In this document: one piece after another, positions 1 through 64,000 of the stretch
Layout: each line of letters begins with the position of its first letter
Position numbering within the stretch: position 1 is the first letter of the stretch
Origin: a virus
Reading direction: 5' to 3' (one strand)
DNA length: 64,000 nucleotides
Virus record (IMG/VR): IMGVR_UViG_3300021364_000001
Coordinates: 1-64,000 of that record
The notes under the pieces: model-generated
What the model was told of the DNA's origin: nothing
Seen by the model: the letters and a program-made list of their open reading frames with translations, nothing else
The model's database searches: none
Translations under genes and position numbers: made by a program

Positions 1-3000
1 CACCATACTGGTTATTGAAACCAGTGAAAACATAACCACGAGCAATATCATACTTGGAACTCAGATCATATTCCAGGTTCTTGTTCCACTGGAACACATC
101 TGCTTCAAATGTAGCAAGTTGACCAACAGGTTCCAGACGAACGGTGGTATTGCCCTGAGTATAACCAACACCACGGTTGGTGATCTGCACAGAAATGACC
201 TTACCCTTGTCCTCACCAAGTGTACCAATAACAGCAGTTGCCGTAGCACCAAAACCATCACCATTAATGTAAATCGTGGGTGCAGTTGTATACCCAGAAC
301 CACTATTAATAATAGCGATAGAAACGATACGACCATTGATGACGATAGGTTGTGCCAGAGCACCTTCACCAGAGTTCAGTTTCAGGGTTGGATTGGAAGT
401 GTATCCACTGCCCTTAGAAGAAATGTTAACAGCAGAGATAGGACCACGGACTTGTGCAGTAGCAAGAGCACCAGTTCCGTTACCACCAGTAATAGAGATA
501 GTGGGTTGTGAAGTATAACCAGTACCAGGGTTTCCTACCAGAACACGAGTTACACGACCGTTAGTAACAACTGCTTGTGCAGTAGCACCAGATCCACCAC
601 CACCAACGATAGAGATCAAAGGTTGTTCAGTGTATCCAGATCCCTCATTGGTAACATCAACACTAGACAGTGAACCATTGACGACTACCGTTGCAGCAGC
701 ACCAGTACCACCACCGCCACTAATTTCCAGGTTAGGAGGAGAACCAGCATCATAGTTCTCACCAGGGTTGGTGATGTTAATACCAGTAACAGGACCAAAG
801 GTAACAAACTCTTGATCCTTGTAAGACCATGCAGCAACACCATTGACCCAAGAACCAATAGGAGTATTGGGTTTGATAGTAGTTCTTGTAGAAACGGTTT
901 CTACATTTCTGGGGAATCTTAGCAGTTTACGTTGGTTGCCAGGGATCAGAGCAGAACCTTGGAAAGGACCAATCTTATAATTAGGCAGACCAGAGGCAGC
1001 AACGTAAACGTAATCGTTATTGAAGAAAGAGTTTTGAACGTTAGAAGTAAACAGAGAGATCACTTCATCAATAGTGCTCTGTGTAGACTTACCTCTGTTA
1101 AGGTCCACAGACAGCAGGATGTTACCCTGAGGTTCGATATCAGTGGGAACAGGAATCAGATAAGAGAAAGTGAACTCATCCAGACGTGCAGTAACTTCAA
1201 ACGTACCATTATAAACAGCAGGGTTTGCACCATAGATGGTCACAGCATCTTCAACAAGCAGACCGTGAGGGTTAGAACAGGTAACAGTAGCAGTTCTGTT
1301 CAAACCACCTGGTTCAATGCGTTCAACCCGAATCAGTTTCTTGACGTTGTACAACCAGGATTGCAGCAACTCAGTTTCGTCAGTAGAACCAAGTGCAGCA
1401 ACATTCAGTTTGTCGCCAGGCAGATAATAGGAACCTGTATCTTCCAGAATGGTAGTTCCTGCTTCTGCAATACCCAAAATGCGAAGTTTGACTTCGTTTT
1501 CCTGTCCACGGTTAGCATATACGAAAATATCGGAATGGATGATCGTACCAGGATCCCAATCCTCTACAACACCGTTTTTAGAACGAGTACACTCAATAAA
1601 CTGGTTCAGAGACTTCTCTTTGTACTGAACAACCTCATTATCGTCAATAATAATCGTACCGTTCTTCTCAGGCCATCCAATAGTCGAGTCAACAGTGATA
1701 ATACCTTCTGTGGTGTCCAGAGGTTCGACCAAAACTGTTTTATAAGGAATTTTGAAATCGCCACTCAGTGTTTCTTCGGAAATAGCGAGTTCGTAGATAA
1801 CATCAGTACCTTCGATGATCGAAATGACGTTCTCGATCAAAACTGACGCATCTTTGATGTTCTGATCAACAGGATCAGCAATTTGGACCAACTGAGCATC
1901 TTTCAGGTCAGCAGGATTACCAGAAATCAGTTCTGCACGCAAAATGGTGTCTACAACCCAAGATGCAGCAGAAGGAGTGATCATCTCCTCCCTAGGATAG
2001 TACAAATCGACCTGTTCACCGAACAGAATCTTAAATAGGTACTGTGTAGCAGTTTTCGTACCTTTGGAGAGGTAGAAATCCTTAATGGACTTAATTACAC
2101 GAATAGGATTGACCTGAGAATAGTCAATCTGGATCGTAGGCATGTATTGACGACGGAACTTGTCAAATACTTGCTTGATGATCATCGAGTCAAGGTTGTG
2201 AACCACAGATCCACTGTTATGAGTCGATTGTGCTAGTTGTTCTTCCTTAGCAAAGACTTGGTTGTGGTATTCATCGAATTCTGCAACATCAGAGACGCCA
2301 CGAGCGCAACCACGCAATGAAGACGGTTCATATTCACGTCCAGAAGACAGAATAGTGAAACCAGTGATCTCACCGAAACCAACATCACAAGATGCTTGTG
2401 CAGAAAGCGGTGTAGCGATGTAAACCTTAGGTGGTTCGGTGTCAGAGTACCCAGAACCGAAGTTGACGATGTTGATATCAGTAATTTCGCCGTTAAAGAT
2501 GGTAGCAACTGCCTCAGCACCAGTACCACCGATTGCTTCACCCAGAGGACCCTTACGATCGTCTACAATGTAGACAGAAGGAGCATCGGTGTAACCAGAA
2601 CCACCTGTCAGCAGGTTGATGTTAGTTACATTACCGTTAGCAACGGTTACGTCGAGCACCTGTGCGCCCACAGGTTGGATGATACGTGCTCTCGGGGCAG
2701 AAGTGTACCCTCTACCTCTATTAGTGATGGTTACGCCGACAACTTGCCCATCAGGTGAGACAGTACAGGTTGCTTCTGCGTCGATACCGTCTTCGGGGGC
2801 AGGATCAATGTAGATTTCGGGAGGATTGCTGTAACCCAGACCCAAAGCAGTAACTTCAATCGAACCAGCAACCAGACGACCCTCAGAATCGATCACAGGG
2901 TCGCTGATAGCAGCACCGTTAGGGTTGATGAAGGTGATAGCAGGAATAAAGTCGTATCCAGATCCAGAGTTAGTGATCTCGATGCCAGAAACCTGACCAG

Positions 3001-4198
3001 TAGTATCATCAACAGTGATTTTTGCTGCTGCCTGTGATCCGTTGATCAGATCAGTAGGAGGAGTGATACTAACAACAGGAGGATTGACAGAACTGTAACC
3101 CTGACCACCGTTGATCAGTTGAGTATTCTTGATACCGTTGACCAAAGTACGACCAGCGGCAGACTCGCCTCTACCAGTCGAGGAGAAGATGGAAAGTTTT
3201 GGTGCAAAGTTAAGTTCATATCCACTACCGCCATTTTTGACGATGATCTTGTCGATCTCTCCGTTAGCACCTACTCTGGTAACTGCTTCTGCACCCTGAC
3301 CAACAGTAGGAGACACATATTCGATAGAACGAATGTGGAATGTGTCCTGAGTGGAGATATTTACGAAATACTTGATTCTAGTGTTGTTATCAGTCAGCAC
3401 ATAGTCATCATAAGGACGTTGGAGTACACCATTCCTATTGATGATCAGACCGATCTCAGCAATCGGAGCATAAGGCAGATTCTGATAGGTCATGGTCATG
3501 GAATCTTGACCAGACAGTTCATCGACCGAAGGAATTACCAGGTCTTTGATGACGGAATCAGCAAAACCAATATAATACAGGATCTGAGTCAGTTCTACCT
3601 GATCGTTACCAGTTCTAGCACGAGGAGGATTAACGAAAGTGATCTGAGAACCACTAATAGTGTAATCAACCGTAGGAATCAGTAGTTCACCATATACAGT
3701 AACAGCAAGGTGATCAGCAGAAACTGGGGACACAGGTGTACCCAGGAATTTCAGATCAAAGGTAGTGCGAGTTCCATCAAAGAACTCCCAGGGAGATTCA
3801 AGTGCTTGTCTCTTCTTATTAAATTCTTGCAGCGAGATACCAGGGGTCAGGATAGCATCAGGACCACGGACAATCTCTTCGTAATAGATGATTTCATTAT
3901 CGATCATCACCGAACCATTGCTCGGGATGAAACCATCAATTTCTTCTACTTCAATGAAGTCATCATACAACCCAACGTCTTTGATCAGAGAGGTAGAAGA
4001 CGTGAGTGTCTCCTGATCATACTCACTAAGATCCAGATACTTAACCAGATTGTTCAGGACGTTATAGGGACGACCTGTTTTCTCCTGAGATTTGTAATAC
4101 TCAATCAGAAAATTAACTAGTTGCTCATCCTCAGTCCTAATGAACTCAGGCAGTTGATTGGCAACTCTGTCTGAAACGTTGATTGTATTTGCAAACAT
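1..4198 (-). CDS. 7: Baseplate wedge protein gp7 (partial, C-terminus beyond window)
   Basis: The frame is open from an ATG at 4198 to the window edge, about 1,399 codons, so the C-terminus is missing. The start region (MFANTINVSDRVANQLPEFI) and a segment near residue 700 (KDFYLSKGT followed by LFKILFGEQVDLY) resemble the conserved C-terminal part of T4 gp7, and the gene directly follows gp25 and gp6. About a dozen GSGYT-type repeats flank that segment and probably form beta-rich surface modules absent from T4 gp7. In T4, gp7 links the wedge arms of the baseplate. The gene starts 5 nt after gp6 ends. The gp7 call is moderately secure; the repeats could be a cyanophage-specific addition. Confidence 0.7.
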   Translation of the reverse strand, partial: MFANTINVSDRVANQLPEFIRTEDEQLVNFLIEYYKSQEKTGRPYNVLNNLVKYLDLSEYDQETLTSSTSLIKDVGLYDDFIEVEEIDGFIPSNGSVMIDNEIIYYEEIVRGPDAILTPGISLQEFNKKRQALESPWEFFDGTRTTFDLKFLGTPVSPVSADHLAVTVYGELLIPTVDYTISGSQITFVNPPRARTGNDQVELTQILYYIGFADSVIKDLVIPSVDELSGQDSMTMTYQNLPYAPIAEIGLIINRNGVLQRPYDDYVLTDNNTRIKYFVNISTQDTFHIRSIEYVSPTVGQGAEAVTRVGANGEIDKIIVKNGGSGYELNFAPKLSIFSSTGRGESAAGRTLVNGIKNTQLINGGQGYSSVNPPVVSITPPTDLINGSQAAAKITVDDTTGQVSGIEITNSGSGYDFIPAITFINPNGAAISDPVIDSEGRLVAGSIEVTALGLGYSNPPEIYIDPAPEDGIDAEATCTVSPDGQVVGVTITNRGRGYTSAPRARIIQPVGAQVLDVTVANGNVTNINLLTGGSGYTDAPSVYIVDDRKGPLGEAIGGTGAEAVATIFNGEITDINIVNFGSGYSDTEPPKVYIATPLSAQASCDVGFGEITGFTILSSGREYEPSSLRGCARGVSDVAEFDEYHNQVFAKEEQLAQSTHNSGSVVHNLDSMIIKQVFDKFRRQYMPTIQIDYSQVNPIRVIKSIKDFYLSKGTKTATQYLFKILFGEQVDLYYPREEMITPSAASWVVDTILRAELISGNPADLKDAQLVQIADPVDQNIKDASVLIENVISIIEGTDVIYELAISEETLSGDFKIPYKTVLVEPLDTTEGIITVDSTIGWPEKNGTIIIDDNEVVQYKEKSLNQFIECTRSKNGVVEDWDPGTIIHSDIFVYANRGQENEVKLRILGIAEAGTTILEDTGSYYLPGDKLNVAALGSTDETELLQSWLYNVKKLIRVERIEPGGLNRTATVTCSNPHGLLVEDAVTIYGANPAVYNGTFEVTARLDEFTFSYLIPVPTDIEPQGNILLSVDLNRGKSTQSTIDEVISLFTSNVQNSFFNNDYVYVAASGLPNYKIGPFQGSALIPGNQRKLLRFPRNVETVSTRTTIKPNTPIGSWVNGVAAWSYKDQEFVTFGPVTGINITNPGENYDAGSPPNLEISGGGGTGAAATVVVNGSLSSVDVTNEGSGYTEQPLISIVGGGGSGATAQAVVTNGRVTRVLVGNPGTGYTSQPTISITGGNGTGALATAQVRGPISAVNISSKGSGYTSNPTLKLNSGEGALAQPIVINGRIVSIAIINSGSGYTTAPTIYINGDGFGATATAVIGTLGEDKGKVISVQITNRGVGYTQGNTTVRLEPVGQLATFEADVFQWNKNLEYDLSSKYDIARGYVFTGFNNQYG
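120..790 (-). repeat. GSGYT coding repeats, distal block of gp7
   Basis: On the minus strand this segment encodes five or six units of the pattern G(S/T)GYT-x2-P-x-(I/L)-x-(I/L), each followed by a Gly/Ala-rich strand and an N-G turn. Spacing is roughly 35-40 codons. These are protein repeats rather than DNA repeats, because codons differ from unit to unit. Confidence 0.7.
2380..3250 (-). repeat. GSGYT coding repeats, proximal block of gp7
   Basis: A second run of about seven diverged GxGY units in the same protein, for example NFGSGYSDTEPPKVYI and NRGRGYTSAPRARII. The same GY-x-P signature recurs twice in the large structural protein at 7759-12171, which suggests a shared beta-module used across this baseplate. 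Confidence 0.65.
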
Positions 4199-4203
4199 TT
4201 ATC

Positions 4204-6438
4204 TTAGAAACAGGAGTCGAGTTCTGGATACGTGAAGTTTCCAGCGGGGTAGCTGATTGTATTTATGTTGCTGCCACCATAGTTCCATCCGTTGAAATTG
4301 AAGGGATCGAAGGCGTTTGCAGCACCAGGATTGACGTTCGTATCGCGTGGGAAAACACGAGGATTGAACAGTGTCGGATCCACGCCAGCGGGGATAATAA
4401 TCGATCCACCAGAAGGAAGAACTACAACAGGAATTCTAGTTGTACCATCGGGGGTGTCAGCCACATCAAGAGGACCAACACAAACAATACCTTTATTATA
4501 ATCAACTGTACCAACAGCATTATTCAGAATAACTTCCTTTTCATTTCTGTTAGTAACCATCATCATGTTACCAAGACCGTCATCACGAAGATTGACAGGA
4601 ACCAGTGTTGCTGTGCTCTGTGTTGCTGTGTTAACGAGGACGTTTTCGAGTGCAGTGTTACCACCAGCGATTACATCAGTGTTATTGACGGTTGTTCCTT
4701 CCAGAAGAGAACCAGCAGCCTCACCAGCAGCGATCAAGTCAGCAACTTCTTCTGTATAACCCGTAGCATAGAAGGTTCCAGACTTAACGGAAGAGAACTT
4801 GGGTTTACAGGCATCATTACCACCGTTACCTCCATTGCCACCATTACCACCGTCGCCGTCTCCACCTGTTCCATCACCATCTCCACCTGTTCCACCACCA
4901 TCTCCACCGTCGCCACCAGTGCCATTATTACCACCAAAGTCATTCGGGTTGATAATTGGGTTGGAGAAGTCCAGACACTGTGAGAACTGGTTACCAAACG
5001 TGAATTTGTCCAGATTCTGTCCAATACTCATCTGAGTAGTCGTACCACTGATTGCACTATCAGCAGAATCGACCATAGCATTAAATTTGGAAGGTTCTAA
5101 GCGACCATCAAAGCGATTATCACGATTCTGAGCGTTAAACTGGTCAACAGACTTTAAGATAGCAGAAGCAAGTTCGTTAGCAGAACGATTTGTCTGGTTT
5201 CCGTTGAAGTTGGGGTATACTGTTGGGGAGATATAGAAAATAGTCGGGTCAACGATCACAGGCTGAATCGATGCCATCGAATAATCAAGAAGTTGGTTCT
5301 TGATCTTCTGTTTTGTAGTGGTATTGAGGTTCACACCACTCTTGGTGCGAATAGCAACGTAAACTTTGCCATATTCTGGGGGAGACAACTTCTCACCACC
5401 ATATGCAGTTACTGACGCAGCAGAAGGATATAGTTGTGAGACCAAATATGCATAGTCAGACTCAGTAACTGCTCTATTCTGAACAGAGAACCCTTTGGGT
5501 GCCCTATACTTGATGCTCAAAGCACTTTCTCTCTCGGCACCATCAGCAGAAGTCTCAATAGTCTTCATCGTAATGGCCTGAGGCAGTACAGGACGACCAG
5601 AAGAGTCGATCGCACGACCGATGAACCCAAACTTCTTCGCACCGTTCGCTTCGGAACCATCGGTGTCGAGATATTCAACAGTGATGAACTCATTGTCGAT
5701 GAGTTTACGTCCAAGTACGCCATCACCGAACGTAATCTTGAATCTAAGGTCCTCAGTCTCCTCTAAGAAGTAAGTTCTAGACGTTGGAGTCAGTGCTGTG
5801 ACGTTATCAGAGAGGGAATACTCGTCAACTTCAACAGATTGCTCGTTAGGGCGAACCATAACCTTCATTCTGCCAGTATCCACGTTCTCTGACGGAATTA
5901 CATACTCAGGTTTTCTGGTATCGTCAACAGTAAAACTATAACTAAGGAGGTTGCCTTGATAAATCAACAGTTTGTTGAATGTAGCAATACCAGTTGATGC
6001 ATCAACTGCTTCTTCTACGTCATCGAGTGTTGCAAAGACGTATGATTCTCCATCAACAGTTGCTACAAAGACATCTCCTTTCTTAATTGTGATGGAAGTT
6101 GGGTAAGTAAGATCACCAGGCAACAGAGTTGCCTGCATATCCATAGTGATACATGCTCTTGCCGCTTTCTTGGACCTTGGGGTATAACCAATCTGCTTTG
6201 CAATCCTTACGATGTTGTCTCTAACAGTTGCAGATTCCAAAAACGACTCGTTCATCGACATGTTTGCCGTGAACGAAGCATAATATGTGTTGTATGCCAG
6301 AATATCAATCAAGTACGAGGCAGCAGATCCCTCAAAATCATAATCTGTGAACTCTTTTCTGGTTCTCAGATAAGATCTGATTGATTCTTTGATTTCAAAG
6401 AAGTCTAGGGATGTTAGTTCTGATGGAAGTGCTGCCAT
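4204..6438 (-). CDS. 6: Baseplate wedge protein gp6
   Basis: 744 residues, somewhat longer than T4 gp6 (about 660). The N-terminus (TSLDFFEIKESIRSYLRT) and the gene order gp25-gp6-gp7 identify the baseplate-J/gp6 family, which forms the inner ring of wedges around the hub. A Gly/Asp/Asn-rich tract of about 45 residues (roughly residues 500-545) separates the core from a C-terminal domain of about 200 residues. This linker makes a low-complexity stretch at 4800-4930. gp6 starts 1 nt after gp25 ends, and gp7 follows after 5 nt. It is expected to be co-transcribed from the late promoter at 6892-6899. Confidence 0.88.
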   Translation of the reverse strand: MAALPSELTSLDFFEIKESIRSYLRTRKEFTDYDFEGSAASYLIDILAYNTYYASFTANMSMNESFLESATVRDNIVRIAKQIGYTPRSKKAARACITMDMQATLLPGDLTYPTSITIKKGDVFVATVDGESYVFATLDDVEEAVDASTGIATFNKLLIYQGNLLSYSFTVDDTRKPEYVIPSENVDTGRMKVMVRPNEQSVEVDEYSLSDNVTALTPTSRTYFLEETEDLRFKITFGDGVLGRKLIDNEFITVEYLDTDGSEANGAKKFGFIGRAIDSSGRPVLPQAITMKTIETSADGAERESALSIKYRAPKGFSVQNRAVTESDYAYLVSQLYPSAASVTAYGGEKLSPPEYGKVYVAIRTKSGVNLNTTTKQKIKNQLLDYSMASIQPVIVDPTIFYISPTVYPNFNGNQTNRSANELASAILKSVDQFNAQNRDNRFDGRLEPSKFNAMVDSADSAISGTTTQMSIGQNLDKFTFGNQFSQCLDFSNPIINPNDFGGNNGTGGDGGDGGGTGGDGDGTGGDGDGGNGGNGGNGGNDACKPKFSSVKSGTFYATGYTEEVADLIAAGEAAGSLLEGTTVNNTDVIAGGNTALENVLVNTATQSTATLVPVNLRDDGLGNMMMVTNRNEKEVILNNAVGTVDYNKGIVCVGPLDVADTPDGTTRIPVVVLPSGGSIIIPAGVDPTLFNPRVFPRDTNVNPGAANAFDPFNFNGWNYGGSNINTISYPAGNFTYPELDSCF

Positions 6439-6439
6439 T

Positions 6440-6853
6440 TTAGGTGCGCTCTAAGAGGAAGTCGATAATTTGGACGAGTTCTTCGCCAACAATGCGATAT
6501 TCAATAGACACATCGAGTGCATCTTCACTTTCAGAGAGCGTCACTTCCACATCTTCAACCTCAACACGAGGTTCTAATCTTTCAATAGTATTTCTAATCT
6601 CATCACGTAGGTCTTCTGCGCTGAAAACATCAAATGGTTCAAACAGCATCCCTCTTACACGGGATCCAATATCATTCTGAAACGGTCTCTCTCCGAATGT
6701 TGTCATGACAAGGTTCCGAACTGATTGCTTGATAGCGTTTTCGTTTTTCAACGTAGCAAAATCTTCTGTGTTCGGGTTCATGTTGAAGGATATTGCAAAA
6801 TCCTTGTACCCTCGCGACAGAAATTGTTCAGATCGGAACCTATATCGTGCCAA
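6440..6853 (-). CDS. 25: Baseplate wedge protein gp25 (TTG start)
   Basis: 137 residues, the normal size for gp25, the lysozyme-like-fold wedge protein that seeds sheath assembly. The family signatures TFGERPF (residues 52-58) and LEPRV (93-97) are present. The only plausible start is TTG at 6853: an in-frame stop lies 15 nt upstream and the next ATG is at codon 25, after the conserved N-terminus. No clear Shine-Dalgarno site precedes it. It heads the gp25-gp6-gp7 wedge operon behind a consensus late promoter about 40 nt upstream. Confidence 0.92.
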   Translation of the reverse strand: MARYRFRSEQFLSRGYKDFAISFNMNPNTEDFATLKNENAIKQSVRNLVMTTFGERPFQNDIGSRVRGMLFEPFDVFSAEDLRDEIRNTIERLEPRVEVEDVEVTLSESEDALDVSIEYRIVGEELVQIIDFLLERT

Positions 6854-6861
6854 GTTACTGA

Positions 6862-7044
6862 TTAATCAGTGTGTTCTGGTTTATTTATAGGGTCAGTGGG
6901 GGGATTGTATTTAAGGTATTCCCAGAAAGTCATTTTCATTTCTTTCTCGGTCATACCGCAGTGCTTTGCTGCTTCTGGGAGATTCATCCTGGCATGGAAG
7001 AGTCCAGTGTTGGACTCCTCTACCAGTTTGGGAGTGGTCTTCAC
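6862..7044 (-). CDS. Small HTH-like protein of baseplate region (GTG start)
   Basis: 60 residues from a GTG located 1 nt after the preceding stop. I do not recognise the family. The middle (NLPEAAKHCGMTEKEMKMTF) has the spacing of a helix-turn-helix. The position directly before gp25 and the tight spacing support translation; there is no in-frame ATG that would keep the conserved-looking N-terminal half. The late promoter at 6892-6899 lies inside this gene. Function is unknown. Confidence 0.55.
   Translation of the reverse strand: MKTTPKLVEESNTGLFHARMNLPEAAKHCGMTEKEMKMTFWEYLKYNPPTDPINKPEHTD
6892..6899 (-). promoter_or_regulatory. Late promoter TATAAATA for gp25-gp6-gp7
   Basis: A perfect match to the T4 late -10 element (TATAAATA) read on the minus strand, 39 nt upstream of the gp25 start and inside the small gene before it. 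gp33, the late-transcription coactivator, is encoded at 62.6-62.8 kb, consistent with T4-type late control. Confidence 0.75.
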
Positions 7045-7045
7045 T

Positions 7046-7195
7046 CTATCTTCCTTGACCACGGTACTTCTTCTTCGCGTTGTTTCGTGATGTCGCGGCA
7101 TACTTAGTATTCTTAGATGATCCTTGACGAGTAGTCTTGGGTTTACCAGGCATAAAGTTAGCGCCTGAGAGACCGACTTTGCTTCGAGTTGCCAT
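7046..7195 (-). CDS. Small basic protein, unknown function
   Basis: 49 residues from an ATG at 7195 to TAG at 7046. It begins MATRSKVGLSGANFMPGKPK and ends KKKYRGQGR, is strongly basic (Lys/Arg/Gln/Asn-rich) and has no membrane segment. It sits 18 nt after the PAAR-like gene, with a GGAG-like sequence before the ATG. A nucleic-acid or virion-associated role would suit its charge, but nothing specific can be assigned. Confidence 0.65.
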   Translation of the reverse strand: MATRSKVGLSGANFMPGKPKTTRQGSSKNTKYAATSRNNAKKKYRGQGR

Positions 7196-7213
7196 GTTTC
7201 TCCGTTTGGGACT

Positions 7214-7756
7214 TTACGATGATAGCACAGTTGGGGACCCATATGCAATCATACTATTACACGGATATGACCAACCCAAGAAACCAGGTGTTCCAACACC
7301 AAGAGGATCTAGAACACGAGCAACAGGAAGTTTCAGAGCAAACACAGTCAGTGTTGATGTGAATGCAAATCGGAAGTGACCAATACCAGCACAGTCTTCA
7401 ATCGTAAGGATAGAACATGCAATGGGTGTGGGCACAGGACACAGACCTTTTGCACAAGGACACATATAGATTACGATGTTGGTACATGTCGAAACGTGTG
7501 GAGTAAACACATCACCAAATGTCATGGTCGGTAGACCATTTGTCAATACCGTCGCTTTCAATGCTGACAATGGGTTGATAGGAATCAACGGTTGTGGTGG
7601 CCACCAACATGTCCAGTCTTTAATAACAATACTGTAAGGGATTGGTGGAGTGCCACATACCTGCACAGAGTGTACTGTTGGTGGTATACAGATACCATGT
7701 CCTGAGTCAGGGAGACCTGTGATTGGTGCTACTGGTAGTAATAGTCCGTATGCCAT
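7214..7756 (-). CDS. PAAR-like spike-tip protein
   Basis: 180 residues, rich in Pro, Gly and Cys. The segment KATVLTNGLPTMTFGDVFTPH (about residues 67-87) has the PAAR layout of a glycine turn, GD and a trailing His that helps bind the tip metal ion. The gene lies beside the gp25-gp6 wedge genes, as the T4 PAAR gene 5.4 lies beside gp6. Such proteins sharpen the central spike that pierces the outer membrane. It ends 18 nt before the next gene and starts 2 nt after the 1470-residue protein. The C-terminal half is unassigned. Moderately sure. Confidence 0.6.
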   Translation of the reverse strand: MAYGLLLPVAPITGLPDSGHGICIPPTVHSVQVCGTPPIPYSIVIKDWTCWWPPQPLIPINPLSALKATVLTNGLPTMTFGDVFTPHVSTCTNIVIYMCPCAKGLCPVPTPIACSILTIEDCAGIGHFRFAFTSTLTVFALKLPVARVLDPLGVGTPGFLGWSYPCNSMIAYGSPTVLSS

Positions 7757-7758
7757 AA

Positions 7759-10700
7759 TTAGAAGTCTTCTGGGTTTTTCTGTCCGTTGAACAAGTTATC
7801 TACATCAGTAGAGAATTCTGAGATCTTACTATCTGTCTCTTCTTCAAAGTCAAAGTCGGGATCATAGAAGTCTTTCCAACTATCATCTTCAAACTCAATG
7901 TCGTTGATGTCATCATACTTTCCTGCCTTCTTCTGCTTTTTAAGAAGTTCCTTATCACCAGGATCATAAGAGGAACTATGCTTCTTCCTGAGGGGTACAG
8001 GTGGGTTAGGTTGAACCACCTCATCTCTTCTGTCAAAGATGCCACCACCACATTCATCAAAGAATGGATTGCCCATGTTCTTAGCAGTATTACCAAAAGC
8101 AATAGTAGAACCTGTACTCCAATTCTTGATCGCCATGGTTCCTGAGTATGGTCCCATTTTTAGTCCAAGTTGATCTTGTAGATATGGGTTGATTGCGATA
8201 GATAAGTCATTAACATATTCTAACGCAAACTCATTTGATCCAACACCAGAATTTCCATAGAGAATTGCGTACAACCATGATACTGAATACCAGCAGGCAC
8301 CACCACCAAAGTATCCTAGGACAGGTGCTCCGTATCCTTGATAGATCTGTGATTCCCAGAATGTTTCGCCAGGTGTCCTACCTTGGGTTTGGTTTTCTCC
8401 ACTACCATCTTTGAAGTATGCAGAGTATACATCAAGGACACCATCACGATTGCCATCACCACTGGATCTATACACATATGTATCCCAACATTCCTCCGCA
8501 GGCATACCTCCACTCAATCGTTTGAGTGAGGCACAATACATGAAGTTATTAGTATTAGTGACACCAGGGGTACTAGATGTCCCTGGGTCGTAATCAGGGT
8601 CCCCTGGGTTCCCTGTGGCGGGCGTTCCAGGCGTTGTAGCAGTAGTGTAGCTAGGTGTCTGAGTTCTATACGATTCGATGTTATCACCTAACCAGACTTG
8701 CAACTGTTGCAACTCGGTATAATTAAGGTGACCCCAGTCGTAAGTATTCTCGTCTAGACCAACAGGGACGAAAACAACATCATCTCCCCCAGAAGGATCC
8801 CAATAACAACGACCTTCGATCTCTTGGTTTGCAGATGCAGCACCCAAGTTACGGGTACACTTCCAACAATCCTCTTCATCACCACTAAATTGAACAGGAC
8901 GTGGTGGTGTCAATGATGGTTGTGGCAGTTTGTGCATGAAGTCCATGAACTTCTCGCCGTCTGGACCCGTGGTCTTACCACGAACTTCAAGGTTAACTTG
9001 GAAATGACCGTTGTCAGACTTGGAAGCACAATACTTGTAGACGATCCAACCGAATGCTCTACCAGTTTCTTCATCAATATACGGACAAGGTAGATCTTTG
9101 AATCGTGTTACGTTGTAGAACTTAGGTTGAGGGACAACAATACACTCCTGATCATTGTTCCAACCGTACAGACTCGATATTCTATCAGTCTGTTTGTCCA
9201 CATCATCAGCACCTTGCTGGATTTGATCATAAGTATCACGCATCATATCATTAAATTGCTGACTTGCCTTCATGATATGCTTCACATCAGGGACTGTGAA
9301 CAGTGCTTGACCCGCGAGAGCAGGCATATTGATCTTTACGCAGTCGCCAGGAAGACTACTACACAGAGAAATCTGCTCTACCTCATCAACCTGACCAATT
9401 TTGATGTATCCAGTTGGGTATTTTGTGTTAAATCCCTTCATCATTGTGTCAAAAGACCCAATCGTACCGTCATCTAGGACGGAAAGTTCAGATTCTTTGA
9501 GTTTTCTGCCCTTTTTAGGCGCAGGCATCTCTCGAATGATGTCTTTGAGCGTCTTTTTGTCGATGGTAATGTCTTTCAGGTTACCATTTTCGTCAACACC
9601 ACCGTTTTTGATGACTCTTTTCTTGTTAGTCTTGTCGTTTACTGCCTCTTGGAACTTCTTCTGCCCCTTTTTGGTGTTGGGACCACGCATTGTGTACTCT
9701 TCTTCCTCGACTTCGACCACAAAAACCTTCGGTGGGTTATTAGGATCGGGATCATACCCTCTTCCACGGTCCTTAATCCTCACTTCAAGGATCAAACCGT
9801 CAGGATCTAAGCGTGCAACCTCCAAAACAGCGGGTTTCATGTTCTCTCTTCTGCGAGATTCACTACTAACTGTCTGTAATTGCTTGTTCTCGAACGAAAT
9901 TGTTTGAAGTTCCGAGATATTTTCATCCTGATCGGCACCTTCGATCTTCAAATCGGAGTTTTTACTGTACGGAGCAGCGTCTTTACGGTCAACACTGTTC
10001 TGTTTGATGTCTCGTTTGATCTGTTTATTGACATTTTTCTGAATACGCTTCATATTGAAGTTGTAATCTTCACCATCGTAGTTCTCAACCTGGTTAGTTG
10101 GGGACTTATAGTTGGGAAGTTCATAAGACATCTGCTGAATAGTGTCTCTTGTCATGTCCATAGCGCCATACTCGTTCAAGAGTGTGGGTTCTTGGATCAC
10201 AATCTTCGGATTCTTGTATCCAAATCCAGCATTCTCAATTCTCACAGTCTCGATTCTGCCCTGTGTGTCAACTGAGACGCTCAATTCTGCCTGGTCTAGC
10301 GTCTTGCTATGGACCAATGCCGTCTTATCGATCTCCACTTTGTAGTAAGAGAGTTTCTTGGGGAACTCATAGACGCCAAAAAACCCTGCTCTACCGCCAA
10401 TACCGTACCCACAGAGGATTTCAATGCGTGCAGCATCCCTTCCTTTGGGTGTAAACTGCTGTCCTGCCGTAAATACATCACCCTGACCCTGCAATTCCAT
10501 GTAACCACAGCGTAGTTCATTGCCAAAATACCCATACTCACCGATCTCCCACCCATTAATGGTGTCACCAGTCTCAAAACGATCCAGTCCACCAGAGACA
10601 TAGCGGAACAAAATGGTATGACTCTCGGTATCTACGGTCTTGAAGCACTCTTCTACCTCGCCATCAGCGAAGTTAGTGAGTGTCAATGAGGAACTAGTGG

Positions 10701-12171
10701 TCTTCCACTTGTCTTGTCTGATCTCATAGAAGTGTGAGAAGTATTCTTTGGTCACATATTGCTCATCACACACGCATCTATCATCGTGTCTGTTGCCTGT
10801 ACCGATCCTTCGGTTCGGACATTGATTACGATCACTGATAGAATACTGTACAGAGAAGATAGGACCCTTCCATGGGTACTCTGTATTGTAGATATAGTAT
10901 AAAAACTGCGAGTCAAACGCAGTATGGAACTCCAAATACTTAGGTACTGCCGCTTTTACTGCACCATTCTTGCCATAAAACCACTCAAACAGTGCATCTG
11001 CATTGTTCAGTGGGCAGTAATCAGGGTGTCCCCAGCGGAAATCAGGGTGTTTACTAACCGAAGGTGTACCATAGAAGCGACTTCCCCTCATATATGTGGG
11101 TGAAATCTGTGCCTGACCGTCCGCATCATAGGTTCTGAGCGTACCAGCGTCGGCATCAAACTGATATTCGTAGTTTTCATGCACCCAAACTGCGGGTGTA
11201 GACCCTCCTCGGGAGTAGTGACCCGCCAAATCGGGTTGTTCCCAGTCATACCAACCCGCACGAGTGGCATAAGACACGGGGTTACCATACCCAATAGGTC
11301 CAATTAGACCTTGGTCAGCATAAACTCTGCGGTTTCCACTGCCACCAGAGTCTGCTGCGAAGCACCAACCAACGATTCCGACGTAATCATACTCTCTATC
11401 GCGAGGATCTCTGGGTTCAATAGGACCACCATTGAGGTTTACCTCCCCTGCTGGGTTGACTGTATAGAAATGATCCTTCTTATCGCTACTACTGCTGCGG
11501 TAGTATTCATAAAGAGGTACGGGATCCTCGTCGTGGTCAGCATACTCTCGGGCATCTGCCTCAGTATTGTAGACATAACCAAGTACATCGATATAAACAT
11601 ACCCACTACCAGGTCCACCACCACCAGCAGGAGTGTAGGTATTGTTGTTTGCTACTAGTTGAGTATCGTTCTTACTGTTCTCGTACCAATGATGTAATGC
11701 TTTTGTCTTACCATCCTTCGGTGTTCTTGCAAGGAAGAAGACAGGAGTGCCGTTACGTGGTTCGGGATTATATTTCTTACTTACCTGAGTGTTGTCAGGA
11801 CCCGCCTGCTCACCTGTAAAGTCAGTAGGCCAACGTAGTGTACTACGTGAGGTGTACTTGTGATCCTTACCACCTCTATACCATCGGTAGATAGGTTGTC
11901 TATTGTAATCACATTCGTCCAGGTTTGAACCACTCTCTGCATCTAGACATGCAGGATCATTGTCACCAATGTAGAATACCTTGTCTGTACCAAACGCAGT
12001 AGATCCAGGACCGTCCTCATTGAACGTAATCCTGTAATTAGTTCCAGGTCCACTATGATGAGCATGACTTTCATAGTCACCATTTGATGGGCGCTGCCAA
12101 GTCTTCTTGTATTCACCGCCCTCATCCACATTGGGGAAACTGCGTCCAGTCTCCTGAATAAAAATAGACAT
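7759..12171 (-). CDS. Large virion/baseplate protein with DUF5648-like modules
   Basis: 1470 residues, among the largest proteins here. The N-terminal part has two stretches of the type PLYEYYRSSSSDKKDHFYT and PIYRWYRGGKDHKYTS, which look like DUF5648 (lectin-like beta repeats of the form Y-x-x-x-x-x-DHFYT). A central region carries GY-x-(D/N)P modules like those of gp7 plus a Lys-rich helical segment. The C-terminal part is Tyr/Gly/Cys-rich and ends in an acidic tail. No enzyme motif is visible. Position between the wedge genes and a coiled-coil protein implies a baseplate or peripheral adhesin role. The stop/start junction with the PAAR gene suggests translational coupling. Family not certain. 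Confidence 0.65.
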   Translation of the reverse strand: MSIFIQETGRSFPNVDEGGEYKKTWQRPSNGDYESHAHHSGPGTNYRITFNEDGPGSTAFGTDKVFYIGDNDPACLDAESGSNLDECDYNRQPIYRWYRGGKDHKYTSRSTLRWPTDFTGEQAGPDNTQVSKKYNPEPRNGTPVFFLARTPKDGKTKALHHWYENSKNDTQLVANNNTYTPAGGGGPGSGYVYIDVLGYVYNTEADAREYADHDEDPVPLYEYYRSSSSDKKDHFYTVNPAGEVNLNGGPIEPRDPRDREYDYVGIVGWCFAADSGGSGNRRVYADQGLIGPIGYGNPVSYATRAGWYDWEQPDLAGHYSRGGSTPAVWVHENYEYQFDADAGTLRTYDADGQAQISPTYMRGSRFYGTPSVSKHPDFRWGHPDYCPLNNADALFEWFYGKNGAVKAAVPKYLEFHTAFDSQFLYYIYNTEYPWKGPIFSVQYSISDRNQCPNRRIGTGNRHDDRCVCDEQYVTKEYFSHFYEIRQDKWKTTSSSLTLTNFADGEVEECFKTVDTESHTILFRYVSGGLDRFETGDTINGWEIGEYGYFGNELRCGYMELQGQGDVFTAGQQFTPKGRDAARIEILCGYGIGGRAGFFGVYEFPKKLSYYKVEIDKTALVHSKTLDQAELSVSVDTQGRIETVRIENAGFGYKNPKIVIQEPTLLNEYGAMDMTRDTIQQMSYELPNYKSPTNQVENYDGEDYNFNMKRIQKNVNKQIKRDIKQNSVDRKDAAPYSKNSDLKIEGADQDENISELQTISFENKQLQTVSSESRRRENMKPAVLEVARLDPDGLILEVRIKDRGRGYDPDPNNPPKVFVVEVEEEEYTMRGPNTKKGQKKFQEAVNDKTNKKRVIKNGGVDENGNLKDITIDKKTLKDIIREMPAPKKGRKLKESELSVLDDGTIGSFDTMMKGFNTKYPTGYIKIGQVDEVEQISLCSSLPGDCVKINMPALAGQALFTVPDVKHIMKASQQFNDMMRDTYDQIQQGADDVDKQTDRISSLYGWNNDQECIVVPQPKFYNVTRFKDLPCPYIDEETGRAFGWIVYKYCASKSDNGHFQVNLEVRGKTTGPDGEKFMDFMHKLPQPSLTPPRPVQFSGDEEDCWKCTRNLGAASANQEIEGRCYWDPSGGDDVVFVPVGLDENTYDWGHLNYTELQQLQVWLGDNIESYRTQTPSYTTATTPGTPATGNPGDPDYDPGTSSTPGVTNTNNFMYCASLKRLSGGMPAEECWDTYVYRSSGDGNRDGVLDVYSAYFKDGSGENQTQGRTPGETFWESQIYQGYGAPVLGYFGGGACWYSVSWLYAILYGNSGVGSNEFALEYVNDLSIAINPYLQDQLGLKMGPYSGTMAIKNWSTGSTIAFGNTAKNMGNPFFDECGGGIFDRRDEVVQPNPPVPLRKKHSSSYDPGDKELLKKQKKAGKYDDINDIEFEDDSWKDFYDPDFDFEEETDSKISEFSTDVDNLFNGQKNPEDF

Positions 12172-12419
12172 TAAGGTTCTAAGACTTTGATGCGCTCTTC
12201 AAGCATATTTAGACGCACATACAGATCATCGAACAATTCACGAAGGTTAAGATAATCTTCATACCCTTCTGGTTTGTACTTCATCATGTCTGCTCCTGGT
12301 TGTGGCATACGACCCATGGCAGTCTCGATCACCTCTTGGCGCTTAGATAGATTCTCTAATGCCTTGGAGATCATCTCCATATGGTCTTTGTATGCATCAA
12401 GGAATTCGTCTTGGTTCAT
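12171..12419 (-). CDS. Short coiled-coil protein
   Basis: 82 residues with two heptad-like stretches (KALENLSKRQEVIETAM and LYVRLNMLEERIKVLE) predicting a parallel coiled coil. The start and stop are each shared by one nucleotide with neighbouring genes (TAATG type), so it is translated together with the oxygenase before it and the 1470-residue protein after it. It could be a trimerisation or assembly factor for that protein. No known family. Confidence 0.7.
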   Translation of the reverse strand: MNQDEFLDAYKDHMEMISKALENLSKRQEVIETAMGRMPQPGADMMKYKPEGYEDYLNLRELFDDLYVRLNMLEERIKVLEP

Positions 12420-13051
12420 TAGAAGGGTACACTGAGTAACATTTCATTGAATGGATTATTCTCACGACAGAAGTTCATAGACTCCTCTGTGTAGATATCC
12501 CATGCTAGTGCTATTCTATCATGATCTTCTGTATTTACATCAACACCATGCTCTACCCAAGAAGGGAACAGAACCGTTGTTCCTGCCTTTGCAGGGGGCA
12601 TAAAGTTACCTCCATAGGTTGAGTACCCAGGGATGTGGTATTGTGTTGGTATAACACTATCTGTCAATAGCATATTGCCTGACAGAAATGTATTCTCATG
12701 AATAGAATGATGATGTAATGGTAGATCCACACCTGGTGGAATGATATTGAACCATCCTCTGATGAACAGATTATCAGGCATCGTATATTCAAGTTCCGAA
12801 GCATACATTGAATACATGGACCTTAGGATCTCCCCTAGACCATCTGATTCATCGGCAAAGTAGTTCTGCTCTTCCCATGGTCTTCTATCTAGTCGAGAAA
12901 GGATTTTTTCAACCAGTTGTTCTCGTACAGTATCTACCCAGAACGGAGCATCCACAAATGGAGCAAAGCGTGTCTGAGGTTCCCATGATCGCCACCAGTA
13001 TAACTTATCACTACTGCCGTATCTTCTGCCAGGACAGTTCTCAATACTCAT
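12419..13051 (-). CDS. Fe(II)/2OG oxygenase, PF13759-like, no. 1
   Basis: 210 residues with the double-stranded beta-helix signature of phage 2OG oxygenases: a His-rich metal segment (LPLHHHSIHENTFLSG, residues 111-125), a Pro-Ser-Trp strand with the distal iron ligand (LFPSWVEHGV, H168) and a 2OG-binding Arg (DRIALAWD, R179). The first ligand pair is unclear because five histidines cluster there, unlike the H-x-H of its relatives. Reaction expected: oxidative hydroxylation coupled to 2-oxoglutarate decarboxylation. Substrate unknown. It sits in the same unit as virion genes. Confidence 0.82.
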   Translation of the reverse strand: MSIENCPGRRYGSSDKLYWWRSWEPQTRFAPFVDAPFWVDTVREQLVEKILSRLDRRPWEEQNYFADESDGLGEILRSMYSMYASELEYTMPDNLFIRGWFNIIPPGVDLPLHHHSIHENTFLSGNMLLTDSVIPTQYHIPGYSTYGGNFMPPAKAGTTVLFPSWVEHGVDVNTEDHDRIALAWDIYTEESMNFCRENNPFNEMLLSVPF

Positions 13052-13070
13052 AAGAGGTTCACGCGGTTTT

Positions 13071-13238
13071 TTAGGCGTCTTCGGATTTTTTCAAAATAAT
13101 ACTCCCATCAATATCCTCACTCCACTCTAACACGGTCCCCTCGTACCACCCCAGTTCATCCAATACCTCATCGGGCAGTGCAATGAAATAGTTATCCTCT
13201 TCGTCTACCTCTACTGGTAATGTGAATCTTCTTGACAT
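13071..13238 (-). CDS. AbrB/MazE-like swapped-hairpin protein
   Basis: 55 residues from ATG 13238, overlapping the end of the peptidase gene by 28 nt. The pattern FTLPVEVDEEDNYFIALP, then LDELGWYEGTVLEW and GSIILKK, matches the swapped-hairpin fold of AbrB/MazE-type DNA-binding proteins and small cyanophage relatives. No MazF-like toxin is adjacent, so an antitoxin role is not supported; a transcription regulator of phage or host is more likely. Too short for many gene callers. Confidence 0.65.
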   Translation of the reverse strand: MSRRFTLPVEVDEEDNYFIALPDEVLDELGWYEGTVLEWSEDIDGSIILKKSEDA

Positions 13239-13798
13239 ACCTTACAACCATGACTATTTTGTATATATGGTTTCAGAAGTTTACGCTCCTTTAACCTCAG
13301 AACTAATTCGGTATTATCTGCAAAGTGGGACATCCGAGTGAGATCTGTAACCTGAGAAACAGCATACGCTGGATGATGTAACATAAACCCATCCCCTAGG
13401 TAAATACCGCAGTGGTTGGCAGTTCTATCCCCCTTCGCAGAATAACCGCCTTCTAGGCGATCTACGTACAGTCTCATGATCATTACGTCCCCTACCTCAA
13501 ACTCATTGAGTGGTGTGGGATCATATACACTACCTTGGTAGACTGTAATGCCTCCCCCCTGCCTCCTCTGCTCCTCTTCGATGTACTCTGATTTGAACAG
13601 ATACTTTCTTTCTGCTGGGTAGTCAAACAGTTGACATCCATAGAATTCATCATAAAACTCTCGGACGATCTGGTAGCATCCTCCCAGTCCATTATCGCGA
13701 TGCGAATGAGGCCATGGGCGATCTACCCACTCCTTCCAGACTTCTGATACCTCGTAGTTGTATGCTCTGCGAGTATCTTCAAGGTCTCGATAAAACAT
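13211..13798 (-). CDS. NlpC/P60-like cysteine peptidase
   Basis: 195 residues. The papain-like triad order is visible: a Cys in LGGCYQIVREFYDEFYG (C41), the GDVMIMRLY strand (from about residue 103), and the His in ANHCGIYLGDGFMLHHP (H129). The usual Asp before the catalytic Cys is replaced by Gly. NlpC/P60 enzymes cleave peptide cross-links of peptidoglycan, and in lambda a similar domain sits in the tail protein K, so this may act on the host wall at entry or during tail assembly. It starts a unit that continues into the AbrB-like gene. Good confidence in fold, less in role. Confidence 0.75.
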   Translation of the reverse strand: MFYRDLEDTRRAYNYEVSEVWKEWVDRPWPHSHRDNGLGGCYQIVREFYDEFYGCQLFDYPAERKYLFKSEYIEEEQRRQGGGITVYQGSVYDPTPLNEFEVGDVMIMRLYVDRLEGGYSAKGDRTANHCGIYLGDGFMLHHPAYAVSQVTDLTRMSHFADNTELVLRLKERKLLKPYIQNSHGCKVCQEDSHYQ

Positions 13799-13974
13799 AG
13801 TGAGATGTATGTGAGTTCATCCCTCAGGGTAATATTTTTACCTGGGAAATTTTTTGTGGGTGGGGGAAACGGAAACATGAATAATATAGCGACCGCTCTG
13901 GGATACTTTTGTAGGTTAGAGAGAAGGTACTTTTTAATATACCCGCTTCGCGGTATAACAAATAAGGGACAGAA

Positions 13975-14169
13975 TTAACTGTCCCCAGTGACTACATCAT
14001 AACATAATCCTTCGAGGATTAGGTAGTCGCACCACTGTGTATATTGTGTGAGTTGTTCATTCAAACCAGTGTCAATTAGGAACTGTGCTAACTCTATCTG
14101 TTCGTCTGGTGGTAGTGAACCAGCATCATAAAGATCTAGCAGAGATTCATACTTACTGGGGAGAGTCAT
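13975..14169 (-). CDS. Small conserved cyanophage protein (DUF7417-like)
   Basis: 64 residues. The pattern LPSKYESLLDLYDAGSLPPDEQ followed by LAQFLIDTGL resembles a small helical family very common in cyanophages and other T4-like phages, usually of unknown function. It is the last gene of a four-gene unit joined by ATGA overlaps (14628-13975). Confidence 0.7.
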   Translation of the reverse strand: MTLPSKYESLLDLYDAGSLPPDEQIELAQFLIDTGLNEQLTQYTQWCDYLILEGLCYDVVTGDS

Positions 14170-14333
14170 TGTTGTGAATAACGGAGAGAATCAGTGAGTG
14201 CTTGTTGATAGTTAGTGAATGGACCATACTTAGGACAACCGTCGTAATCGTATCGCCAAAAGTGTTTACGACGGTCCTCCCAGATAGTGACACTTACTGG
14301 GGGATCTGTGTCTAGTTTGATAGTCTTACTCAT
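14166..14333 (-). CDS. Small protein of ATGA-coupled operon
   Basis: 55 residues from ATG 14333. It begins MSKTIKLDTDPPVSVTIWED and has an aromatic middle (HFWRYDYDGCPKYGPF). Both ends overlap neighbours by ATGA, which fixes the start. No family is recognised; the composition suggests a small beta-sheet domain. Encoded too compactly for a length-limited search. Confidence 0.65.
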   Translation of the reverse strand: MSKTIKLDTDPPVSVTIWEDRRKHFWRYDYDGCPKYGPFTNYQQALTDSLRYSQQ

Positions 14334-14443
14334 GACACATCACCTAGAAACTCTTCTGAAATAATCTCGTAGTTAATGTCATCGTACTCTGAATCTTCGT
14401 CCAGGATGTCATCAATCCAATCGGTGCTAAGTTCATCATTCAT
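14330..14443 (-). CDS. Acidic micro-protein
   Basis: 37 residues, 16 of them Asp or Glu (MNDELSTDWIDDILDEDSEY onward). Start and stop overlap flanking genes by ATGA, so it is likely translated by reinitiation. Such very acidic peptides are typical of early T4-like genes that bind host proteins or mimic DNA; no specific partner can be named. Confidence 0.6.
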   Translation of the reverse strand: MNDELSTDWIDDILDEDSEYDDINYEIISEEFLGDVS

Positions 14444-14628
14444 GACTGATTCTCCCAGTTAGTGTCATCAATACGTTGGTTCTTTCGTTGATACTTACCT
14501 GTGGAAAAGTCTGTGGAATTGTCATCATAATAGGTGTCACGTTTAGACCCCGAATACTGTCTCTTTTCTCGGATAGATTTGGGGCGTCTGCTGTTATGCA
14601 GGTCATTGCGTTTGTATGTGCGACCCAT
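14440..14628 (-). CDS. Small basic protein, first gene of the micro-operon
   Basis: 62 residues, rich in Arg, Lys and Asn (MGRTYKRNDLHNSRRPKSIR onward). It is read from a sigma-70 type promoter 40 nt upstream of the ATG. The strong positive charge, followed immediately by a strongly acidic micro-protein, is notable. Unknown function, possibly nucleic-acid binding. Confidence 0.6.
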   Translation of the reverse strand: MGRTYKRNDLHNSRRPKSIREKRQYSGSKRDTYYDDNSTDFSTGKYQRKNQRIDDTNWENQS

Positions 14629-14667
14629 GGGAATGTTTCAGTGAATGTGTCTGTGAGGGACTTTGGT

Positions 14668-14696
14668 AGTATGTATCATTTTGGCAGTAATGTCAA
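14668..14696 (-). promoter_or_regulatory. Sigma-70 promoter TTGACA-17-CATACT
   Basis: On the minus strand TTGACA (14691-14696), a 17-nt spacer and CATACT (14668-14673), ending 40 nt before the ATG at 14628. It lies in the 254-nt gap 14629-14882, the longest gene-free stretch of the window. The gap also holds an 11-nt direct repeat (gtctgtgaggg near 14650 and 14700) and a GATAAATA late-like box near 14783. Confidence 0.65.
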
Positions 14697-14882
14697 GGGG
14701 TCTGTGAGGGTTTGTGAATCGTCTCCTATGTGTTGACAACTCGGTGGCGATAGGTTACACTCCAAGGCAACAACAAATCAGGGTATTTATCACTTTATCT
14801 AGAACAGCAAAGTATATTTAATTAGACATTTAATTATCCACAAGAATGTGGAAAACTCTCCGCAATCCTGTGGAAAACTATA

Positions 14883-15506
14883 TCAAACTGGGATGACATT
14901 AAAGGTGAGAGTGATACGATTGTCTGTGGGGTTTGATTCATATCCATGGGTAAGATTAGATGGATAGATGATACAATCACCATTTGCGTAAGGTATAGTT
15001 GCCTCTTGTAGATTGAATGCAGTCATTTGTTCAAACGGTAGCATCATGACAGGGAACATTTGAGACATAACATTTCGTTTGAATTTCATAAACGAATGTT
15101 GTTCTGGTTCGTAGTTAATGAAGAGTGTACCAGAAAAGAGACAATTAGAGTGTTCATGTGGTGCATAGATAGCACCAGGATGTGCTACCTCTACATAACA
15201 ATCAGAGATGGCAAAGTTAGAGGCATAGGACATACCTGATTCGTTTGCTTTTCTTGCTGCTGTGAGTAACTCTGCTTTAAGATCTGGGAGATCTTCGAGG
15301 ATCTTATTTGTTGGTCCTACTTGTTGAACATTGTGGCAAATTGTGTTTCTGTCATGATCAACGAAATCTTCATTCTTCATCCAGTTTAAGATAGGCACGA
15401 CGAAATCTGTCATGTCGTACTTAGTAACTGGTGTCATGAATAGTCCATAAGTTTCATATTGAACTACGTCATCAAGATTAGGTGAAAGAGAGATTTCTTC
15501 TGCCAT
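14883..15506 (-). CDS. Fe(II)/2OG oxygenase, PF13759-like, no. 2
   Basis: 207 residues. The metal site reads APHEHSNCLFSG (H117, H119), YPSNLTHGYES (H187) and DNRITLTFNV (R197 for 2OG). The N-terminus (ETYGLFMTPV) is the usual short strand of this phage family. It is isolated from the other oxygenases by small genes: the promoter-bearing gap 14629-14882 lies downstream and a 62-residue reading frame lies just upstream. Substrate unknown. Confidence 0.85.
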   Translation of the reverse strand: MAEEISLSPNLDDVVQYETYGLFMTPVTKYDMTDFVVPILNWMKNEDFVDHDRNTICHNVQQVGPTNKILEDLPDLKAELLTAARKANESGMSYASNFAISDCYVEVAHPGAIYAPHEHSNCLFSGTLFINYEPEQHSFMKFKRNVMSQMFPVMMLPFEQMTAFNLQEATIPYANGDCIIYPSNLTHGYESNPTDNRITLTFNVIPV

Positions 15507-15510
15507 GATG

Positions 15511-15699
15511 TTAGAAATGTGTGTGTGAGTAGGTGTTACTATGTAGGCGGGAGTTTAGGGGCGTTGTAGACGCTTCCAGGGGCATGTGGAGGAGTCTAAA
15601 ATCATCCTCTATATTGGTGAAGAAGATGTAAGCATTGTCTCTGTATGTTGTGGTCTTTCGTAGATAGAGTTTATCAGAAAAAGAGAGAGGGCGCAACAT
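15511..15699 (-). CDS. Small hypothetical protein
   Basis: 62 residues from the ATG at 15699, which overlaps the region of the previous stop (15701). It begins MLRPLSFSDKLYLRKTTTYR and is rich in Thr, Ser and aromatic residues. No domain is recognised. A longer in-frame start at 15804 exists but would overlap the preceding small gene almost entirely, so the shorter form is chosen. Confidence 0.5.
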   Translation of the reverse strand: MLRPLSFSDKLYLRKTTTYRDNAYIFFTNIEDDFRLLHMPLEASTTPLNSRLHSNTYSHTHF

Positions 15700-15700
15700 C

Positions 15701-15853
15701 TTAATCGTTTGATTCTTGAACGTGGAAAATGTCAACAGAGGGATGTAATTGTTTGCAGATAGCGTATGCTTCGTGTTTGTATTCTCTGAGGTAGTTGAGA
15801 GCAACGTGACGTTGTTGTTTGTTGCAATAACCGTAGCAAGTCCAGACTTTCAT
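15701..15853 (-). CDS. Small Cys/His-containing protein
   Basis: 50 residues from ATG 15853 to TAA 15701: MKVWTCYGYCNKQQRHVALN and onward. A C-x3-C near the start followed by H16, H27 and C33 could bind zinc, though spacing fits no standard finger. It starts 6 nt after the stop of a small membrane protein and the next gene begins at its own stop, so it belongs to a string of co-translated small genes. Confidence 0.6.
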   Translation of the reverse strand: MKVWTCYGYCNKQQRHVALNYLREYKHEAYAICKQLHPSVDIFHVQESND

Positions 15854-15859
15854 TATTAA

Positions 15860-16045
15860 TTAGTAGCGGAAGTTAAATTGTGCATCAGGGCGGATGACTT
15901 CCGCAGCATTGTTAAGTTGATCAGAGATAAAGAAGCGGGCGTCGTTGCTATTGTAGATCAGGACGCCGATGACAATCAGGAGAAGGAATTTCACTTGATT
16001 AGAGTAGAATGAAGGTTTGCGAGATTTGTTGAGTGCTTTCAACAT
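15860..16045 (-). CDS. Small single-pass membrane protein
   Basis: 61 residues with a basic N-terminus (MLKALNKSRKPSF), one hydrophobic segment (VKFLLLIVIGVLIY, about residues 18-31) and a polar C-terminus. The positive-inside rule puts the N-terminus in the cytoplasm and the tail in the periplasm. It starts 3 nt after the upstream gene's stop. Possible roles include superinfection exclusion or lysis timing, but nothing specific supports either. Confidence 0.65.
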   Translation of the reverse strand: MLKALNKSRKPSFYSNQVKFLLLIVIGVLIYNSNDARFFISDQLNNAAEVIRPDAQFNFRY

Positions 16046-16048
16046 AAA

Positions 16049-16390
16049 TCAGTGCCAGTTACCGAGATTCATGGAAGAAAAGAAAGGAACAACGGTAACA
16101 CCTTGGGCGGTGTCCATTTGCACAAACCAATCAAAATTCTTGGCGAAGACTTTATCATTGTCTGCACCATTGGCGGCAAGAATAGCATTCAGACGAGATT
16201 TGGTGGTGTTGGATTGCCAACCACCGTCAAAAAGGCGGATGAAACCTTCACCAACCTCGGCAATCTTGTTGCCGTGGAGACGAACAACAGAGACCTGATC
16301 TTCTTCGTTAAAGTGAACAGAAGTGTTGCCAGATTGCCAGTTGCTGCTGTTAGCAATGGCGTTGTTCATTTGCTGTTCGATCTTACGCAT
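16049..16390 (-). CDS. Conserved phage/cyanobacterial hypothetical protein
   Basis: 113 residues with a run of recognisable features: NAIANSSNWQSGNTSV, VVRLHGNKIAEV, TTKSRLNAIL and NFDWFVQ. This pattern (NSxNWxxxNTxV, LHGNxI, TTKSRLNA) is one I associate with a small uncharacterised family shared by cyanophages and other phages. Expressed from the promoter module at 16441-16446. No catalytic residues are evident. Confidence 0.7.
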   Translation of the reverse strand: MRKIEQQMNNAIANSSNWQSGNTSVHFNEEDQVSVVRLHGNKIAEVGEGFIRLFDGGWQSNTTKSRLNAILAANGADNDKVFAKNFDWFVQMDTAQGVTVVPFFSSMNLGNWH

Positions 16391-16440
16391 GACAAGGAAA
16401 GTTTAGGACGTTTGTGAAGTGAAATCCCCTCCACTTCTCT

Positions 16441-16446
16441 AAGATA
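16441..16446 (-). promoter_or_regulatory. Promoter-like module (GTGTATCTT)
   Basis: Minus-strand GTGTATCTTAGAG with a GC-rich inverted repeat just upstream (around 16455-16478). The same GTGTAT core lies upstream of the genes at 18255, 18930, 23344 and 23737. Confidence 0.45.
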
Positions 16447-16497
16447 CACGGAAACGGGGTGCTGTGCCGCTCCCGTGTGCCAGTTCGGCAAGTGGTT

Positions 16498-16821
16498 TCA
16501 ACGATCGAATTCTTTATGTTTTGCGATGTATTGTGTCACTTCGTCGTTGATATATTCTTCGATGAGTTGCTTAGCGTCAGCAACAGTATCAGCACCGAAG
16601 ATACGCTCGTAAATATACACGCCAGCGTGGAGTTCACGTCGCTGATTGATACGATACTTTGGAGGGATAGCGTTACCAATGTGGGGACCATCGCGATCTT
16701 CGGTGATAGTGAAAGCAGCGTGACGAGTGTTACCAGTCCACACAGAATCTTCGCTCACGAATACATCTTCGTGATAGTAGAAAAGATCATTGCGGCGGGA
16801 AGATTCTTCGATGATGAGCAT
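16498..16821 (-). CDS. Hypothetical protein
   Basis: 107 residues, mixed alpha/beta composition, beginning MLIIEESSRRNDLFYYHEDV and ending in a charged helix (LIEEYINDEVTQYIAKHKEF). No family is recognised. It lies 44 nt after the previous gene and its downstream flank carries the promoter-like module at 16441-16480. Confidence 0.65.
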   Translation of the reverse strand: MLIIEESSRRNDLFYYHEDVFVSEDSVWTGNTRHAAFTITEDRDGPHIGNAIPPKYRINQRRELHAGVYIYERIFGADTVADAKQLIEEYINDEVTQYIAKHKEFDR

Positions 16822-16865
16822 GATGCGGAAAAAACGGAGAGTTTAGTGTAGGAAATGCGGAGAGA

Positions 16866-17087
16866 TTACATACCGTTGAGGAAGTCGTGCAGTTCCTCGT
16901 GGTATTGTTCTTCGGACTCAAAGTATCGTCCGTGGATATACTTAGGGAACTCATGCTTCTTAAACATTTCAGAAGCAACTTGCACGTCTTGCTTATCGTA
17001 ACCCATTTCAATCAGGTTGTTGACGTAAGGATTGTTTGTCATTGATTTGTTGTAATGTTGAAACCAGTTTGCGTCGTACTTAGGCAT
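16866..17087 (-). CDS. Small hypothetical protein
   Basis: 73 residues from ATG 17087, which overlaps the end of the previous gene by 8 nt. It begins MPKYDANWFQHYNKSMTNNP and ends YHEELHDFLNGM. A longer in-frame start at 17171 would overlap the neighbour by more than 90 nt and is rejected; an internal ATG at 17042 is a further possibility. Function unknown. Confidence 0.55.
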   Translation of the reverse strand: MPKYDANWFQHYNKSMTNNPYVNNLIEMGYDKQDVQVASEMFKKHEFPKYIHGRYFESEEQYHEELHDFLNGM

Positions 17088-17289
17088 CACCCTGCAAGGA
17101 TTCCCATGCATCGTAGAACATATCCCACGCATCGTTGTTATGAACAAAGGTGGAAACTTGTGCCATTTCACACACCCAATCGTAGCACATGTCGATGTCG
17201 GGGTTCATCTCGTAGAAGAAATCTGCCATCCCTTGCAGTGCATCAGTGAATGCGGGAGTGATGGTCATGTCGGTTGCGTTGTTTTCCAT
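17080..17289 (-). CDS. Small acidic hypothetical protein
   Basis: 69 residues as written, or 62 if the ATG at 17268 is used (MTITPAFTDALQGMADFFYE). A TATCTT -10-like sequence ends only 7 nt before the first ATG, which argues for the second. Rich in Asp, Trp and Met. Terminator-like pairing (CCCAGGT at 17316-17322 with ACCTGGG at 17352-17358) separates it from the upstream gene. Confidence 0.55.
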   Translation of the reverse strand: MENNATDMTITPAFTDALQGMADFFYEMNPDIDMCYDWVCEMAQVSTFVHNNDAWDMFYDAWESLQGDA

Positions 17290-17369
17290 GCTTCTAAGAT
17301 ACAGGAGACGCCAGACCCAGGTAGTTCACGGTGATACAAAACCGCGAAACCACCTGGGGAACTGGCACA

Positions 17370-17573
17370 CTAGTTCTCTTCACTTAGCAACTCAGGATAG
17401 TATTCTTCAACCTCTTCAATTAGTTCATTGACAGTGTACTTATCGAGGTTTTCATCCAGGTGATCATACACAACAGCAATCAAATCTTTGAGGTCCATAC
17501 CATCAATGATCGTGTTGATGTATGCTGCTTGGAGATCATCACGGTTCACGATGTTGTCAGTGGTGTTACTCAT
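17370..17573 (-). CDS. Small acidic conserved cyanophage protein
   Basis: 67 residues, strongly acidic and helical (DLKDLIAVVYDHLDENLDKY, then LIEEVEEYYPELL). I associate this pattern with small proteins in many cyanomyoviruses, of unknown function. It is the last of five small genes joined by ATGA or similar overlaps (18255 to 17370). Confidence 0.65.
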   Translation of the reverse strand: MSNTTDNIVNRDDLQAAYINTIIDGMDLKDLIAVVYDHLDENLDKYTVNELIEEVEEYYPELLSEEN

Positions 17574-17713
17574 TGTGGGCGAAATCCTTTGATGGTTTGT
17601 GATGCAGTCCAGACGTTACGTTTCCTTGCTTTGTTACGTCGAAAGTCCCTAGATGTGGGTCGCTTGACGTTAGTCTTGTTTGAAGGAATGAGAGACTTAC
17701 TTAATGTTTTCAT
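17570..17713 (-). CDS. Small very basic protein
   Basis: 47 residues from ATG 17713: MKTLSKSLIPSNKTNVKRPT and onward, with 13 Lys/Arg and a WTASQTIKGFRP tail. It overlaps the gene upstream by 17 nt and the one downstream by ATGA. The charge suggests nucleic-acid binding. Not assignable further. Confidence 0.6.
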   Translation of the reverse strand: MKTLSKSLIPSNKTNVKRPTSRDFRRNKARKRNVWTASQTIKGFRPQ

Positions 17714-17819
17714 TGAGGAAATTGAGCGGACCAGTTGCAATCATGTCGTACAATTCATCGACTGTAACTTCAAGTTCTGCTGCAAGAGATTCAGCAGTCC
17801 AGATGTAATCGTGGTTCAA
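17697..17819 (-). CDS. Micro-protein with TTG start, HTH-like
   Basis: 40 residues. The TTG at 17819 overlaps the preceding TGA (TTGA), the arrangement used for reinitiation, and no in-frame ATG precedes the conserved-looking part. The sequence NHDYIWTAESLAAELEVTVD followed by ELYDMIATGPL has the helix-turn-helix rhythm. Tentative because of length and start codon. Confidence 0.5.
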   Translation of the reverse strand: MNHDYIWTAESLAAELEVTVDELYDMIATGPLNFLNENIK

Positions 17820-17983
17820 TAGATTTGTGTCCAGCGAGTGTGTTGTTGTTTGGTAATTTGTCCTGCATGTAACATGTTATCACACACATTAATGAAGACA
17901 TTGAACTTCTCTAATCTATCAAGATTGTGACATGATGCTGTCTCCTTGATAGTGTTAAGAATGAGTTGCTTTGTGATCGGCAT
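17816..17983 (-). CDS. Small conserved phage protein
   Basis: 55 residues from ATG 17983 to TGA 17816: MPITKQLILNTIKETASCHN onward, ending GQITKQQHTRWTQIY. The C-terminal pattern (G-x-IT-x-x-Q-x-x-RWT) is typical of a small helical family seen in cyanophages. The start overlaps the preceding stop (TGATG) and the stop overlaps the next gene's TTG. Confidence 0.65.
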   Translation of the reverse strand: MPITKQLILNTIKETASCHNLDRLEKFNVFINVCDNMLHAGQITKQQHTRWTQIY

Positions 17984-18255
17984 CAGCAGAATGCAGGAGT
18001 GTAAGAATCAGGGCACTTGTCAACATTAAAACCAGTTACTTCTGCGCCGTTAGCAACACGCTCAGCAACCTCATGTGAGAAGGTGAGAGCAGTAACAACG
18101 GACCAAGATTGTTGTGCTTTACCATAATCAGAGGGGAAAGTTACACGCTTGATGAAACGTTTGACAACAGTCTTCACACCCTTTTCTTCACATGCTTCGG
18201 CAATGAATGCCTCAGGGAAGAAGTCAACAATGCAGATGGAATTGGTGAGTTGCAT
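17983..18255 (-). CDS. Hypothetical protein, first gene of a small-gene operon
   Basis: 90 residues: MQLTNSICIVDFFPEAFIAE onward, ending CPDSYTPAFC. No domain recognised. A good Shine-Dalgarno (AAGGA) and a promoter module (18280-18322) precede it, so it leads the unit 18255-17370. Confidence 0.65.
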   Translation of the reverse strand: MQLTNSICIVDFFPEAFIAEACEEKGVKTVVKRFIKRVTFPSDYGKAQQSWSVVTALTFSHEVAERVANGAEVTGFNVDKCPDSYTPAFC

Positions 18256-18279
18256 GAAGTGAATTCCTTTGACTCTTTA

Positions 18280-18322
18280 ATAATACACGAGAACGGACCC
18301 TGCACAACCGATGGTGTGCAGG
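18280..18322 (-). promoter_or_regulatory. Hairpin-promoter module upstream of 18255
   Basis: Minus-strand order: a perfect 7-bp hairpin (CCTGCAC 18299-18305 with GTGCAGG 18316-18322), then GTGTATTATTA with TATTAT at 18280-18285, then the ATG 25 nt on. The hairpin may terminate the upstream transcript. Confidence 0.55.
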
Positions 18323-18339
18323 TTATCCGATTGGCACAG

Positions 18340-18930
18340 TCACCAGATGGTGGGGCAGGGAGTAAGATTGCTCACGCTGATTTCTTGATAGTCTGCCTTG
18401 GTATTCTGCTCCCGTACGTTATCAATATCAAAGTACAGGTCGATGGTATCAACAGCGCCATGATATTGACGTTGCAGAACATCATCCAACTTGGTGCGAC
18501 TCTTGGCACTCAGAACATCATCGAAACCAGCAACATTGCCAGCAGTGTTGAAACGTGGAGCAACACGAGGAAGAACACTGACAAACAGAATCTTCTCGAT
18601 GGAATTACAACCAGGAGCATAATAGAGTCGTGCTGCTTCTCCGATGGTAGTATTAGCGTAGTTCTTGATATTCTTGTTCACGTTGCTGTTAATTGCTTTG
18701 GCAAGAATAGCAACACGAATATCACCATCAGCATCAAATCCTGCGATGTCGATGTCAAACGTGCCACCGAATGCATCTTCTTGCAGTTGATATTCAAACT
18801 TCCAATCATACTCAGCGAGGTCAGGATTAGCATTCAAAATCTCATCGAGCAGCACTTTGTGCAGTTCGTCAGTACGCTTGGAGGAGCGAACATTCTGGAA
18901 GGAAGTGGTGAGGAACTGTTCGAGAATCAT
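18340..18930 (-). CDS. Hypothetical protein, 196 residues
   Basis: I do not recognise this protein. It has an N-terminal helical part (MILEQFLTTSFQNVRSSKRT), then DAFGGTFDIDIAGFDADGDIR and a strand ending AILAKAI, and a C-terminal alpha/beta region. The central D-x-D hairpin is loosely reminiscent of PD-(D/E)XK nucleases, but the expected E-x-K strand is not convincing. It is flanked on both sides by promoter-like modules, so it may be transcribed on its own. Confidence 0.7.
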   Translation of the reverse strand: MILEQFLTTSFQNVRSSKRTDELHKVLLDEILNANPDLAEYDWKFEYQLQEDAFGGTFDIDIAGFDADGDIRVAILAKAINSNVNKNIKNYANTTIGEAARLYYAPGCNSIEKILFVSVLPRVAPRFNTAGNVAGFDDVLSAKSRTKLDDVLQRQYHGAVDTIDLYFDIDNVREQNTKADYQEISVSNLTPCPTIW

Positions 18931-18953
18931 GGGTTGTTTGTCTCAACAATGTA

Positions 18954-18959
18954 ATAATA
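18954..18959 (-). promoter_or_regulatory. Promoter-like TATTAT upstream of 18930
   Basis: Minus-strand GTGTATTATTA with the -10 at 18954-18959, 24 nt before the ATG. The CACGAG/CTCGTG inverted repeat just upstream overlaps the last codons of the oxygenase gene at 18979. Confidence 0.5.
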
Positions 18960-18978
18960 CACGAGCACGAGCATCCGT

Positions 18979-19566
18979 CTAGAACTCGTGGACCACTTCG
19001 CGAGGTGTCACATTCAAATTGAAACTTAGCGTCAAACGGTTAGTGTCATGTTTCTGCAATCTTACGCCATGACGTACAAACGAAGGGAACACAATCAGGT
19101 CCCCCTCGCTAACATCAGGTTCAAGCACAGGTGACTGCTTGAATATATGTGTGTACCCAAGAACTGTGTGGTCTAAGTTCATGTTCTCGAAGTAGAATTT
19201 CCCATCCTTGTCCTTATCAAACTGGATAAAGATGACACCAGAGAAGTTGATGAAATCAGGATAGTTCACATGATGATGTGGTTCCTGTGCATGACCAGAG
19301 TTATACAAATTCAACCAACTGTTGACGATCTCGATGTCACAATCAGGTGGGAAATACTGATAGAGATAAGGTGCTAGGACTTGTCCAAGTTCTTCGGGCG
19401 GGACAACATCTTTCTCCTCAAAATGAGTCGTGAGAACACTACAATTCCAGCGACCCTCGCTATCACTAAGGAGATGCCTAGCAGACTCCAAAAGGGATCC
19501 GAATATCTCCTTGTGATTGTGTAGATGTGCTTTGTGGAACTTGATCGGGAAGAGATACTGGGACAT
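18979..19566 (-). CDS. Fe(II)/2OG oxygenase, PF13759-like, no. 3
   Basis: 195 residues. The N-terminus (SQYLFPIKFHKAHL) and the motifs AQEPHHHVNYPDFINFSG (H97, H99), VFPSFVRHGVRL (H166) and TNRLTLSFNL (R177) form a complete iron/2OG site. Its start lies 89 nt inside the lysozyme gene, in another frame, so the two are probably translated from one message starting at the sigma-70 promoter 20070-20098. Substrate unknown. Confidence 0.86.
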   Translation of the reverse strand: MSQYLFPIKFHKAHLHNHKEIFGSLLESARHLLSDSEGRWNCSVLTTHFEEKDVVPPEELGQVLAPYLYQYFPPDCDIEIVNSWLNLYNSGHAQEPHHHVNYPDFINFSGVIFIQFDKDKDGKFYFENMNLDHTVLGYTHIFKQSPVLEPDVSEGDLIVFPSFVRHGVRLQKHDTNRLTLSFNLNVTPREVVHEF

Positions 19567-20050
19567 TAATCAATTTCTTAGTATAGTCATATGCATAGAG
19601 GGTACGATTGCCATGGATTCCCCACCCTAACCAGTACCACGCATGATGCATGTAATGTTTGACAGTTTGTCCTTCTCCTTTTAAGACAAGGGCATAACGT
19701 GTCCACTGCGGTTCATTAACCATGTATCGCAGTTGTGTATCGAAGTCACTAGGACTGCCACCATATTTAAGGGCAAACTTACCTAGTCCATCGTATCTAT
19801 TTTGTGAGGTCCATTGAATCAATCCATACCCACCACGCAAGCATTGGTCGTAAGGTACGATTGCACCGCCTTCACAGATATTGTGCTTGAAGTTACTTTC
19901 CTGCTTGATATTGCCAAGCACAGTCGCGATGGCATTCTTATCACGAATGCCACGATCTTGCAGGAATTGAGTAACCTTCTGCTCTGCTGGTGTGCATCCA
20001 ACGCATTCAATCTGCGGTGGTGGCAGTTCGGTCATCATCATAAGAATCAT
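19478..20050 (-). CDS. Phage tail-type lysozyme (PF18013-like)
   Basis: 190 residues. The core IATVLGNIKQESNFKHN (catalytic Glu at residue 51), GGYGLIQWTSQNRYDGL (73-89) and TQLRYMVNE match the Phage_lysozyme2 family, which cuts the glycan strand of peptidoglycan. No signal peptide is visible, and an M-rich start leaves the exact ATG uncertain (20050 or 20035). The tail of about 30 residues runs 89 nt into the next gene. It could be the endolysin or a virion lysin; expression from a host-type promoter favours neither clearly. Confidence 0.75.
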   Translation of the reverse strand: MILMMMTELPPPQIECVGCTPAEQKVTQFLQDRGIRDKNAIATVLGNIKQESNFKHNICEGGAIVPYDQCLRGGYGLIQWTSQNRYDGLGKFALKYGGSPSDFDTQLRYMVNEPQWTRYALVLKGEGQTVKHYMHHAWYWLGWGIHGNRTLYAYDYTKKLINVPVSLPDQVPQSTSTQSQGDIRIPFGVC

Positions 20051-20069
20051 CCGATAAGGTTGATTTAAT

Positions 20070-20098
20070 AGTGTAATCTACGAGAGCAGAGATGTCAA
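20070..20098 (-). promoter_or_regulatory. Sigma-70 promoter TTGACA-17-TACACT
   Basis: Minus-strand TTGACA (20093-20098), 17-nt spacer, TACACT (20070-20075), 20 nt before the lysozyme ATG. The -35 covers the stop codon of the upstream gene (20095-20097). Confidence 0.65.
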
Positions 20099-20319
20099 CT
20101 CTGCTTAGAATTTCCAGGTTGCTTTGTTGCCAACTGGGACAAGTGTGGGGATTTGAGCAACTCATGTTGGTAGTCTAATTCGTTATACAATGAGTCTAGT
20201 AATCCTTGCACATAGTCACTCTTAACGCCCCTACATGTAGTCATGAGTTCTAATACTTTGTTCTTGGCATCTTCAAGAACATAGCATTCTTTGGTGCGAA
20301 CATCGATCCCTGTTGTCAT
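20095..20319 (-). CDS. Small helical hypothetical protein
   Basis: 74 residues, mostly helical (MTTGIDVRTKECYVLEDAKN, then VQGLLDSLYNELDYQHELL). No family recognised. Its start overlaps the previous gene by ATGA, and its stop carries the -35 of the next promoter, so it is the last gene of the unit 20665-20095. Confidence 0.6.
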   Translation of the reverse strand: MTTGIDVRTKECYVLEDAKNKVLELMTTCRGVKSDYVQGLLDSLYNELDYQHELLKSPHLSQLATKQPGNSKQS

Positions 20320-20507
20320 GCGAAACCGCCTCCTTTTGTCTTTGCATCGATTACTTCAACGTGGTCACAATACTGTGGATAATTCCACCATGCTTCGATG
20401 ACTTGCATGTAGTCATCAACAACCTTCACAGATCCATCAACACAGAATATCTTATATCTATGTCGATTGTAAGGATTCTCTGACGTTAATGTGAAGAAGT
20501 CTGTCAT
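20316..20507 (-). CDS. Small hypothetical protein
   Basis: 63 residues (MTDFFTLTSENPYNRHRYKI onward, with VIEAWWNYPQYCDHVEVID). A short mixed alpha/beta domain with no family that I can name. ATGA overlaps at both ends place it in a three-gene unit with a small lipoprotein-like gene. Confidence 0.6.
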   Translation of the reverse strand: MTDFFTLTSENPYNRHRYKIFCVDGSVKVVDDYMQVIEAWWNYPQYCDHVEVIDAKTKGGGFA

Positions 20508-20665
20508 CGATACTTAGCACAAACGTCATCGTAAGATGCACCATGGGGCACAGACTTACAGAATCGTGACATCTTACTGTCTTGCATATCTGAGACAGCA
20601 TTGATAGCAGAACAACCAATAATGCTGCCTACAAAGACAACAATGGCAACGAGAGCGAGGCGCAT
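20504..20665 (-). CDS. Small lipoprotein-like/secreted protein
   Basis: 53 residues from ATG 20665. A hydrophobic signal (MRLALVAIVVFVGSIIGC) ends in I-I-G-C, a possible lipobox, followed by a short Cys-containing domain (RFCKSVPHGASYDDVCAKYR). An in-frame start at 20716 would fall on the TATAAT promoter (20716-20721), so the internal ATG is chosen. It may sit in the inner membrane or periplasm; small secreted proteins of this kind are often superinfection factors in T4-like phages, which here is only a guess. Confidence 0.65.
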   Translation of the reverse strand: MRLALVAIVVFVGSIIGCSAINAVSDMQDSKMSRFCKSVPHGASYDDVCAKYR

Positions 20666-20715
20666 GACAATAAAGAATGAAGGAAAAGAGGGGAGGTCTC
20701 GCGTCAGGAGACACA

Positions 20716-20721
20716 ATTATA
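20716..20721 (-). promoter_or_regulatory. Promoter -10 TATAAT
   Basis: Minus-strand CTATATAATTGTG, 51 nt upstream of ATG 20665. No clear -35 is seen. Confidence 0.5.
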
Positions 20722-20741
20722 TAGACCCTCTATGTGATAAT

Positions 20742-20930
20742 TTACTTCTGGAACTTACCGTGCTTGAATGCAGCAAACTCAGGGTTATTTACCCAACGAC
20801 CGACAGAACAATCCCACACGATGGGCAGCGGTTCAGCAGGAGGATGCTTATGAGATACTTTGGCAAGCAATTCGCGAGACTCAGCGAACAGTTCGTCGAG
20901 AGTGTAGCGAGCGGGGCGAACACCGTACAT
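20742..20930 (-). CDS. Small conserved hypothetical protein
   Basis: 62 residues (MYGVRPARYTLDELFAESRE onward, with PLPIVWDCSVGRWVNNPEFAAF). The WDC-x-x-GRWVN-x-PEF core looks like a small conserved cyanophage family of unknown role. A hairpin-promoter module lies 26 nt upstream of the ATG, so it is probably transcribed as a short separate unit. Confidence 0.65.
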   Translation of the reverse strand: MYGVRPARYTLDELFAESRELLAKVSHKHPPAEPLPIVWDCSVGRWVNNPEFAAFKHGKFQK

Positions 20931-20955
20931 GGTTGGTTCCGTTGATTACTTTGTA

Positions 20956-20980
20956 ATTATAGGGGCAGAGGTGTCCCCGA
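20956..20980 (-). promoter_or_regulatory. Hairpin-promoter module upstream of 20930
   Basis: On the minus strand GGGGACACCTCTGCCCC (a GGGG/CCCC hairpin with one bulge) runs directly into TATAAT (20956-20961). It lies between the end of an oxygenase gene and the next ATG. Confidence 0.55.
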
Positions 20981-20997
20981 CACTATTTAGTGTGACA

Positions 20998-21516
20998 CTA
21001 AGCAATGTGGACACCTCGGTGTGGACAGATCGCACCGAGACTGATACGAATATCATTCGTCGGTGGTTCGCCATCATGCTCCATTAGTGAATCAAATACA
21101 ATGATTCTACCACGCCTAAATGGTACTCTCTTGCCATTTGCAAAGGTAGTATCACCATCCTCACCATATGCATGGTAGATGATACTCGTAGCAGGACGAT
21201 TGAAGTCAGTATGTGTCTGTGAGGTGTGTCCAGGGTTCTGTGCATTAACTAGCAATCTATGCACATGTGTGAGTGGTAGATCCTTGCATATATCCTTCAT
21301 GATACACTCATTGAAGTATGCAAAGAACCAATACCATGGTGTCTCTTGGGTGAATTCATTGTCTCTGATGACAGTATTGCCCCAGAATCGTGCCTTACTA
21401 TAATCACCATAAGGTGTGTTGTTATAGAAGAATGGAAAGTCTGTCGCAAGATAGTTTCCAACGTCATCTACAATCCAATCAGGAAAGTATCCATCTATTA
21501 CTCTAATGTCACTCAT
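20998..21516 (-). CDS. Fe(II)/2OG oxygenase, P4H-like subtype, no. 4
   Basis: 172 residues. The metal site uses H-x-D: SQTHTDFNRPATSIIY (H102, D104), then IIVFDSLMEHDGEPP (H147) and NDIRISLGAI (R157 for 2OG). The N-terminus (IRVIDGYFPDWIVDDV) is typical of the prolyl-4-hydroxylase-like branch. It overlaps the PF13759-like oxygenase upstream by ATGA, so the two enzymes are translated in tandem. Substrate unknown. Confidence 0.85.
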   Translation of the reverse strand: MSDIRVIDGYFPDWIVDDVGNYLATDFPFFYNNTPYGDYSKARFWGNTVIRDNEFTQETPWYWFFAYFNECIMKDICKDLPLTHVHRLLVNAQNPGHTSQTHTDFNRPATSIIYHAYGEDGDTTFANGKRVPFRRGRIIVFDSLMEHDGEPPTNDIRISLGAICPHRGVHIA

Positions 21517-22103
21517 TTGATTCTAAAATTAGCAGATACAGTTATGCGAGCAGTCTCACTCTCAGGTTGTGGTGATACATGATGATGTAGATGAGAAGGG
21601 AAGATAATTATATCACCTTCCTTTACATGTGGGAACCATGTATTTGTTACTGGGTAGTGCTTACTGAAATACCCATGATGCATGTCTTGGTTAGGATTGT
21701 AGAACACAAATCTACCATCCTTCTCAGGATCGTACTGTAAGAAGTAAGCACAACTAAATGCAGTGTTATCTCCTCCACAATGTGTATGTACCTCTTGTGA
21801 ATTCCCCTGGTGATATACATTTATCCATGCTTCCGTCATTTCTATGCTCGTGAGTGGTTTCCCACCCAGTTGGACGTGCATGTCCATGAGATTATCGGAA
21901 ATGTAGTTGTTGAACATCTGCCATGAAAAATCGTTCTGATTCGTGTCACTTTCAAAGGACGACGAAACAGAACAATTCCATTCAGCAGGTTGTGTTAATT
22001 GTGCTGTACCCAATTCATACAGCAGCATTGCTTTCAATGCATCATGCTTTGCTACTTCTCCATGATAATACCATTTTGGAAATAGATTCTGAACTTTACC
22101 CAT
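21513..22103 (-). CDS. Fe(II)/2OG oxygenase, PF13759-like, no. 5
   Basis: 196 residues. The N-terminal strand (VQNLFPKWYYHGEV) and the motifs SQEVHTHCGGDNTAFSC (H106, H108), IIFPSHLHHHVSPQP (H174) and TARITVSANF (R186) give a full active site. It shares one nucleotide with the helicase stop (TAATG) and overlaps the next oxygenase by ATGA. Helicase, oxygenase and oxygenase therefore form one translated series from the module at 23367. Confidence 0.87.
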   Translation of the reverse strand: MGKVQNLFPKWYYHGEVAKHDALKAMLLYELGTAQLTQPAEWNCSVSSSFESDTNQNDFSWQMFNNYISDNLMDMHVQLGGKPLTSIEMTEAWINVYHQGNSQEVHTHCGGDNTAFSCAYFLQYDPEKDGRFVFYNPNQDMHHGYFSKHYPVTNTWFPHVKEGDIIIFPSHLHHHVSPQPESETARITVSANFRIK

Positions 22104-23344
22104 TATGCAACAAGAGACAGAGGAGGAATACCTTTGACAAATATAGCATCAACAACCTTATCGAGTCGGTTGATGACATGCTTGCCATAAGATTTGTGAA
22201 CAGGAACGGCAACGAAACCAGTGGGTTTGTTGTAGAAACCCCACTGCTGGGGTTGAAGTTCACCAGACTGCAAACGTGCAGCGTCATCCTTATCTAGGCG
22301 GATAACACGACCGATGGTTTGTGCCATCTCAACCACGTTAAGATTACGCAGAAGAATGCAGTGAGTGAGACCAGGGACGTTGATACCCTCAGACAGAATA
22401 GAGTAGTGGAACACAACAAACTTGCGACCTTCTTCCTTACCCCAGTCAGTCAGAGTCTGGAAGAATACCTCACGAGATACCTTCACACCGTCAATGATTG
22501 CACCGAACTTAGAAGTAACGTGCATAACATTGTAGTCACGTTCTTGCAACTGAGCGAGGAGATCTGTCTGACTGATCATGTTACCCAGCACACGACTGGA
22601 TGGCACAGCAACAAGAACTTTGGCAGCGTGAGACTCATCGATCTGGTCAATGATGTCACACACAGTGTCAGCATCAACGTGATGGATGTTCTTCTTATCG
22701 CGAGTCAGATCTGTCTCGAAGGGAACAATCGTGGGGCGGAGGATATGACCCTGCTCAATGAGTTCAGGAGCAGGAACATTGCAGATGATGCCACCATAGA
22801 CATCACTATTACCCATCGAGCGGTCATGCTTACGAGAAATGCGAGGAGTAGCAGTAAAGAAATAGCAACGATCAGCGACCATGGATGTTGCAGCAGTGCC
22901 AATAAAGAACTGCTTTGCAACACTGTTGTGTGCTTCGTCAAAGTATGCACAGTCGATGCTGATGCCACTGTCAATCACCTTGGGGAGAGTGTGATAGGTG
23001 GTGAAGATAATGCAGGACTCACCTGCTGTCCGTGCAGTGTTATTGAACAGTGCAATCTTGTCGGACTTGGTGCTGCTGAAATGTGCAGTCTCACCACTGT
23101 GTGCATGACAAACATGCACGTTGCTAGTATCAATGAACGACAGAAACTCGTCGCACAGTTGATTAGCAAGCAGAATGCGAGGAGCAACTACAACAATGGT
23201 GCGAGACTGTGCCAGCAACTTGATAGCGTGCTGAATCATGATGATGGTCTTGCCACCACCAGTAGGCACAATGATCTGACCCTTGTCGGCATCAGTCATC
23301 GCGTCGAGAGCACGCTGCTGGTGGGGACGGAGGGTGATGGTCAT
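22103..23344 (-). CDS. SF2 DEAH-box helicase (ResIII/UvsW-like)
   Basis: 413 residues with all core SF2 motifs: Walker A PTGGGKT (27-33), DEAH (136-139), TATP (164-167) and QTIGRVIR (342-349). T4 UvsW, which drives branch migration and removes R-loops, is about 500 residues and has an extra N-terminal domain; this shorter enzyme begins directly at the helicase core, so it may be a UvsW relative or a second ResIII-type helicase. Role in recombination-dependent replication is inferred from family. It is read from the TATAAT module at 23367 and leads into two oxygenases. Confidence 0.85.
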   Translation of the reverse strand: MTITLRPHQQRALDAMTDADKGQIIVPTGGGKTIIMIQHAIKLLAQSRTIVVVAPRILLANQLCDEFLSFIDTSNVHVCHAHSGETAHFSSTKSDKIALFNNTARTAGESCIIFTTYHTLPKVIDSGISIDCAYFDEAHNSVAKQFFIGTAATSMVADRCYFFTATPRISRKHDRSMGNSDVYGGIICNVPAPELIEQGHILRPTIVPFETDLTRDKKNIHHVDADTVCDIIDQIDESHAAKVLVAVPSSRVLGNMISQTDLLAQLQERDYNVMHVTSKFGAIIDGVKVSREVFFQTLTDWGKEEGRKFVVFHYSILSEGINVPGLTHCILLRNLNVVEMAQTIGRVIRLDKDDAARLQSGELQPQQWGFYNKPTGFVAVPVHKSYGKHVINRLDKVVDAIFVKGIPPLSLVA

Positions 23345-23366
23345 GCTGTGGGTTGAACGTCCCCTA

Positions 23367-23404
23367 ATTATACACGAAAACAGGGCGCTGTGCGCCCCCT
23401 GTAC
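23367..23404 (-). promoter_or_regulatory. Hairpin-promoter module upstream of the helicase
   Basis: Minus-strand GGGCGCACAGCGCCC hairpin followed by TGTTTTCG and GTGTATAATTAGGGG, with TATAAT at 23367-23372 and the ATG 23 nt on. It is nearly identical over about 35 nt to the module at 23759. Confidence 0.65.
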
Positions 23405-23422
23405 CAGTCCTGTGACTGTCCA

Positions 23423-23737
23423 CTAGTTTAGTATCCAAATAACAAAACTAATACCACCAATAATAAGAAAGATCCACCATGCTGATATAAAGATATATGC
23501 AGCAACTATCAATGCCAATAATGCTAACACTGATGTACCGTCAACACTATCACTGTTATCATTATCTTGATAGTCTGATCGGTGAAATGTGTGGACTGGT
23601 TTAGCAGCGACTGCTTCACCCCCAGTGACATTTTCTGCCTCAGTAATTGCTTCATTGCGTGTCACACAATCGTGAACTGTGATGGTTTTGTAACCGTAAC
23701 CATCACTTCTTTTGATTGTTACTTCCCACTCTGTCAT
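23423..23737 (-). CDS. Membrane-anchored hypothetical protein
   Basis: 104 residues. The N-terminal 65 form a soluble domain (MTEWEVTIKRSDGYGYKTIT onward) and the C-terminus has two adjacent hydrophobic segments (VLALLALIVAAYIFISAWW and IFLIIGGISFVIWIL), a helical hairpin in the inner membrane. The soluble part would face the cytoplasm. It is bounded on both sides by nearly identical hairpin-promoter modules, so it is a one-gene unit. Function unknown. Confidence 0.7.
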   Translation of the reverse strand: MTEWEVTIKRSDGYGYKTITVHDCVTRNEAITEAENVTGGEAVAAKPVHTFHRSDYQDNDNSDSVDGTSVLALLALIVAAYIFISAWWIFLIIGGISFVIWILN

Positions 23738-23758
23738 AGGTAGTAGTTCGTTCCCCTA

Positions 23759-23789
23759 ATTATACACGAAAACAGGGCGCTATGCGCCC
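23759..23789 (-). promoter_or_regulatory. Hairpin-promoter module upstream of 23737
   Basis: GGGCGC (23775-23780) pairs with GCGCCC (23784-23789) around a 3-nt loop, then CTGTTTTCGTG and TATAAT (23759-23764) on the minus strand. It ends the late oxygenase operon coming from 31.4 kb and starts the next gene. Confidence 0.65.
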
Positions 23790-23856
23790 CGTGTGCCAGT
23801 CTTCTGACTGTCTAGGTATTCTTTTATATACTTTGCTTTAATTGCGTACCAATCAA

Positions 23857-24186
23857 TCATCTTGCTGCTAATTCGGGTAGTAGTTCATTGCCTGGGTGAT
23901 CATTTGTCTCTCCATGATATGCTTTAACATGGTTAAAGTAAGTATCATCGAGTTCTAATTCATCCCAGTATTGATTGAAGACTAGCACACAACATTTGTT
24001 CAGTTGTTGTTTAGAACCAGGAGGATTAGGTTTTTCACTAATACAAATGGTGATGTATGCATCATCTACAAATTCTATATATCCTTCCACATCATGCCAT
24101 TTTACCCTAGCACCAGGTGATAGCGAGTTGATAATGTTTCTGATTTCCAATGCTGGTGCTTCTGAGATGAAGAGTGGAGTAGTCAT
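23857..24186 (-). CDS. Conserved hypothetical protein, last gene of oxygenase operon
   Basis: 109 residues (MTTPLFISEAPALEIRNIIN, then GARVKWHDVEGYIEFVDDAYITI and NKCCVLVFNQYWDELEL). The middle looks like a small beta-barrel; no enzyme motif. It overlaps the oxygenase before it by ATGA and lies about 70 nt before the GC hairpin at 23775-23789. It resembles small cyanophage proteins I cannot name. Confidence 0.65.
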   Translation of the reverse strand: MTTPLFISEAPALEIRNIINSLSPGARVKWHDVEGYIEFVDDAYITICISEKPNPPGSKQQLNKCCVLVFNQYWDELELDDTYFNHVKAYHGETNDHPGNELLPELAAR

Positions 24187-24788
24187 AAGGTTAGCAGCGA
24201 AGTTGGGTTACCGAAATCACCTCGTAACATGATGTTAAATGCTAATGAGTACCTCCTGATTGTGTCCTGGTTTGGTTTAACTGAGTGTACCAGGTCACTA
24301 GGGAAGATCAACACCATACCGTCCTGTGGCGTAACTGTCCACCGTGGAGAGTTATAGATGTTGTAGTGTGCTCTATCTGGGTCGATTGTTGCATACTTGT
24401 ACTGACTAAACACCAGGTCACCACAATTAGGGTGTGTCTTTAAGTATACAATACCACTCCACATACTGTGTCTGTGGTTATGTTCATGAGTAGAATCCAT
24501 GTGCTCATGTATATTTACCCATGAACATGGTACGTCAATAATATACTTGTCCTCAACACCTTGCACACCATGAATATACTCACTGATGTGTGGTTTGAGA
24601 AACTCTGTCATCTCAGGTATCTCTTTTAAGATATTCTGCTCAACAGAACTAACACCACCACGATACATGCCAGTGAAATTGCGATACTCTAAGTTTTCGA
24701 TCTTGTCCAGAATATCGGGCATAGTGTCATCAACAGCACAATACACTGGTGATGAGAACAATGGGAGTATTTCACTTGAAGTTGGCAT
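24183..24788 (-). CDS. Fe(II)/2OG oxygenase, PF13759-like, no. 6
   Basis: 201 residues. The N-terminus (ILPLFSSPVYCAVD) and the motifs STHEHNHRHSMWSG (H103, H105 by alignment to relatives), IFPSDLVHSVKPN (H168) and RRYSLAFNI (R178 or R179) complete the site. It overlaps the upstream oxygenase by 17 nt. As with its neighbours, a protein or small-molecule hydroxylase reaction is expected and the substrate is not known. Confidence 0.86.
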   Translation of the reverse strand: MPTSSEILPLFSSPVYCAVDDTMPDILDKIENLEYRNFTGMYRGGVSSVEQNILKEIPEMTEFLKPHISEYIHGVQGVEDKYIIDVPCSWVNIHEHMDSTHEHNHRHSMWSGIVYLKTHPNCGDLVFSQYKYATIDPDRAHYNIYNSPRWTVTPQDGMVLIFPSDLVHSVKPNQDTIRRYSLAFNIMLRGDFGNPTSLLTL

Positions 24789-25263
24789 TGATTAAGATCC
24801 TGTTCTTGTGCTTGCTGGGTGAGTGCCCAGTGTGCATGTGTCGTCCGTTGAATGTTAGAAGTCTGTTCTTTTTCGGTTGCACACGAACGATGTCGTGATC
24901 ATTCTTGTCTCCCAGAATAATAGTGTCGCCATCAGTGTCGTTGACATAATAGATACACACGGTGTGAGGTTCTTTGGCGTCTACATGAAAGTCATGACGA
25001 TAACCCTCAGGATTATATAGTGTCATATCTGCTCTCACTCGTAGACATTTCTTGGCAGATACTTCATCCTGCATTCTTTGTACTAATGGTGCAAAGTCAG
25101 GATCTCCATCTTCTGACAACCAATGATTGAATCCATGTGCCTGTATATTATCACACCCATGTGTGAGTGTGTGTTGATAAAACCATGGAAACTCCCACCC
25201 CATGAGTATATCATGAAGGTGGGCATGATAGTCTACATCAAGAAAATCATCGATGATCCTCAT
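24772..25263 (-). CDS. Fe(II)/2OG oxygenase, P4H-like subtype, no. 7
   Basis: 163 residues from ATG 25263 (MRIIDDFLDVDYHAHLHDIL), chosen because this is the usual N-terminus of the subtype; a start 33 nt upstream is possible. The site is RHDFHVDAKEPHTVCIYY (H93, D95), GRHMHTGHSP (H144) and HKNRILINANF (R155). GDTIILGD and FNGRHMH are the typical strands shared with the oxygenase at 25483. It overlaps the small gene before it by 17 nt. Confidence 0.86.
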   Translation of the reverse strand: MRIIDDFLDVDYHAHLHDILMGWEFPWFYQHTLTHGCDNIQAHGFNHWLSEDGDPDFAPLVQRMQDEVSAKKCLRVRADMTLYNPEGYRHDFHVDAKEPHTVCIYYVNDTDGDTIILGDKNDHDIVRVQPKKNRLLTFNGRHMHTGHSPSKHKNRILINANFK

Positions 25264-25471
25264 GTCGGAGATGTAAGGTGGTCGCAATTTCATCAATCAA
25301 TTTCCTTTTGCTAAGAGGAACTTCACCATACTTCTGATAATACTCTTTTTGAAGACTGAACAGTGCATGTTTGAGTAACACTTTCTGTTCCTCGGTCAGT
25401 TGTTGCGTTTTGAGAAACATGGTCATCACAGGCAGAGAACCGTAACTATTTAACGGTGGTAACCATTGCAT
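25247..25471 (-). CDS. Small helical protein between two oxygenases
   Basis: 74 residues from ATG 25471, 11 nt after the previous stop; a TTG at 25486 is the only other start. The centre (TQQLTEEQKVLLKHALFSLQ) is a charged helix. No family recognised. Its place between two oxygenases suggests a partner or a local insertion, without further support. Confidence 0.55.
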   Translation of the reverse strand: MQWLPPLNSYGSLPVMTMFLKTQQLTEEQKVLLKHALFSLQKEYYQKYGEVPLSKRKLIDEIATTLHLRHEDHR

Positions 25472-25482
25472 TGTAGCGAAAC

Positions 25483-26049
25483 TCAATGGGTTGTCGAGAC
25501 CCTCTTTCTGAAATTAACATTAAGAGCGATGCGATACCCACTAGTGGGAGATGATGATGCATGTAACACGTCACCATTAAATACAACCATCTTTCCACGC
25601 TCTGGTTCTACTCTCAACTGACATCTATGCTGGAAGATACTCATCTCGTCATTGAAGAAGATAGTATCACCATCACTCTTGTTCACATAATATAATGCTG
25701 TCACATGTTCATCTTCAAAGTCTACATGTGGACAGTGATGATCTAATTTGTCAGGTAGTAGGCAACCAAGACGGACGCGATAAATATCACGAAAATCTTG
25801 ACCAGCAGCATCAGCAATTAACCTCAACGCAGATTCAAATAGATCATAGTATTGTGAGACAGGTTCATAGTCCATCACCACAACATGTGAGAATGAACTA
25901 TTGTCAAACATACCTTGATATGGTCGATAACCACCATCAGCAAACGTGGTCTCTTTGACAAGATACCATGGAAACTGTTGTTGAGTAACTATATCCTCAA
26001 TCTGATCTACGATAACATCAGGGAGAGGATGTGTCGAACTCAATAACAT
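25483..26049 (-). CDS. Fe(II)/2OG oxygenase, P4H-like subtype, no. 8
   Basis: 188 residues from ATG 26049; a longer open frame to 26184 would overlap the JmjC-like gene by 167 nt and lacks family features. The site is CPHVDFEDEHVTALYYVN (H108, D110), VVFNGDVLHASSS (H163) and SGYRIALNVNF (R173). It resembles the oxygenase at 24772 (GDTIFF / GDTIIL and FNGD / FNGR), so the pair probably arose by duplication. It overlaps the JmjC-like gene by 32 nt. Confidence 0.85.
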   Translation of the reverse strand: MLLSSTHPLPDVIVDQIEDIVTQQQFPWYLVKETTFADGGYRPYQGMFDNSSFSHVVVMDYEPVSQYYDLFESALRLIADAAGQDFRDIYRVRLGCLLPDKLDHHCPHVDFEDEHVTALYYVNKSDGDTIFFNDEMSIFQHRCQLRVEPERGKMVVFNGDVLHASSSPTSGYRIALNVNFRKRVSTTH

Positions 26050-26737
26050 ATTGTTTGCGGTCGCTGGGTACGTCACGAGGATACATGCAAGGGATAGACA
26101 TAGACAATCGCTTACCACCTGGGAATGGTTTGTGATAAGTTCTTGCTGGAATATACATGACATCACCAGGTGACAGAGTGACATCTAGGGCAATGTGTAA
26201 CTCTTGCCCTGCTTTGTCTGGGAGATATGGTTCATCTGTCATTTCGATCAGAGCACTACATCTCTCTTCAAATACATTCCAGTGAGTTTCACCATCAATC
26301 TGACAAATGAAGTTAGGTGGTAGATCCCAATGGGCACCAAATGACTTGCTACCTTCTTTGGCAGCACCAAATATATGTGCATCACAGTTACAGTCAAACA
26401 TATCCTCTATGTTATTGAGGAGATTATCTACTGCTGGATTGTAATGCCCATACTGCTCAATGATAAATGTATGTCCTTCATTGATTGCTTGGAATAGTTC
26501 ATGCTTATGGGGCACACCTTTCTCATACCATACTTCAAACTTCTCAGGCAATAGTAAACGACGACCCTCCATATTAAGGATCTGAGTTCTATAATACCAT
26601 GGATTATTGAAACAGTGCGTGACTGTATCCCAGTTTACATATTGTAGAGGATTATCTAAACAATTACGCCACACCATTGGTTTGTCACCACATTGGAAGA
26701 CGTTAGGATTCAAGAATGGCAGGATTAGTTTGTTCAT
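26018..26737 (-). CDS. JmjC/cupin_4-type 2OG oxygenase, no. 9
   Basis: 239 residues. GAHWDLPPNFICQIDGETHW (H136-x-D138) followed by LSPGDVMYIPARTYHKPFPG (H202) is the arrangement of the cupin_4/JmjC family, to which the ribosomal-protein hydroxylase YcfD/RoxA belongs. Known members hydroxylate Arg or His side chains of proteins, which favours a protein substrate here. The N-terminal VWRNCLDNPLQYVNW segment also fits. ATGA overlap with the preceding oxygenase. It differs in fold branch from every other oxygenase in the window. Confidence 0.82.
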   Translation of the reverse strand: MNKLILPFLNPNVFQCGDKPMVWRNCLDNPLQYVNWDTVTHCFNNPWYYRTQILNMEGRRLLLPEKFEVWYEKGVPHKHELFQAINEGHTFIIEQYGHYNPAVDNLLNNIEDMFDCNCDAHIFGAAKEGSKSFGAHWDLPPNFICQIDGETHWNVFEERCSALIEMTDEPYLPDKAGQELHIALDVTLSPGDVMYIPARTYHKPFPGGKRLSMSIPCMYPRDVPSDRKQYVIEFDTSSP

Positions 26738-27399
26738 TTAACTTCCAGAAAATCACCCTCTGTGGGATCTAATGGATACCCAGAGATATTTACACTGATA
26801 GCAATACGTTCTTGCTTGTGATATGGCAGAGTACGATGTCTCAACCATGATGGGAAGATAAGATAATCAAATGTCTGAGTATCTACTGTATAAAAGTCAT
26901 ACAATTCACCCTCATCTGACCTACTCCAATCATCATATTCTTTGTCTAGTGGACACATCCTATGAATCTGTTGTAGTGGATTCTCAAACTGAATCTGTCC
27001 ACCATTTAATTCTTTCTGCAAATAATATACACAGGACACATGTGACTTGCTACGTCCACCACCAATGTGAGCATGTAGACCAGTAGTGTCACCACTGCTA
27101 TGACGATTTGCCCACATTGATTCAATGTAGAGATGGAAATCTTTACGATAACGTACAGTATTATTCCAGTAATCTCTTACAGCATGTAGCAGAGGATGTG
27201 TCAACCAATCAAACAATGGGTTATCAAATAGTTCTGCTCCACCATCAAGTTCTGATGTAGATTTACCAGACTCTAATGCCCACCCACCATTACACTGATC
27301 AAATGCATCAGTGAGAAAACCATAGGTAGCATTAAATTCTTGGTCAGATGGAACTATCGTCCCCTGCTTTACTGGTGTAGGAAATAGCAGATGATTCAT
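26734..27399 (-). CDS. Fe(II)/2OG oxygenase, PF13759-like, no. 10
   Basis: 221 residues. It starts with the family strand MNHLLFPTPVKQGTIV and has TTGLHAHIGGGRSKSHVSC (H109, H111), IFPSWLRHRTLPY (H188) and QERIAISVNI (R198). Its first 56 nt overlap the end of the preceding oxygenase in another frame, an unusually long overlap for this phage. Intact active site; substrate unknown. Confidence 0.87.
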   Translation of the reverse strand: MNHLLFPTPVKQGTIVPSDQEFNATYGFLTDAFDQCNGGWALESGKSTSELDGGAELFDNPLFDWLTHPLLHAVRDYWNNTVRYRKDFHLYIESMWANRHSSGDTTGLHAHIGGGRSKSHVSCVYYLQKELNGGQIQFENPLQQIHRMCPLDKEYDDWSRSDEGELYDFYTVDTQTFDYLIFPSWLRHRTLPYHKQERIAISVNISGYPLDPTEGDFLEVK

Positions 27400-28057
27400 T
27401 TTGTTTAATAATATCGAGCATGTTTTGCTTGTTCCTCACAGGAATGAAGTTGAACGAGATACTGATACGTTCGTCCTCAGTTTCATTCTCTCTAACACCA
27501 TGGGCAACCCAAGCAGGGAACAAGAACAGTCTACCAGCAATGGGTGGATATGACCACGTTGAGTGTGTATGTGGCACCTCTGCTGTACTCATGTCCTCAG
27601 ATGTGCCAATAGAATGCACTAAGAATCCCTCAGATGCATCCTTGTGGAATGTAAGTCTTCCACACTCACCTTCGGGAACTTTAACATAGAATGCACCAGA
27701 CATTACAGCACCAGGGTGAGTGTGAACCTCATTATATCCACCCTGTCCATTGATATTCATCCAAGCATTTGCATACTCAATAGTTGTATGGCATGAACCA
27801 TAACTACCGAATGCTTCTGTTGCCTTTGCTTTGATTTGTTGCAGCAGTTTCTTAAACTCATCCCCATCAAGTTCTTCGTCTTTGAGGATTTGCTCACCCA
27901 TAAAATCAGGGGACTGATAGTTCAGTAACCCCCGATTGCTTCGCGCTTTACCTTCCATGGTGTTCGCAATGTTATACACAATGCGTTCCATTTCTTGTAG
28001 ATCAATGTCAAGATCAACCCACCACACTGGGGTGGGAAAGATATAGTCAAGGTTCAT
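27344..28057 (-). CDS. Fe(II)/2OG oxygenase, PF13759-like, no. 11
   Basis: 237 residues. MNLDYIFPTPVWWVDLDIDL is the family start; YNEVHTHPGAVMSGAFYV (H112, H114), FPAWVAHGVREN (H186) and DERISISFNFIPV (R197) complete the best-conserved active site in the set. A 30-residue C-terminal tail beyond the fold runs into the next gene. It shares one nucleotide with the 141-residue gene before it, which separates it from the halogenase. Confidence 0.9.
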   Translation of the reverse strand: MNLDYIFPTPVWWVDLDIDLQEMERIVYNIANTMEGKARSNRGLLNYQSPDFMGEQILKDEELDGDEFKKLLQQIKAKATEAFGSYGSCHTTIEYANAWMNINGQGGYNEVHTHPGAVMSGAFYVKVPEGECGRLTFHKDASEGFLVHSIGTSEDMSTAEVPHTHSTWSYPPIAGRLFLFPAWVAHGVRENETEDERISISFNFIPVRNKQNMLDIIKQNESSAISYTSKAGDDSSI

Positions 28058-28482
28058 TACTTAACTTTGTTCAGAGTGGCATCAGTTTCGGACTGATCTG
28101 ATTCCCAGTCAGTATACTTTTCGTATCCAGGACGAGTACGAACCTTGATCCTCTTCTTCTCTTGAATCTCTGCTTCGATCCAAGGTTGTGCTTCTTCTTT
28201 GAGCACCAGAGTACGATACAGGTTAATAGTTTCCAGACCACCTTCAAGTTTAACCAGTTGATCACGCATTTCATTCATTTTGGTGAAATCAACACGAGTC
28301 TCTGTCTGGTCAAATGCCATAGCAGAAACTGACTCTTGCAGTGCAGTATAAGATGCAATCTGCTCACGATGTTGATAGATCAGATTTCTCCACAGATCAT
28401 CCAGAGTCTTTACTGCTTCTTCTGCACTATCAACTTGAACAATAGTTTCAGGTACTTCCTGTTCAAGAATTTCCTCAGACAT
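28057..28482 (-). CDS. Helical protein between halogenase and oxygenases
   Basis: 141 residues, acidic at the N-terminus and helical throughout (AEEAVKTLDDLWRNLIYQHR, then RDQLVKLEGGLETINLYRTL), with a basic stretch near the C-terminus (EKKRIKVRTRPGYEKY). Unrecognised. It starts 2 nt after the halogenase and runs into the next oxygenase by one nucleotide, so it is made together with them and could be a scaffold or chaperone. Confidence 0.65.
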   Translation of the reverse strand: MSEEILEQEVPETIVQVDSAEEAVKTLDDLWRNLIYQHREQIASYTALQESVSAMAFDQTETRVDFTKMNEMRDQLVKLEGGLETINLYRTLVLKEEAQPWIEAEIQEKKRIKVRTRPGYEKYTDWESDQSETDATLNKVK

Positions 28483-28484
28483 AA

Positions 28485-30074
28485 TTACTCCTTGTAAATT
28501 GTTTCTTTTGTGAACTCGTAGGTTGACGGTAGACCACTACACCAATCATACATCTCAGCATTCCATTCGTCAAATCGAATTTCTGCTGTATCTATCTCTT
28601 GTTGATCATGAACAGGTGACAGATTATTTTGTAAGCGTTTAAGTGTCAGTGTATGCTTATTTATAGGATTGAATCCCATGCCTGCTGCAATATATCGCAG
28701 ACCATCATTATGTGCAGGATCACCTGCAAATTCATAGATCACATGTTTCTCAGAGGCATATCTCATGAAGAGATTATCTAATGCACCAGTGGAGAAATCA
28801 TACTGTATATGATCAGCAACTTCTAACCAGTATGGTGTATCACGAGAGGAGAATGCATAGTGTGCAGCAATGAAGTTCTTGAATCCCTCAATTTCTAAGT
28901 CACACACTAAGTTTAGCATATCAACTTCAACACGAGGAACAAACCCATCACGACCTGCAAGATTATTACACAATCGTAGAATCTGTTCGTGTGTAGTGAG
29001 TAGACCAGTTGCTTCTAATGGTTCAACAAAACAATTAGATAGTCCTACTGCACATACATTCTTCTCCCATGATTTAGTATGCTTACCATTTCTAAATGGC
29101 ACATGCTTGAATGATCCTATATTATCAGCACGTTTGATACCTCGTGTGCGAGCAACATAGGCATGTAGATCTTCCTCTGCTTTCTCCTTAGATGAGAAAT
29201 CAGATGAGTACACATATCCACAACCAGATCTCTCCCACAGTGGAACATCCCAGACCCAACCATTCTCAATGGCAGTACAGTTAGTGCTATTAACTATTTC
29301 TTTTTCTGGATCTTCGTGTGGTACATGACATGTTACTGCACTATCATTGAGTAGACAACCACCATCATTTACATGGAATGATTCAAATGGTACGCCCATG
29401 AATTGTTCAAGCAGCAGTGACTTGAACCCTGTGCAGTCAATGTATAGATCATACTCTAATCGTTGACCTTCATCAGTCAACAACGCTTTAATATGACCCC
29501 TATCATCCTTCTCGCAATCAACTACATTGCCTTGCATGTAGTTTAGACCAGGACAATAGTTATTCTTCAACCATTGACCAAACTTAACTGCATCCATGTG
29601 GTATGCAGTATCACCACCAAAGTTAATCCTATCAGGATCGTTAGTAAGTTTATTGTAGTGAGCAAGTTGACCAATAATGTTATGACATCTCGCAAATGTA
29701 TTGCGAGTAAACTTCTCTGGTTTTTGAAGATTGAGAGCAAACCATGACATCCAACCATGTGGACATAGTTCCAGTCTCTCCATGGCATCGCCAAAAGGAT
29801 AGTCCCAGGTCTCTTCTTTCTTGTAGAAGTCATTGAATCTAATGTTGACCTTATATGTGGATCCTGTGTCTTTCATCCACATATGATCTTCAAGACCAAT
29901 CGCCTCAAAGAAGTCATTAATTTGTCCCAGTGTAGATTCACCTACACCAATGATGGGATAGTTCTTAGACTCAATTAGTGATGTTTTAATATGAGGGCAA
30001 AGTTTCAAAAGGGCGGCAGCGGTCATCCAACCAGCAGTGCCGCCCCCTACGATGAGGACATTACGAATGTGCAT
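28485..30074 (-). CDS. prnA: FAD-dependent tryptophan-halogenase-like enzyme
   Basis: 529 residues, full family length. Visible signatures: Rossmann GGGTAG (10-15), GVGEST (43-48), the catalytic Lys in GSTYKVNIRF (K75, equivalent to PrnA K79), WVWDVP (273-278), the WxWxIP halogenase fingerprint, and VEPLEATG (350-357) with E351, equivalent to PrnA E346. Known members use FADH2, O2 and chloride or bromide to halogenate the indole ring of Trp. A flavin reductase partner is not encoded in the window, so the host would have to supply FADH2. It sits between tail-fibre and oxygenase genes in one late unit; a protein Trp, free Trp or an indole is possible as substrate. Confidence 0.88.
   Translation of the reverse strand: MHIRNVLIVGGGTAGWMTAAALLKLCPHIKTSLIESKNYPIIGVGESTLGQINDFFEAIGLEDHMWMKDTGSTYKVNIRFNDFYKKEETWDYPFGDAMERLELCPHGWMSWFALNLQKPEKFTRNTFARCHNIIGQLAHYNKLTNDPDRINFGGDTAYHMDAVKFGQWLKNNYCPGLNYMQGNVVDCEKDDRGHIKALLTDEGQRLEYDLYIDCTGFKSLLLEQFMGVPFESFHVNDGGCLLNDSAVTCHVPHEDPEKEIVNSTNCTAIENGWVWDVPLWERSGCGYVYSSDFSSKEKAEEDLHAYVARTRGIKRADNIGSFKHVPFRNGKHTKSWEKNVCAVGLSNCFVEPLEATGLLTTHEQILRLCNNLAGRDGFVPRVEVDMLNLVCDLEIEGFKNFIAAHYAFSSRDTPYWLEVADHIQYDFSTGALDNLFMRYASEKHVIYEFAGDPAHNDGLRYIAAGMGFNPINKHTLTLKRLQNNLSPVHDQQEIDTAEIRFDEWNAEMYDWCSGLPSTYEFTKETIYKE
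28658..28665 (-). promoter_or_regulatory. Possible internal late promoter TATAAATA
   Basis: A perfect late box inside the 3-prime part of the halogenase gene, about 175 nt before the gene at 28482. It could boost the downstream oxygenase run, but it also encodes Pro-Ile-Asn-Lys, so it may be chance. Confidence 0.4.
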
Positions 30075-30081
30075 ACTTTAA

Positions 30082-30621
30082 TCAAGCATCAGGGGCAGGT
30101 TGTTGTGCTTCGGGTGCGTACTTACCAATCTTAAACTCTTTCTGAGTTGCATCATCGAACTGCTCAGGTCCCCACCATGCGGGCATATCTTCACTGTGTG
30201 GGAATGGTTCGTTAGGAAGAACTTTCTGCTTGACAATAGTAGTCTCACCAGTCATTTCGTCAGTCACCTCAACTTCTTCATATTGAATGGGAGGTTGATT
30301 GTCTTTGACGCCCTTAACATGCTGGTAGAACTTACCTTCTTTTGCTGCTTCACCAAACAAACCAGCATCAATGTCCTTATAGAGCATAGAAAGTTGCTCA
30401 CCAGGATCACCATATGCTACCACACGCAGCATCTCAGGATCGTGGAATTCAAAGTCAGGAATCCACTCACCGAGTTCTAATTTCCAGTCGATAGTAGCAT
30501 CGTCAGGAATATCCATCCAACGAAGACCTGCACCAGGTCCTGTATAGACTTCAAATTCTTCACCTGCTTCGACAATATCTGTGATAAATCCGTCAGCGCG
30601 GACTAATGCTCTTTGTCCCAT
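30082..30621 (-). CDS. Tail-fibre cluster protein with GDQLDxLYKDI-like motif
   Basis: 179 residues. The segment YGDPGEQLSMLYKDIDAGLF followed by KEGKFYQHVKGVKDNQP follows a pattern widespread in phage tail-fibre loci (GxQLDxLYxDIxAGxxxxxFYxxIKxVKDxxP), usually in fibre-tip or fibre-assembly proteins. The N-terminus is a small beta domain (ALVRADGFITDIVEAGEEF). It lies 4 nt after the glycine-rich tip and 7 nt before the halogenase. A fibre-attached or fibre-folding role is inferred. Confidence 0.6.
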   Translation of the reverse strand: MGQRALVRADGFITDIVEAGEEFEVYTGPGAGLRWMDIPDDATIDWKLELGEWIPDFEFHDPEMLRVVAYGDPGEQLSMLYKDIDAGLFGEAAKEGKFYQHVKGVKDNQPPIQYEEVEVTDEMTGETTIVKQKVLPNEPFPHSEDMPAWWGPEQFDDATQKEFKIGKYAPEAQQPAPDA

Positions 30622-30625
30622 TGGT

Positions 30626-31426
30626 TTAATCGAATTCGTAAACTACAACAATACCCTGGCGACCGTCACCACCACGCTCGGAGTTACGACCAGAGGAACC
30701 ACCAGCACCGTAGGCAGCGTGCGCTCTGTGTCGCTGCGCCCACTGTTGCTGACGGTGTGATGTGGGCGAAGAACCACCCCAGAAGGATGTGCCACCGTGA
30801 CCCAGACCAGGAGGGTTTCTATGACCCTGTGAAGAACCACCATAGATTCTAACAGAACCTTGGGAAGGATTACCACCCGTGGATCCATCATGCTGTTGTC
30901 TACGGTTTGCACCCTGTCCACCACCAGATGAACAATAGTTACCAAAGGAAGAAGTGCCGCCATTGCCAGCACGACCAGAATAACCAGTACCACTACCAAC
31001 ACCACCAACAGTAACAGAAATACTATTGATGTTTTCTACATTAACGATGGTTTCAGTGTGAGCACCAGCAGCGCCAGACTCACCATAACCTGATCCACCG
31101 CCGCCGCCACCAGTACACTTCACCCAGATACGCTTAATGCCACTGGGTTTGTTCCAGGTTCCGTTACCAGTATACACGGAAATAGACTTAGGTCCACCAC
31201 CAGAGGGGATAGATGCCCAAGACATTGTACTGCCGTTTGTTGACAGATACTTACCTGATTGTCCAGATACTGATGGGATAACCTGTGCAGAACTACCAGA
31301 GATGGTTCCATTAATGTTGATGTTAGAAACGGTAAGAGTACCGTTCACAGTAATAGAACCAGAACTGAGGTTAAGACCACCAGAACCAGACAGGTCTCTA
31401 ATAGAGGATACTTTTAGGGTACTCAT
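30626..31426 (-). CDS. Glycine-rich tail-fibre tip (adhesin) A
   Basis: 266 residues. The N-terminal 110 residues form a beta fibre domain beginning MSTLKVSSIRDLSG; after KRIWVKCTGGGGGGSGY the rest is a Gly-rich domain with His/Gln/Arg loops (TSHRQQQWAQRHRAHAAYG). This looks like the polyglycine-II type of adhesin known from T4-like gp38 and phage glycine-rich domains, which bind receptors through the loops. It is about 88% identical in its C-terminal half to the next gene upstream. It is the first gene of the late operon that contains the halogenase and oxygenases. Confidence 0.8.
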   Translation of the reverse strand: MSTLKVSSIRDLSGSGGLNLSSGSITVNGTLTVSNININGTISGSSAQVIPSVSGQSGKYLSTNGSTMSWASIPSGGGPKSISVYTGNGTWNKPSGIKRIWVKCTGGGGGGSGYGESGAAGAHTETIVNVENINSISVTVGGVGSGTGYSGRAGNGGTSSFGNYCSSGGGQGANRRQQHDGSTGGNPSQGSVRIYGGSSQGHRNPPGLGHGGTSFWGGSSPTSHRQQQWAQRHRAHAAYGAGGSSGRNSERGGDGRQGIVVVYEFD

Positions 31427-31449
31427 TGATTACTTGTCTCCTTCGTTGT

Positions 31450-31457
31450 TATTTATA
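31450..31457 (-). promoter_or_regulatory. Late promoter TATAAATA of fibre-halogenase-oxygenase operon
   Basis: Perfect late box on the minus strand, 24 nt before the ATG of adhesin A. Downstream genes run to 23857 with no gap larger than 11 nt. Confidence 0.78.
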
Positions 31458-32261
31458 TCAAATGAATTCGTAGACTACGATGATGCCTACACGACCATCT
31501 CCACCACGTTCTCTGTATCTAGCAGATGATCCACCAGCACCATAAGCAGCGTGTCCTCTATGACGTTGTGCCCATTGTTGCTGTCTATGAGATGTAGGAG
31601 ATGATCCACCCCAATAAGAGTGACCGCCATGACCCAGACCAGGAGGATTGCGGTGACCCTGAGAAGATCCACCATAGATTCTAACAGAACCTTGATTAGG
31701 ATTACCGCCAGTAGCACCTTCATGCTGCTGACGACGGTTTGCACCCTGTCCACCACCTGAGGAGCAATAGTTACCGAAGGAAGATGTTCCTCCATTGCCA
31801 GCACGACCAGAGTAGTTAGTACCACCACCACCGCCACCAACAGTAACGGAGATGGAATTGATATTTGCTACGTCTACAAATGTCTCAGTGTGAGCACCAG
31901 CGGCACCAGATTCTCCATAACCTGATCCACCACCACCTCCACCAGTACACTTCACCCAGATACGTTTTACGCCACTAGGTTTGTTCCAAGTAGAGTTACC
32001 ATTATATACAGAGATCGAGTTAGGAATACCAAGGTTAGTTGCATTCGCTTGCCACGAAATAGTGGATCCATTGGTATACAAGTATCTACCAGAGTTACCA
32101 CTCTGATTAGGAATAATATAACCAGAAGAACCAGTAAGTGTACCATTGATTACGATGTTAGTAACCGTAAGAGTACCATTAGCAGTGATCTGTCCGTTTG
32201 AGAAGGACATACCACCCTGATTATTCAGGTCCTTAACTTGTGCAACATTAAGTCTGGTCAT
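31458..32261 (-). CDS. Glycine-rich tail-fibre tip (adhesin) B
   Basis: 267 residues, a paralogue of adhesin A. The C-terminal glycine domain matches closely (VKCTGGGGGGSGYGESGAAG, then the same HRQQQWAQRHR loop), while the N-terminal domain has diverged (MTRLNVAQVKDLNNQGGMSF). Codons differ widely between the two copies, so the duplication is old and the protein is under constraint. A late box at 32282-32289 precedes it. It probably forms an alternative receptor-binding tip. Confidence 0.8.
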   Translation of the reverse strand: MTRLNVAQVKDLNNQGGMSFSNGQITANGTLTVTNIVINGTLTGSSGYIIPNQSGNSGRYLYTNGSTISWQANATNLGIPNSISVYNGNSTWNKPSGVKRIWVKCTGGGGGGSGYGESGAAGAHTETFVDVANINSISVTVGGGGGGTNYSGRAGNGGTSSFGNYCSSGGGQGANRRQQHEGATGGNPNQGSVRIYGGSSQGHRNPPGLGHGGHSYWGGSSPTSHRQQQWAQRHRGHAAYGAGGSSARYRERGGDGRVGIIVVYEFI

Positions 32262-32281
32262 TGTTAGAGGATCTTTCTTTG

Positions 32282-32289
32282 TATTTATT
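32282..32289 (-). promoter_or_regulatory. Late promoter AATAAATA for adhesin B
   Basis: Minus-strand AATAAATA 21 nt before ATG 32261, overlapping the end of the previous gene. Confidence 0.65.
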
Positions 32290-32857
32290 CAGCGACAGGT
32301 CTTGTCTCACCATCTTCTAGATATTTCTGATGAGACTCCCACTCGTCGTCAGTGGGATAATAACCAGGAAGGTAGATCATCTTATTTATGTCACTACGTT
32401 CCATTCTTTCCATGGTCTCAGCAGTATCAGTATTTGCTGCCATGATAACAATTTCAACTGTTTTCTCAGCAGTAGTACCACCTTCTGTAAACCAGAATGT
32501 AGCAGTATATCTATTGTTTTCACCAAGATCTTCTCTACCATCTCCTTTATAGAAACCAGAGATAGTATACTCTTCAAAGATCTTTTGATCTGATTTGATC
32601 GGACCTTGCAATTCAACAGAGCAAACAGGTTGCTTAGTTGCTTTACATGTGATGTTCACCCCATATGATAAATCATCATACTCAGTGAATGTTGCACCGT
32701 TGCTGCCATTCTTAACAGCACCAAATGCACAGATTAAATCAGGGAAATGAAATACTGTTCGTGAGATAAAAATTGTACCTTTATCGCAATCAAAGATACA
32801 ATTAAATCTGTTAAATCTATCTGTATGAGTGATAGTGTCTCTATCAGGAATGTTCAT
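32285..32857 (-). CDS. Hypothetical protein in fibre cluster
   Basis: 190 residues, a beta-rich domain with several Cys (FNCIFDCDKGTIFISRTVF, NITCKATKQPVCSVELQG) and a C-terminal helical tail (YPTDDEWESHQKYLEDGE). The tail (PTDDEWESHQKYL) resembles short segments attached to other phage fibre-associated proteins. It overlaps the cysteine-rich glycine fibre by ATGA. Virion accessory role inferred. Confidence 0.6.
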   Translation of the reverse strand: MNIPDRDTITHTDRFNRFNCIFDCDKGTIFISRTVFHFPDLICAFGAVKNGSNGATFTEYDDLSYGVNITCKATKQPVCSVELQGPIKSDQKIFEEYTISGFYKGDGREDLGENNRYTATFWFTEGGTTAEKTVEIVIMAANTDTAETMERMERSDINKMIYLPGYYPTDDEWESHQKYLEDGETRPVAE

Positions 32858-33798
32858 GATTGTCTCTCATAACCAATTACAATTCGACCAGTGCCACCAT
32901 TTCTGTTTCCAGCATTATTTCTAAATGGGTGACTACTTTCTGCCACTGTACCATAGTTTCCTGCTTGTGTCCTACTGCTAGCAGCAACACCACTAACGTG
33001 GTTTGAACCGCCCCCGCCACCACCAGCGCCATGACAATCACAACCAGGGTCACCACCAAGGTTTCCACCTCGGTATCCCCCGCCACCACCACCGCCGCCA
33101 GAGCGGTCGCCACCAGGGCGTCCATTATTACCCACACCACCATTCGCCTGAGCACAGCAAGCGCCACCACCAGCACCACAGGATCCACCCTGTCCGTTCT
33201 GGTTTCCAGCGCCTCCCTGTCCAGCACCGCCACAACCTTCGCGACCACCGCCGCCTCCGCCGCCACCAGCGACTAACCAGATGTTGCCATAAGCGCGTGA
33301 TCCATTGTAGACCACACTACCAGCACCACCACCACCGCCGCCAGCAGAGCAACCACGACAGGCAGCATAGCGTCCCTGTCCACCATTGCACCACGATGAT
33401 CCATTACTACCTCTACCACCAGCACCCCAGCAACCGTGGCAACCAGAACCGTTACCACCACCGCCACCGACGTTAGTATAGAGAGTTGTGCCAGATGTTA
33501 CTGCCTCAAATTCACCATAGGCAAAACCACCTGAACCACCGCCAGCACCACTTTGACCGCCGTTACCACCAGCACCACCCCATGCCCAGATGTATAGGGT
33601 TCCCTGACCATCACCAGTAACATCTTGCACACTAAATGTACTAGATCCTGCGGATTGCCAAGTATGAATTGTTAGAGGAATACCAGTGTCAGGATGATTA
33701 GCAGTAGTTACACTTCCACCACTAGCAGTGACAAATGCTTTGCTAGATCCTGCACCACCAGAACCGAGGGCATTAACTTTGTTTGCTCCAATAGGCAT
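32854..33798 (-). CDS. Gly/Cys-rich tail-fibre tip protein
   Basis: 314 residues. After a beta domain (to about residue 95, with TIHTWQSAGSSTFSVQDV) the protein is mostly Gly with Ser, Asn and 11 Cys in short motifs (GSGCHGCWGAGG, AACRGCSAGG, CGAGGGACCAQ, PGCDCHGAGG), ending TGRIVIGYERQS. This is the glycine-rich adhesin design of its neighbours, but with cysteines that could form disulfides or bind metal. It lies 2 nt after the preceding fibre gene. Confidence 0.75.
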   Translation of the reverse strand: MPIGANKVNALGSGGAGSSKAFVTASGGSVTTANHPDTGIPLTIHTWQSAGSSTFSVQDVTGDGQGTLYIWAWGGAGGNGGQSGAGGGSGGFAYGEFEAVTSGTTLYTNVGGGGGNGSGCHGCWGAGGRGSNGSSWCNGGQGRYAACRGCSAGGGGGGAGSVVYNGSRAYGNIWLVAGGGGGGGGREGCGGAGQGGAGNQNGQGGSCGAGGGACCAQANGGVGNNGRPGGDRSGGGGGGGGYRGGNLGGDPGCDCHGAGGGGGGSNHVSGVAASSRTQAGNYGTVAESSHPFRNNAGNRNGGTGRIVIGYERQS

Positions 33799-33800
33799 GA

Positions 33801-34667
33801 TTAAGCAGAGTAATTAGTAATTGTTACGAAGCAGTACCAGGTAGAACCATTGAGGTAGAACATCATCTGATAACCATCCCAACCACTACCAGGTGTCAAG
33901 TCATTGACGTTATAAAGAACTTGGGCAGTTGAACCATTAACTCTCACAGATGTAATAGCACCATTACCATTAACCTGCTCAATCATCACAGATGCAGCAT
34001 ACATAACGCCACCTTCCTCAGGGACGTTCTGAAAATTAACTGTGATGTTACCGTTATAGTTTGTTGGGTTATTAGTCGAGAATACTGATGCCAGTGAGTG
34101 ATCAAGGTTTACTACACTTGACTTAGCAAAAGAAACATGTCTTTCTTTTGTTTGTCCAAATTCAAATGTAGCACCTGGGATCATTCTCAGGTGATTGTTG
34201 ACAGCAATGTTATCGAAATATCTATACGCTGACAGATCTTCGTCAGCACCAATCAGTGTCCATGTTGCACCATTCTCAATGGTAACTGTATAACCATTAG
34301 AGATGGTAATCGGAGCAGCAGAGAAACCGTTGCTAAACTCTACACCACCATTAGCACTAGGACCAACGATAATGTTCTCGCTAATCGTAGTTCCATTAGT
34401 TCTGATAATAGAATCATCACCAACGGAAGGACCACCACCACCAACATCATCCCAACCAGGTGTACCAGGTCCCGCTACATCAGGAAGATAACCTTGGAAA
34501 ATTCCTTCGGTAGTATTGAATACGATAGTTCCAAGGGGAACTGTACCCAATGCATTGATTTGCGTCTGGTTGAGAGTAGGCAGATTGACTTGCTCTGTAA
34601 CTTGCAGAGCGGTAATAACTGCTCTGGTTACAGCATCAATCTGATTGCCTATAATTTTGGTGGTCAT
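33801..34667 (-). CDS. Tail-fibre protein
   Basis: 288 residues. It begins with a helical segment (IIGNQIDAVTRAVITALQVT) and continues as a repetitive beta structure (NGTTISENIIVGPSANGGVEF, TISNGYTVTIENGATW) of the kind found in trimeric fibre shafts. The C-terminus (GWDGYQMMFYLNGSTWYCFV) looks like a compact head. It sits between the large structural gene and the Gly/Cys-rich tip. Receptor contact or shaft function inferred. Confidence 0.7.
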   Translation of the reverse strand: MTTKIIGNQIDAVTRAVITALQVTEQVNLPTLNQTQINALGTVPLGTIVFNTTEGIFQGYLPDVAGPGTPGWDDVGGGGPSVGDDSIIRTNGTTISENIIVGPSANGGVEFSNGFSAAPITISNGYTVTIENGATWTLIGADEDLSAYRYFDNIAVNNHLRMIPGATFEFGQTKERHVSFAKSSVVNLDHSLASVFSTNNPTNYNGNITVNFQNVPEEGGVMYAASVMIEQVNGNGAITSVRVNGSTAQVLYNVNDLTPGSGWDGYQMMFYLNGSTWYCFVTITNYSA

Positions 34668-34686
34668 TTATTTTATTCGGAAGGTT

Positions 34687-37600
34687 TTAGATAACGAGTT
34701 CACGAATATGGATTGTGTCACCAGTTGCAGGGGGTGTAGCGATAGAGAAGTCAACAGCATTACCTGTTACTGTATAATCTACACCAGGGGTCTGTGCAAC
34801 ACCATTAAGGAATACCAAGACAGAATATGCAGTGTGTCCAGGTGAGATACCAAACGTTTGTGAGGAACCATCACCGCTATACGTCACACCATTATTACCA
34901 TTAGCAATACCAGTTGCTAATGAGTATTTATCAGCGCATCCATACTTACCAGTAACATCGATGTCACCATCAAAGTATGTGTTACCACTGATCTTCAAGC
35001 GGTTAGATGCATCAGGTGCCATACCAATACCATAGTTGGTAGTGCCACTGAATCTGTTAGATGTGATCGGAGTGGTATCACTCAGACCAAACTTATACCA
35101 GGTGCCAGAATCATAGATCCAACCAAGAGATTGACCAGGTGTCCAGTCAATGTTATAGCAAATGTCTCCACTGTTGAATGCAAGACCAGCGTCAAGATCA
35201 GGCAGACCAGAACCTAACTCTTCGGCAAGGAATGTCTGCCTCAGAACAGTACCATCATCGTTCGAGTAGGTAAAGTTCAGAGACTGAATCTGATCCTGTG
35301 AAGTAATCTTCTTCTGGAAGGTTACAGGACCTGAGAACACAGACTCCAACTGGTTAGATGCACCACCGATAACAGTAAGTTTATCAGTCAGCACCAACTC
35401 AGAGAAGGTTTCAATCGTTGTACCTTCTTCACCCAACACATTCAACTGTGCAATATCTTCGTTAGTGATCTGACCCGTAACAGGGTTAATCACCTGGTTA
35501 CCAACGAACAGTTCACCGTCAGAGTTCACACCAGAGTAGTATGCAACACCTGCTGCTTCTTTGAGTGACTGAGACAATCTAACCTGCTCAGGTGAGAGAA
35601 CCTCAACCTGAGTAGATGGGAATGCTGTTGAGTAGTTACCAGGACCGAAACCAAGATACTCAAACGTGTGACCAGATGCACGCAGAATAGAATAACGACG
35701 GAGTTCAATACTCAGAGGAGCGATAGAACCATCAGTGTTGAGTTTCAGAGGAATCTTTCTATCTTCCTCATCACCCAGACGTGCAGTCACAACAATGTTA
35801 GACAGAGTATTTGTTGTGGTGGTATAACCAAGGTTGTTATTTCCTTCAAGCAGGAAGAACTGTGCAGTCTCCTTAGTAATAGACAACTGAGTGTCTTCAT
35901 TAGGAGTAGGACTTGCACCATCAGTAGTTCTAACCAGACCCAGAATCTCATTGTCTGCGACAGAAACAGCAGCAGCAGGGTCATCAACAGGGTTATCTCT
36001 GTCGAATGCAGGATAGATGTCTACTGTCTGTTGAGAGAACTCAAAGTCATCAAAGTTAGAGGTGATGGGAGATACTGACGCAGACAGAACTGTAAGGTAG
36101 TAGATACCATCAGTTTCACCAATCACGAACTCTTGGAATGTTTCTACATCATAGATGTAGTAAGTCTTAGAGTATGCAGGTGAGTTAGTTTCAGATGATC
36201 TAGGTTGCAGTACGAAACCAGTAATCGGAGGACGAGGAATCGGGAATGCATCCTTATCCAGGACATAACGGAAACGATAAGTTCTGTCAGTCAGATCACG
36301 AGCATCAGGTACACGACGTATAAAAGTAGTAGGAGTAAATCCAAGGTTCTGATACAGCGAGTTTGCTTGCAGTGTGGTGTAGATAGTATTGTTAGCGTTA
36401 TCTACTTGCAGATACCACTGACCACGGTTTGTATCATACTTGATTGGGTTCTCATCATCACCTGCTCTTGTGCCAGTTACATCAGGACCAGAGGGTGAAA
36501 TATCAGCATAGTGTGTAGTGGGTTCAGACGCGCCAGCAGCAACAAGTGCTACATATACTCTGTCAGGAGTATTAACATCATCACGTCTTGCACCAATAGT
36601 ATAACCCTGAATCTTGCTAGGCGGTCTACCTAATTCAGAGGTGTAACCATATAAGTACAAACGCGAGTTATCTGCTTCTGCTCGGGTGGCGTTGATGTCG
36701 ATAGTAACCCAGTTAATCGAGATCTCATCAACGTCATCCAGCGACTTGGGTGGGATAACGTGAGTAATTTGTCCTGCCTTGTCCTTTGTGAAGGCAGTTG
36801 CCTTAAATCCTTTTGATCGCAGGGATGTATTTCCGAAATTACTATTACTGTTGGTAATAGAAAGGTCACCACCACTGTCAGCGAAGAAATGATCGCCAAA
36901 TCCCACAGCGAACACAGACACAACCTGAATGAATGAATCATTGGATGCCTTAATGTGCGCGTGACGCCATCCTTTACGGTACTCAGCAAGACCATTAATG
37001 TGTGCGCCAGATCCTGCTGCTTGTGGTTCATAGTTTCCAGAGGAAGGGTTATAAACTACAAATGCACGGTCATCCTTTTGAAGGGAGATGCCAGTGAACT
37101 GTGCAACCACCATCGATTTGAAACCAGTTGCACGCGAACCATCAGCGTGCATACCATTGATACCCCAAACAGAACGTAGGGACATGTTAAACACATATGG
37201 TGACGCAGAGTCAACCGTGTCAATCTCAACTTTAACAAGGATGTTTGAACCGATAGCATTACCTGAGGGTTCTGCTGACATCTGATAAGTAAACTGGTTA
37301 CCCTGTGCAGATGTTACCAGGAACGATCCATTATAGAGTAGTTTATCCTGCTCAGTAGGACCATTAACGCCAGAAATGTTAACAGCGACACCCACGGAGA
37401 ATCCATGATTCTTCGGGTTACCGATCTCGTCAACAGTAAACGCCGTAGCAGTTTGTCCATTTCTGATAATCTGCGATACAGCAAATTCGTCCGAGATCGG
37501 ACCCACAATTCTGTTTTCTTCGATTCTTGCTTGCAACTGGTCCTGTGCAACCACACCAGAGGAGTCAGGAATTGTAGCGTATGCTTTCGAGATCTTCTGG

Positions 37601-38262
37601 TAGTACAGGTTCAGATCATCTACGTTAGCAAACTCAAAGCAAGTGAGTTTGTGGTGAGAGAAGTTAGGAGCAATAGTTGCAATATCATCACCACGATAGT
37701 AGACACCATTGGTATCACCATCGAAGAAGGATGCCTGCCAGAAGTAACAACCACCAGTTAAGTTAAAGATCGCAGAAGCAGTAGGTTCATTAGTAGCAGT
37801 AATACCGAGACTACCCTGTACTGTGGGATACGGGACATATTTTGGAATGAACTTGGTTCGACGTAAGTCCGAACCAACAACAGAGCAACCACGAGGGACA
37901 ATAACACCACCGCGAGTTGAATTAAACCTATAAAGAACATTGCTACTACTCGTTAGGTCAAAGTTAGTATTAGCGTCAAACGGTTGAATATCATTATAAT
38001 CTGCTACCCCAGGTCTGTTATCCAGAACGTAGTCAGAAGGATACAGATAGATCGAGAATGCGTCGAATTCGTCATTACTCAGACCAACACGATAGGAGAA
38101 TCGTGCCACTTCAAGAAACGCACGTTGTAATGTCTTAAACGGACGCAATGCCGAGTTACCTCGGTTATCATATGCGTCCGATGCATCGAAGTCGTCAGGG
38201 TTGACGTAGATAATACGTCCAGTCCTAGACGTGATGATATTTTTAAGACGAGTTAGTGCCAT
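34687..38262 (-). CDS. Large tail-fibre/structural protein
   Basis: 1191 residues. The N-terminus (RTGRIIYVNPDDFDASDAYD, then ALRPFKTLQRAFLEVARFSY) matches a beta-helix-type structural protein found in nearly all cyanomyoviruses. The middle is a long beta-rich shaft and the last about 60 residues (HTAYSVLVFLNGVAQTPGVD then YTVTGNAV) form a common phage fibre end domain. Likely the proximal part of the long fibre or a baseplate-bound adhesin. A late box lies 42 nt upstream of its ATG. Confidence 0.75.
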   Translation of the reverse strand: MALTRLKNIITSRTGRIIYVNPDDFDASDAYDNRGNSALRPFKTLQRAFLEVARFSYRVGLSNDEFDAFSIYLYPSDYVLDNRPGVADYNDIQPFDANTNFDLTSSSNVLYRFNSTRGGVIVPRGCSVVGSDLRRTKFIPKYVPYPTVQGSLGITATNEPTASAIFNLTGGCYFWQASFFDGDTNGVYYRGDDIATIAPNFSHHKLTCFEFANVDDLNLYYQKISKAYATIPDSSGVVAQDQLQARIEENRIVGPISDEFAVSQIIRNGQTATAFTVDEIGNPKNHGFSVGVAVNISGVNGPTEQDKLLYNGSFLVTSAQGNQFTYQMSAEPSGNAIGSNILVKVEIDTVDSASPYVFNMSLRSVWGINGMHADGSRATGFKSMVVAQFTGISLQKDDRAFVVYNPSSGNYEPQAAGSGAHINGLAEYRKGWRHAHIKASNDSFIQVVSVFAVGFGDHFFADSGGDLSITNSNSNFGNTSLRSKGFKATAFTKDKAGQITHVIPPKSLDDVDEISINWVTIDINATRAEADNSRLYLYGYTSELGRPPSKIQGYTIGARRDDVNTPDRVYVALVAAGASEPTTHYADISPSGPDVTGTRAGDDENPIKYDTNRGQWYLQVDNANNTIYTTLQANSLYQNLGFTPTTFIRRVPDARDLTDRTYRFRYVLDKDAFPIPRPPITGFVLQPRSSETNSPAYSKTYYIYDVETFQEFVIGETDGIYYLTVLSASVSPITSNFDDFEFSQQTVDIYPAFDRDNPVDDPAAAVSVADNEILGLVRTTDGASPTPNEDTQLSITKETAQFFLLEGNNNLGYTTTTNTLSNIVVTARLGDEEDRKIPLKLNTDGSIAPLSIELRRYSILRASGHTFEYLGFGPGNYSTAFPSTQVEVLSPEQVRLSQSLKEAAGVAYYSGVNSDGELFVGNQVINPVTGQITNEDIAQLNVLGEEGTTIETFSELVLTDKLTVIGGASNQLESVFSGPVTFQKKITSQDQIQSLNFTYSNDDGTVLRQTFLAEELGSGLPDLDAGLAFNSGDICYNIDWTPGQSLGWIYDSGTWYKFGLSDTTPITSNRFSGTTNYGIGMAPDASNRLKISGNTYFDGDIDVTGKYGCADKYSLATGIANGNNGVTYSGDGSSQTFGISPGHTAYSVLVFLNGVAQTPGVDYTVTGNAVDFSIATPPATGDTIHIRELVI

Positions 38263-38303
38263 TTATCGGTATTCCGTACTAGGGTCGCGGTTAGTCTCAG
38301 GAC

Positions 38304-38311
38304 TATTTATT
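38304..38311 (-). promoter_or_regulatory. Late promoter AATAAATA
   Basis: Minus-strand AATAAATA between the genes at 38310 and 38262, 42 nt before the ATG. Confidence 0.6.
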
Positions 38312-40526
38312 AAGGTGTACCAGTGCCACCACCATCGTCTGCATCCTTAGCGTTCAGCAGGAAGGTGTAATCCTCAGATACAGTCTCGAAACCATCAACA
38401 ACGTAGGAAAGATCCCCAGCAGAAGAATAAACCAACAGGTTTTGACCAGGACCAACAACAATGCCAGTCACTTTGTCGTACTGATTAGCAGCAACCTGAA
38501 CATCGTATGCAATATAGTCTTCTGCATTAGCATAAGTCACTGCGGTTGCACCTACCTGATCCCCAGTACCAATACCATTGGTATCGAATGTCAGGTTTGC
38601 AGCACCACCGCCACCAAGCACAGCGTCAGTCAGTGTAAGAGTTTCAGCATCTGCATAATCCTTACCACCGTTGACCAAAGTAACAGTAGCAGCACCAGAA
38701 CCATCAACACTAACATCTACTACAAGACCTGTTCCGCTACCACCAGTAGGAGACAGACCAGCATAATCCCCAGTAGCACGAGAAGCATCAGCAGCACTAA
38801 CGTTGTTTAGAGCAAGAACTTTACCAGTGACAACCTGAGTCATGGTACGGTTACCATTAATCAGTGTCGGTGTATCGTAGAACTGATCATTAACTTCAAA
38901 TGGTTCAGAATCACCATCAAGGGAGATCTTCAATACATTACGATCAGCATCAAAGTCATGTACGAAACCCCAAGGACCAGGAGTTACACCACCTGTTTGA
39001 ATAGTATACGTTGTACCACCAATAGTAAATTGGTCAGCAGCAGCAAATGTTTCACCACGAAGTTGATAGATGTAGATCTCTTCGTAAGGAGGATTCAGTT
39101 CCGTTCCCAGTGCATGACCAAATCCAGCATTAGCATCAGCAGTGTTAGCAACAGCAGGTTCTGCATATGCATATAGGTTCAATGCAGTTGCTTCACTAAT
39201 TACAATTTCAAGGTAACCATCAGTTCCAGCAGTACCACCCTTAGTAACACCAGTGGTATATTCAACACCAGTCAAACTTTGTGTACCATCATCTTCTTCC
39301 GAAAGTCGGAAAGGATGACCAGTATTAGAAACATCAGACTGATCATAGCGATAGGTTCTTTCGTTATCGAAACGAACAATGGCAGCACCAATAATAGGGA
39401 ACTCATAAGGACCTGCAATATCACCTTGGGAGATGATAAAGCGTTCGTTGTTCTCAATGTTATTAGTACCCTGAGAGAAGTTCAGGTCAATAGTTGCAGA
39501 AGAGTCGCCGCCCTGAACGCTCTCTGCTTCACTCCACCAGTTCAGATAATAATCACCAGAGTCAGTGAGTTGAGTAATACTAGTACCATCAGTGTGGTCA
39601 ACAGCAGATGTACCATACTGACCACGAGTAACAGTCAGATCATTACCTGCGACAGTTTCAATATAAAGAATTTCATTGGAGATCCTAATATAAGAACCTT
39701 CCAGGAAACCAGTTGCATCAGTTACTGTAAGGGTAACATCAGCAGCAGCATAAGTAGCACCTTCATTAATCGTCGTAGTCGTTGCAGAATCAATGAACGA
39801 CTTGGCAAAAGTACCAGCACTGAGAGCACTTGCGGTTGTGCCGTATACACCACGAGTAACAGTCAATGTATTGCTGTTGGTATCAATACCAGAAGGATCA
39901 ATTTGAATGATCTCAGTACCTGTTTCTGTGGGATCAGACGATATAAACAGAAGTGTATTATCAGCAAGACCAGTATTACGAGAAACTTGTACTGTGGTTG
40001 CGGCAGCGCCAACATCAGGAGTTGTCATATACAGGGTGCCTGTGCCACCATCATAGGCACGAAGAGTACCAGTCAGACTAGATGTTGCACCAGTAATGGT
40101 TTCACCTATCTCAAAAATACCAATCAGGTTATCAACCAGAGTATCAATAGGATATACTCTATCAACTTGAACGTATCTGTTTACTGTTGCAGTATCCTTA
40201 TACACATCCAGCAGTTTAGCAATACCACCGTTGATAGATGCTAGGTCAGTACCAGGAACGGCAGCACTAAACGTAATGCCAGGGTTAATTTTCAGTTTAT
40301 ATCCACTGATCGGGTTGCCCTTCTGAAACTTATACTGAGAAGGTTCGTTACCATCCAGTGTAAGAATCTGATCGTAATTTCTCAGGGCAGTGCGATAAGT
40401 TGCTGCTGAACCACTCTGGTTAGCAACAGTCATCACTGTCGATGCAGTGCTTTCAATATCAACTCGATAGAGTTCTGTATTAGTAGTGGCAGCGGGTTTT
40501 GACGCTGCGAGTCTTCCTGCTGTCAT
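38310..40526 (-). CDS. Virion structural protein, beta-rich
   Basis: 738 residues, Thr/Gly/Ala/Asp-rich. It contains two copies of a module ending LTVTRGVYGTTA and LTVTRGQYGTSA (about residues 225-310), resembling repeated beta-sandwich units, and a C-terminal NGGKDY segment. No catalytic motif. It lies between two fibre-like genes and is read from the late promoter at 41899. A fibre or head-decoration role is possible. Confidence 0.65.
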   Translation of the reverse strand: MTAGRLAASKPAATTNTELYRVDIESTASTVMTVANQSGSAATYRTALRNYDQILTLDGNEPSQYKFQKGNPISGYKLKINPGITFSAAVPGTDLASINGGIAKLLDVYKDTATVNRYVQVDRVYPIDTLVDNLIGIFEIGETITGATSSLTGTLRAYDGGTGTLYMTTPDVGAAATTVQVSRNTGLADNTLLFISSDPTETGTEIIQIDPSGIDTNSNTLTVTRGVYGTTASALSAGTFAKSFIDSATTTTINEGATYAAADVTLTVTDATGFLEGSYIRISNEILYIETVAGNDLTVTRGQYGTSAVDHTDGTSITQLTDSGDYYLNWWSEAESVQGGDSSATIDLNFSQGTNNIENNERFIISQGDIAGPYEFPIIGAAIVRFDNERTYRYDQSDVSNTGHPFRLSEEDDGTQSLTGVEYTTGVTKGGTAGTDGYLEIVISEATALNLYAYAEPAVANTADANAGFGHALGTELNPPYEEIYIYQLRGETFAAADQFTIGGTTYTIQTGGVTPGPWGFVHDFDADRNVLKISLDGDSEPFEVNDQFYDTPTLINGNRTMTQVVTGKVLALNNVSAADASRATGDYAGLSPTGGSGTGLVVDVSVDGSGAATVTLVNGGKDYADAETLTLTDAVLGGGGAANLTFDTNGIGTGDQVGATAVTYANAEDYIAYDVQVAANQYDKVTGIVVGPGQNLLVYSSAGDLSYVVDGFETVSEDYTFLLNAKDADDGGGTGTP

Positions 40527-40533
40527 TTGTTAA

Positions 40534-41868
40534 TTACCATCCTGCCTGAAAATAAGATTGGAGTCTGAGTTGCCCACCAAGAACGGGAGCAGAGAGAGCA
40601 CCACCGAAACTAACACCCACTGCTTCAATGTTATTTGTAGAAAGCAGAGTAGCATTACCTGCGGGGAACCTAATAGTTACATCGTCCTCAATGTTCGATG
40701 CGTCAATAGTAATGATACCGTTGAGATTATCAGGATTGTTAATCCTCATATACTCCATCGTCTTGTTCGCAAGAGTTTGTGTTGCTCTTTCTGCGACGAT
40801 GACGTTTTGACTAGTACCATTATTTAGAGGGGCAACCACAGAACCCTCAGGGAATGTCCAAGAGTAGTTCGTGTTGTCGTTTAGGTTGCCAAGGTTGAAT
40901 GTAATCTTCTTGGATGACTCCGCAGTGTCCTCGAAGATAGCACCTTTATATACCTTGTTAGTAAGAGTTTGTGTTGATGCCTCACCAACAACTGTGACGT
41001 TCAAGTCGGGGAACGTAACAGTTCTATTACTAGTGAGAACACTGGAATTGAAGATTACATAATGAGTGGGATCATTCTCATCAGTAGAAGGAGTGTTTGA
41101 GAACGTGGGATTAACCATGTTCTTGTTATACACATCCTGCTGTGTCACATCATCCAACAGTGTGGACTGCGAAACAGCAACACCAAAGTCAGGTAGACGA
41201 TAAATGTGCTGACCAGGTGCATCCCAGGCATCAGTCTCAAACTTAGCAATCTTAGCAGTATCAGTAGAACCTGTGATGCTAAGATCAGTGTCTTTGATGA
41301 TGATAGTCTTGTTCGTAATCGACTGATAGGTATCAGTAGCGACGAACGTTGTGACTGTATTTCCACCGACAGAAGGGAAGTCGAATCGCTTCGTACCACC
41401 TGCGGTAGAAACAGTGTCTACGTTGAATACAACTCTCTTAGAGGCATTTTGATCACCAACAAAGTAGGTTGCAGAGTCAGTAAACTGTGCTTGTCCAGTA
41501 ACACTGAAATATCCAGATCCTTGCGGTTGAATAAACAGGTTAGCATTGGCAGCAGCACTGTCCTGAATTGCCATTCTGATGGTAGAAGAACCATCAGAGT
41601 TAGAGATTCTGGACTGATACAATGACGCACTACCAAATGTAATGCCGATTTCGTTGACCGCCGATTGGAATAAACCAGTATCTCGGTCCAAGTCAAACGC
41701 CATGCCTGGCGCAGACGCAGATCCCGCAGCGATAGATCTAAAAAGTTGATTAACCTTAGACTTCCTGTTGGGAATCAGCGGGTCCGAGATAACAATCGGG
41801 AGAATTGCTTCTCCCGTTACCAGTTCATCAGCAATCGTATCAAGTTGTGATATTCTTTTAGTACCCAC
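40534..41868 (-). CDS. Tail-fibre-like protein (GTG start)
   Basis: 444 residues from GTG 41868; no in-frame ATG precedes the family N-terminus (GTKRISQLDTIADELVTGEA, a typical fibre start). Repeats of the type STQTLTNKVYKGAIF and ATQTLANKTMEYM mark the shaft. The C-terminus (GGALSAPVLGGQLRLQSYFQ) is short. It is the first gene of the structural fibre block, 31 nt after a perfect late promoter. Confidence 0.72.
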   Translation of the reverse strand: MGTKRISQLDTIADELVTGEAILPIVISDPLIPNRKSKVNQLFRSIAAGSASAPGMAFDLDRDTGLFQSAVNEIGITFGSASLYQSRISNSDGSSTIRMAIQDSAAANANLFIQPQGSGYFSVTGQAQFTDSATYFVGDQNASKRVVFNVDTVSTAGGTKRFDFPSVGGNTVTTFVATDTYQSITNKTIIIKDTDLSITGSTDTAKIAKFETDAWDAPGQHIYRLPDFGVAVSQSTLLDDVTQQDVYNKNMVNPTFSNTPSTDENDPTHYVIFNSSVLTSNRTVTFPDLNVTVVGEASTQTLTNKVYKGAIFEDTAESSKKITFNLGNLNDNTNYSWTFPEGSVVAPLNNGTSQNVIVAERATQTLANKTMEYMRINNPDNLNGIITIDASNIEDDVTIRFPAGNATLLSTNNIEAVGVSFGGALSAPVLGGQLRLQSYFQAGW

Positions 41869-41898
41869 TGAGACTCACTTGGCGCTGTTCTTCCCTGT

Positions 41899-41906
41899 TA
41901 TTTATA
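41899..41906 (-). promoter_or_regulatory. Late promoter TATAAATA for fibre block
   Basis: Perfect late box 31 nt upstream of the GTG at 41868, overlapping the stop region of the preceding gene (41902). Confidence 0.75.
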
Positions 41907-42195
41907 AGGTAACATCTCTGTGTCCTTTCGCTAATGACAGGGCATCTGCATAGCGATCAGCATGTCGCTGATGGTACTCTCGCGCTTCGTCAAGTTCCGC
42001 CAAGAATTCTTCATAGAACTGACGTGGACTGACATCCTCATCATTGAAGTAATCATTGATGCAGTCAGCAAGACGGTCCCTACGCTGTTTAGCATAGATC
42101 TTGTTGTTGAATTCAACAGGATCAGGACTAACGATCTTAGGAATACCTTCTTGGGCATCTTTGAGGATCTCTTGATAGAACTGGTCGTCGCTCAT
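41902..42195 (-). CDS. Acidic hypothetical protein
   Basis: 97 residues, helical and charged (MSDDQFYQEILKDAQEGIPK, then QRRDRLADCINDYFNDED). Such charged helical proteins are common among cyanophage accessory genes; I cannot name the family. It has its own sigma-70 promoter inside the preceding gene, with the -10 ending 26 nt before the ATG. Confidence 0.65.
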   Translation of the reverse strand: MSDDQFYQEILKDAQEGIPKIVSPDPVEFNNKIYAKQRRDRLADCINDYFNDEDVSPRQFYEEFLAELDEAREYHQRHADRYADALSLAKGHRDVTL

Positions 42196-42404
42196 TGCGC
42201 TTCCTTCACACGGACCTCAATAGTATAGGCAGGTTGGGCAGATTTGTCAACCTTGCCCCAGTGCCTGATCACCCCTGCCACAATGAAACAGTTAGTGACA
42301 AAATAAGTGAGAAGTACAGCAGTGCGTATACAAGCAATGATGTCTGCCTCTCGTTCATCTCTACCTTCCTTCTGTCCGAGTGCCTTTGCCCAGAGTCTCC
42401 ACAT
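42192..42404 (-). CDS. Small membrane protein
   Basis: 70 residues from ATG 42404, preceded by a good Shine-Dalgarno (GGAAGAAAG); a TTG at 42419 is rejected. One membrane span (IRTAVLLTYFVTNCFIVAGVI, about 26-46) follows a charged N-terminus (MWRLWAKALGQKEGRDEREA). The C-terminal codons also hold the next promoter. ATGA overlap with the following gene. It lies 15 nt from the tRNA pair. Confidence 0.62.
   Translation of the reverse strand: MWRLWAKALGQKEGRDEREADIIACIRTAVLLTYFVTNCFIVAGVIRHWGKVDKSAQPAYTIEVRVKEAQ
42222..42250 (-). promoter_or_regulatory. Sigma-70 promoter TTGACA-17-TATACT inside a coding region
   Basis: Minus-strand TTGACA (42245-42250), 17-nt spacer, TATACT (42222-42227), all within the end of the small membrane protein gene and directed at ATG 42195. 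Confidence 0.65.
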
Positions 42405-42419
42405 ATTTCTTTCTTCCAA

Positions 42420-42491
42420 CTCCCCCTCCTGGGATCGAACCAGGGACCAAACGATTAACAGTCGTTCGCTCTACCGCTGAGCTAAGGAGGA
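42420..42491 (-). tRNA. tRNA-Asn (GTT)
   Basis: A complete cloverleaf reads on the minus strand: acceptor TCCTCCT/AGGGGGA (one G-T pair), D-arm GCTC/GAGC, anticodon arm AACGA-CTGTTAA-TCGTT with anticodon GTT, and T-arm CCTGG-TTCGATC-CCAGG. The 3-prime CCA is not encoded. 72 nt with the discriminator G. Confidence 0.93.
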
Positions 42492-42496
42492 ACGAG

Positions 42497-42570
42497 AGCC
42501 TGATAACGGACTTGAACCGTTGACCTACGGTTTACAAAACCGTTGCTCTATCCAGCTGAGCTAATCAGGC
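42497..42570 (-). tRNA. tRNA-Thr (TGT)
   Basis: Complete cloverleaf on the minus strand: acceptor GCCTGAT/ATCAGGC, D-arm GCTC/GAGC, anticodon arm ACGGT-TTTGTAA-ACCGT with anticodon TGT, T-arm AACGG-TTCAAGT-CCGTT. CCA is not encoded. Its 5-prime ten bases overlap the end of the preceding coding sequence, whose TAG stop lies in the tRNA. Confidence 0.93.
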
Positions 42571-42830
42571 ACGTCTTGATAGTTCTCAATAAGATGAGAC
42601 ATCTCAAAGAGAACTGGATGCATTTCCTCAGCAATCAGATAGTCAGACCATCTATATAGGTCTTCCATCTTTATGTGAGGATTGGTGTTTGCTTGTGCAA
42701 TAACGTCTCCATCATGGGGATCAAACCCTTCATCCTCAAAGGTGAAGGGCAGTCCATTGATCATAAAGACATTAACTATACATTCACATGAATCAAGATA
42801 ACAAAAAGCGTTAGTTACTTTGTACTTCAT
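42561..42830 (-). CDS. Hypothetical protein overlapping tRNA-Thr
   Basis: 89 residues (MKYKVTNAFCYLDSCECIVN, then PHIKMEDLYRWSDYLIAEEM). No family recognised. Its last three codons and stop (TAG) lie in the acceptor stem and position 8-10 region of tRNA-Thr, so tRNA processing would cut the message here. It overlaps the gene before it by 20 nt. Confidence 0.62.
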   Translation of the reverse strand: MKYKVTNAFCYLDSCECIVNVFMINGLPFTFEDEGFDPHDGDVIAQANTNPHIKMEDLYRWSDYLIAEEMHPVLFEMSHLIENYQDVPD

Positions 42831-42981
42831 GTGCTTCCTCTTCCATCAACTTGGCGATACGATGCTCAATACTTGCTAATGCTTGTTTGACTGTATCTGC
42901 CTTGTTACTATGTAGTGTGGAACCGTCTTCGTATGCAAGAAGTGTATAGTGCCATTGGCAATCGATGTCACTATACCACAT
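42811..42981 (-). CDS. Small hypothetical protein beside the antitoxin-like gene
   Basis: 56 residues from ATG 42981 (MWYSDIDCQWHYTLLAYEDG onward, ending in a charged helix). It begins 7 nt after the Phd-like gene ends, the place where a toxin would be expected, but it shows no resemblance to Doc, YoeB or RelE toxins. An in-frame start at 43107 would lie inside the Phd-like gene and is rejected. Confidence 0.55.
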   Translation of the reverse strand: MWYSDIDCQWHYTLLAYEDGSTLHSNKADTVKQALASIEHRIAKLMEEEAHEVQSN

Positions 42982-42988
42982 CTTTATG

Positions 42989-43270
42989 TCAAGATTCAAG
43001 TTCCTTCTGCATGGTGCTAAGTTCCTCGTTGACATACTGTCGTACTCCTGCTGGATCGGGTTGCCACCCCTCTGGCATAGGGAGGGGTGGGTTATTAGCA
43101 GTCTCAATTACAGAGAGTGCCTTTTCATAATCAGGAACGGGAACCATTAGAACTGATGGTTTCCCCTCCTGAGTGATCTTAATTGTATGACCCCTCTCAC
43201 ATAGCGTCAAGCAGAAATCGAAATTCTCCTCAATTTCTTCCAATTTGACTTCGATGATCTGTGCGTTCAT
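42989..43270 (-). CDS. Phd/YefM-like antitoxin-fold protein
   Basis: 93 residues. The N-terminal half (VKLEEIEENFDFCLTLCERG followed by HTIKITQEGKPSVLMVPVPDYE) has the Phd/YefM layout: a beta-alpha-alpha DNA-binding unit and the ITxxGKPxxxLVPxxDYE edge. The C-terminus (PPLPMPEGWQPDPAGVRQYV) is not typical of the family and could bind a partner. It lies in a string of small genes between the hub and the tRNAs. No toxin is evident, so it may be a regulator or counter a host toxin. Confidence 0.68.
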   Translation of the reverse strand: MNAQIIEVKLEEIEENFDFCLTLCERGHTIKITQEGKPSVLMVPVPDYEKALSVIETANNPPLPMPEGWQPDPAGVRQYVNEELSTMQKELES

Positions 43271-43271
43271 A

Positions 43272-43466
43272 TCAGTTGAAAATATAGGTACGGTCCTCAG
43301 AGTCTAGTTTTTCTTGGAGGAAGGAACTGATGGTAGCAAAACCCTCAGCACCGTCTTCATTCCACTCGAACTGAACAGACTCTTGATAACCACAGTCATC
43401 TTCAATAACGATCTTACGCTCGTTGAAGTGAATGTAGGCGTGGTTGACGAAGTTAGGAGACATCAT
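43272..43466 (-). CDS. Small hypothetical protein after gp5
   Basis: 64 residues from ATG 43466, coupled to the gp5 stop by TAATG. MMSPNFVNHAYIHFNERKIV onward is a small beta-sheet domain with an acidic centre (QFEWNEDGAEGFATISSFLQ). No family known. Confidence 0.6.
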   Translation of the reverse strand: MMSPNFVNHAYIHFNERKIVIEDDCGYQESVQFEWNEDGAEGFATISSFLQEKLDSEDRTYIFN

Positions 43467-46093
43467 TAGTTGAGCATGACAGGGAGACCATAGATTTGGG
43501 TGGGACCAAGGGCACACCCAAAGGCAGCAAGACCAGTACCGCATCCCATAGAGAGCAGACCGCTTGTCACCTGATTAACAATAGCACCGCTACCCGAGGT
43601 TACGATCTCACCTATGCCACCTGTTGGAGTGGCCACCAGTGTCATGTGTGCGCCAGCGTTGGATCCAGTCACAATGTCTGCCATACCGCAGGCAGTGGAG
43701 GTTCCGAGTGCCATACGAACATGCATGGAGGGAGAGGACGACACGGGTACGTCCATCGTAATGTCAACGATGGAACCATTAACCAGACTATATGAACCAG
43801 TGAACACTGGCATGGTCTGGAAAATTGCGATTACATCCATCCTACCACATGCCAGGAAAGATGTGATCCAGGATGCTTCGTTGACGATCTCACCAGTTGC
43901 TTTGTTGGTGATAGCAGTAGCAGAGGTGTGGACATCAGGGGCGTCGAGAGTAATACCCGAAACACCATTCATCTTCACTTGGTTACCTTGAATGGTAACG
44001 TCACCTTTGTAAGCAATAGCGTGGTCACCTGCCTTGGTTTGGAAGGACTTTGCTTCTTTCTCCCCTGCTTGGAGATTAACGTTCTTAGATGCACTGTTGA
44101 AAGACTTGAATGCACCTTGAACTGCTTTCAATGCAGACTCACCACCTTGTTGGAAGTCAGACTCTGCTTGCTTAGTCCACTGGTTGTCATCTTGGTTCAG
44201 AGCATTATCGCCCTTACCGCTTGCACCAGCGCCAGCACCATTACCTGTGTTCTCGTTGAAGGATCCGTTCACTTCCAGGTGGAAGTCACCCATCACTTTG
44301 AGATAGTAGTCACCTTCAATCGTATGAACCAGGTTGTTCTTGACGTTCTGAATCAAGTCGCGACCAAAGATCGCAGTCTCATTACTAGGAACGTTCTTGT
44401 GGACGTTACCCTTCTTATCTTCAAAGGTAGTAACACCACCAGGACCAGAACGGATGCGCTTCTCCTTCCCAGGTGTAGCGTCATCAATATCTCTGGCACC
44501 ATTCAAGAACAGTTTAGTTTCCATGGCATAGGTGTTGATGCCTTGGAAGAATGAATCAAAGTAATTACCCCCTGTCCCTTCTTCACCAAAGTCGGAACAG
44601 TCGTCACTAGTGTTACCACCAGGACCAGCGAGGGCATCACCAGGATTAGAACATTCGGTGGTCCCCAATAGTGGTAACCACCCTGTCGCTTTCGGTTTTC
44701 GTGCGCTCCTTCCACAATCAATGAACGATGCAATGAGACTCACGATCATTGCAATGATGTTCAGAACGTTAGAGAAGTTAGCAAGAACACTGAAATCAAT
44801 TTGCATCAACTTCTGCAAAGAAGTAGTGATCGAAGAAAGTTGATCGATCGTATTGATTGCAGAGATGATGGTGTTGAAGACCTTAGAGATCTGTTTGAGA
44901 ACCTTACAGATCGCTTTCTGAATACCACCGATTGCCTTGGTGACATAATCAGTGATCATCTTAAAGACTTGGTTGATCGCATTGGTAACCAAGTCCATTA
45001 TCTGGTCAACAAAACTTCCTAAGAAGTCCATTATATTTCCTATGGCATCGAGGAAACCAGGAACAGGTTGACAGAAAATGTCCTGAATGATCTGTTTGAT
45101 GATACTGATGATGGTAGTAACCACCGCCAGAGGAATGATACTAGCAAGTACGTTGACGAAAGCATCGATTGCTTGTCTCAACTGCTGAGCAAGAAGTTCC
45201 TTCAATGGTGCAACCATTGCAGTAACACCATTGGTAACATAGTTAGCGATATTACCAATTTGTTTGAGGATCTGGTTACCAGACTGAGCATGACCACTGA
45301 TAGTAGACACCAAACTACCACCAGAACCCACACCCAAAGAACCGATTTGAGTGCCCAATTCAGTGAGCATTCTCTTCAAGTCCTTGGTGAATCCACCAGA
45401 AGCACCACCAGTTTGTAGAGGACCACTAGTGCCATCAGCAATGCCACCTTCCATAGAAGGGACACCGATCGGGTTTGTATACACGTTGAACGGGTTCTCA
45501 ACTTCCGCTCTACTGATAGCACCACGGGTTTGCTCTTCACCACCCTCAGGACCACCAGGTGTTGCACCCTGACTCTTTACGAATGGAGCACCACCTTCAA
45601 CGTTCTGACCTGTGACTGCTTGACGCTGTGGAGATTGGAAAGCATACTCATCTTTCTCTGCCTCAGTAGAGTCAGCGATGGTCGTTCTGGACACATCAAT
45701 GTCACTACCTTCACTACCTTCTGATCCACCACCTTGTCCAGACTTCTTCTTGAATCCACGGAAGGCACCCATGACACATGGGAGTTGACCTTCATCACCA
45801 TCCATGAAGAAACCCATGACGAATGCACCCACTTGCAATTCACAAGTAGAACCAGCATTCTTGATCTGAGGTTTATCAGTAGGCAGCAAAACAGTTGCCC
45901 AAGGAAGTGCATCCGTAGGGAGATCTTCCAAATAAGAAGAAGAACCATCCTCTCCTACTTTCCCTTTCTGGTGCCAACCTACGATACGTACTTTGACACG
46001 ACCCAAGGAAGCAGGATCTTCTACGCTTTCAACTTCACCGACCCACCAGTTGAATCCATCTCTTCCAGCAAAATCAGTCTTCGTTCCTAACAT
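43466..46093 (-). CDS. 5: Baseplate hub and spike protein gp5, lysozyme domain absent
   Basis: 875 residues. Residues 1-115 are the gp5/VgrG OB-fold (FNWWVGEVESVEDPASLGRV, then QVGAFVMGFFMDGDEGQLP). Around residue 610, VHTIEGDYYLKVMGDFHLEV marks the start of the spike beta-helix. Instead of the T4 lysozyme domain, residues 235-465 are a long hydrophobic/amphipathic helical region (IIKQIIQDIFCQPVPGFLDA). The last 130 residues form a Gly/Cys/Met-rich end (MGCGTGLAAFGCALGPTQIY), which may replace part of the needle tip. In T4 gp5 pierces the outer membrane and digests peptidoglycan; digestion here seems moved to other hub proteins. Confidence 0.8.
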   Translation of the reverse strand: MLGTKTDFAGRDGFNWWVGEVESVEDPASLGRVKVRIVGWHQKGKVGEDGSSSYLEDLPTDALPWATVLLPTDKPQIKNAGSTCELQVGAFVMGFFMDGDEGQLPCVMGAFRGFKKKSGQGGGSEGSEGSDIDVSRTTIADSTEAEKDEYAFQSPQRQAVTGQNVEGGAPFVKSQGATPGGPEGGEEQTRGAISRAEVENPFNVYTNPIGVPSMEGGIADGTSGPLQTGGASGGFTKDLKRMLTELGTQIGSLGVGSGGSLVSTISGHAQSGNQILKQIGNIANYVTNGVTAMVAPLKELLAQQLRQAIDAFVNVLASIIPLAVVTTIISIIKQIIQDIFCQPVPGFLDAIGNIMDFLGSFVDQIMDLVTNAINQVFKMITDYVTKAIGGIQKAICKVLKQISKVFNTIISAINTIDQLSSITTSLQKLMQIDFSVLANFSNVLNIIAMIVSLIASFIDCGRSARKPKATGWLPLLGTTECSNPGDALAGPGGNTSDDCSDFGEEGTGGNYFDSFFQGINTYAMETKLFLNGARDIDDATPGKEKRIRSGPGGVTTFEDKKGNVHKNVPSNETAIFGRDLIQNVKNNLVHTIEGDYYLKVMGDFHLEVNGSFNENTGNGAGAGASGKGDNALNQDDNQWTKQAESDFQQGGESALKAVQGAFKSFNSASKNVNLQAGEKEAKSFQTKAGDHAIAYKGDVTIQGNQVKMNGVSGITLDAPDVHTSATAITNKATGEIVNEASWITSFLACGRMDVIAIFQTMPVFTGSYSLVNGSIVDITMDVPVSSSPSMHVRMALGTSTACGMADIVTGSNAGAHMTLVATPTGGIGEIVTSGSGAIVNQVTSGLLSMGCGTGLAAFGCALGPTQIYGLPVMLN

Positions 46094-46583
46094 TATCAGT
46101 AAGTGTATAGTCTAAGGTCCTGGCATTATTTAGACGCACAAACTCAAACATTCCTTCTTCGGGTAGTTTGCCCCATGCGAATTTGCCTGTTTCGGCATCA
46201 TACCCAGTATCCAAAGACTTATATATTTGTCCATTGAACTGGACTTCGCTTACTACTTTGGTGTTCCTGAGAATACAATCACCATCTAACTCACCGAACC
46301 ACCATCCATCAAAGTAACCGAATTTCCAAGAACAACTTGGTTCGTTGGTGAGTAAGTTGGTTGATTGAGTGAAGACAGTTACATCATTCTCGTATGTGAG
46401 ATCCACTTGAAAGTGGCGATAGGGGTTGTCTTCACCTTGGTAATTATACCAGGACTTCATTTCTAGTGTCAAGGGTGCAACTTTCGTATACAGAATGTTG
46501 ATCGTTGGCCACTTAGTTGGGTTTGATTGTGCTTGTTTCTTATTGAGGTAATGCCCCAATATCATCCTCTCAAATAAGGTCAT
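46074..46583 (-). CDS. cpeT: CpeT-like phycobilin lyase
   Basis: 169 residues. NKKQAQSNPTKWPTINILYT (14-33), DNPYRHFQVDL (52-62), GDCILRN (101-107), DTGYDAETGKFAWGK (125-139) and GMFEFVR (144-150) follow the CpeT/CpcT pattern. These lyases attach phycoerythrobilin or phycocyanobilin to phycobiliproteins of the light-harvesting antenna. Cyanophages carry shortened CpeT proteins presumed to change antenna pigments during infection. It overlaps the prolyl-hydroxylase-like gene by 14 nt and gp5 by 20 nt, so it is inserted into the baseplate hub locus. Confidence 0.8.
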   Translation of the reverse strand: MTLFERMILGHYLNKKQAQSNPTKWPTINILYTKVAPLTLEMKSWYNYQGEDNPYRHFQVDLTYENDVTVFTQSTNLLTNEPSCSWKFGYFDGWWFGELDGDCILRNTKVVSEVQFNGQIYKSLDTGYDAETGKFAWGKLPEEGMFEFVRLNNARTLDYTLTDNVRNED

Positions 46584-47148
46584 ACCATCCAGTCACAATA
46601 GTCTTCTCTTCATTGGGTGCTGGCAGACCTTTGTGCATATGTGTCCAGTCTGCTGGCCATATTAAGGTCAATCCTTTGACAGGTTTCACCTTACATTGCT
46701 GTGTCTCAAAGTATGTCTCTCCACCTTCTTCTACATCATTTAGATAAGTCATCCATGCCATGATTCTATTGGCACATTGTGGATGACCACTTCCTCTCTC
46801 ACAGTGTAATTTCTTAAACCCTCCGTTGGGAGGATACCATTGAATGTTGAAATCTTCTAGAAGATCCCACTTCATGGTTTTAAGTTGAGGATAAAAGTTG
46901 CAATATAACTTAGTAACTTCTGCTAGTTGATCAATAAAGTCAACAATCCTCCTGTCCTTGATATACCGAGGTATTGTCAAGTCTATGGAATCCTTAATAT
47001 CCTTGTCGATCCCGTTGCCATGGTGTCCTGGTTCCTTATCTAAGTAATCGCATGTATTGAAAAAGTCAATCACCCCATCACAGACTTCTGGACTTATCTT
47101 CCCACCACCGATAAAACTATACGGTGCATCTATATCTAAGTAATCCAT
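46570..47148 (-). CDS. Prolyl-4-hydroxylase-like 2OG oxygenase, no. 12 (H-x-E)
   Basis: 192 residues. KKLHCERGSGHPQCANRIMA with H115 and E117, then MTYLNDVEEGGETYFE (strands of the P4Hc fold), IWPADWTHMHKGLP (H170 or H172) and EKTIVTGW (K183 in the 2OG position). The first motif is H-x-E instead of H-x-D. Family members hydroxylate proline or other side chains; substrate unknown. It is read from a perfect consensus sigma-70 promoter, so unlike most oxygenases here it is likely made early. Confidence 0.82.
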   Translation of the reverse strand: MDYLDIDAPYSFIGGGKISPEVCDGVIDFFNTCDYLDKEPGHHGNGIDKDIKDSIDLTIPRYIKDRRIVDFIDQLAEVTKLYCNFYPQLKTMKWDLLEDFNIQWYPPNGGFKKLHCERGSGHPQCANRIMAWMTYLNDVEEGGETYFETQQCKVKPVKGLTLIWPADWTHMHKGLPAPNEEKTIVTGWYDLI

Positions 47149-47189
47149 AAAGCCTCAAAGAACCCTGTCTCTCAACCCTGACAGTGTTG

Positions 47190-47218
47190 ATTATAATGAT
47201 TTATTCAGTGGTTGTCAA
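47190..47218 (-). promoter_or_regulatory. Perfect sigma-70 promoter TTGACA-17-TATAAT
   Basis: Minus-strand TTGACA (47213-47218), 17-nt spacer, TATAAT (47190-47195): full consensus in both boxes. The -35 covers the CP12 stop codon and the -10 lies 42 nt before the P4H-like ATG. Confidence 0.8.
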
Positions 47219-47427
47219 CAATCGTAGATTCTGCACTCGTCAGACTCAGGGTTCTGATCGCAGTACATCTCGAACGCAGTCGGATCGTGTCCGTCACCTG
47301 GGTGTCCTTGCTTCCATTGAGCGAGATCACTCAGTTCTGCCTCCAAGTGGCGGCGACGTTGTGCGGAAATGTTTGGATTATTCAGTTCGTCAACATCCGA
47401 TTGGATGTGCTTATCAATGTTTTCCAT
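47215..47427 (-). CDS. cp12: CP12-like Calvin-cycle inhibitor
   Basis: 70 residues. The C-terminus MYCDQNPESDECRIYDC (C56, C65) is the conserved GAPDH-binding loop of CP12, which closes by a disulfide in the dark and holds GAPDH and phosphoribulokinase inactive. The N-terminal part (SAQRRRHLEAELSDLAQWKQ) is helical as in phage CP12, without a clear AWD-VEEL core. An extra terminal Cys (C70) is unusual. Cyanophage CP12 is thought to shift host carbon flow toward the pentose phosphate pathway and nucleotide synthesis. It lies between gp27-like and the P4H-like gene. Confidence 0.82.
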   Translation of the reverse strand: MENIDKHIQSDVDELNNPNISAQRRRHLEAELSDLAQWKQGHPGDGHDPTAFEMYCDQNPESDECRIYDC

Positions 47428-47441
47428 TTAATACTAGTGTG

Positions 47442-47461
47442 ATAGTATGATACTATTTATT
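47442..47461 (-). promoter_or_regulatory. Palindromic operator candidate and late box upstream of CP12
   Basis: A perfect 7-bp-arm palindrome, ATAGTAT-G-ATACTAT (47442-47456), abuts and partly overlaps AATAAATA (47454-47461) on the minus strand. It lies 15 nt before the CP12 ATG. Confidence 0.5.
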
Positions 47462-48875
47462 TGCCTTTGTTCTGGGGACTCACAGGAAGACTATCGCGGC
47501 ACAAGTAGAGTTCAGTCGTCATACCATTTTGATTGTAGACGTGCTTGACACCTTTGATAAGATATTTACCTGAGAACTGTCTGTCCTTACCCAGTTTGTT
47601 CTTGTTCTTCTGGATCGATTCTGGAATGACTACCTTGATCACGCCACCTGCATACACTGCTGTGTTACCTGGTACAGTAATCGTGAGCGTGTGGGTATTC
47701 AGCAGGAACCATCTCTGGTTAGCGTATGATGCTGCCACCAAAATACTGGCGCTCTCTTCTTCTGCACCACCGTCAGGTGAATTGGGTGCTTGCTGTGTCA
47801 ACTTGGGCAGAATCTTCAACTTAGTTCTAGTAGGGAACTCAGTCTCAAACTCCTCAGTAACCTTATCATCATATGGGAATCCCTTCTCCAAGGTAGATGC
47901 CTTATCGAAGATACTTCTCAGTCTGTTGACAACAGGACCAGTAACTGTACCTTCTGGTTTGCTATCACCTGTCGTTGCACTCGCTACTGGTAGTGAACTG
48001 GATGTAGGTGCTGCCATGACAACACCAAAGGTTGCTGTCTGATACACACCCTGTCTCAGTTTTTCCAGTTGGTTTGCTCTGTCTGGGTACTTGATATTTT
48101 CGATCTTGAACATGTTCAGAACAGGATCATCATCGTTGACGTTCTTCTGTCCATACTTGTACTCAGCGATGACACCCCCTTCACAGAGTAGATCGATAGA
48201 CTTGAAGTGGTATCCATTCTTGTTTTGGTAGAACACAAAACCAGACTGTCTCTTACCGATGTTACCTTTCTGCTTCTTACCCCCACCTTTTCCTTTGGTT
48301 CCTTTACCAGGAGAAGTTCTACTTACCTTATCTGTAAGATATGATATACAGTCAACAGGTCTCCAATTAGGAGAGATCACATTCATCTTAGTGTAAGGTT
48401 CAATCTCAATATCCTTCTTAGATACTCCGAGATGATCCTTCAACATTCTCTCTACAACATCATTCTTACCATTCTTTGCACCAAACAGACCGAAGGCACG
48501 GTTTGCTTCGTTCTTATACATCTCAGGAGCACCAAAGTGCAAGATATACATCTTGGCACGTTCACTCTTGATGACACTACCAATCTTATACATCTGCAAC
48601 GTTGCTTTGATCTTACCATCCTTGGCAGACTTTTTGCTGTCACCTTGACTAGCAAAGGTTTCAAACTCGATGTCTAACTTCTCAGTTCCATATAGTCTGG
48701 CGTCCAAGTCAGTAGAATCCAAGATCGCCATATCTAATCTGACGAATGGGGAATCAATAGACTCAAACCATGAGAACTCAGAGATGACACCTTTGATGTC
48801 CAGTTTCTCATCTTTGTCTCCACCTTTGAGGTGAAGATCTGCCTTGATTAGTTTATATGCTTTGGAATCTGCCAT
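47457..48875 (-). CDS. Baseplate hub protein, gp27-like
   Basis: 472 residues (T4 gp27 has 391). The N-terminus (DLHLKGGDKDEKLDIKGVIS followed by EFSWFESIDSPFVRLDMAIL) has the gp27/VgrG hub layout, in which a trimer forms the ring under the tail tube and above the gp5 spike. A Gly/Lys-rich loop lies near residue 195 (PGKGTKGKGGGKKQKGNIG). It is directly downstream of the two tape-measure-like genes (stop/start shared) and upstream of gp5, matching the hub order. Sequence identity to T4 is not judged. Confidence 0.72.
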   Translation of the reverse strand: MADSKAYKLIKADLHLKGGDKDEKLDIKGVISEFSWFESIDSPFVRLDMAILDSTDLDARLYGTEKLDIEFETFASQGDSKKSAKDGKIKATLQMYKIGSVIKSERAKMYILHFGAPEMYKNEANRAFGLFGAKNGKNDVVERMLKDHLGVSKKDIEIEPYTKMNVISPNWRPVDCISYLTDKVSRTSPGKGTKGKGGGKKQKGNIGKRQSGFVFYQNKNGYHFKSIDLLCEGGVIAEYKYGQKNVNDDDPVLNMFKIENIKYPDRANQLEKLRQGVYQTATFGVVMAAPTSSSLPVASATTGDSKPEGTVTGPVVNRLRSIFDKASTLEKGFPYDDKVTEEFETEFPTRTKLKILPKLTQQAPNSPDGGAEEESASILVAASYANQRWFLLNTHTLTITVPGNTAVYAGGVIKVVIPESIQKNKNKLGKDRQFSGKYLIKGVKHVYNQNGMTTELYLCRDSLPVSPQNKGK

Positions 48876-51800
48876 TACGCGATACTAACTGGTTCTGCAA
48901 AGATCTCGGCGGTGAGACCGAATCTGGGTCTAGCATATGCATTCGCTGGAATCTCATATGGTCCAGAAGCAGGCATGTCTACTTCTGCTGCCACCTGCTG
49001 TGGTGGAGATGAGTTACCACCAGCAGCAGGGAGTTGTGTACTAGTTAGGCTTACATTCTCACCCGCCTCTGCCTTTGCTTCATCTTCTGCTTTCTGCTTT
49101 GCAGCAAGTTGGTCACCACTCCTGGGTCTGAGGTCAGACTCATCGATACCTGCTGCCAGACCACCAGACGGTGTTCCACTACCCATCTCCTGAGCATCCT
49201 GAACATACTTTTTAAGGATGTCCATCTTGCCCATGAGTGCTTCCATAGGATTCTTTTTCTTCTCACCATGTGCTGTTTCCTCACCAGTTACAGGATCAAC
49301 TGAGACACCACCAGTGTTTGCAGATACTTGGGTATCGGTAGCAGTTCCCTGAGCAGTAGGACCATCACCCTCATAGTCACCCCATCCCATGCCGTCAAAG
49401 ATTCTCAACTTACCATCTTTGTTGACAATATCACCAGTCGCATACTTCTTATTAGGATCAAACTTAGGATAACCACCACCACTTAATGCTTTCAGCATCT
49501 CATCAACACCAATGTGAGCAGCATTGCTACCCACACCTGCATAATATGACTCACCTTTCTTGACCGCTCTGCTGTGACCCTGCATATCCTTAGGTACAGG
49601 AACTGCTGCCCAGACCTTAGCGAGTCTGATCATTGCTTCCTGAGGATTGTCTTTCATCATTCCAGGTGTCACACCTGCCTGTCCTTTCTCGATCAGGTGA
49701 ACAGCAATCTTCGTCTGGTTCTCAGCATTATACTTATCAGTCATCGGATCAAGTCCGACTGCCTTCGCTCTTGCAACCAAGAATCTGGGGAGGTTCTGCC
49801 ACTTACCTACGGCACCTGTTGCCTTCGCAGCAACCTGTGCGATTGTCATGTCTGTTGCACCAGGAAGTGTCGTACCAGGTGCCATGGCATCCCACTTACC
49901 GCGTGACTCTTCTCTTGCAATGAGATCCAAGACAGGAGCATATACACCACCAGATGCATATTTCTTGCCAGACTTACACCAGGGGCAGAATGGACCAGAG
50001 ATGCCTAGGTTGAGGTTACCACCTGTTGCCATTTCTTTGGCATCAGCAGCATAGTCTCCAATAAGTCCAGCATTACCAGTAAAGAATGCTGCCATTTTCT
50101 CGGCAGAAAGATATGAACTAGTAGAGTCAAAAGTATTAGTAGTGCTACCCTCACTACTACCTGACTGGTTGTTAGTATTGGTGGCATTGTTCTTGGTGCT
50201 ACCTTTACTTGCTGCTGCTTTGGCGGGGTTGGGAGATCCTGCATCAGGAGGAACAGGAATCTCTGGCATACCAAGCATCTTTCTTACTTGGTTACGAATG
50301 ATGTGACCACCAGAACCTTTCTCACCATCCTTGGTTAGGTGCCACAAGTCCCAACGTGCGCCATCACCACCCCATGCAGTAGGACCATAGTTGTCATTGC
50401 CAGGCAGTTGTCCATCTTTACCAGATGCTGCCTCAGCATGGGTCATAATGTTCTTGACATTAATATCACTTTCTTTCCAACCACGCTTCTTAGCAATGTC
50501 AGCGATCTCTCCTGACAAAGATGAAATCTGTTTACCAGAAGGCCATACATAATTACCGCCAGATCCTGCCATGGCAGCAACTGCCATACCAATACCTTGA
50601 CCGTTTCTTAGATAAGTGTGTGCAACACCAGATCTCTGGTCATATGGGTGAGCACGATAGATGCTACCATCACCCTGAACAATAGAGTGATACTTACCTG
50701 ACTGTTTGAAGTTACCGCCACCAGCAGTCCAGTGGAGGAAGATCTTACCACCCTGTGCTAGTTTTCTAAGAGATTCCATCCCTGCCAGACGATTCTCTTC
50801 CTGAGAACCATCGCGACGTGGATTCTTGGTGTTAGATAGTTTACCACCCATAGCAAAAGAGGGAAGACTATATCCACCTGCCTTTGCCTGCTGCATTCTC
50901 AGACTGGTCAGACCGTTTCTTCCACCAGAAGTTGCAGGTGTGTTGAACGGAATTACGAATGCATCACCACCAGCGGAGCGTCTGCCTACCCACTCAGTAC
51001 CATGACCAATAAAGGATGTAGATGCACCACCATCTAGTGATACAGGATAACCAGACATAGGTCCAGTAATCCATCCACCACCTGCTGCTTTCTTCTTAAC
51101 CTTACCACCGTCTGCCTTCTCGTCCAGACCCTCATCGGAGAACATGTCACCGCTCATAGGAGCGCCGACCATGCCACCATTCTCTAAGGTTTCATCTAGT
51201 TCTGTCTTGCCTTCCTCTACACCAGGTGCCTTTGCTTTACTACCCAGAGCGATACCAAGTGCTCCGATACCAGCAATGCCCATCAGTGCCCATCCCATGC
51301 CAGATCCTACAAGGAAACTGACAACACCTTTCATCACATTGAAGACTGCCATCCCCATCTTGCTCATAAATCCAAAGACAGCATTCGCTAATCCTTTGGA
51401 TCCAAGACTACCCATCAACTTGAACAGAAGTCCAAGTCCTAGTTTGGCAACAGCAGCAGGTGCAAAGATAAGACCCAGTGCTGTTATGAATTTGAGTATA
51501 CCAAAGACACCTTCAAAACTAAATGGGTTCTCCATGAATGATACGATACCATCCAGACCCATGTTGATCAGGAATCCATAGGTATCCTTCAACCAAGTAC
51601 CAATCGCCTTGATTGCTTCAAGCATCTTCTTAATCTTCTTGATGTTCTCTGGATTAGAGAACCAGTCAAGAATTTCATACAGAACCAAAGTTCTAAACAG
51701 ATTCGAGAATAGAGATGCTAATCCCTTGAAGAATCCAAAGGCACCAGCAGCAACCTTCTTCGACTTCTCACCAAATGTCGATTTCTTATCTCTTTTCCCT

Positions 51801-52150
51801 TCTTGTAAGTTTTCTGCTTTCTTATCTTGCTCTAATCCTTCTGCTCTCTTCTTTGCCCTCTTCTGATCTTTTAGTCTCTTCTTCTCATCCTCAATATGAT
51901 CCTCACGGAGATTCAGGATTGCTTCCTGATTTTTCATGTAGGTGCCCATGAATCCCTTCATGGATGTAGTCATCTCTTCCATGACCACACCAATCGAGTT
52001 GGTGGTAGCACCCAGACTATTGATCGCCTTGATATTCTTTACAGCACCATCTGTGGGTTGCGTAACCGCCTTCCCACCAATCATGACAGTGATTCCTTTA
52101 CCACCTGTGGATGGGGGAGTTACATATTTGTAAAATCTTATCTTTGCCAT
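48875..52150 (-). CDS. Tape-measure-like hub protein with amidase and lysozyme-like domains
   Basis: 1091 residues. Order: a charged coiled coil (75-130), hydrophobic helices (130-310), an amidase_2/PGRP domain (about 465-630; metal ligands suggested by H473 in FLHWTAGGG, H488 in KYHSIV, H571 in MTHAEAA), a C-x2-C pair (FCPWC, 721-725), and a lysozyme/transglycosylase-like domain (about 738-890; E747 or E748 in AREESRGKW). Amidases cut the Ala-muramic bond and lysozymes the glycan. The IL-x-Y-x-x-DA-x-MG repeat occurs twice (near 695 and 978). Likely acts in the central tail at DNA entry. Confidence 0.75.
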   Translation of the reverse strand: MAKIRFYKYVTPPSTGGKGITVMIGGKAVTQPTDGAVKNIKAINSLGATTNSIGVVMEEMTTSMKGFMGTYMKNQEAILNLREDHIEDEKKRLKDQKRAKKRAEGLEQDKKAENLQEGKRDKKSTFGEKSKKVAAGAFGFFKGLASLFSNLFRTLVLYEILDWFSNPENIKKIKKMLEAIKAIGTWLKDTYGFLINMGLDGIVSFMENPFSFEGVFGILKFITALGLIFAPAAVAKLGLGLLFKLMGSLGSKGLANAVFGFMSKMGMAVFNVMKGVVSFLVGSGMGWALMGIAGIGALGIALGSKAKAPGVEEGKTELDETLENGGMVGAPMSGDMFSDEGLDEKADGGKVKKKAAGGGWITGPMSGYPVSLDGGASTSFIGHGTEWVGRRSAGGDAFVIPFNTPATSGGRNGLTSLRMQQAKAGGYSLPSFAMGGKLSNTKNPRRDGSQEENRLAGMESLRKLAQGGKIFLHWTAGGGNFKQSGKYHSIVQGDGSIYRAHPYDQRSGVAHTYLRNGQGIGMAVAAMAGSGGNYVWPSGKQISSLSGEIADIAKKRGWKESDINVKNIMTHAEAASGKDGQLPGNDNYGPTAWGGDGARWDLWHLTKDGEKGSGGHIIRNQVRKMLGMPEIPVPPDAGSPNPAKAAASKGSTKNNATNTNNQSGSSEGSTTNTFDSTSSYLSAEKMAAFFTGNAGLIGDYAADAKEMATGGNLNLGISGPFCPWCKSGKKYASGGVYAPVLDLIAREESRGKWDAMAPGTTLPGATDMTIAQVAAKATGAVGKWQNLPRFLVARAKAVGLDPMTDKYNAENQTKIAVHLIEKGQAGVTPGMMKDNPQEAMIRLAKVWAAVPVPKDMQGHSRAVKKGESYYAGVGSNAAHIGVDEMLKALSGGGYPKFDPNKKYATGDIVNKDGKLRIFDGMGWGDYEGDGPTAQGTATDTQVSANTGGVSVDPVTGEETAHGEKKKNPMEALMGKMDILKKYVQDAQEMGSGTPSGGLAAGIDESDLRPRSGDQLAAKQKAEDEAKAEAGENVSLTSTQLPAAGGNSSPPQQVAAEVDMPASGPYEIPANAYARPRFGLTAEIFAEPVSIA

Positions 52151-55100
52151 TAACCGTTAAGGAGAGGAGATGCAGATGGACCACCAGCGGATTGTTTCCT
52201 ACCGCCACCCACGACTTGTGTCTGAATGACAGGTTGAACCGCGACCATTAATTGATTAGTCTTAGGTTCCTTCTCACGACGTGTCTTATCGACAGATAAT
52301 GTACTCAGTTTGTCTATCTTAGTATTTAGTGCCTCTGTCTCATCCGTTTTGACTGGTTTGAGATCAGACGCGGGTGTGGATGGTTGTGGGGCAGGAGGAG
52401 CAACAGACGGAGGTGCTTGTGGCGGAGTGGGATCAAACACACCCTCACTAGGTGTTCCACCACCCATTGCATCAGCATCCTTAGCATAATTACCTAAGAT
52501 GCCCAGTTTCTGAGCGAAGAACTCTGCCATCTTCTGTGCTGACAGATACTCAGTCTTGGCATCTACTGTGGGTTCGGCAGTCTGATTAGCAGTATCTGTA
52601 CCGCCAGTATTAGAACTACTAGAATCAGTCCCAGTCTGGGTCGTAGAACCTGTTGTGGGTGCAGTGTAGTTACCAGATCCATCAGTGCTACCACCACCAG
52701 TCAGATTCTCCCAGTGCCATGCTTCATGACCATCAGGATTGTCTGTCTCATATCCAGGAATCTGCTTGAACCCGAAAGTTCCAGCATTCATTCTCAACCA
52801 CTTATATGCACCATCAGTAAACCAGAGGTCAACTGCCTTACCTAAACCGTGGTTAGATGTACCAGGGGCAGCAGCAGTACCAGGTCCAAGACGATTGTAG
52901 AGTTCTGCTTGCTTCTCATATGAACGATAAGATGAGTTGATTCTGAATGCAGAACCCATCTTAAATCCATCATCCGATGCCTTTGCCATCATCGCCTTGA
53001 ACTTAGGCGCGACATCTTTGGCGAGTTTATGTCCACCACCAATCGATGCTAGTTGATCCTCAGGCAATCTACCATTGACAGAACCACCAGAAGCAAACTT
53101 ACCCCAATCTCTTACAGGATCTTTTGCCGACTTCTTGGTGCTCATCACCATGGGATCGACCATCTTCTTCGCCATCTTATTGTGTGCTCTTACAGCACCA
53201 CCCACTGCCATCTCAGGGAGAGTCATGGGTTCACCAGGGTCACCAGACTCTGCTGCTGACATCAATGCATCTTCACCAGGGAATCCACCGTCAGGATCGC
53301 GGATCAGTTTTCTCTGTGCAAAGTCACCACCGATCATCTTAGCGATCGGGTCATCAGTCTCTGCTAACCAGGGTATCTTATAAAGGAGTTTCAGCAACTG
53401 TTCTGCTGCCCACTCACCAGCAAAACCACCTGCCATACCAGTGATAAAACCAGGTACACCACCAAACGGAGCACCGATAGCGAAACCAGCAGAGTAACCT
53501 AACAGACCACCAGTTGCTTTGAGTAGGGCGTTGATAGGTGATTCACCAAACATACCATAGTCCATGAGTGCCATGACTAGGGCAACGATCTTATCGATAC
53601 CACCAATCTTGGCATTCGCTTTTGCTGCTTTCAAGAACTCACGCATGTTCTTGAATCCAGGATTCTGGAATCCTGCTTTCAGAGCACCACCGATGGAATC
53701 CTTGATCTTGTCCATCTTGATCCCACCAAGAGGACCCTTCGGTGGGGAGTTGGCAAGATCCTTGACCTGCTTACCAATAGGATTCTTTTCTAAGAGAGGA
53801 CCAACGAAGTCCTTGACCTTCGCCATCGCCTTGTCGCGAAGCGCAGCAGGATTCTTTGCTAGTTCTGCAACATCACCAATCGCTTTTCCTGCTTTGGCAC
53901 CAAAGTCCCAGATACCTTGACCCAGACTCTTGACACCACCAATCAGTCTCTCACCACCCTCAGCAAACCATTTGTTTAGATTTTGGAATGCACCAACAGT
54001 AAATGAACCAACTGCCTTTGCACCAGTGACAGTAGCATCGACTGCTCGACCTGCAAGTCTCCTACCTCTACCAAATAAGTCACCCAGAGCGCCCATGACG
54101 CCCTTGCTGGTTGCTACTTCTTCTGCTGCTTCGGATGCTACCTTTGTACTACTTCGCTCTGCAATCTCAACGCCAGTCTTCTTCGCTACATCATCAGCGT
54201 TCTGAGCAACTGCTTTCTTTGTAGCATCATCTGCACCAGCAGGTAACAGATCCAGTGGATTAGGACACAGAGCACCAGCGACTCCACCTAGACCACGACG
54301 ACCACCACGACCGAATCTTCTTCTAGCAGCTCTATCACCAAATCTTCTTCTATATCTCTCTCGTGCAGTGAGTCTTCTACCAGAACGATCTCTCGATCCA
54401 CCTCCACCGCCGCCACCACGACTTTTCGGTGACGTTCCCTTTCGGAATGCTTCACCGATCTTACGCATTGCCTTGAAGTCGCCAATCAACTTCCAAGGCA
54501 TTAGGATACGAGATCCTACGAAGATACTTGCTAATCCTGCAACAATTTGCAGAACACCAAATACCTTATCGAGACCATTCTCGACAGCACTCTTGTTAGG
54601 ATCGTTACCAAATACTTTCGAGATCCCGTCAAGGACCTGGGTCATCCCCCACTTGGTAAACCATCGAGCAAGATCCCATATACCCTTGAAGAACTTCAAG
54701 AGTGTCTTGATCTTCTTTAAGTTTTCTGGTTTGGATAACCAGTCTAGTACACCCAGAGCAAGGAATGGAGCAACCAACTTGATCAATCCACCCATGAGCA
54801 TCTTCATGGGACTGAACAGGTTCTTCAACCATCCAAACTTAGATTTCTTCTCCTTCTTTGCTTCCTCCTCACCTATCTTCTCTTCTTTCTTCTCACTCAG
54901 TCCTTCTTGCTTTTCTTCTGCAAGTTTATCCTGCTGCAATCCTTTCTTTTTGCCCAGCATGTCTTCCTGGGCTTCAATTATCTCTACCTTATGCTTATGC
55001 TCTTTCTCTGTAACTTCTTTCTCTCTTTCTTGGAAAGCAGTGACAGAATCAGTATATGTCGTTACTACTTCTTTGAATTCTTTTGTCAGCAGACCGATGT

Positions 55101-55218
55101 CAGTCAGAACCACACCAAGACGATTGAAGGCAAACATCTGGGACTTGAATTGTTTGCCTAAATCGTCTGACCCAAACTTGGGTTTAATGGTTACAAATTT
55201 TCTGATCGTTGCTGCCAT
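52150..55218 (-). CDS. Tape-measure-like hub protein with M15 (VanY-like) peptidase
   Basis: 1022 residues from ATG 55218 (TAATG with the previous gene); an upstream extension to 55314 has no family features. Order: coiled coil (60-125), LDWLSKPENLKKIKTLLKFF (158-177, matching LDWFSNPENIKKIKKMLEAI of its neighbour), an Arg/Gly-rich stretch (262-310), hydrophobic Gly-rich helices (570-615), and an M15 peptidase domain (730-845) with TSNHGLGKAVDLW (H790, D797) and EAWHWE (H835) as zinc ligands. M15 enzymes cut D-Ala-D-Ala or L-Ala-D-Glu bonds. It ends with the same LGNYAKDADAMGGGTPSEGV repeat as its neighbour. Confidence 0.76.
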   Translation of the reverse strand: MAATIRKFVTIKPKFGSDDLGKQFKSQMFAFNRLGVVLTDIGLLTKEFKEVVTTYTDSVTAFQEREKEVTEKEHKHKVEIIEAQEDMLGKKKGLQQDKLAEEKQEGLSEKKEEKIGEEEAKKEKKSKFGWLKNLFSPMKMLMGGLIKLVAPFLALGVLDWLSKPENLKKIKTLLKFFKGIWDLARWFTKWGMTQVLDGISKVFGNDPNKSAVENGLDKVFGVLQIVAGLASIFVGSRILMPWKLIGDFKAMRKIGEAFRKGTSPKSRGGGGGGGSRDRSGRRLTARERYRRRFGDRAARRRFGRGGRRGLGGVAGALCPNPLDLLPAGADDATKKAVAQNADDVAKKTGVEIAERSSTKVASEAAEEVATSKGVMGALGDLFGRGRRLAGRAVDATVTGAKAVGSFTVGAFQNLNKWFAEGGERLIGGVKSLGQGIWDFGAKAGKAIGDVAELAKNPAALRDKAMAKVKDFVGPLLEKNPIGKQVKDLANSPPKGPLGGIKMDKIKDSIGGALKAGFQNPGFKNMREFLKAAKANAKIGGIDKIVALVMALMDYGMFGESPINALLKATGGLLGYSAGFAIGAPFGGVPGFITGMAGGFAGEWAAEQLLKLLYKIPWLAETDDPIAKMIGGDFAQRKLIRDPDGGFPGEDALMSAAESGDPGEPMTLPEMAVGGAVRAHNKMAKKMVDPMVMSTKKSAKDPVRDWGKFASGGSVNGRLPEDQLASIGGGHKLAKDVAPKFKAMMAKASDDGFKMGSAFRINSSYRSYEKQAELYNRLGPGTAAAPGTSNHGLGKAVDLWFTDGAYKWLRMNAGTFGFKQIPGYETDNPDGHEAWHWENLTGGGSTDGSGNYTAPTTGSTTQTGTDSSSSNTGGTDTANQTAEPTVDAKTEYLSAQKMAEFFAQKLGILGNYAKDADAMGGGTPSEGVFDPTPPQAPPSVAPPAPQPSTPASDLKPVKTDETEALNTKIDKLSTLSVDKTRREKEPKTNQLMVAVQPVIQTQVVGGGRKQSAGGPSASPLLNG

Positions 55219-55406
55219 TATAGGAATGATCCACCTTGTTTTTGCTTGGCACGTTCGCGCTCTTCTTCTTGTAGATATGCTAAAAGCAGATTCACGTAAA
55301 CATCCCTCTCCCAAGGGATCATATCTTCTAACTCAGTAAGTGAGTATTTGTGGTGTTGCATTAATGCGAAGTTAGTCTTGAACAAGTTCATGAGACTATC
55401 ATGCAT
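55218..55406 (-). CDS. Small hub-assembly protein (gp51-like)
   Basis: 62 residues (MHDSLMNLFKTNFALMQHHK, then MIPWERDVYVNLLLAYLQEE). The ALMxHH...WERDxYVxxL pattern resembles the small protein that follows gp26 in T4-like and Mu-like baseplate loci. It lies 5 nt after gp26 and is coupled to the tape-measure gene. The gp51 name is tentative. Confidence 0.55.
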   Translation of the reverse strand: MHDSLMNLFKTNFALMQHHKYSLTELEDMIPWERDVYVNLLLAYLQEEERERAKQKQGGSFL

Positions 55407-55411
55407 TAACG

Positions 55412-56113
55412 CTATGCGAAAAAAGCGGCGAGTCCTTCCAGAATGATAGTGTTATCTACCTTGGTTTTAGGATTCGTTACCACGAACTCATGCCTGAGTT
55501 TAGGCATTGTGTCGAAGAACTTTTGAATAGATTGGAACTGTTCACTGTTCATCTCACCGAGGAATTCCTTTGCTTCTTTCTTAGTGAAAGACTCATAGGT
55601 TTCATCTCCATCGTATACCTTCTCAATGCAGTCAGCAGCAAGTTCAAAGACATCTTCGATGTCAGGATCTTCCTTCATGTTAGTATCGATGAATGCATCG
55701 AGTGAAGGATACCTCATCTGCACCTTGACAGTATCAGTGAGTTTGACAATCTTCTTGTGATCCTTAGGAACATTGACTTCAATCTCATCGAGATTCAGTT
55801 GAACATCAACCTGAGTCTCTCCATCATCTTGACATGTGACTTTGAATTCACTAACCTCACCAACCGCCTTGGATCTAATCTTCAAGAAAAGATACTCGAT
55901 CTCAAACGTGGCAAGTTTCTCAACGTTAGGAACGTTGGTACATGCTTTAAGGATTTGCTTCACTGCTCGAATCATCTCCTTCTCGTTCTGGGACTCCATC
56001 GCGAGATAGAGGAGTTTTTCTTCTTTTACGAGGAAAGGTCGGTATGTGACCTTAGTACCACTGACAGGGAGTTTACACTCATAATCAGGCACTACAAGTT
56101 TAGGTAAAGGCAT
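55412..56113 (-). CDS. 26: Baseplate hub subunit gp26
   Basis: 233 residues (T4 gp26: 208). PKLVVPDYECKLPVSGTKVT followed by YRPFLVKEEKLLYLAMES and AVKQILKACT is the start signature of the T4 baseplate gp26 family. The C-terminus (MPKLRHEFVVTNPKTK) also fits. gp26 acts in hub assembly with gp27, gp28, gp29, gp5 and gp51. It lies between the gp19/gp54-family gene and the gp51-like gene. Confidence 0.85.
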   Translation of the reverse strand: MPLPKLVVPDYECKLPVSGTKVTYRPFLVKEEKLLYLAMESQNEKEMIRAVKQILKACTNVPNVEKLATFEIEYLFLKIRSKAVGEVSEFKVTCQDDGETQVDVQLNLDEIEVNVPKDHKKIVKLTDTVKVQMRYPSLDAFIDTNMKEDPDIEDVFELAADCIEKVYDGDETYESFTKKEAKEFLGEMNSEQFQSIQKFFDTMPKLRHEFVVTNPKTKVDNTIILEGLAAFFA

Positions 56114-56147
56114 AATCAGAAAATGACGATGTAATTATTTAGACGAG

Positions 56148-56894
56148 TTATCCGATGCTGAATCTCTGCACATCGGGGTTACCAGAACCTTCTACTTTGG
56201 TTCTAATCTCACTGAACGTGAATGTTTGTGCTCTGCCACCCTTCGTTTTCAGGGTCTTAGGAGATACTTGGTCGAATCTGTAACGCTCGAAGTAGAACTG
56301 AATATCCATTTGTAGAAGTCCAGTCTGTTCGTTATCAAACGTTTGAGTGCTGATGTTTGTAGGGAATGCACCAAACAGTTTCCACACACCAGTTGCTTGC
56401 ATGGGGTGCATACCTTTCTTGTTCTTGCCAGTTCTCTCGTCTCTTTGCGTCAACTTAAAGTTGGCACCATGCTCCCACTTGACGATCTGCAAATCAACAG
56501 TATAGTCGTCATAGAATGCTACGCTGTTGTCAGAATCAGAAGCAGCAGAGTGTAACCATGCTTCAAAGAAATCTCTATGCATCTGGTCCTTTGTAACCAA
56601 AAACGAGATAGTAATCTCTGAGTTGGTTTGTCCAGTAGCAAATCGACGCATCATACCAAAGTTATTAATCTCACTTGTAGTGAGTGCTCTACTTGGTGTA
56701 GTTACAGAAGCAGCATAGTAGTTGATAGTCTCATAGACTCTTTTAATACGAGCACCATTCACTGCACCATTCCCACCTTGACCAAATATGGGAGGTGCAG
56801 GAATCATGATCTGAAACAGATTGGTAGTTGCTGGTGCCAGGGCATTAGTAGCAACCAGATCTCTGAATGTATTAAATCTATTGGGACTTCCCAC
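56148..56894 (-). CDS. Tail-tube-family protein, gp54/gp19-like (GTG start)
   Basis: 248 residues from GTG 56894 (GTG overlaps the previous TAG as TAGTG; GGAG lies 9 nt upstream). RFNTFRDLVATNALAPATTN, VTTPSRALTTSEINNFGM and LFGAFPTNISTQTFDNEQTG, DIQFYFERYRFD follow the gp19/gp54 tail-tube fold. Neighbours gp48 and gp26 suggest the tube initiator (gp54 role) rather than the main tube protein. Confidence 0.68.
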   Translation of the reverse strand: MGSPNRFNTFRDLVATNALAPATTNLFQIMIPAPPIFGQGGNGAVNGARIKRVYETINYYAASVTTPSRALTTSEINNFGMMRRFATGQTNSEITISFLVTKDQMHRDFFEAWLHSAASDSDNSVAFYDDYTVDLQIVKWEHGANFKLTQRDERTGKNKKGMHPMQATGVWKLFGAFPTNISTQTFDNEQTGLLQMDIQFYFERYRFDQVSPKTLKTKGGRAQTFTFSEIRTKVEGSGNPDVQRFSIG

Positions 56895-57364
56895 TATTGT
56901 CTACTCCAAATGATGGAACTAGGAACGTCAAGATATCGACCCACAACATTCATAGTGAATTGCTCCAAGGGGAGCGGATACTTCATATCTTTGAGGTCAG
57001 CAGATGAGACCGTCTTGATATTACTTGCATTTGACATAAAGTATTTATGGTGGCAGCGACGAGGATATGATACGGATCCCCCGCCCCAAGATTTAGCAAC
57101 AGATACTCTGGTGCTAGGTCTAAGATAATGTATGTTTCCACCAGAGAACTGCTGGTTTGCCATGTCAATATCTGTAATCAGTACCATCGGGTACTTATCA
57201 TAGAATGGCAGATCTTTGGTTGCCGCAGAGTATGCAAAGAATATAACGTCACCTACCTTAAATCCCTTAGAATCAGGCAATCCATAAAATACCTGAGACC
57301 GATACCAGTCCTTAGACTTCTTACCCCCTCCTGCTAATTCTTTAACGTCGTTGAAGATGCTCAT
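56894..57364 (-). CDS. Conserved structural-locus protein, unknown
   Basis: 156 residues (MSIFNDVKELAGGGKKSKDW, then KGFKVGDVIFFAYSAATKDL and PFYDKYPMVLITDID, GGNIHYLRPSTR). The FYDKYP-x-VL and GxNxHYLxP elements recur in uncharacterised T4-like proteins at this locus. gp2, gp3 or gp51-type functions have been assigned to neighbours in other phages; I cannot choose. ATGA overlap with gp4. A CATAAATA box lies inside (57042-57049). Confidence 0.65.
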   Translation of the reverse strand: MSIFNDVKELAGGGKKSKDWYRSQVFYGLPDSKGFKVGDVIFFAYSAATKDLPFYDKYPMVLITDIDMANQQFSGGNIHYLRPSTRVSVAKSWGGGSVSYPRRCHHKYFMSNASNIKTVSSADLKDMKYPLPLEQFTMNVVGRYLDVPSSIIWSRQ

Positions 57365-57795
57365 ACCTTTAACTCGTGTTCTGTGAGTATCATGAATTCC
57401 ATCTTACGATCAGCACAATATTCTTTTGCTGCCTTCCACTTCGCATCATTGACAGCATACGTCTTAACTTCGCTCAGATACCTCTTAGTAACTCGTTTCT
57501 GTTTCTTGGGGGGAAGGGTCTGCTTCGACGGTTTAACCTCGATAATGAACCTCTGAGTCCTTCCAGTCCTGGTGCGTGCTCTGACGTAGAAGTCTGGAAA
57601 ATAGCGATGAACCCTATTATCGACAGGACTAACATAGGGGATGACAATCTCTTCACTGCCCCACTCCAATACATTCTCGTTCTTATCACACCATACCATA
57701 AATTTTCTTTCCCACAAACTCCTATAAATAATATTTGTGGGATCCCCCTTATACTTATGAGTGTTTGATGGTCTAAATTTTCCTGAATAACTCAT
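57361..57795 (-). CDS. 4: Head completion protein gp4
   Basis: 144 residues. GDPTNIIYRSLWERKFMVWC, VLEWGSEEIVIPYVSPVDNR, VHRYFPDFYVR and RFIIEVKPSKQTLPPK form the gp4 (T4 gp50/gp65) pattern, a TnsA-like nuclease fold with a D...E-x-K core (PDF and EVK). gp4 finishes the filled head before tail joining. Its ATG shares two bases with the divergent gp48 ATG. Confidence 0.88.
   Translation of the reverse strand: MSYSGKFRPSNTHKYKGDPTNIIYRSLWERKFMVWCDKNENVLEWGSEEIVIPYVSPVDNRVHRYFPDFYVRARTRTGRTQRFIIEVKPSKQTLPPKKQKRVTKRYLSEVKTYAVNDAKWKAAKEYCADRKMEFMILTEHELKV
57723..57730 (+). promoter_or_regulatory. Late promoter TATAAATA for gp48-gp53
   Basis: Perfect late box on the plus strand, 63 nt before the gp48 ATG, located within the coding region of gp4. 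Confidence 0.75.
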
Positions 57796-58813
57796 GGCGA
57801 AACAAGGTAAAAAGTCTAAGAACCAGAATAAATCTCAGTCCAAAGGGGCAAAGAGTGGTGGTAGACTTATTTATCCGTTGCAGATGCCTCGTGGACCGCG
57901 AGGCAATAATGACGGATCGATTTCGCGTGACCGTACGTTTGGTACGGAGCAGATGGATTATCTCAAACTGATGATCTATGATTCTGAGAAGACTAATCAA
58001 TATACTTATTCAGGAAAAGGCAAGAACCCTGGTTCTACTGGTAATAAGGACGCTATCCTTAAAACCATCTACCTGTACCTTCCACATGAACTGAACGAGA
58101 CTTATAGCACCTCATACGATAAGGTTGCACTGGGTCCTTTCGGTGACATTGCTGTGGAAGCAATGAGATCAGGTAATATCGACAACATCGCCCAGAACAT
58201 CCAGCAAGGTGCTAAGAACGCCAAACCTGAGGTTGCTTTCAACGCAGTCTCTGGTATCTTCAATGGTGCTGCTAGTCTGTTTGGTGTTAGTGGTAACATG
58301 AACAAGAACCAACTCGCTGCTTTGGCGAAAGGAAAGGTGTTCAACCCATATGAAGAGACTGTCTTCAAAGGTGTGAACTATCGTTCTCACAACTTCAACT
58401 TCCAGATGGCACCACGCAATGCTGAGGAAGCACAAGCGATTGAGAACATCATCACGGCACTGAGAGACGCCATGCTACCCAACATCAGTGGTGATGCTCG
58501 CTGGTTGACCGTTCCTAGGTTCTTCCGTTGCGAACTGGTGAGATATACACCTGGCAAAGCGGCAACCAGAGCAAACTTGAATGATAAACTCTCTGCTCCT
58601 GAGAGAATGTCTGTTCTTTTGACATTCCCAGTGAACATGGTTCTCACTAACATGCAAGTCAACCTGACACCATCAGGTCAGCACACTTCACTTCGTACTG
58701 CGAATATGGATGGTGTTGATTATGGTCCTGCCAGTTATAACCTGCAACTCAGTTTTGACGAGACTGCATTCATCACTCGTAATATGTACAACGGCGGCAA
58801 GAAATCGAAATGA
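57794..58813 (+). CDS. 48: Baseplate tail-tube cap gp48
   Basis: 339 residues. A basic N-terminus (MAKQGKKSKNQNKSQSKGAK) precedes the gp48 core (YLYLPHELNETYSTSYDKVA, VFKGVNYRSHNFNFQMAPRN, YNLQLSFDETAFITRNMYNG). gp48 closes the central hub and, with gp54, starts tube growth. It overlaps gp53 by ATGA. It and gp53 are the only genes in the window on the plus strand. Confidence 0.88.
   Translation: MAKQGKKSKNQNKSQSKGAKSGGRLIYPLQMPRGPRGNNDGSISRDRTFGTEQMDYLKLMIYDSEKTNQYTYSGKGKNPGSTGNKDAILKTIYLYLPHELNETYSTSYDKVALGPFGDIAVEAMRSGNIDNIAQNIQQGAKNAKPEVAFNAVSGIFNGAASLFGVSGNMNKNQLAALAKGKVFNPYEETVFKGVNYRSHNFNFQMAPRNAEEAQAIENIITALRDAMLPNISGDARWLTVPRFFRCELVRYTPGKAATRANLNDKLSAPERMSVLLTFPVNMVLTNMQVNLTPSGQHTSLRTANMDGVDYGPASYNLQLSFDETAFITRNMYNGGKKSK
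57868..57875 (-). promoter_or_regulatory. Late promoter GATAAATA for gp4 unit
   Basis: Minus-strand GATAAATA 73 nt before the gp4 ATG, inside the first codons of gp48. It mirrors the plus-strand box at 57723-57730. Confidence 0.5.
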
Positions 58814-59769
58814 CGCATTACTTCGGATACCTACCTAACGTCAGAGTACGTGTTTCTTCGTTTAGACAGAATAACGTTGAACCGTTCGTTGCTGCAAAGA
58901 ATATCTTCCGTAGAGTGAAGATCAGAGAACAGATCCAAGACGATATTCTTGGTTTTGAGCAGTATACCGTTGGAAATAACGAAAGACCCGATCAGGTCGC
59001 TACTGAGTTGTATGATGACCCTGAATTAGATTGGGTAATCCTTCTCTGCAACAATATCATCAATATCTACAATGATTGGCCGATGAGTGAGCAGGAACTC
59101 TATGACTATGTGGCGTCCAGATACAACAATGTGAATGGAGTTCACCACCATGAGACATACGAGGTCAAAGACGACCTAGGTAATGTCTTAATGGAAGCAG
59201 GAAAGGTCGTAAACTCTACTTTTCAATATATTACTAGTGACAATATCACTGTGGTTCCTAGTGTATATCCTGTTTCTAACTATGACCACGAAAGAGCATT
59301 AAACGACGAAAAGTCGAATATCTGGGTTTTGCGTCAAGAATACATTGATGACTTTGTTGACGAATTTGAAGAACTTCTCCAATATGCTCCAAATGAAGAA
59401 TTGGGCGATGGAGAAGATATTAAGATGACAGTTGATGCTGTGGAAGAGATCTTCATTGATAAGAAACTCATTTACAGCACAGAATACGGTCTGGCACCTT
59501 CTCTGGCATTTGCTGGACAGCAAGAATTGACCAATAGAACGGTTACGACCACAACACTCGATTCTGGCGCTACGATAACTCAGACAGAGAATACCACCAG
59601 TGCAAACACGGGTTCTGGACTGATTAACTCGTCTGGGGTGCTGGCAGGTACTACGGACGCTTCTAGCACCGCTCAGACAAGTTCTAGCAGTAGTTCATCG
59701 AGCAGCAGCAGCGGATCCAGCGGATCCAGTGGTTCCAGTGGCAGTTCGGGCAGTAGTGGCGGTTACTAA
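58810..59769 (+). CDS. 53: Baseplate wedge protein gp53 with Ser/Gly tail
   Basis: 319 residues; T4 gp53 has 196. The core (AAKNIFRRVKIREQIQDDIL, YTVGNNERPDQVATELYDDP, ELDWVILLCNNIINIYNDWP) is the gp53 LysM-like wedge protein that joins wedges around the hub. The extra C-terminal about 80 residues are Thr/Ser-rich and end in a run of Ser followed by five SGS-type triplets and GGY. Its stop overlaps the convergent glutaredoxin-like gene. Confidence 0.9.
   Translation: MTHYFGYLPNVRVRVSSFRQNNVEPFVAAKNIFRRVKIREQIQDDILGFEQYTVGNNERPDQVATELYDDPELDWVILLCNNIINIYNDWPMSEQELYDYVASRYNNVNGVHHHETYEVKDDLGNVLMEAGKVVNSTFQYITSDNITVVPSVYPVSNYDHERALNDEKSNIWVLRQEYIDDFVDEFEELLQYAPNEELGDGEDIKMTVDAVEEIFIDKKLIYSTEYGLAPSLAFAGQQELTNRTVTTTTLDSGATITQTENTTSANTGSGLINSSGVLAGTTDASSTAQTSSSSSSSSSSSGSSGSSGSSGSSGSSGGY
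59670..59767 (+). repeat. Ser/Gly codon repeat at gp53 C-terminus
   Basis: Tandem AGC/AGT/TCC serine codons and GGATCCAGC-like 9-nt units encode a Ser run and then (Ser-Ser-Gly) triplets. Such a tract is prone to slippage and length change. Confidence 0.75.
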
Positions 59770-60011
59770 AAGAGACCGTTTTCTTTACCGTATTGGAGCA
59801 ATTCTTTTAGATGACCCACATGTTGCGCTCCAAGTGCAATTTGTGGGTAATCTGCATCTTTACCAAATTCTTGCTCAAACGCTCTTTGGGAAAAATGCTG
59901 ATTTAGGCGATATTCGAGATATTCGCCTCCAAGCGATTTGAGCAGTGCCGCTGCTCTTTCGCACTCTTGACTGCCATTAGAGTAAATTACTGCTGTCTTT
60001 GCAATGACCAT
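59766..60011 (-). CDS. Glutaredoxin-like protein with degenerate active site
   Basis: 81 residues from ATG 60011. MVIAKTAVIYSNGSQECERA, AALLKSLGGEYLEYRL, GKDADYPQIALGAQHVGHLK (cis-Pro loop YPQIA) follow the glutaredoxin fold, but the C-x-x-C is S-x-x-C (SQEC) with one cysteine. Monothiol chemistry or a non-catalytic role is possible. It overlaps the gp53 stop tail-to-tail by 4 nt and couples to the gene before it by one base. Confidence 0.72.
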   Translation of the reverse strand: MVIAKTAVIYSNGSQECERAAALLKSLGGEYLEYRLNQHFSQRAFEQEFGKDADYPQIALGAQHVGHLKELLQYGKENGLF

Positions 60012-60325
60012 TAGTCGCGTTGTCTCCAATCGTCGGGTTTGTCTTGTTTGAACCAATCTACAATTTCGTCGGCACCTGAGAACCCCGTTTTGTAATTAGA
60101 TGGGTCGGGGTCGCCTAATCCCATCTTATTCATAAAATCATCCATACTGCCCTCCTGAATATCCTGGGCAGCCTGTCGTCTTGCCTTGTTTAACCAATCT
60201 CGGGCAGTTGTATATGACTTGGCAAGTTTCTCTGCCCAGATCATATCGTCAAGTTTGACTTCTTCCTTGTTTGCGATCTTCTTGCAGATAAACTCTAATC
60301 TGAGTCTGTACTGGGTTGAGAGCAT
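60011..60325 (-). CDS. Conserved helical hypothetical protein
   Basis: 104 residues (MLSTQYRLRLEFICKKIANK, then WAEKLAKSYTTARDWLNKAR and MDDFMNKMGLGDPDPSNYKT). The helical first half with basic face and acidic tail is typical of a cyanomyovirus family I cannot name. It overlaps the gene before it by 31 nt. Confidence 0.7.
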   Translation of the reverse strand: MLSTQYRLRLEFICKKIANKEEVKLDDMIWAEKLAKSYTTARDWLNKARRQAAQDIQEGSMDDFMNKMGLGDPDPSNYKTGFSGADEIVDWFKQDKPDDWRQRD

Positions 60326-60522
60326 ACTTCGTTGTCCGCCAGATAGTGTTCAAGTTGGTTGATGCGTTGGAATCGCTGATATGCTGCCTCAGACCGAATA
60401 TGGAGAATATACTGAATATCGTCCATAACGAGAGTAGGGTCCACACCGTCTTCCAGGTACTTATCGATAGCCTCCGTCAAATACCGTAAACGGTGCCACT
60501 CTTGTGAGTAGGGTTTATACAT
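60295..60522 (-). CDS. Small helical hypothetical protein
   Basis: 75 residues (MYKPYSQEWHRLRYLTEAID, then DPTLVMDDIQYILHIRSEAA). It starts a three-gene unit ending in the glutaredoxin-like gene. A sigma-70 promoter and a late box lie just upstream. No function known. Confidence 0.68.
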   Translation of the reverse strand: MYKPYSQEWHRLRYLTEAIDKYLEDGVDPTLVMDDIQYILHIRSEAAYQRFQRINQLEHYLADNEVCSQPSTDSD

Positions 60523-60546
60523 GATGTGGGATTATGCTACCAAAGA

Positions 60547-60584
60547 ACTATACACAGAACTCGTGGTTCTGTCAAGTATTTATG
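60547..60584 (-). promoter_or_regulatory. Tandem sigma-70 (TTGACA-17-TATAGT) and late (CATAAATA) promoters
   Basis: Minus-strand TTGACA (60570-60575), 17-nt spacer, TATAGT (60547-60552), 25 nt before the ATG at 60522. CATAAATA (60577-60584) lies immediately upstream, so the unit could be read early and late. Confidence 0.65.
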
Positions 60585-60599
60585 AAAAACCCTGGGGGC

Positions 60600-60633
60600 A
60601 AAAAAATACCCCGAATTTTTTTCGGGGTATTTT
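60600..60633 (-). terminator. Strong rho-independent terminator after gp32 unit
   Basis: A perfect 13-bp stem (AAAATACCCCGAA at 60603-60615, TTCGGGGTATTTT at 60621-60633) with a 5-nt loop, followed on the minus strand by a T run. The plus strand also reads as a terminator, so it may act in both directions. Confidence 0.9.
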
Positions 60634-60657
60634 GTAAATCAAAAGTCGATTTTGGTT

Positions 60658-60936
60658 TTACCAAGTCAATCGACGACATGGAACTCGCTTGTCTCTTACT
60701 ACCTCCTTGTAGTGTCCATAGATGTAGACATCACCTCTCCAACGACCAGGAACCCACCTGGTTCGACGCACCTCTTTGATACAAGTCCTAGGTCGGATGT
60801 ACTGAGGTCGATCGTTGTAGTGAACAACCTCGATGCGATGGTCATGGTCAAACGGTTCCCAGAATTCATCCCAAGTAATTGCCTGAGCAGGGGAACCGAG
60901 TGCCAGGAGCAGGGGGAGAGCAAGAAACTTCTTCAT
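60658..60936 (-). CDS. Small secreted protein
   Basis: 92 residues with a signal peptide (MKKFLALPLLLALGSPAQA, cleavage after A19) and a mature domain rich in Arg, Trp and Tyr (ITWDEFWEPFDHDHRIEVVH, then RWVPGRWRGDVYIYGHYKEV). The WVPGRWRG element is like a beta-turn seen in some periplasmic proteins. Coupled to gp32 by TGATG and followed by a terminator. Periplasmic role unknown. Confidence 0.72.
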   Translation of the reverse strand: MKKFLALPLLLALGSPAQAITWDEFWEPFDHDHRIEVVHYNDRPQYIRPRTCIKEVRRTRWVPGRWRGDVYIYGHYKEVVRDKRVPCRRLTW

Positions 60937-61853
60937 CAGTCGTTAGCGAGTTTGGCAAAGTATTCAAGGTCAGGATCGCTGTCCTCACTCAATGATTCTA
61001 CACTCTTACCAAACCCAGCACGGAAGGATGAGGTCGGTTCGCTAGGTGTCACATCGGGAGCGTTGAAGTCGTTCACGATGGGATCCTGCTCTTCCTCTTC
61101 GACTCGTGCAGCACGGGAGGTCTTGCCAAGGACAAGGTTCAGACGTGCTTCCAGTTCTTCGTAGGACTTGAAGTTCTTGGGGTCAGTGAAGTCAGCAAGA
61201 GAGTATTGCTGATTGTAGATTTCTTCGAGTTTATCATCATCAAAGTCACCCAGTGTGCTAGCAGCAGCGAACTCAGAACGATCGTAGTTCCAGTAACCAT
61301 CTTGCTTGACGATCTTCAACTTGAAGTCAGCACCTTCCCAGAAGCAGAAGGGATTGATGGGTTTCTCGTCCTCGAACTGAGGTTTCATTGCCTCAACGAT
61401 CTTGTCGTGAATCTTCTTACCATACTTGTAGAGGAAGACACGACCCTCGTTCTCAGGGTGAAGGGGATCCTTGACAACATAGATGTTAGAGTAGTAAGAC
61501 AGTTTACGCTTCTGCTTACGAGCAATCTCCTTGTCAGAATCAAGACCACTGTTCCAGAGGACTCGGTTCAGGTCACCAAGAGGATCCTTCTGACCGAGAG
61601 TAGTCAGGGAGTTCTCGATGTACCAACCACCAGGACCTTGGAAGGCGTGAGACCAGACCTGTGCCCAGGGCAGATCCTCACCAGTGGGAGCAGGAAGGAA
61701 GCGGATGACAGCATAACCGTTGCCTGCTTTGTCCACCTCTGGTTTCCAGAGGCGTTCGTCGGGACCATTGCCCGAACCTTTGCTCATCTTGTCCAGTTCC
61801 TTAGTCAGAGCGGCGATAGAACCGCTGGACTTTTTGAGCGATGCGAAAGACAT
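60936..61853 (-). CDS. 32: Single-stranded DNA-binding protein gp32, zinc ligands lost
   Basis: 305 residues (T4: 301). N-terminal basic/polar arm (SLKKSSGSIAALTKELDKMS), OB-fold core (WKPEVDKAGNGYAVIRFLPA, VWSHAFQGPGGWYIENSLTT) and an acidic C-terminal tail (VESLSEDSDPDLEYFAKLAN) that in T4 binds replication partners. H69 matches T4 His64, but the three T4 cysteines are replaced and only one Cys remains elsewhere. gp32 coats ssDNA in replication, recombination and repair. A good SD (GGAG) lies 9 nt before ATG. Confidence 0.93.
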   Translation of the reverse strand: MSFASLKKSSGSIAALTKELDKMSKGSGNGPDERLWKPEVDKAGNGYAVIRFLPAPTGEDLPWAQVWSHAFQGPGGWYIENSLTTLGQKDPLGDLNRVLWNSGLDSDKEIARKQKRKLSYYSNIYVVKDPLHPENEGRVFLYKYGKKIHDKIVEAMKPQFEDEKPINPFCFWEGADFKLKIVKQDGYWNYDRSEFAAASTLGDFDDDKLEEIYNQQYSLADFTDPKNFKSYEELEARLNLVLGKTSRAARVEEEEQDPIVNDFNAPDVTPSEPTSSFRAGFGKSVESLSEDSDPDLEYFAKLAND

Positions 61854-61887
61854 TGTATTCTCCGTGTGTGTTTTGTATTTGGTCTGT

Positions 61888-61903
61888 GTACCCCGAAGGG
61901 TAC
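61888..61903 (-). promoter_or_regulatory. UUCG tetraloop hairpin in gp32 leader
   Basis: The minus-strand leader contains GTACCC-TTCG-GGGTAC, a 6-bp stem closed by C(UUCG)G. It lies 35 nt upstream of the ATG. T4 gp32 mRNA is autoregulated through a folded leader, so this could be an analogous element. Confidence 0.6.
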
Positions 61904-61945
61904 TGTATTTAGGCGAGGAGAAGGAGCACTCCTGACCACCCCAAT

Positions 61946-61980
61946 AATATACGGCATGAAAAAGGGGGTGTCAACCCCCT
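61946..61980 (-). promoter_or_regulatory. gp32 promoter with -35 in the upstream terminator loop
   Basis: AGGGGG (61963-61968) pairs with CCCCCT (61975-61980) and is followed on the minus strand by TTTTT. The loop is TTGACA (61969-61974); 17 nt later is TATATT (61946-61951). Terminator and promoter therefore share bases. Confidence 0.72.
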
Positions 61981-62336
61981 CCTTGTAGTTCTTTTTTCCA
62001 ACCGATCAACTTGTCTTCCATGACCTGTAAGATCGCTAGCAGGTTGCCCTGCCCTCCTGTGTAGAGGGATGACACCATGTCAATCCGATCCTTCATGCTC
62101 TTGACTTCGGACTCGTCGTCCCCTTCTTCTTCCACATAGTTTGCCATCATCTCCAAGCGAGAGTAGAAAACTTTCTGCTTAGCAATAAGTTCTAGTGTCT
62201 TGTTGATGTGTTCGATCTTTTGACCAGGATCAAAGTTCTCAAAGTCCTGAGACATTTTGAGTAGGTCAGTGTATGTTGATTGCAATTCGTTCAGTTCTTC
62301 TTGAACGATTTCTGACTTAAAGAATTCGTCAGTCAT
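61971..62336 (-). CDS. DUF1825 protein
   Basis: 121 residues from ATG 62336 (ATGA with the upstream gene; a longer frame to 62417 is rejected). MTDEFFKSEIVQEELNELQS, LLKMSQDFENFDPGQKIEHI and LIAKQKVFYSRLEMM follow DUF1825, shared by cyanobacteria and their T4-like phages. Acidic C-terminal half (EEGDDESEVKSMKDRIDM). Function unknown; presence supports a cyanobacterial host. Its last codons form the terminator of the preceding item. Confidence 0.78.
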   Translation of the reverse strand: MTDEFFKSEIVQEELNELQSTYTDLLKMSQDFENFDPGQKIEHINKTLELIAKQKVFYSRLEMMANYVEEEGDDESEVKSMKDRIDMVSSLYTGGQGNLLAILQVMEDKLIGWKKELQGGG

Positions 62337-62653
62337 AGTTTTCCTCCTACCACGCCACTGTTTACGACGCGGGTGTAATCGTCTAGTGATCCATCCTGAA
62401 TACATTTCAGATGCCAACGAGAGATTTGAAGCACTGCTTCTTCTGTTGGTCCAGTGATGAAGTGTTGACCCAGTGGTTCTTTCAGGATGGATGTGTAAAG
62501 ACCAAAGCGTGTCTTCTTAATGTAGAAAGCATCATCAATCCACTCAACGTCCAGAGGGATCTCCTTCTCTACTGTACCACCAAAGGATTGGGAGAGTTTA
62601 GAGCGGAAGGATTCCACGACTGGTTCGTTTGATGCAGTTGAGTTGTTGGGCAT
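62333..62653 (-). CDS. Conserved hypothetical protein of gp32-gp33 unit
   Basis: 106 residues (MPNNSTASNEPVVESFRSKL, then VEWIDDAFYIKKTRFGLYTS and LGQHFITGPTEEAVLQISRW). It overlaps gp33 by 56 nt from ATG 62653; a shorter form from GTG 62617 would reduce this. It stands where T4 keeps the helicase loader gp59, but the sequence does not look like gp59. No domain known. Confidence 0.65.
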   Translation of the reverse strand: MPNNSTASNEPVVESFRSKLSQSFGGTVEKEIPLDVEWIDDAFYIKKTRFGLYTSILKEPLGQHFITGPTEEAVLQISRWHLKCIQDGSLDDYTRVVNSGVVGGKL

Positions 62654-62843
62654 TGGCTTTGATCTTGTCTTTGAGTGGTTTGCTGATAAGTTTACCTACC
62701 ATTTCAAACTCGATCTCATACTCTTCACAGACTGATGCAACTGCTTCGATGTAGTTGATGAGACCGTTGTTGTTCTGTACGGTGTGTTCAACCAGTGCGC
62801 TGAACTTGTTCTGAGTCATGAAGTTTTCTTCTAGTTCTTTCAC
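62598..62843 (-). CDS. 33: Late transcription coactivator gp33 (GTG start)
   Basis: 81 residues from GTG 62843, which overlaps the exonuclease stop as GTGA and has GGAGAG 6 nt upstream. KELEENFMTQNKFSALVEHT, LINYIEAVASVCEEYEIEFE and KPLKDKIKANAQQLN follow gp33. gp33 joins RNA polymerase and the sliding clamp to sigma gp55 at NATAAATA promoters, seen at ten or more sites here. An ATG at 62816 would cut off the conserved start. Confidence 0.76.
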   Translation of the reverse strand: MKELEENFMTQNKFSALVEHTVQNNNGLINYIEAVASVCEEYEIEFEMVGKLISKPLKDKIKANAQQLNCIKRTSRGILPL

Positions 62844-63520
62844 TTGATACTCTCCTGAAAGAATCGATAGTCTTTGATCCATTGGCAGAGCGTATCAATG
62901 TATGGTATCTTATCATACTTTTCAACGACCTGCGTCTGTCCGTCTTCCGCAACAGAAAGTGTCACAAGTTTCTTGACCTCAACACCAGTGCGTTCCCAAT
63001 ACATGTAAGCATACGCTGCTTCCTGTACGAAATACTTCTCCAACCAGGACTCCTGTTTGAGTTCCTTAGTTGTCTTGAAGTCAATGATTGCTAGATCGCC
63101 ATCAAACTCAGCAATACAGTCAACACGACCAGCAATGCATAGATCATCAGAATAAAGAGGGGCTTCAAGAACGTGAACATTATCAATACGATCAAGCACC
63201 TCACGAGCAGCCCTGAAAAGGATCGCGGGTAGACCCGTGCTCTCTTTAACTGCTTCCAGATTCCCTTTGATGTAGTTCTCGACGATGCCATGATACTTGG
63301 TGCCTCTCCATGATGATGTGCGACGGATCTTCTCTGCCTCAGTCCAACCTACCTTCTTCTCCCACTTCCTGATACCCTCGATGGATTGATGACCAACGAC
63401 AGTAGTCACAGAGGGATACCAGTTTCCGTTTGGTGCTTTGTAGAAGCGACCTTTCTCACCTGTCCTGCTTTCAAGTTCTTTTAACTCAGAAGCAGGACCC
63501 ACATGATTAAATGTCTTCAT
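62840..63520 (-). CDS. RecB/Cas4-like PD-(D/E)XK exonuclease
   Basis: 226 residues from ATG 63520 (TGATG with PhoH). GNWYPSVTTVVGH (33-45), KYHGIVENYI (H77), LEAPLY (E119), CIAGRVDCIAEFDGDLAIID (D134, D147) followed by FKTTK (K149), and QEAAYAYMY (Q166) form the metal-dependent RecB-type nuclease core, as in Cas4 and MGME1. Likely processes DNA ends or host DNA. Located between PhoH and gp33 as in other cyanomyoviruses. Confidence 0.82.
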   Translation of the reverse strand: MKTFNHVGPASELKELESRTGEKGRFYKAPNGNWYPSVTTVVGHQSIEGIRKWEKKVGWTEAEKIRRTSSWRGTKYHGIVENYIKGNLEAVKESTGLPAILFRAAREVLDRIDNVHVLEAPLYSDDLCIAGRVDCIAEFDGDLAIIDFKTTKELKQESWLEKYFVQEAAYAYMYWERTGVEVKKLVTLSVAEDGQTQVVEKYDKIPYIDTLCQWIKDYRFFQESIK

Positions 63521-64000
63521 CAATTAAAACCGAGATTATTTTTGGAGATAAGGTACTCACGAACGATACCAGAACGTACGATGTCTTCAATCCCAAACTC
63601 CACACACTCAAACGAGGGCATGGTTTGAAGGATCTTCATGAAGTCTAGCACACCAGTGCGCTCGTTGCTCTTGATGAGGTCAGACTGGGTGTAGTCACCA
63701 GAGAAAATAATCTTGGCGTCTTCACCGACACGGGTGATGATAGAGTCTAGTTCATGGAAGTTCAGGTTAGAGAACTCATCCACAATTATAATGCACTTGT
63801 CAAGGGTGACACCACGAATGAATGACGTGGACCAGAATGAGACAGTCTCTTGTGCTCTGAGATTATCGTAGAGCATCTCGAAACTATTATCATCAGGCAT
63901 GGTGAACATGTACTTCACCATATTCTTGTATGGAATCTGGTACAGGTTACTCTTATCCTCGTGATCACCAGGCAAGAACCCGATCTCCCTGGTAGGCACC
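63520..64000 (-). CDS. phoH: PhoH-like ATPase (partial, N-terminus beyond window)
   Basis: The C-terminal 160 codons are visible. IGFLPGDHEDK, IIIVDEFSNLNFHELDSIIT (Walker B) and AKIIFSGDYTQSDL (sensor) are PhoH signatures; the Walker A lies outside. PhoH-like proteins are a hallmark of marine phages and are often tied to phosphate stress, though their role is unproven. Stop overlaps the exonuclease ATG by one base. Confidence 0.9.
   Translation of the reverse strand, partial: VPTREIGFLPGDHEDKSNLYQIPYKNMVKYMFTMPDDNSFEMLYDNLRAQETVSFWSTSFIRGVTLDKCIIIVDEFSNLNFHELDSIITRVGEDAKIIFSGDYTQSDLIKSNERTGVLDFMKILQTMPSFECVEFGIEDIVRSGIVREYLISKNNLGFN

Follow-up and report, generated by a model that had tools for sequence, protein, structure and literature searches.

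Phage-encoded modification of virion proteins is known, for example glycosylation in some phages. Flavin halogenases acting on peptides also exist, as with SrpI and MibH, which halogenate a ribosomal peptide (RiPP) from their own locus (PMC10858898). In the accounts surveyed, the halogenase VirX1 of cyanophage Syn10 (PDB 6QGM) was investigated as a small-molecule iodinase that is active in vitro, accepts many small aromatics and has an unusually open, accessible active site (PMC8407142), and these accounts mention neither a natural substrate nor a fibre context. Cyanophage prnA has been interpreted in terms of antibiotic protection, and the 2-oxoglutarate (2OG) oxygenases in terms of DNA repair or 2-oxoglutarate effects (PMC2984593, PMC3037559, PMC9964418); the authors of the S-CREM1 study included protein modification among the possible oxygenase roles (PMC9964418). 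Questions about the natural substrate of the cyanophage halogenases, and about why marine T4-like phages have so many 2OG oxygenase genes, tend to be answered in terms of auxiliary metabolism or DNA repair. The fibre of cyanophage Pam3 (gp24, PDB 7YPX) has a Gly-rich domain, for which binding to the host receptor has been proposed, and a chaperone, gp25 (PMC9608196). No report linking halogenase or oxygenases to fibre tips was found in the open literature, although an earlier mention is possible in the primary VirX1 and Syn9 papers; the same search returned no halogenated or hydroxylated phage tip, no paper on phage fibre hydroxylation and none on DUF6065.

The window analysed here, a stretch of 64,000 nucleotides of viral DNA, has 12 ORFs in a minus-strand run from 31457 to 23857, with spacings of 4, 7 and 2 nt at the start and overlaps thereafter. 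Adhesin A, a Gly-rich fibre tip (30626–31426), is followed by genes for a 179-aa protein (30082–30621), a VirX1-type flavin-dependent halogenase (28485–30074) and a 141-aa helical protein (28057–28482) that is conserved ahead of oxygenases. Then come two 2OG-Fe(II) oxygenases with the PF13759 domain (27344–28057 and 26734–27399), a JmjC_2 oxygenase (26018–26737), a PF13640 oxygenase (25483–26184, with the true start probably at 26049), a small gene (25247–25486, phrog_712), a second PF13640 oxygenase (24772–25296), a third PF13759 oxygenase (24183–24788) and a last gene of 109 aa (23857–24186, phrog_8681). The late box TATAAATA lies on the same strand at 31457–31450, 24 nt ahead of the adhesin A ATG, and the unit ends at an intrinsic terminator (a 9-pair hairpin with a T tract, 23792–23772), followed by a TATAAT-like -10 element. 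The original prediction of a 12-gene run with gaps of at most 11 nt, a late box and a hairpin-promoter end is therefore confirmed, the largest gap being 7 nt, but the run does not start at adhesin A: a second Gly-rich tip of the same family (31458–32261, minus strand), a paralogue with 78% identity directly upstream, is preceded by its own late-type box, AATAAATA (32282–32289, minus strand), and belongs to the unit too. Tandem tips are also present in relatives.

A single TATAAATA box says little about transcription, since the sequence occurs 5 times in the 64 kb where about 1.5 occurrences are expected. Across 140 non-redundant related loci, NATAAATA was found within 80 nt of 64 of 130 first tips (49%) and of 54 of 141 small genes (38%), but almost never near the oxygenase genes (0/315, 0/110 and 6/249 for the different sets), a distribution that fits a single late transcript starting at the tips. 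Internal sigma-70-like promoters in the unit did not exceed the level of shuffled sequence. Judged by the placement of the boxes, the enzymes are probably co-transcribed late with the tip, from the tip end, as had been proposed.

Adhesin A matches Gly_rich_2 (PF21722) with 31.1 bits against a cut-off of 24.3. Searching its sequence against solved structures gave no match, and only fold comparison succeeded: its AlphaFold2 model (mean pLDDT 85) matches the Pam3 fibre 7YPX (E 2.5e-8), by which the protein is predicted to be a Gly-rich phage fibre tip with the fold of the Pam3 receptor-binding fibre. The N-terminus of the tip resembles a fibre docking segment rather than a leader. The model of the 179-aa protein (pLDDT 92) consists of a beta domain (residues 1–55) and helices (62–108), a layout resembling that described for Pam3 gp25. 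As in Pam3, the gene for the tip is thus followed by one for a beta-plus-alpha protein; however, this protein had no Foldseek match at E ≤ 0.001 to the tail-fibre chaperones gp25 and Mu TFA, nor did sequence searches identify it as a chaperone, and no modifying enzymes are described for the Pam3 fibre in PMC9608196. On the basis of its position next to the tip and its layout, we propose that it serves as the tip chaperone.

The third gene product matches the Pfam family Trp_halogenase (E 2e-94). VirX1, the closest solved structure, aligns over residues 3–527 (365.9 bits, about 40% identity), whereas the free-tryptophan halogenases PrnA and RebH give at most 223 bits, with alignments that stop at about residues 421–426 and leave the C-terminal part uncovered. 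In PrnA this part holds the tryptophan site; with that region unaligned, the protein was not placed in the free-tryptophan class. It has the GxGxxG flavin motif (GGGTAGW at residue 10) and a WxWxIP motif (WVWDVP at 273, with Val for Ile as in several relatives), and the catalytic Lys of STYK and Glu of EPLE are invariant among 16 homologues. By sequence, then, the window halogenase is of the VirX1 type, being homologous to VirX1 over the full length with the same catalytic Lys/Glu motifs, and the gene of VirX1 occupies the same slot in Syn10, with fibre tips on one side and oxygenases on the other. When 74 halogenases were placed in a tree, those linked to fibres formed a group separate from the halogenases of S-MbCM6, S-SSM7, P-SSM2 and Syn1, and a few extra halogenases from multi-halogenase clusters fell outside that group.

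Six oxygenases had been predicted in the unit, and this number holds if the JmjC protein is counted: Pfam assigns three PF13759, two PF13640 and one JmjC_2 domain, i.e. five 2OG-Fe(II) domains plus the JmjC_2. The facial triad HxD...H...R is present in the two PF13640 (OXY3) genes (HVD...H...R) and in the JmjC gene (HWD...H); the three PF13759 proteins score above the Pfam cut-off, yet their first motif is HxH. The closest relatives of the JmjC protein are the catalytic domains of MINA53, NO66 and YcfD, ribosomal oxygenases that hydroxylate His or Arg in proteins. The likeness is confined to the JmjC_2 catalytic core, which alone aligns, and the window protein, with 239 aa, does not have the full ribosomal oxygenase architecture of JmjC, dimerisation and winged-helix domains.

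IMG/VR loci were retrieved separately by halogenase, tip and 179-aa gene (the best 80 matches per retrieval, from loci that are interrelated), and home-made profiles applied to them showed the same architecture each time. The conserved cassette consists of one to three Gly-rich tips, a small beta/alpha protein, one or two halogenases, the helical protein and oxygenases, in the order tip, 179-aa-type gene, halogenase(s), helical gene and oxygenases in S-WAM1, S-SZBM1, P-RSM6, S-CREM1, Syn9, Syn10 and P-TIM40; in S-RIM44, Sf-FP1 and Sf-FR1 the parts are the same, but the helical gene stands at the far end. Starting from the tip, and among the matches listed, every one of the 72 viral loci that extend 2.5 kb or more downstream has a halogenase, and every one of the 61 that extend 6 kb or more has an oxygenase. 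A wider survey, of non-redundant tips for which 5 kb of downstream sequence was available, gave a halogenase in 89 of 89; starting from the 179-aa gene, the count was 62/62. A tblastn search with the tip matched 14 phage records, and each of them has a halogenase. A count of 268/268 is circular, as it includes loci retrieved by halogenase, and the counts to be relied on are 72/72 and 89/89; by these, the halogenase-fibre neighbourhood, for which a synteny survey had been suggested, is conserved far beyond expectation. With the halogenase as anchor, the tip family lay within 3 kb at 46 of the 59 listed loci with upstream sequence. Of the other 13, two (L026 and L071) adjoin tips of another family (phrog_15750), S-B64 (L011) and L043 have no neighbouring fibre, and others adjoin proteins judged by eye to be fibre-like. 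An S-SM1 tip, a weak match to phrog_863 (E 3.5e-5), has no halogenase, and more distant tips of the Gly-rich family without one may exist.

The adjacency of halogenase and tip survives changes of order or strand (L042, L301 and L325; L310, L316 and L326), in which the order becomes tip, halogenase, small gene or the halogenases lie on the opposite strand. It is also found in unlike contexts, either behind the phrog_529 shaft or between a giant structural protein and gp13. Tip, small gene and halogenase are constant across all contexts, and the shaft and other virion genes vary. The fibre shaft of the window (34687–38262) is present in 460 phage records; five inspected carriers without the Gly-rich tip (S-SM1, S-CAM8, P-SSM7, S-SSM4 and ACG-2014a) have other genes in the tip slot and no halogenase, indicating that the halogenase follows the tip and not the shaft. 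Two S-RIM44 isolates differ by the entire tip-halogenase-oxygenase block: before gp13, KX349293 contains three tips, a 179-aa-type gene, two halogenases and oxygenases, whereas KX349295, with a gp13 flank 94.8% identical to that of KX349293, has one oxygenase but no tip, small gene or halogenase. Tip and halogenase, usually with the oxygenase array, are a unit gained and lost together in marine cyanophages.

The published readings, i.e. an antibiotic-related tryptophan halogenase and DNA-repair oxygenases, do not explain this linkage. A role of the enzymes in making or altering a free amino acid or some small molecule (auxiliary metabolism such as antibiotic protection), with the fibre locus providing late expression only, is the published view of these genes and accords with the range of small aromatics that VirX1 is described as accepting in vitro and with the metabolic-gene surroundings of distant halogenases in S-MbCM6 and Syn1. 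However, the fibre-linked enzymes are set apart in the tree from those of the S-MbCM6, Syn1 and P-SSM2 type and do not align with the tryptophan-binding region of PrnA, and such a role leaves the exclusive pairing with one tip family, the joint loss and the persistence after rearrangement unexplained; we regard it as unlikely. Hitch-hiking would be slightly less probable still: fibre loci are modular recombination hot spots whose cargo varies among phages, tip and enzymes could be swapped through homologous flanks with no joint function, and the S-RIM44 swap is indeed a block exchange, but many tips would then be expected to have no halogenase, and there is none among the 89 non-redundant tips, even where gene order and strand have changed. 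That the enzymes act on some other late target, such as another virion protein or the host surface (for instance against re-adsorption to debris or superinfection), seems quite unlikely as well. Identical late timing would serve this purpose, and carbamoyltransferase or sugar genes lie near halogenase or fibre genes in S-SSM7 and S-CAM8; against it, the tips and the 179-aa protein are the only constant neighbours.

We therefore consider tailoring of the fibre tip during assembly to be the best explanation, and a reasonably probable one. Since tip, small gene and halogenase are common to all contexts, flavin halogenases of ribosomal peptides are precedented and the VirX1 site is open, the tip as substrate is the most economical explanation, and the exclusive coupling to one tip family suggests a concrete candidate for the natural substrate of the halogenase. 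A late promoter would drive the tip, the small protein and the enzymes together. Ahead of assembly or in the course of it, aromatic residues exposed on the Gly-rich tip would be halogenated by the VirX1-type halogenase, and other side chains of the tip would be hydroxylated by the 2OG and JmjC oxygenases. The modified receptor-binding tip may then differ in how it contacts the receptor, in its folding or in its stability. More tentatively, and with somewhat less than even confidence, we suggest that cyanophages halogenate their own tips with Br or I from seawater and hydroxylate them by enzymes encoded beside each tip, and that VirX1 natively serves this purpose. The proposed system differs from SrpI and MibH in that the substrate would be a folded virion protein, with no leader or export system seen. 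It would resemble phage glycosylation in that phage enzymes act on phage structural proteins, but the chemistry, with a receptor-binding tip being halogenated and hydroxylated, would be new. If this is true, phages tune host recognition through halogenation and hydroxylation, a chemical diversification that goes further than the twenty amino acids allow, and those halogenases whose active sites are open are protein-modifying enzymes, which would be relevant to biocatalysis and to phage-host evolution in the ocean.

The original prediction of a virion-tailoring system stands insofar as a virion protein, the tip, is the best-supported substrate, and two of the outcomes named as refuting it did not arise: the neighbourhood is conserved, and the placement of the boxes speaks for late transcription of the enzymes together with the tip. 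The loop that it named as a target, HRQQQWAQRHR, does not hold in general: among 327 aligned tips, the position of its Trp (W229) is variable, being occupied most often by Phe (47%) or Tyr (30%) and by Trp in 18%, and it was rejected as a general target. In the same alignment, Tyr149 and Phe161 are conserved in about 100% of tips, His179 and His202 in 97%, Trp91 in 92% (Tyr in 8%), His224 in 89%, and His233 and His236 in 83%. Tyr149, Trp91, His179 and His202 are better candidates for modification than W229; the best candidate targets would be Tyr149 and Trp91 for the halogenase, and the conserved residues His179, His202, His224, His233 and His236 for the oxygenases. The conserved Tyr and His of the tip may also simply be structural.

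The bond between oxygenases and tip is looser than that of the halogenase, because oxygenase arrays occur behind unrelated tips with no halogenase in S-SM1 and S-CAM8 and some tip-halogenase cassettes have no oxygenases. The oxygenases may serve fibre tips in general. The presence of the JmjC gene did not correlate with the His content of the tip (p = 0.46). In a comparison that includes the contribution of shared ancestry, and was therefore set aside as evidence, Arg and Gln increase and Tyr decreases in the tip as the number of oxygenases grows.

Both PF13640 (Pfam) 2OG-Fe(II) oxygenase genes of the halogenase operon (25483–26184 and 24772–25296 of the window) match phrog_274, a family labelled 'DNA endonuclease V' in PHROG, and their homologues in S-WAM1, P-RSM6 and Syn9 carry the annotation DenV or DNA endonuclease V. 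On these oxygenases the name looks like a propagated misannotation, and it may be a source of the published DNA-repair reading of cyanophage 2OG oxygenases. A further 2OG-Fe(II) oxygenase (phrog_81; 21513–22103) is encoded past the helicase gene and is not part of the halogenase operon. In the halogenase-free phages S-SM1 (L255) and S-CAM8 (L256), oxygenase arrays stand after unrelated fibre-tip genes.

In the 179-aa protein encoded next to the fibre tip (30082–30621), Trp149 is invariant among 52 diverse homologues and lies in a C-terminal region that is poorly conserved. A second perfect copy of the late box, TATAAATA, was found within the halogenase gene (28665–28658), about 180 nt ahead of the helical-protein gene; it could be either a chance occurrence or an internal late promoter.

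Most cassettes have a member of a ~265-aa family between the halogenase and the helical protein. Homologues of one such member, Syn10 gp43 (11577–12362 of locus L005), are present in 177 loci, and the clade of the window is without this family. One member gave a weak match to DUF6065 (E = 0.00045).

Variant cassettes were also observed. Those of the surveyed loci L077, L089, L310 and L316 each contain three or four different halogenases, with halogenases and tips on opposite strands in two of them. A ~410-aa protein separates the tip from the halogenase in L040, L045, L046, L049, L068, L305, L313 and L314, cassettes which have few or no oxygenases; one of the contigs carrying them is 354 kb.
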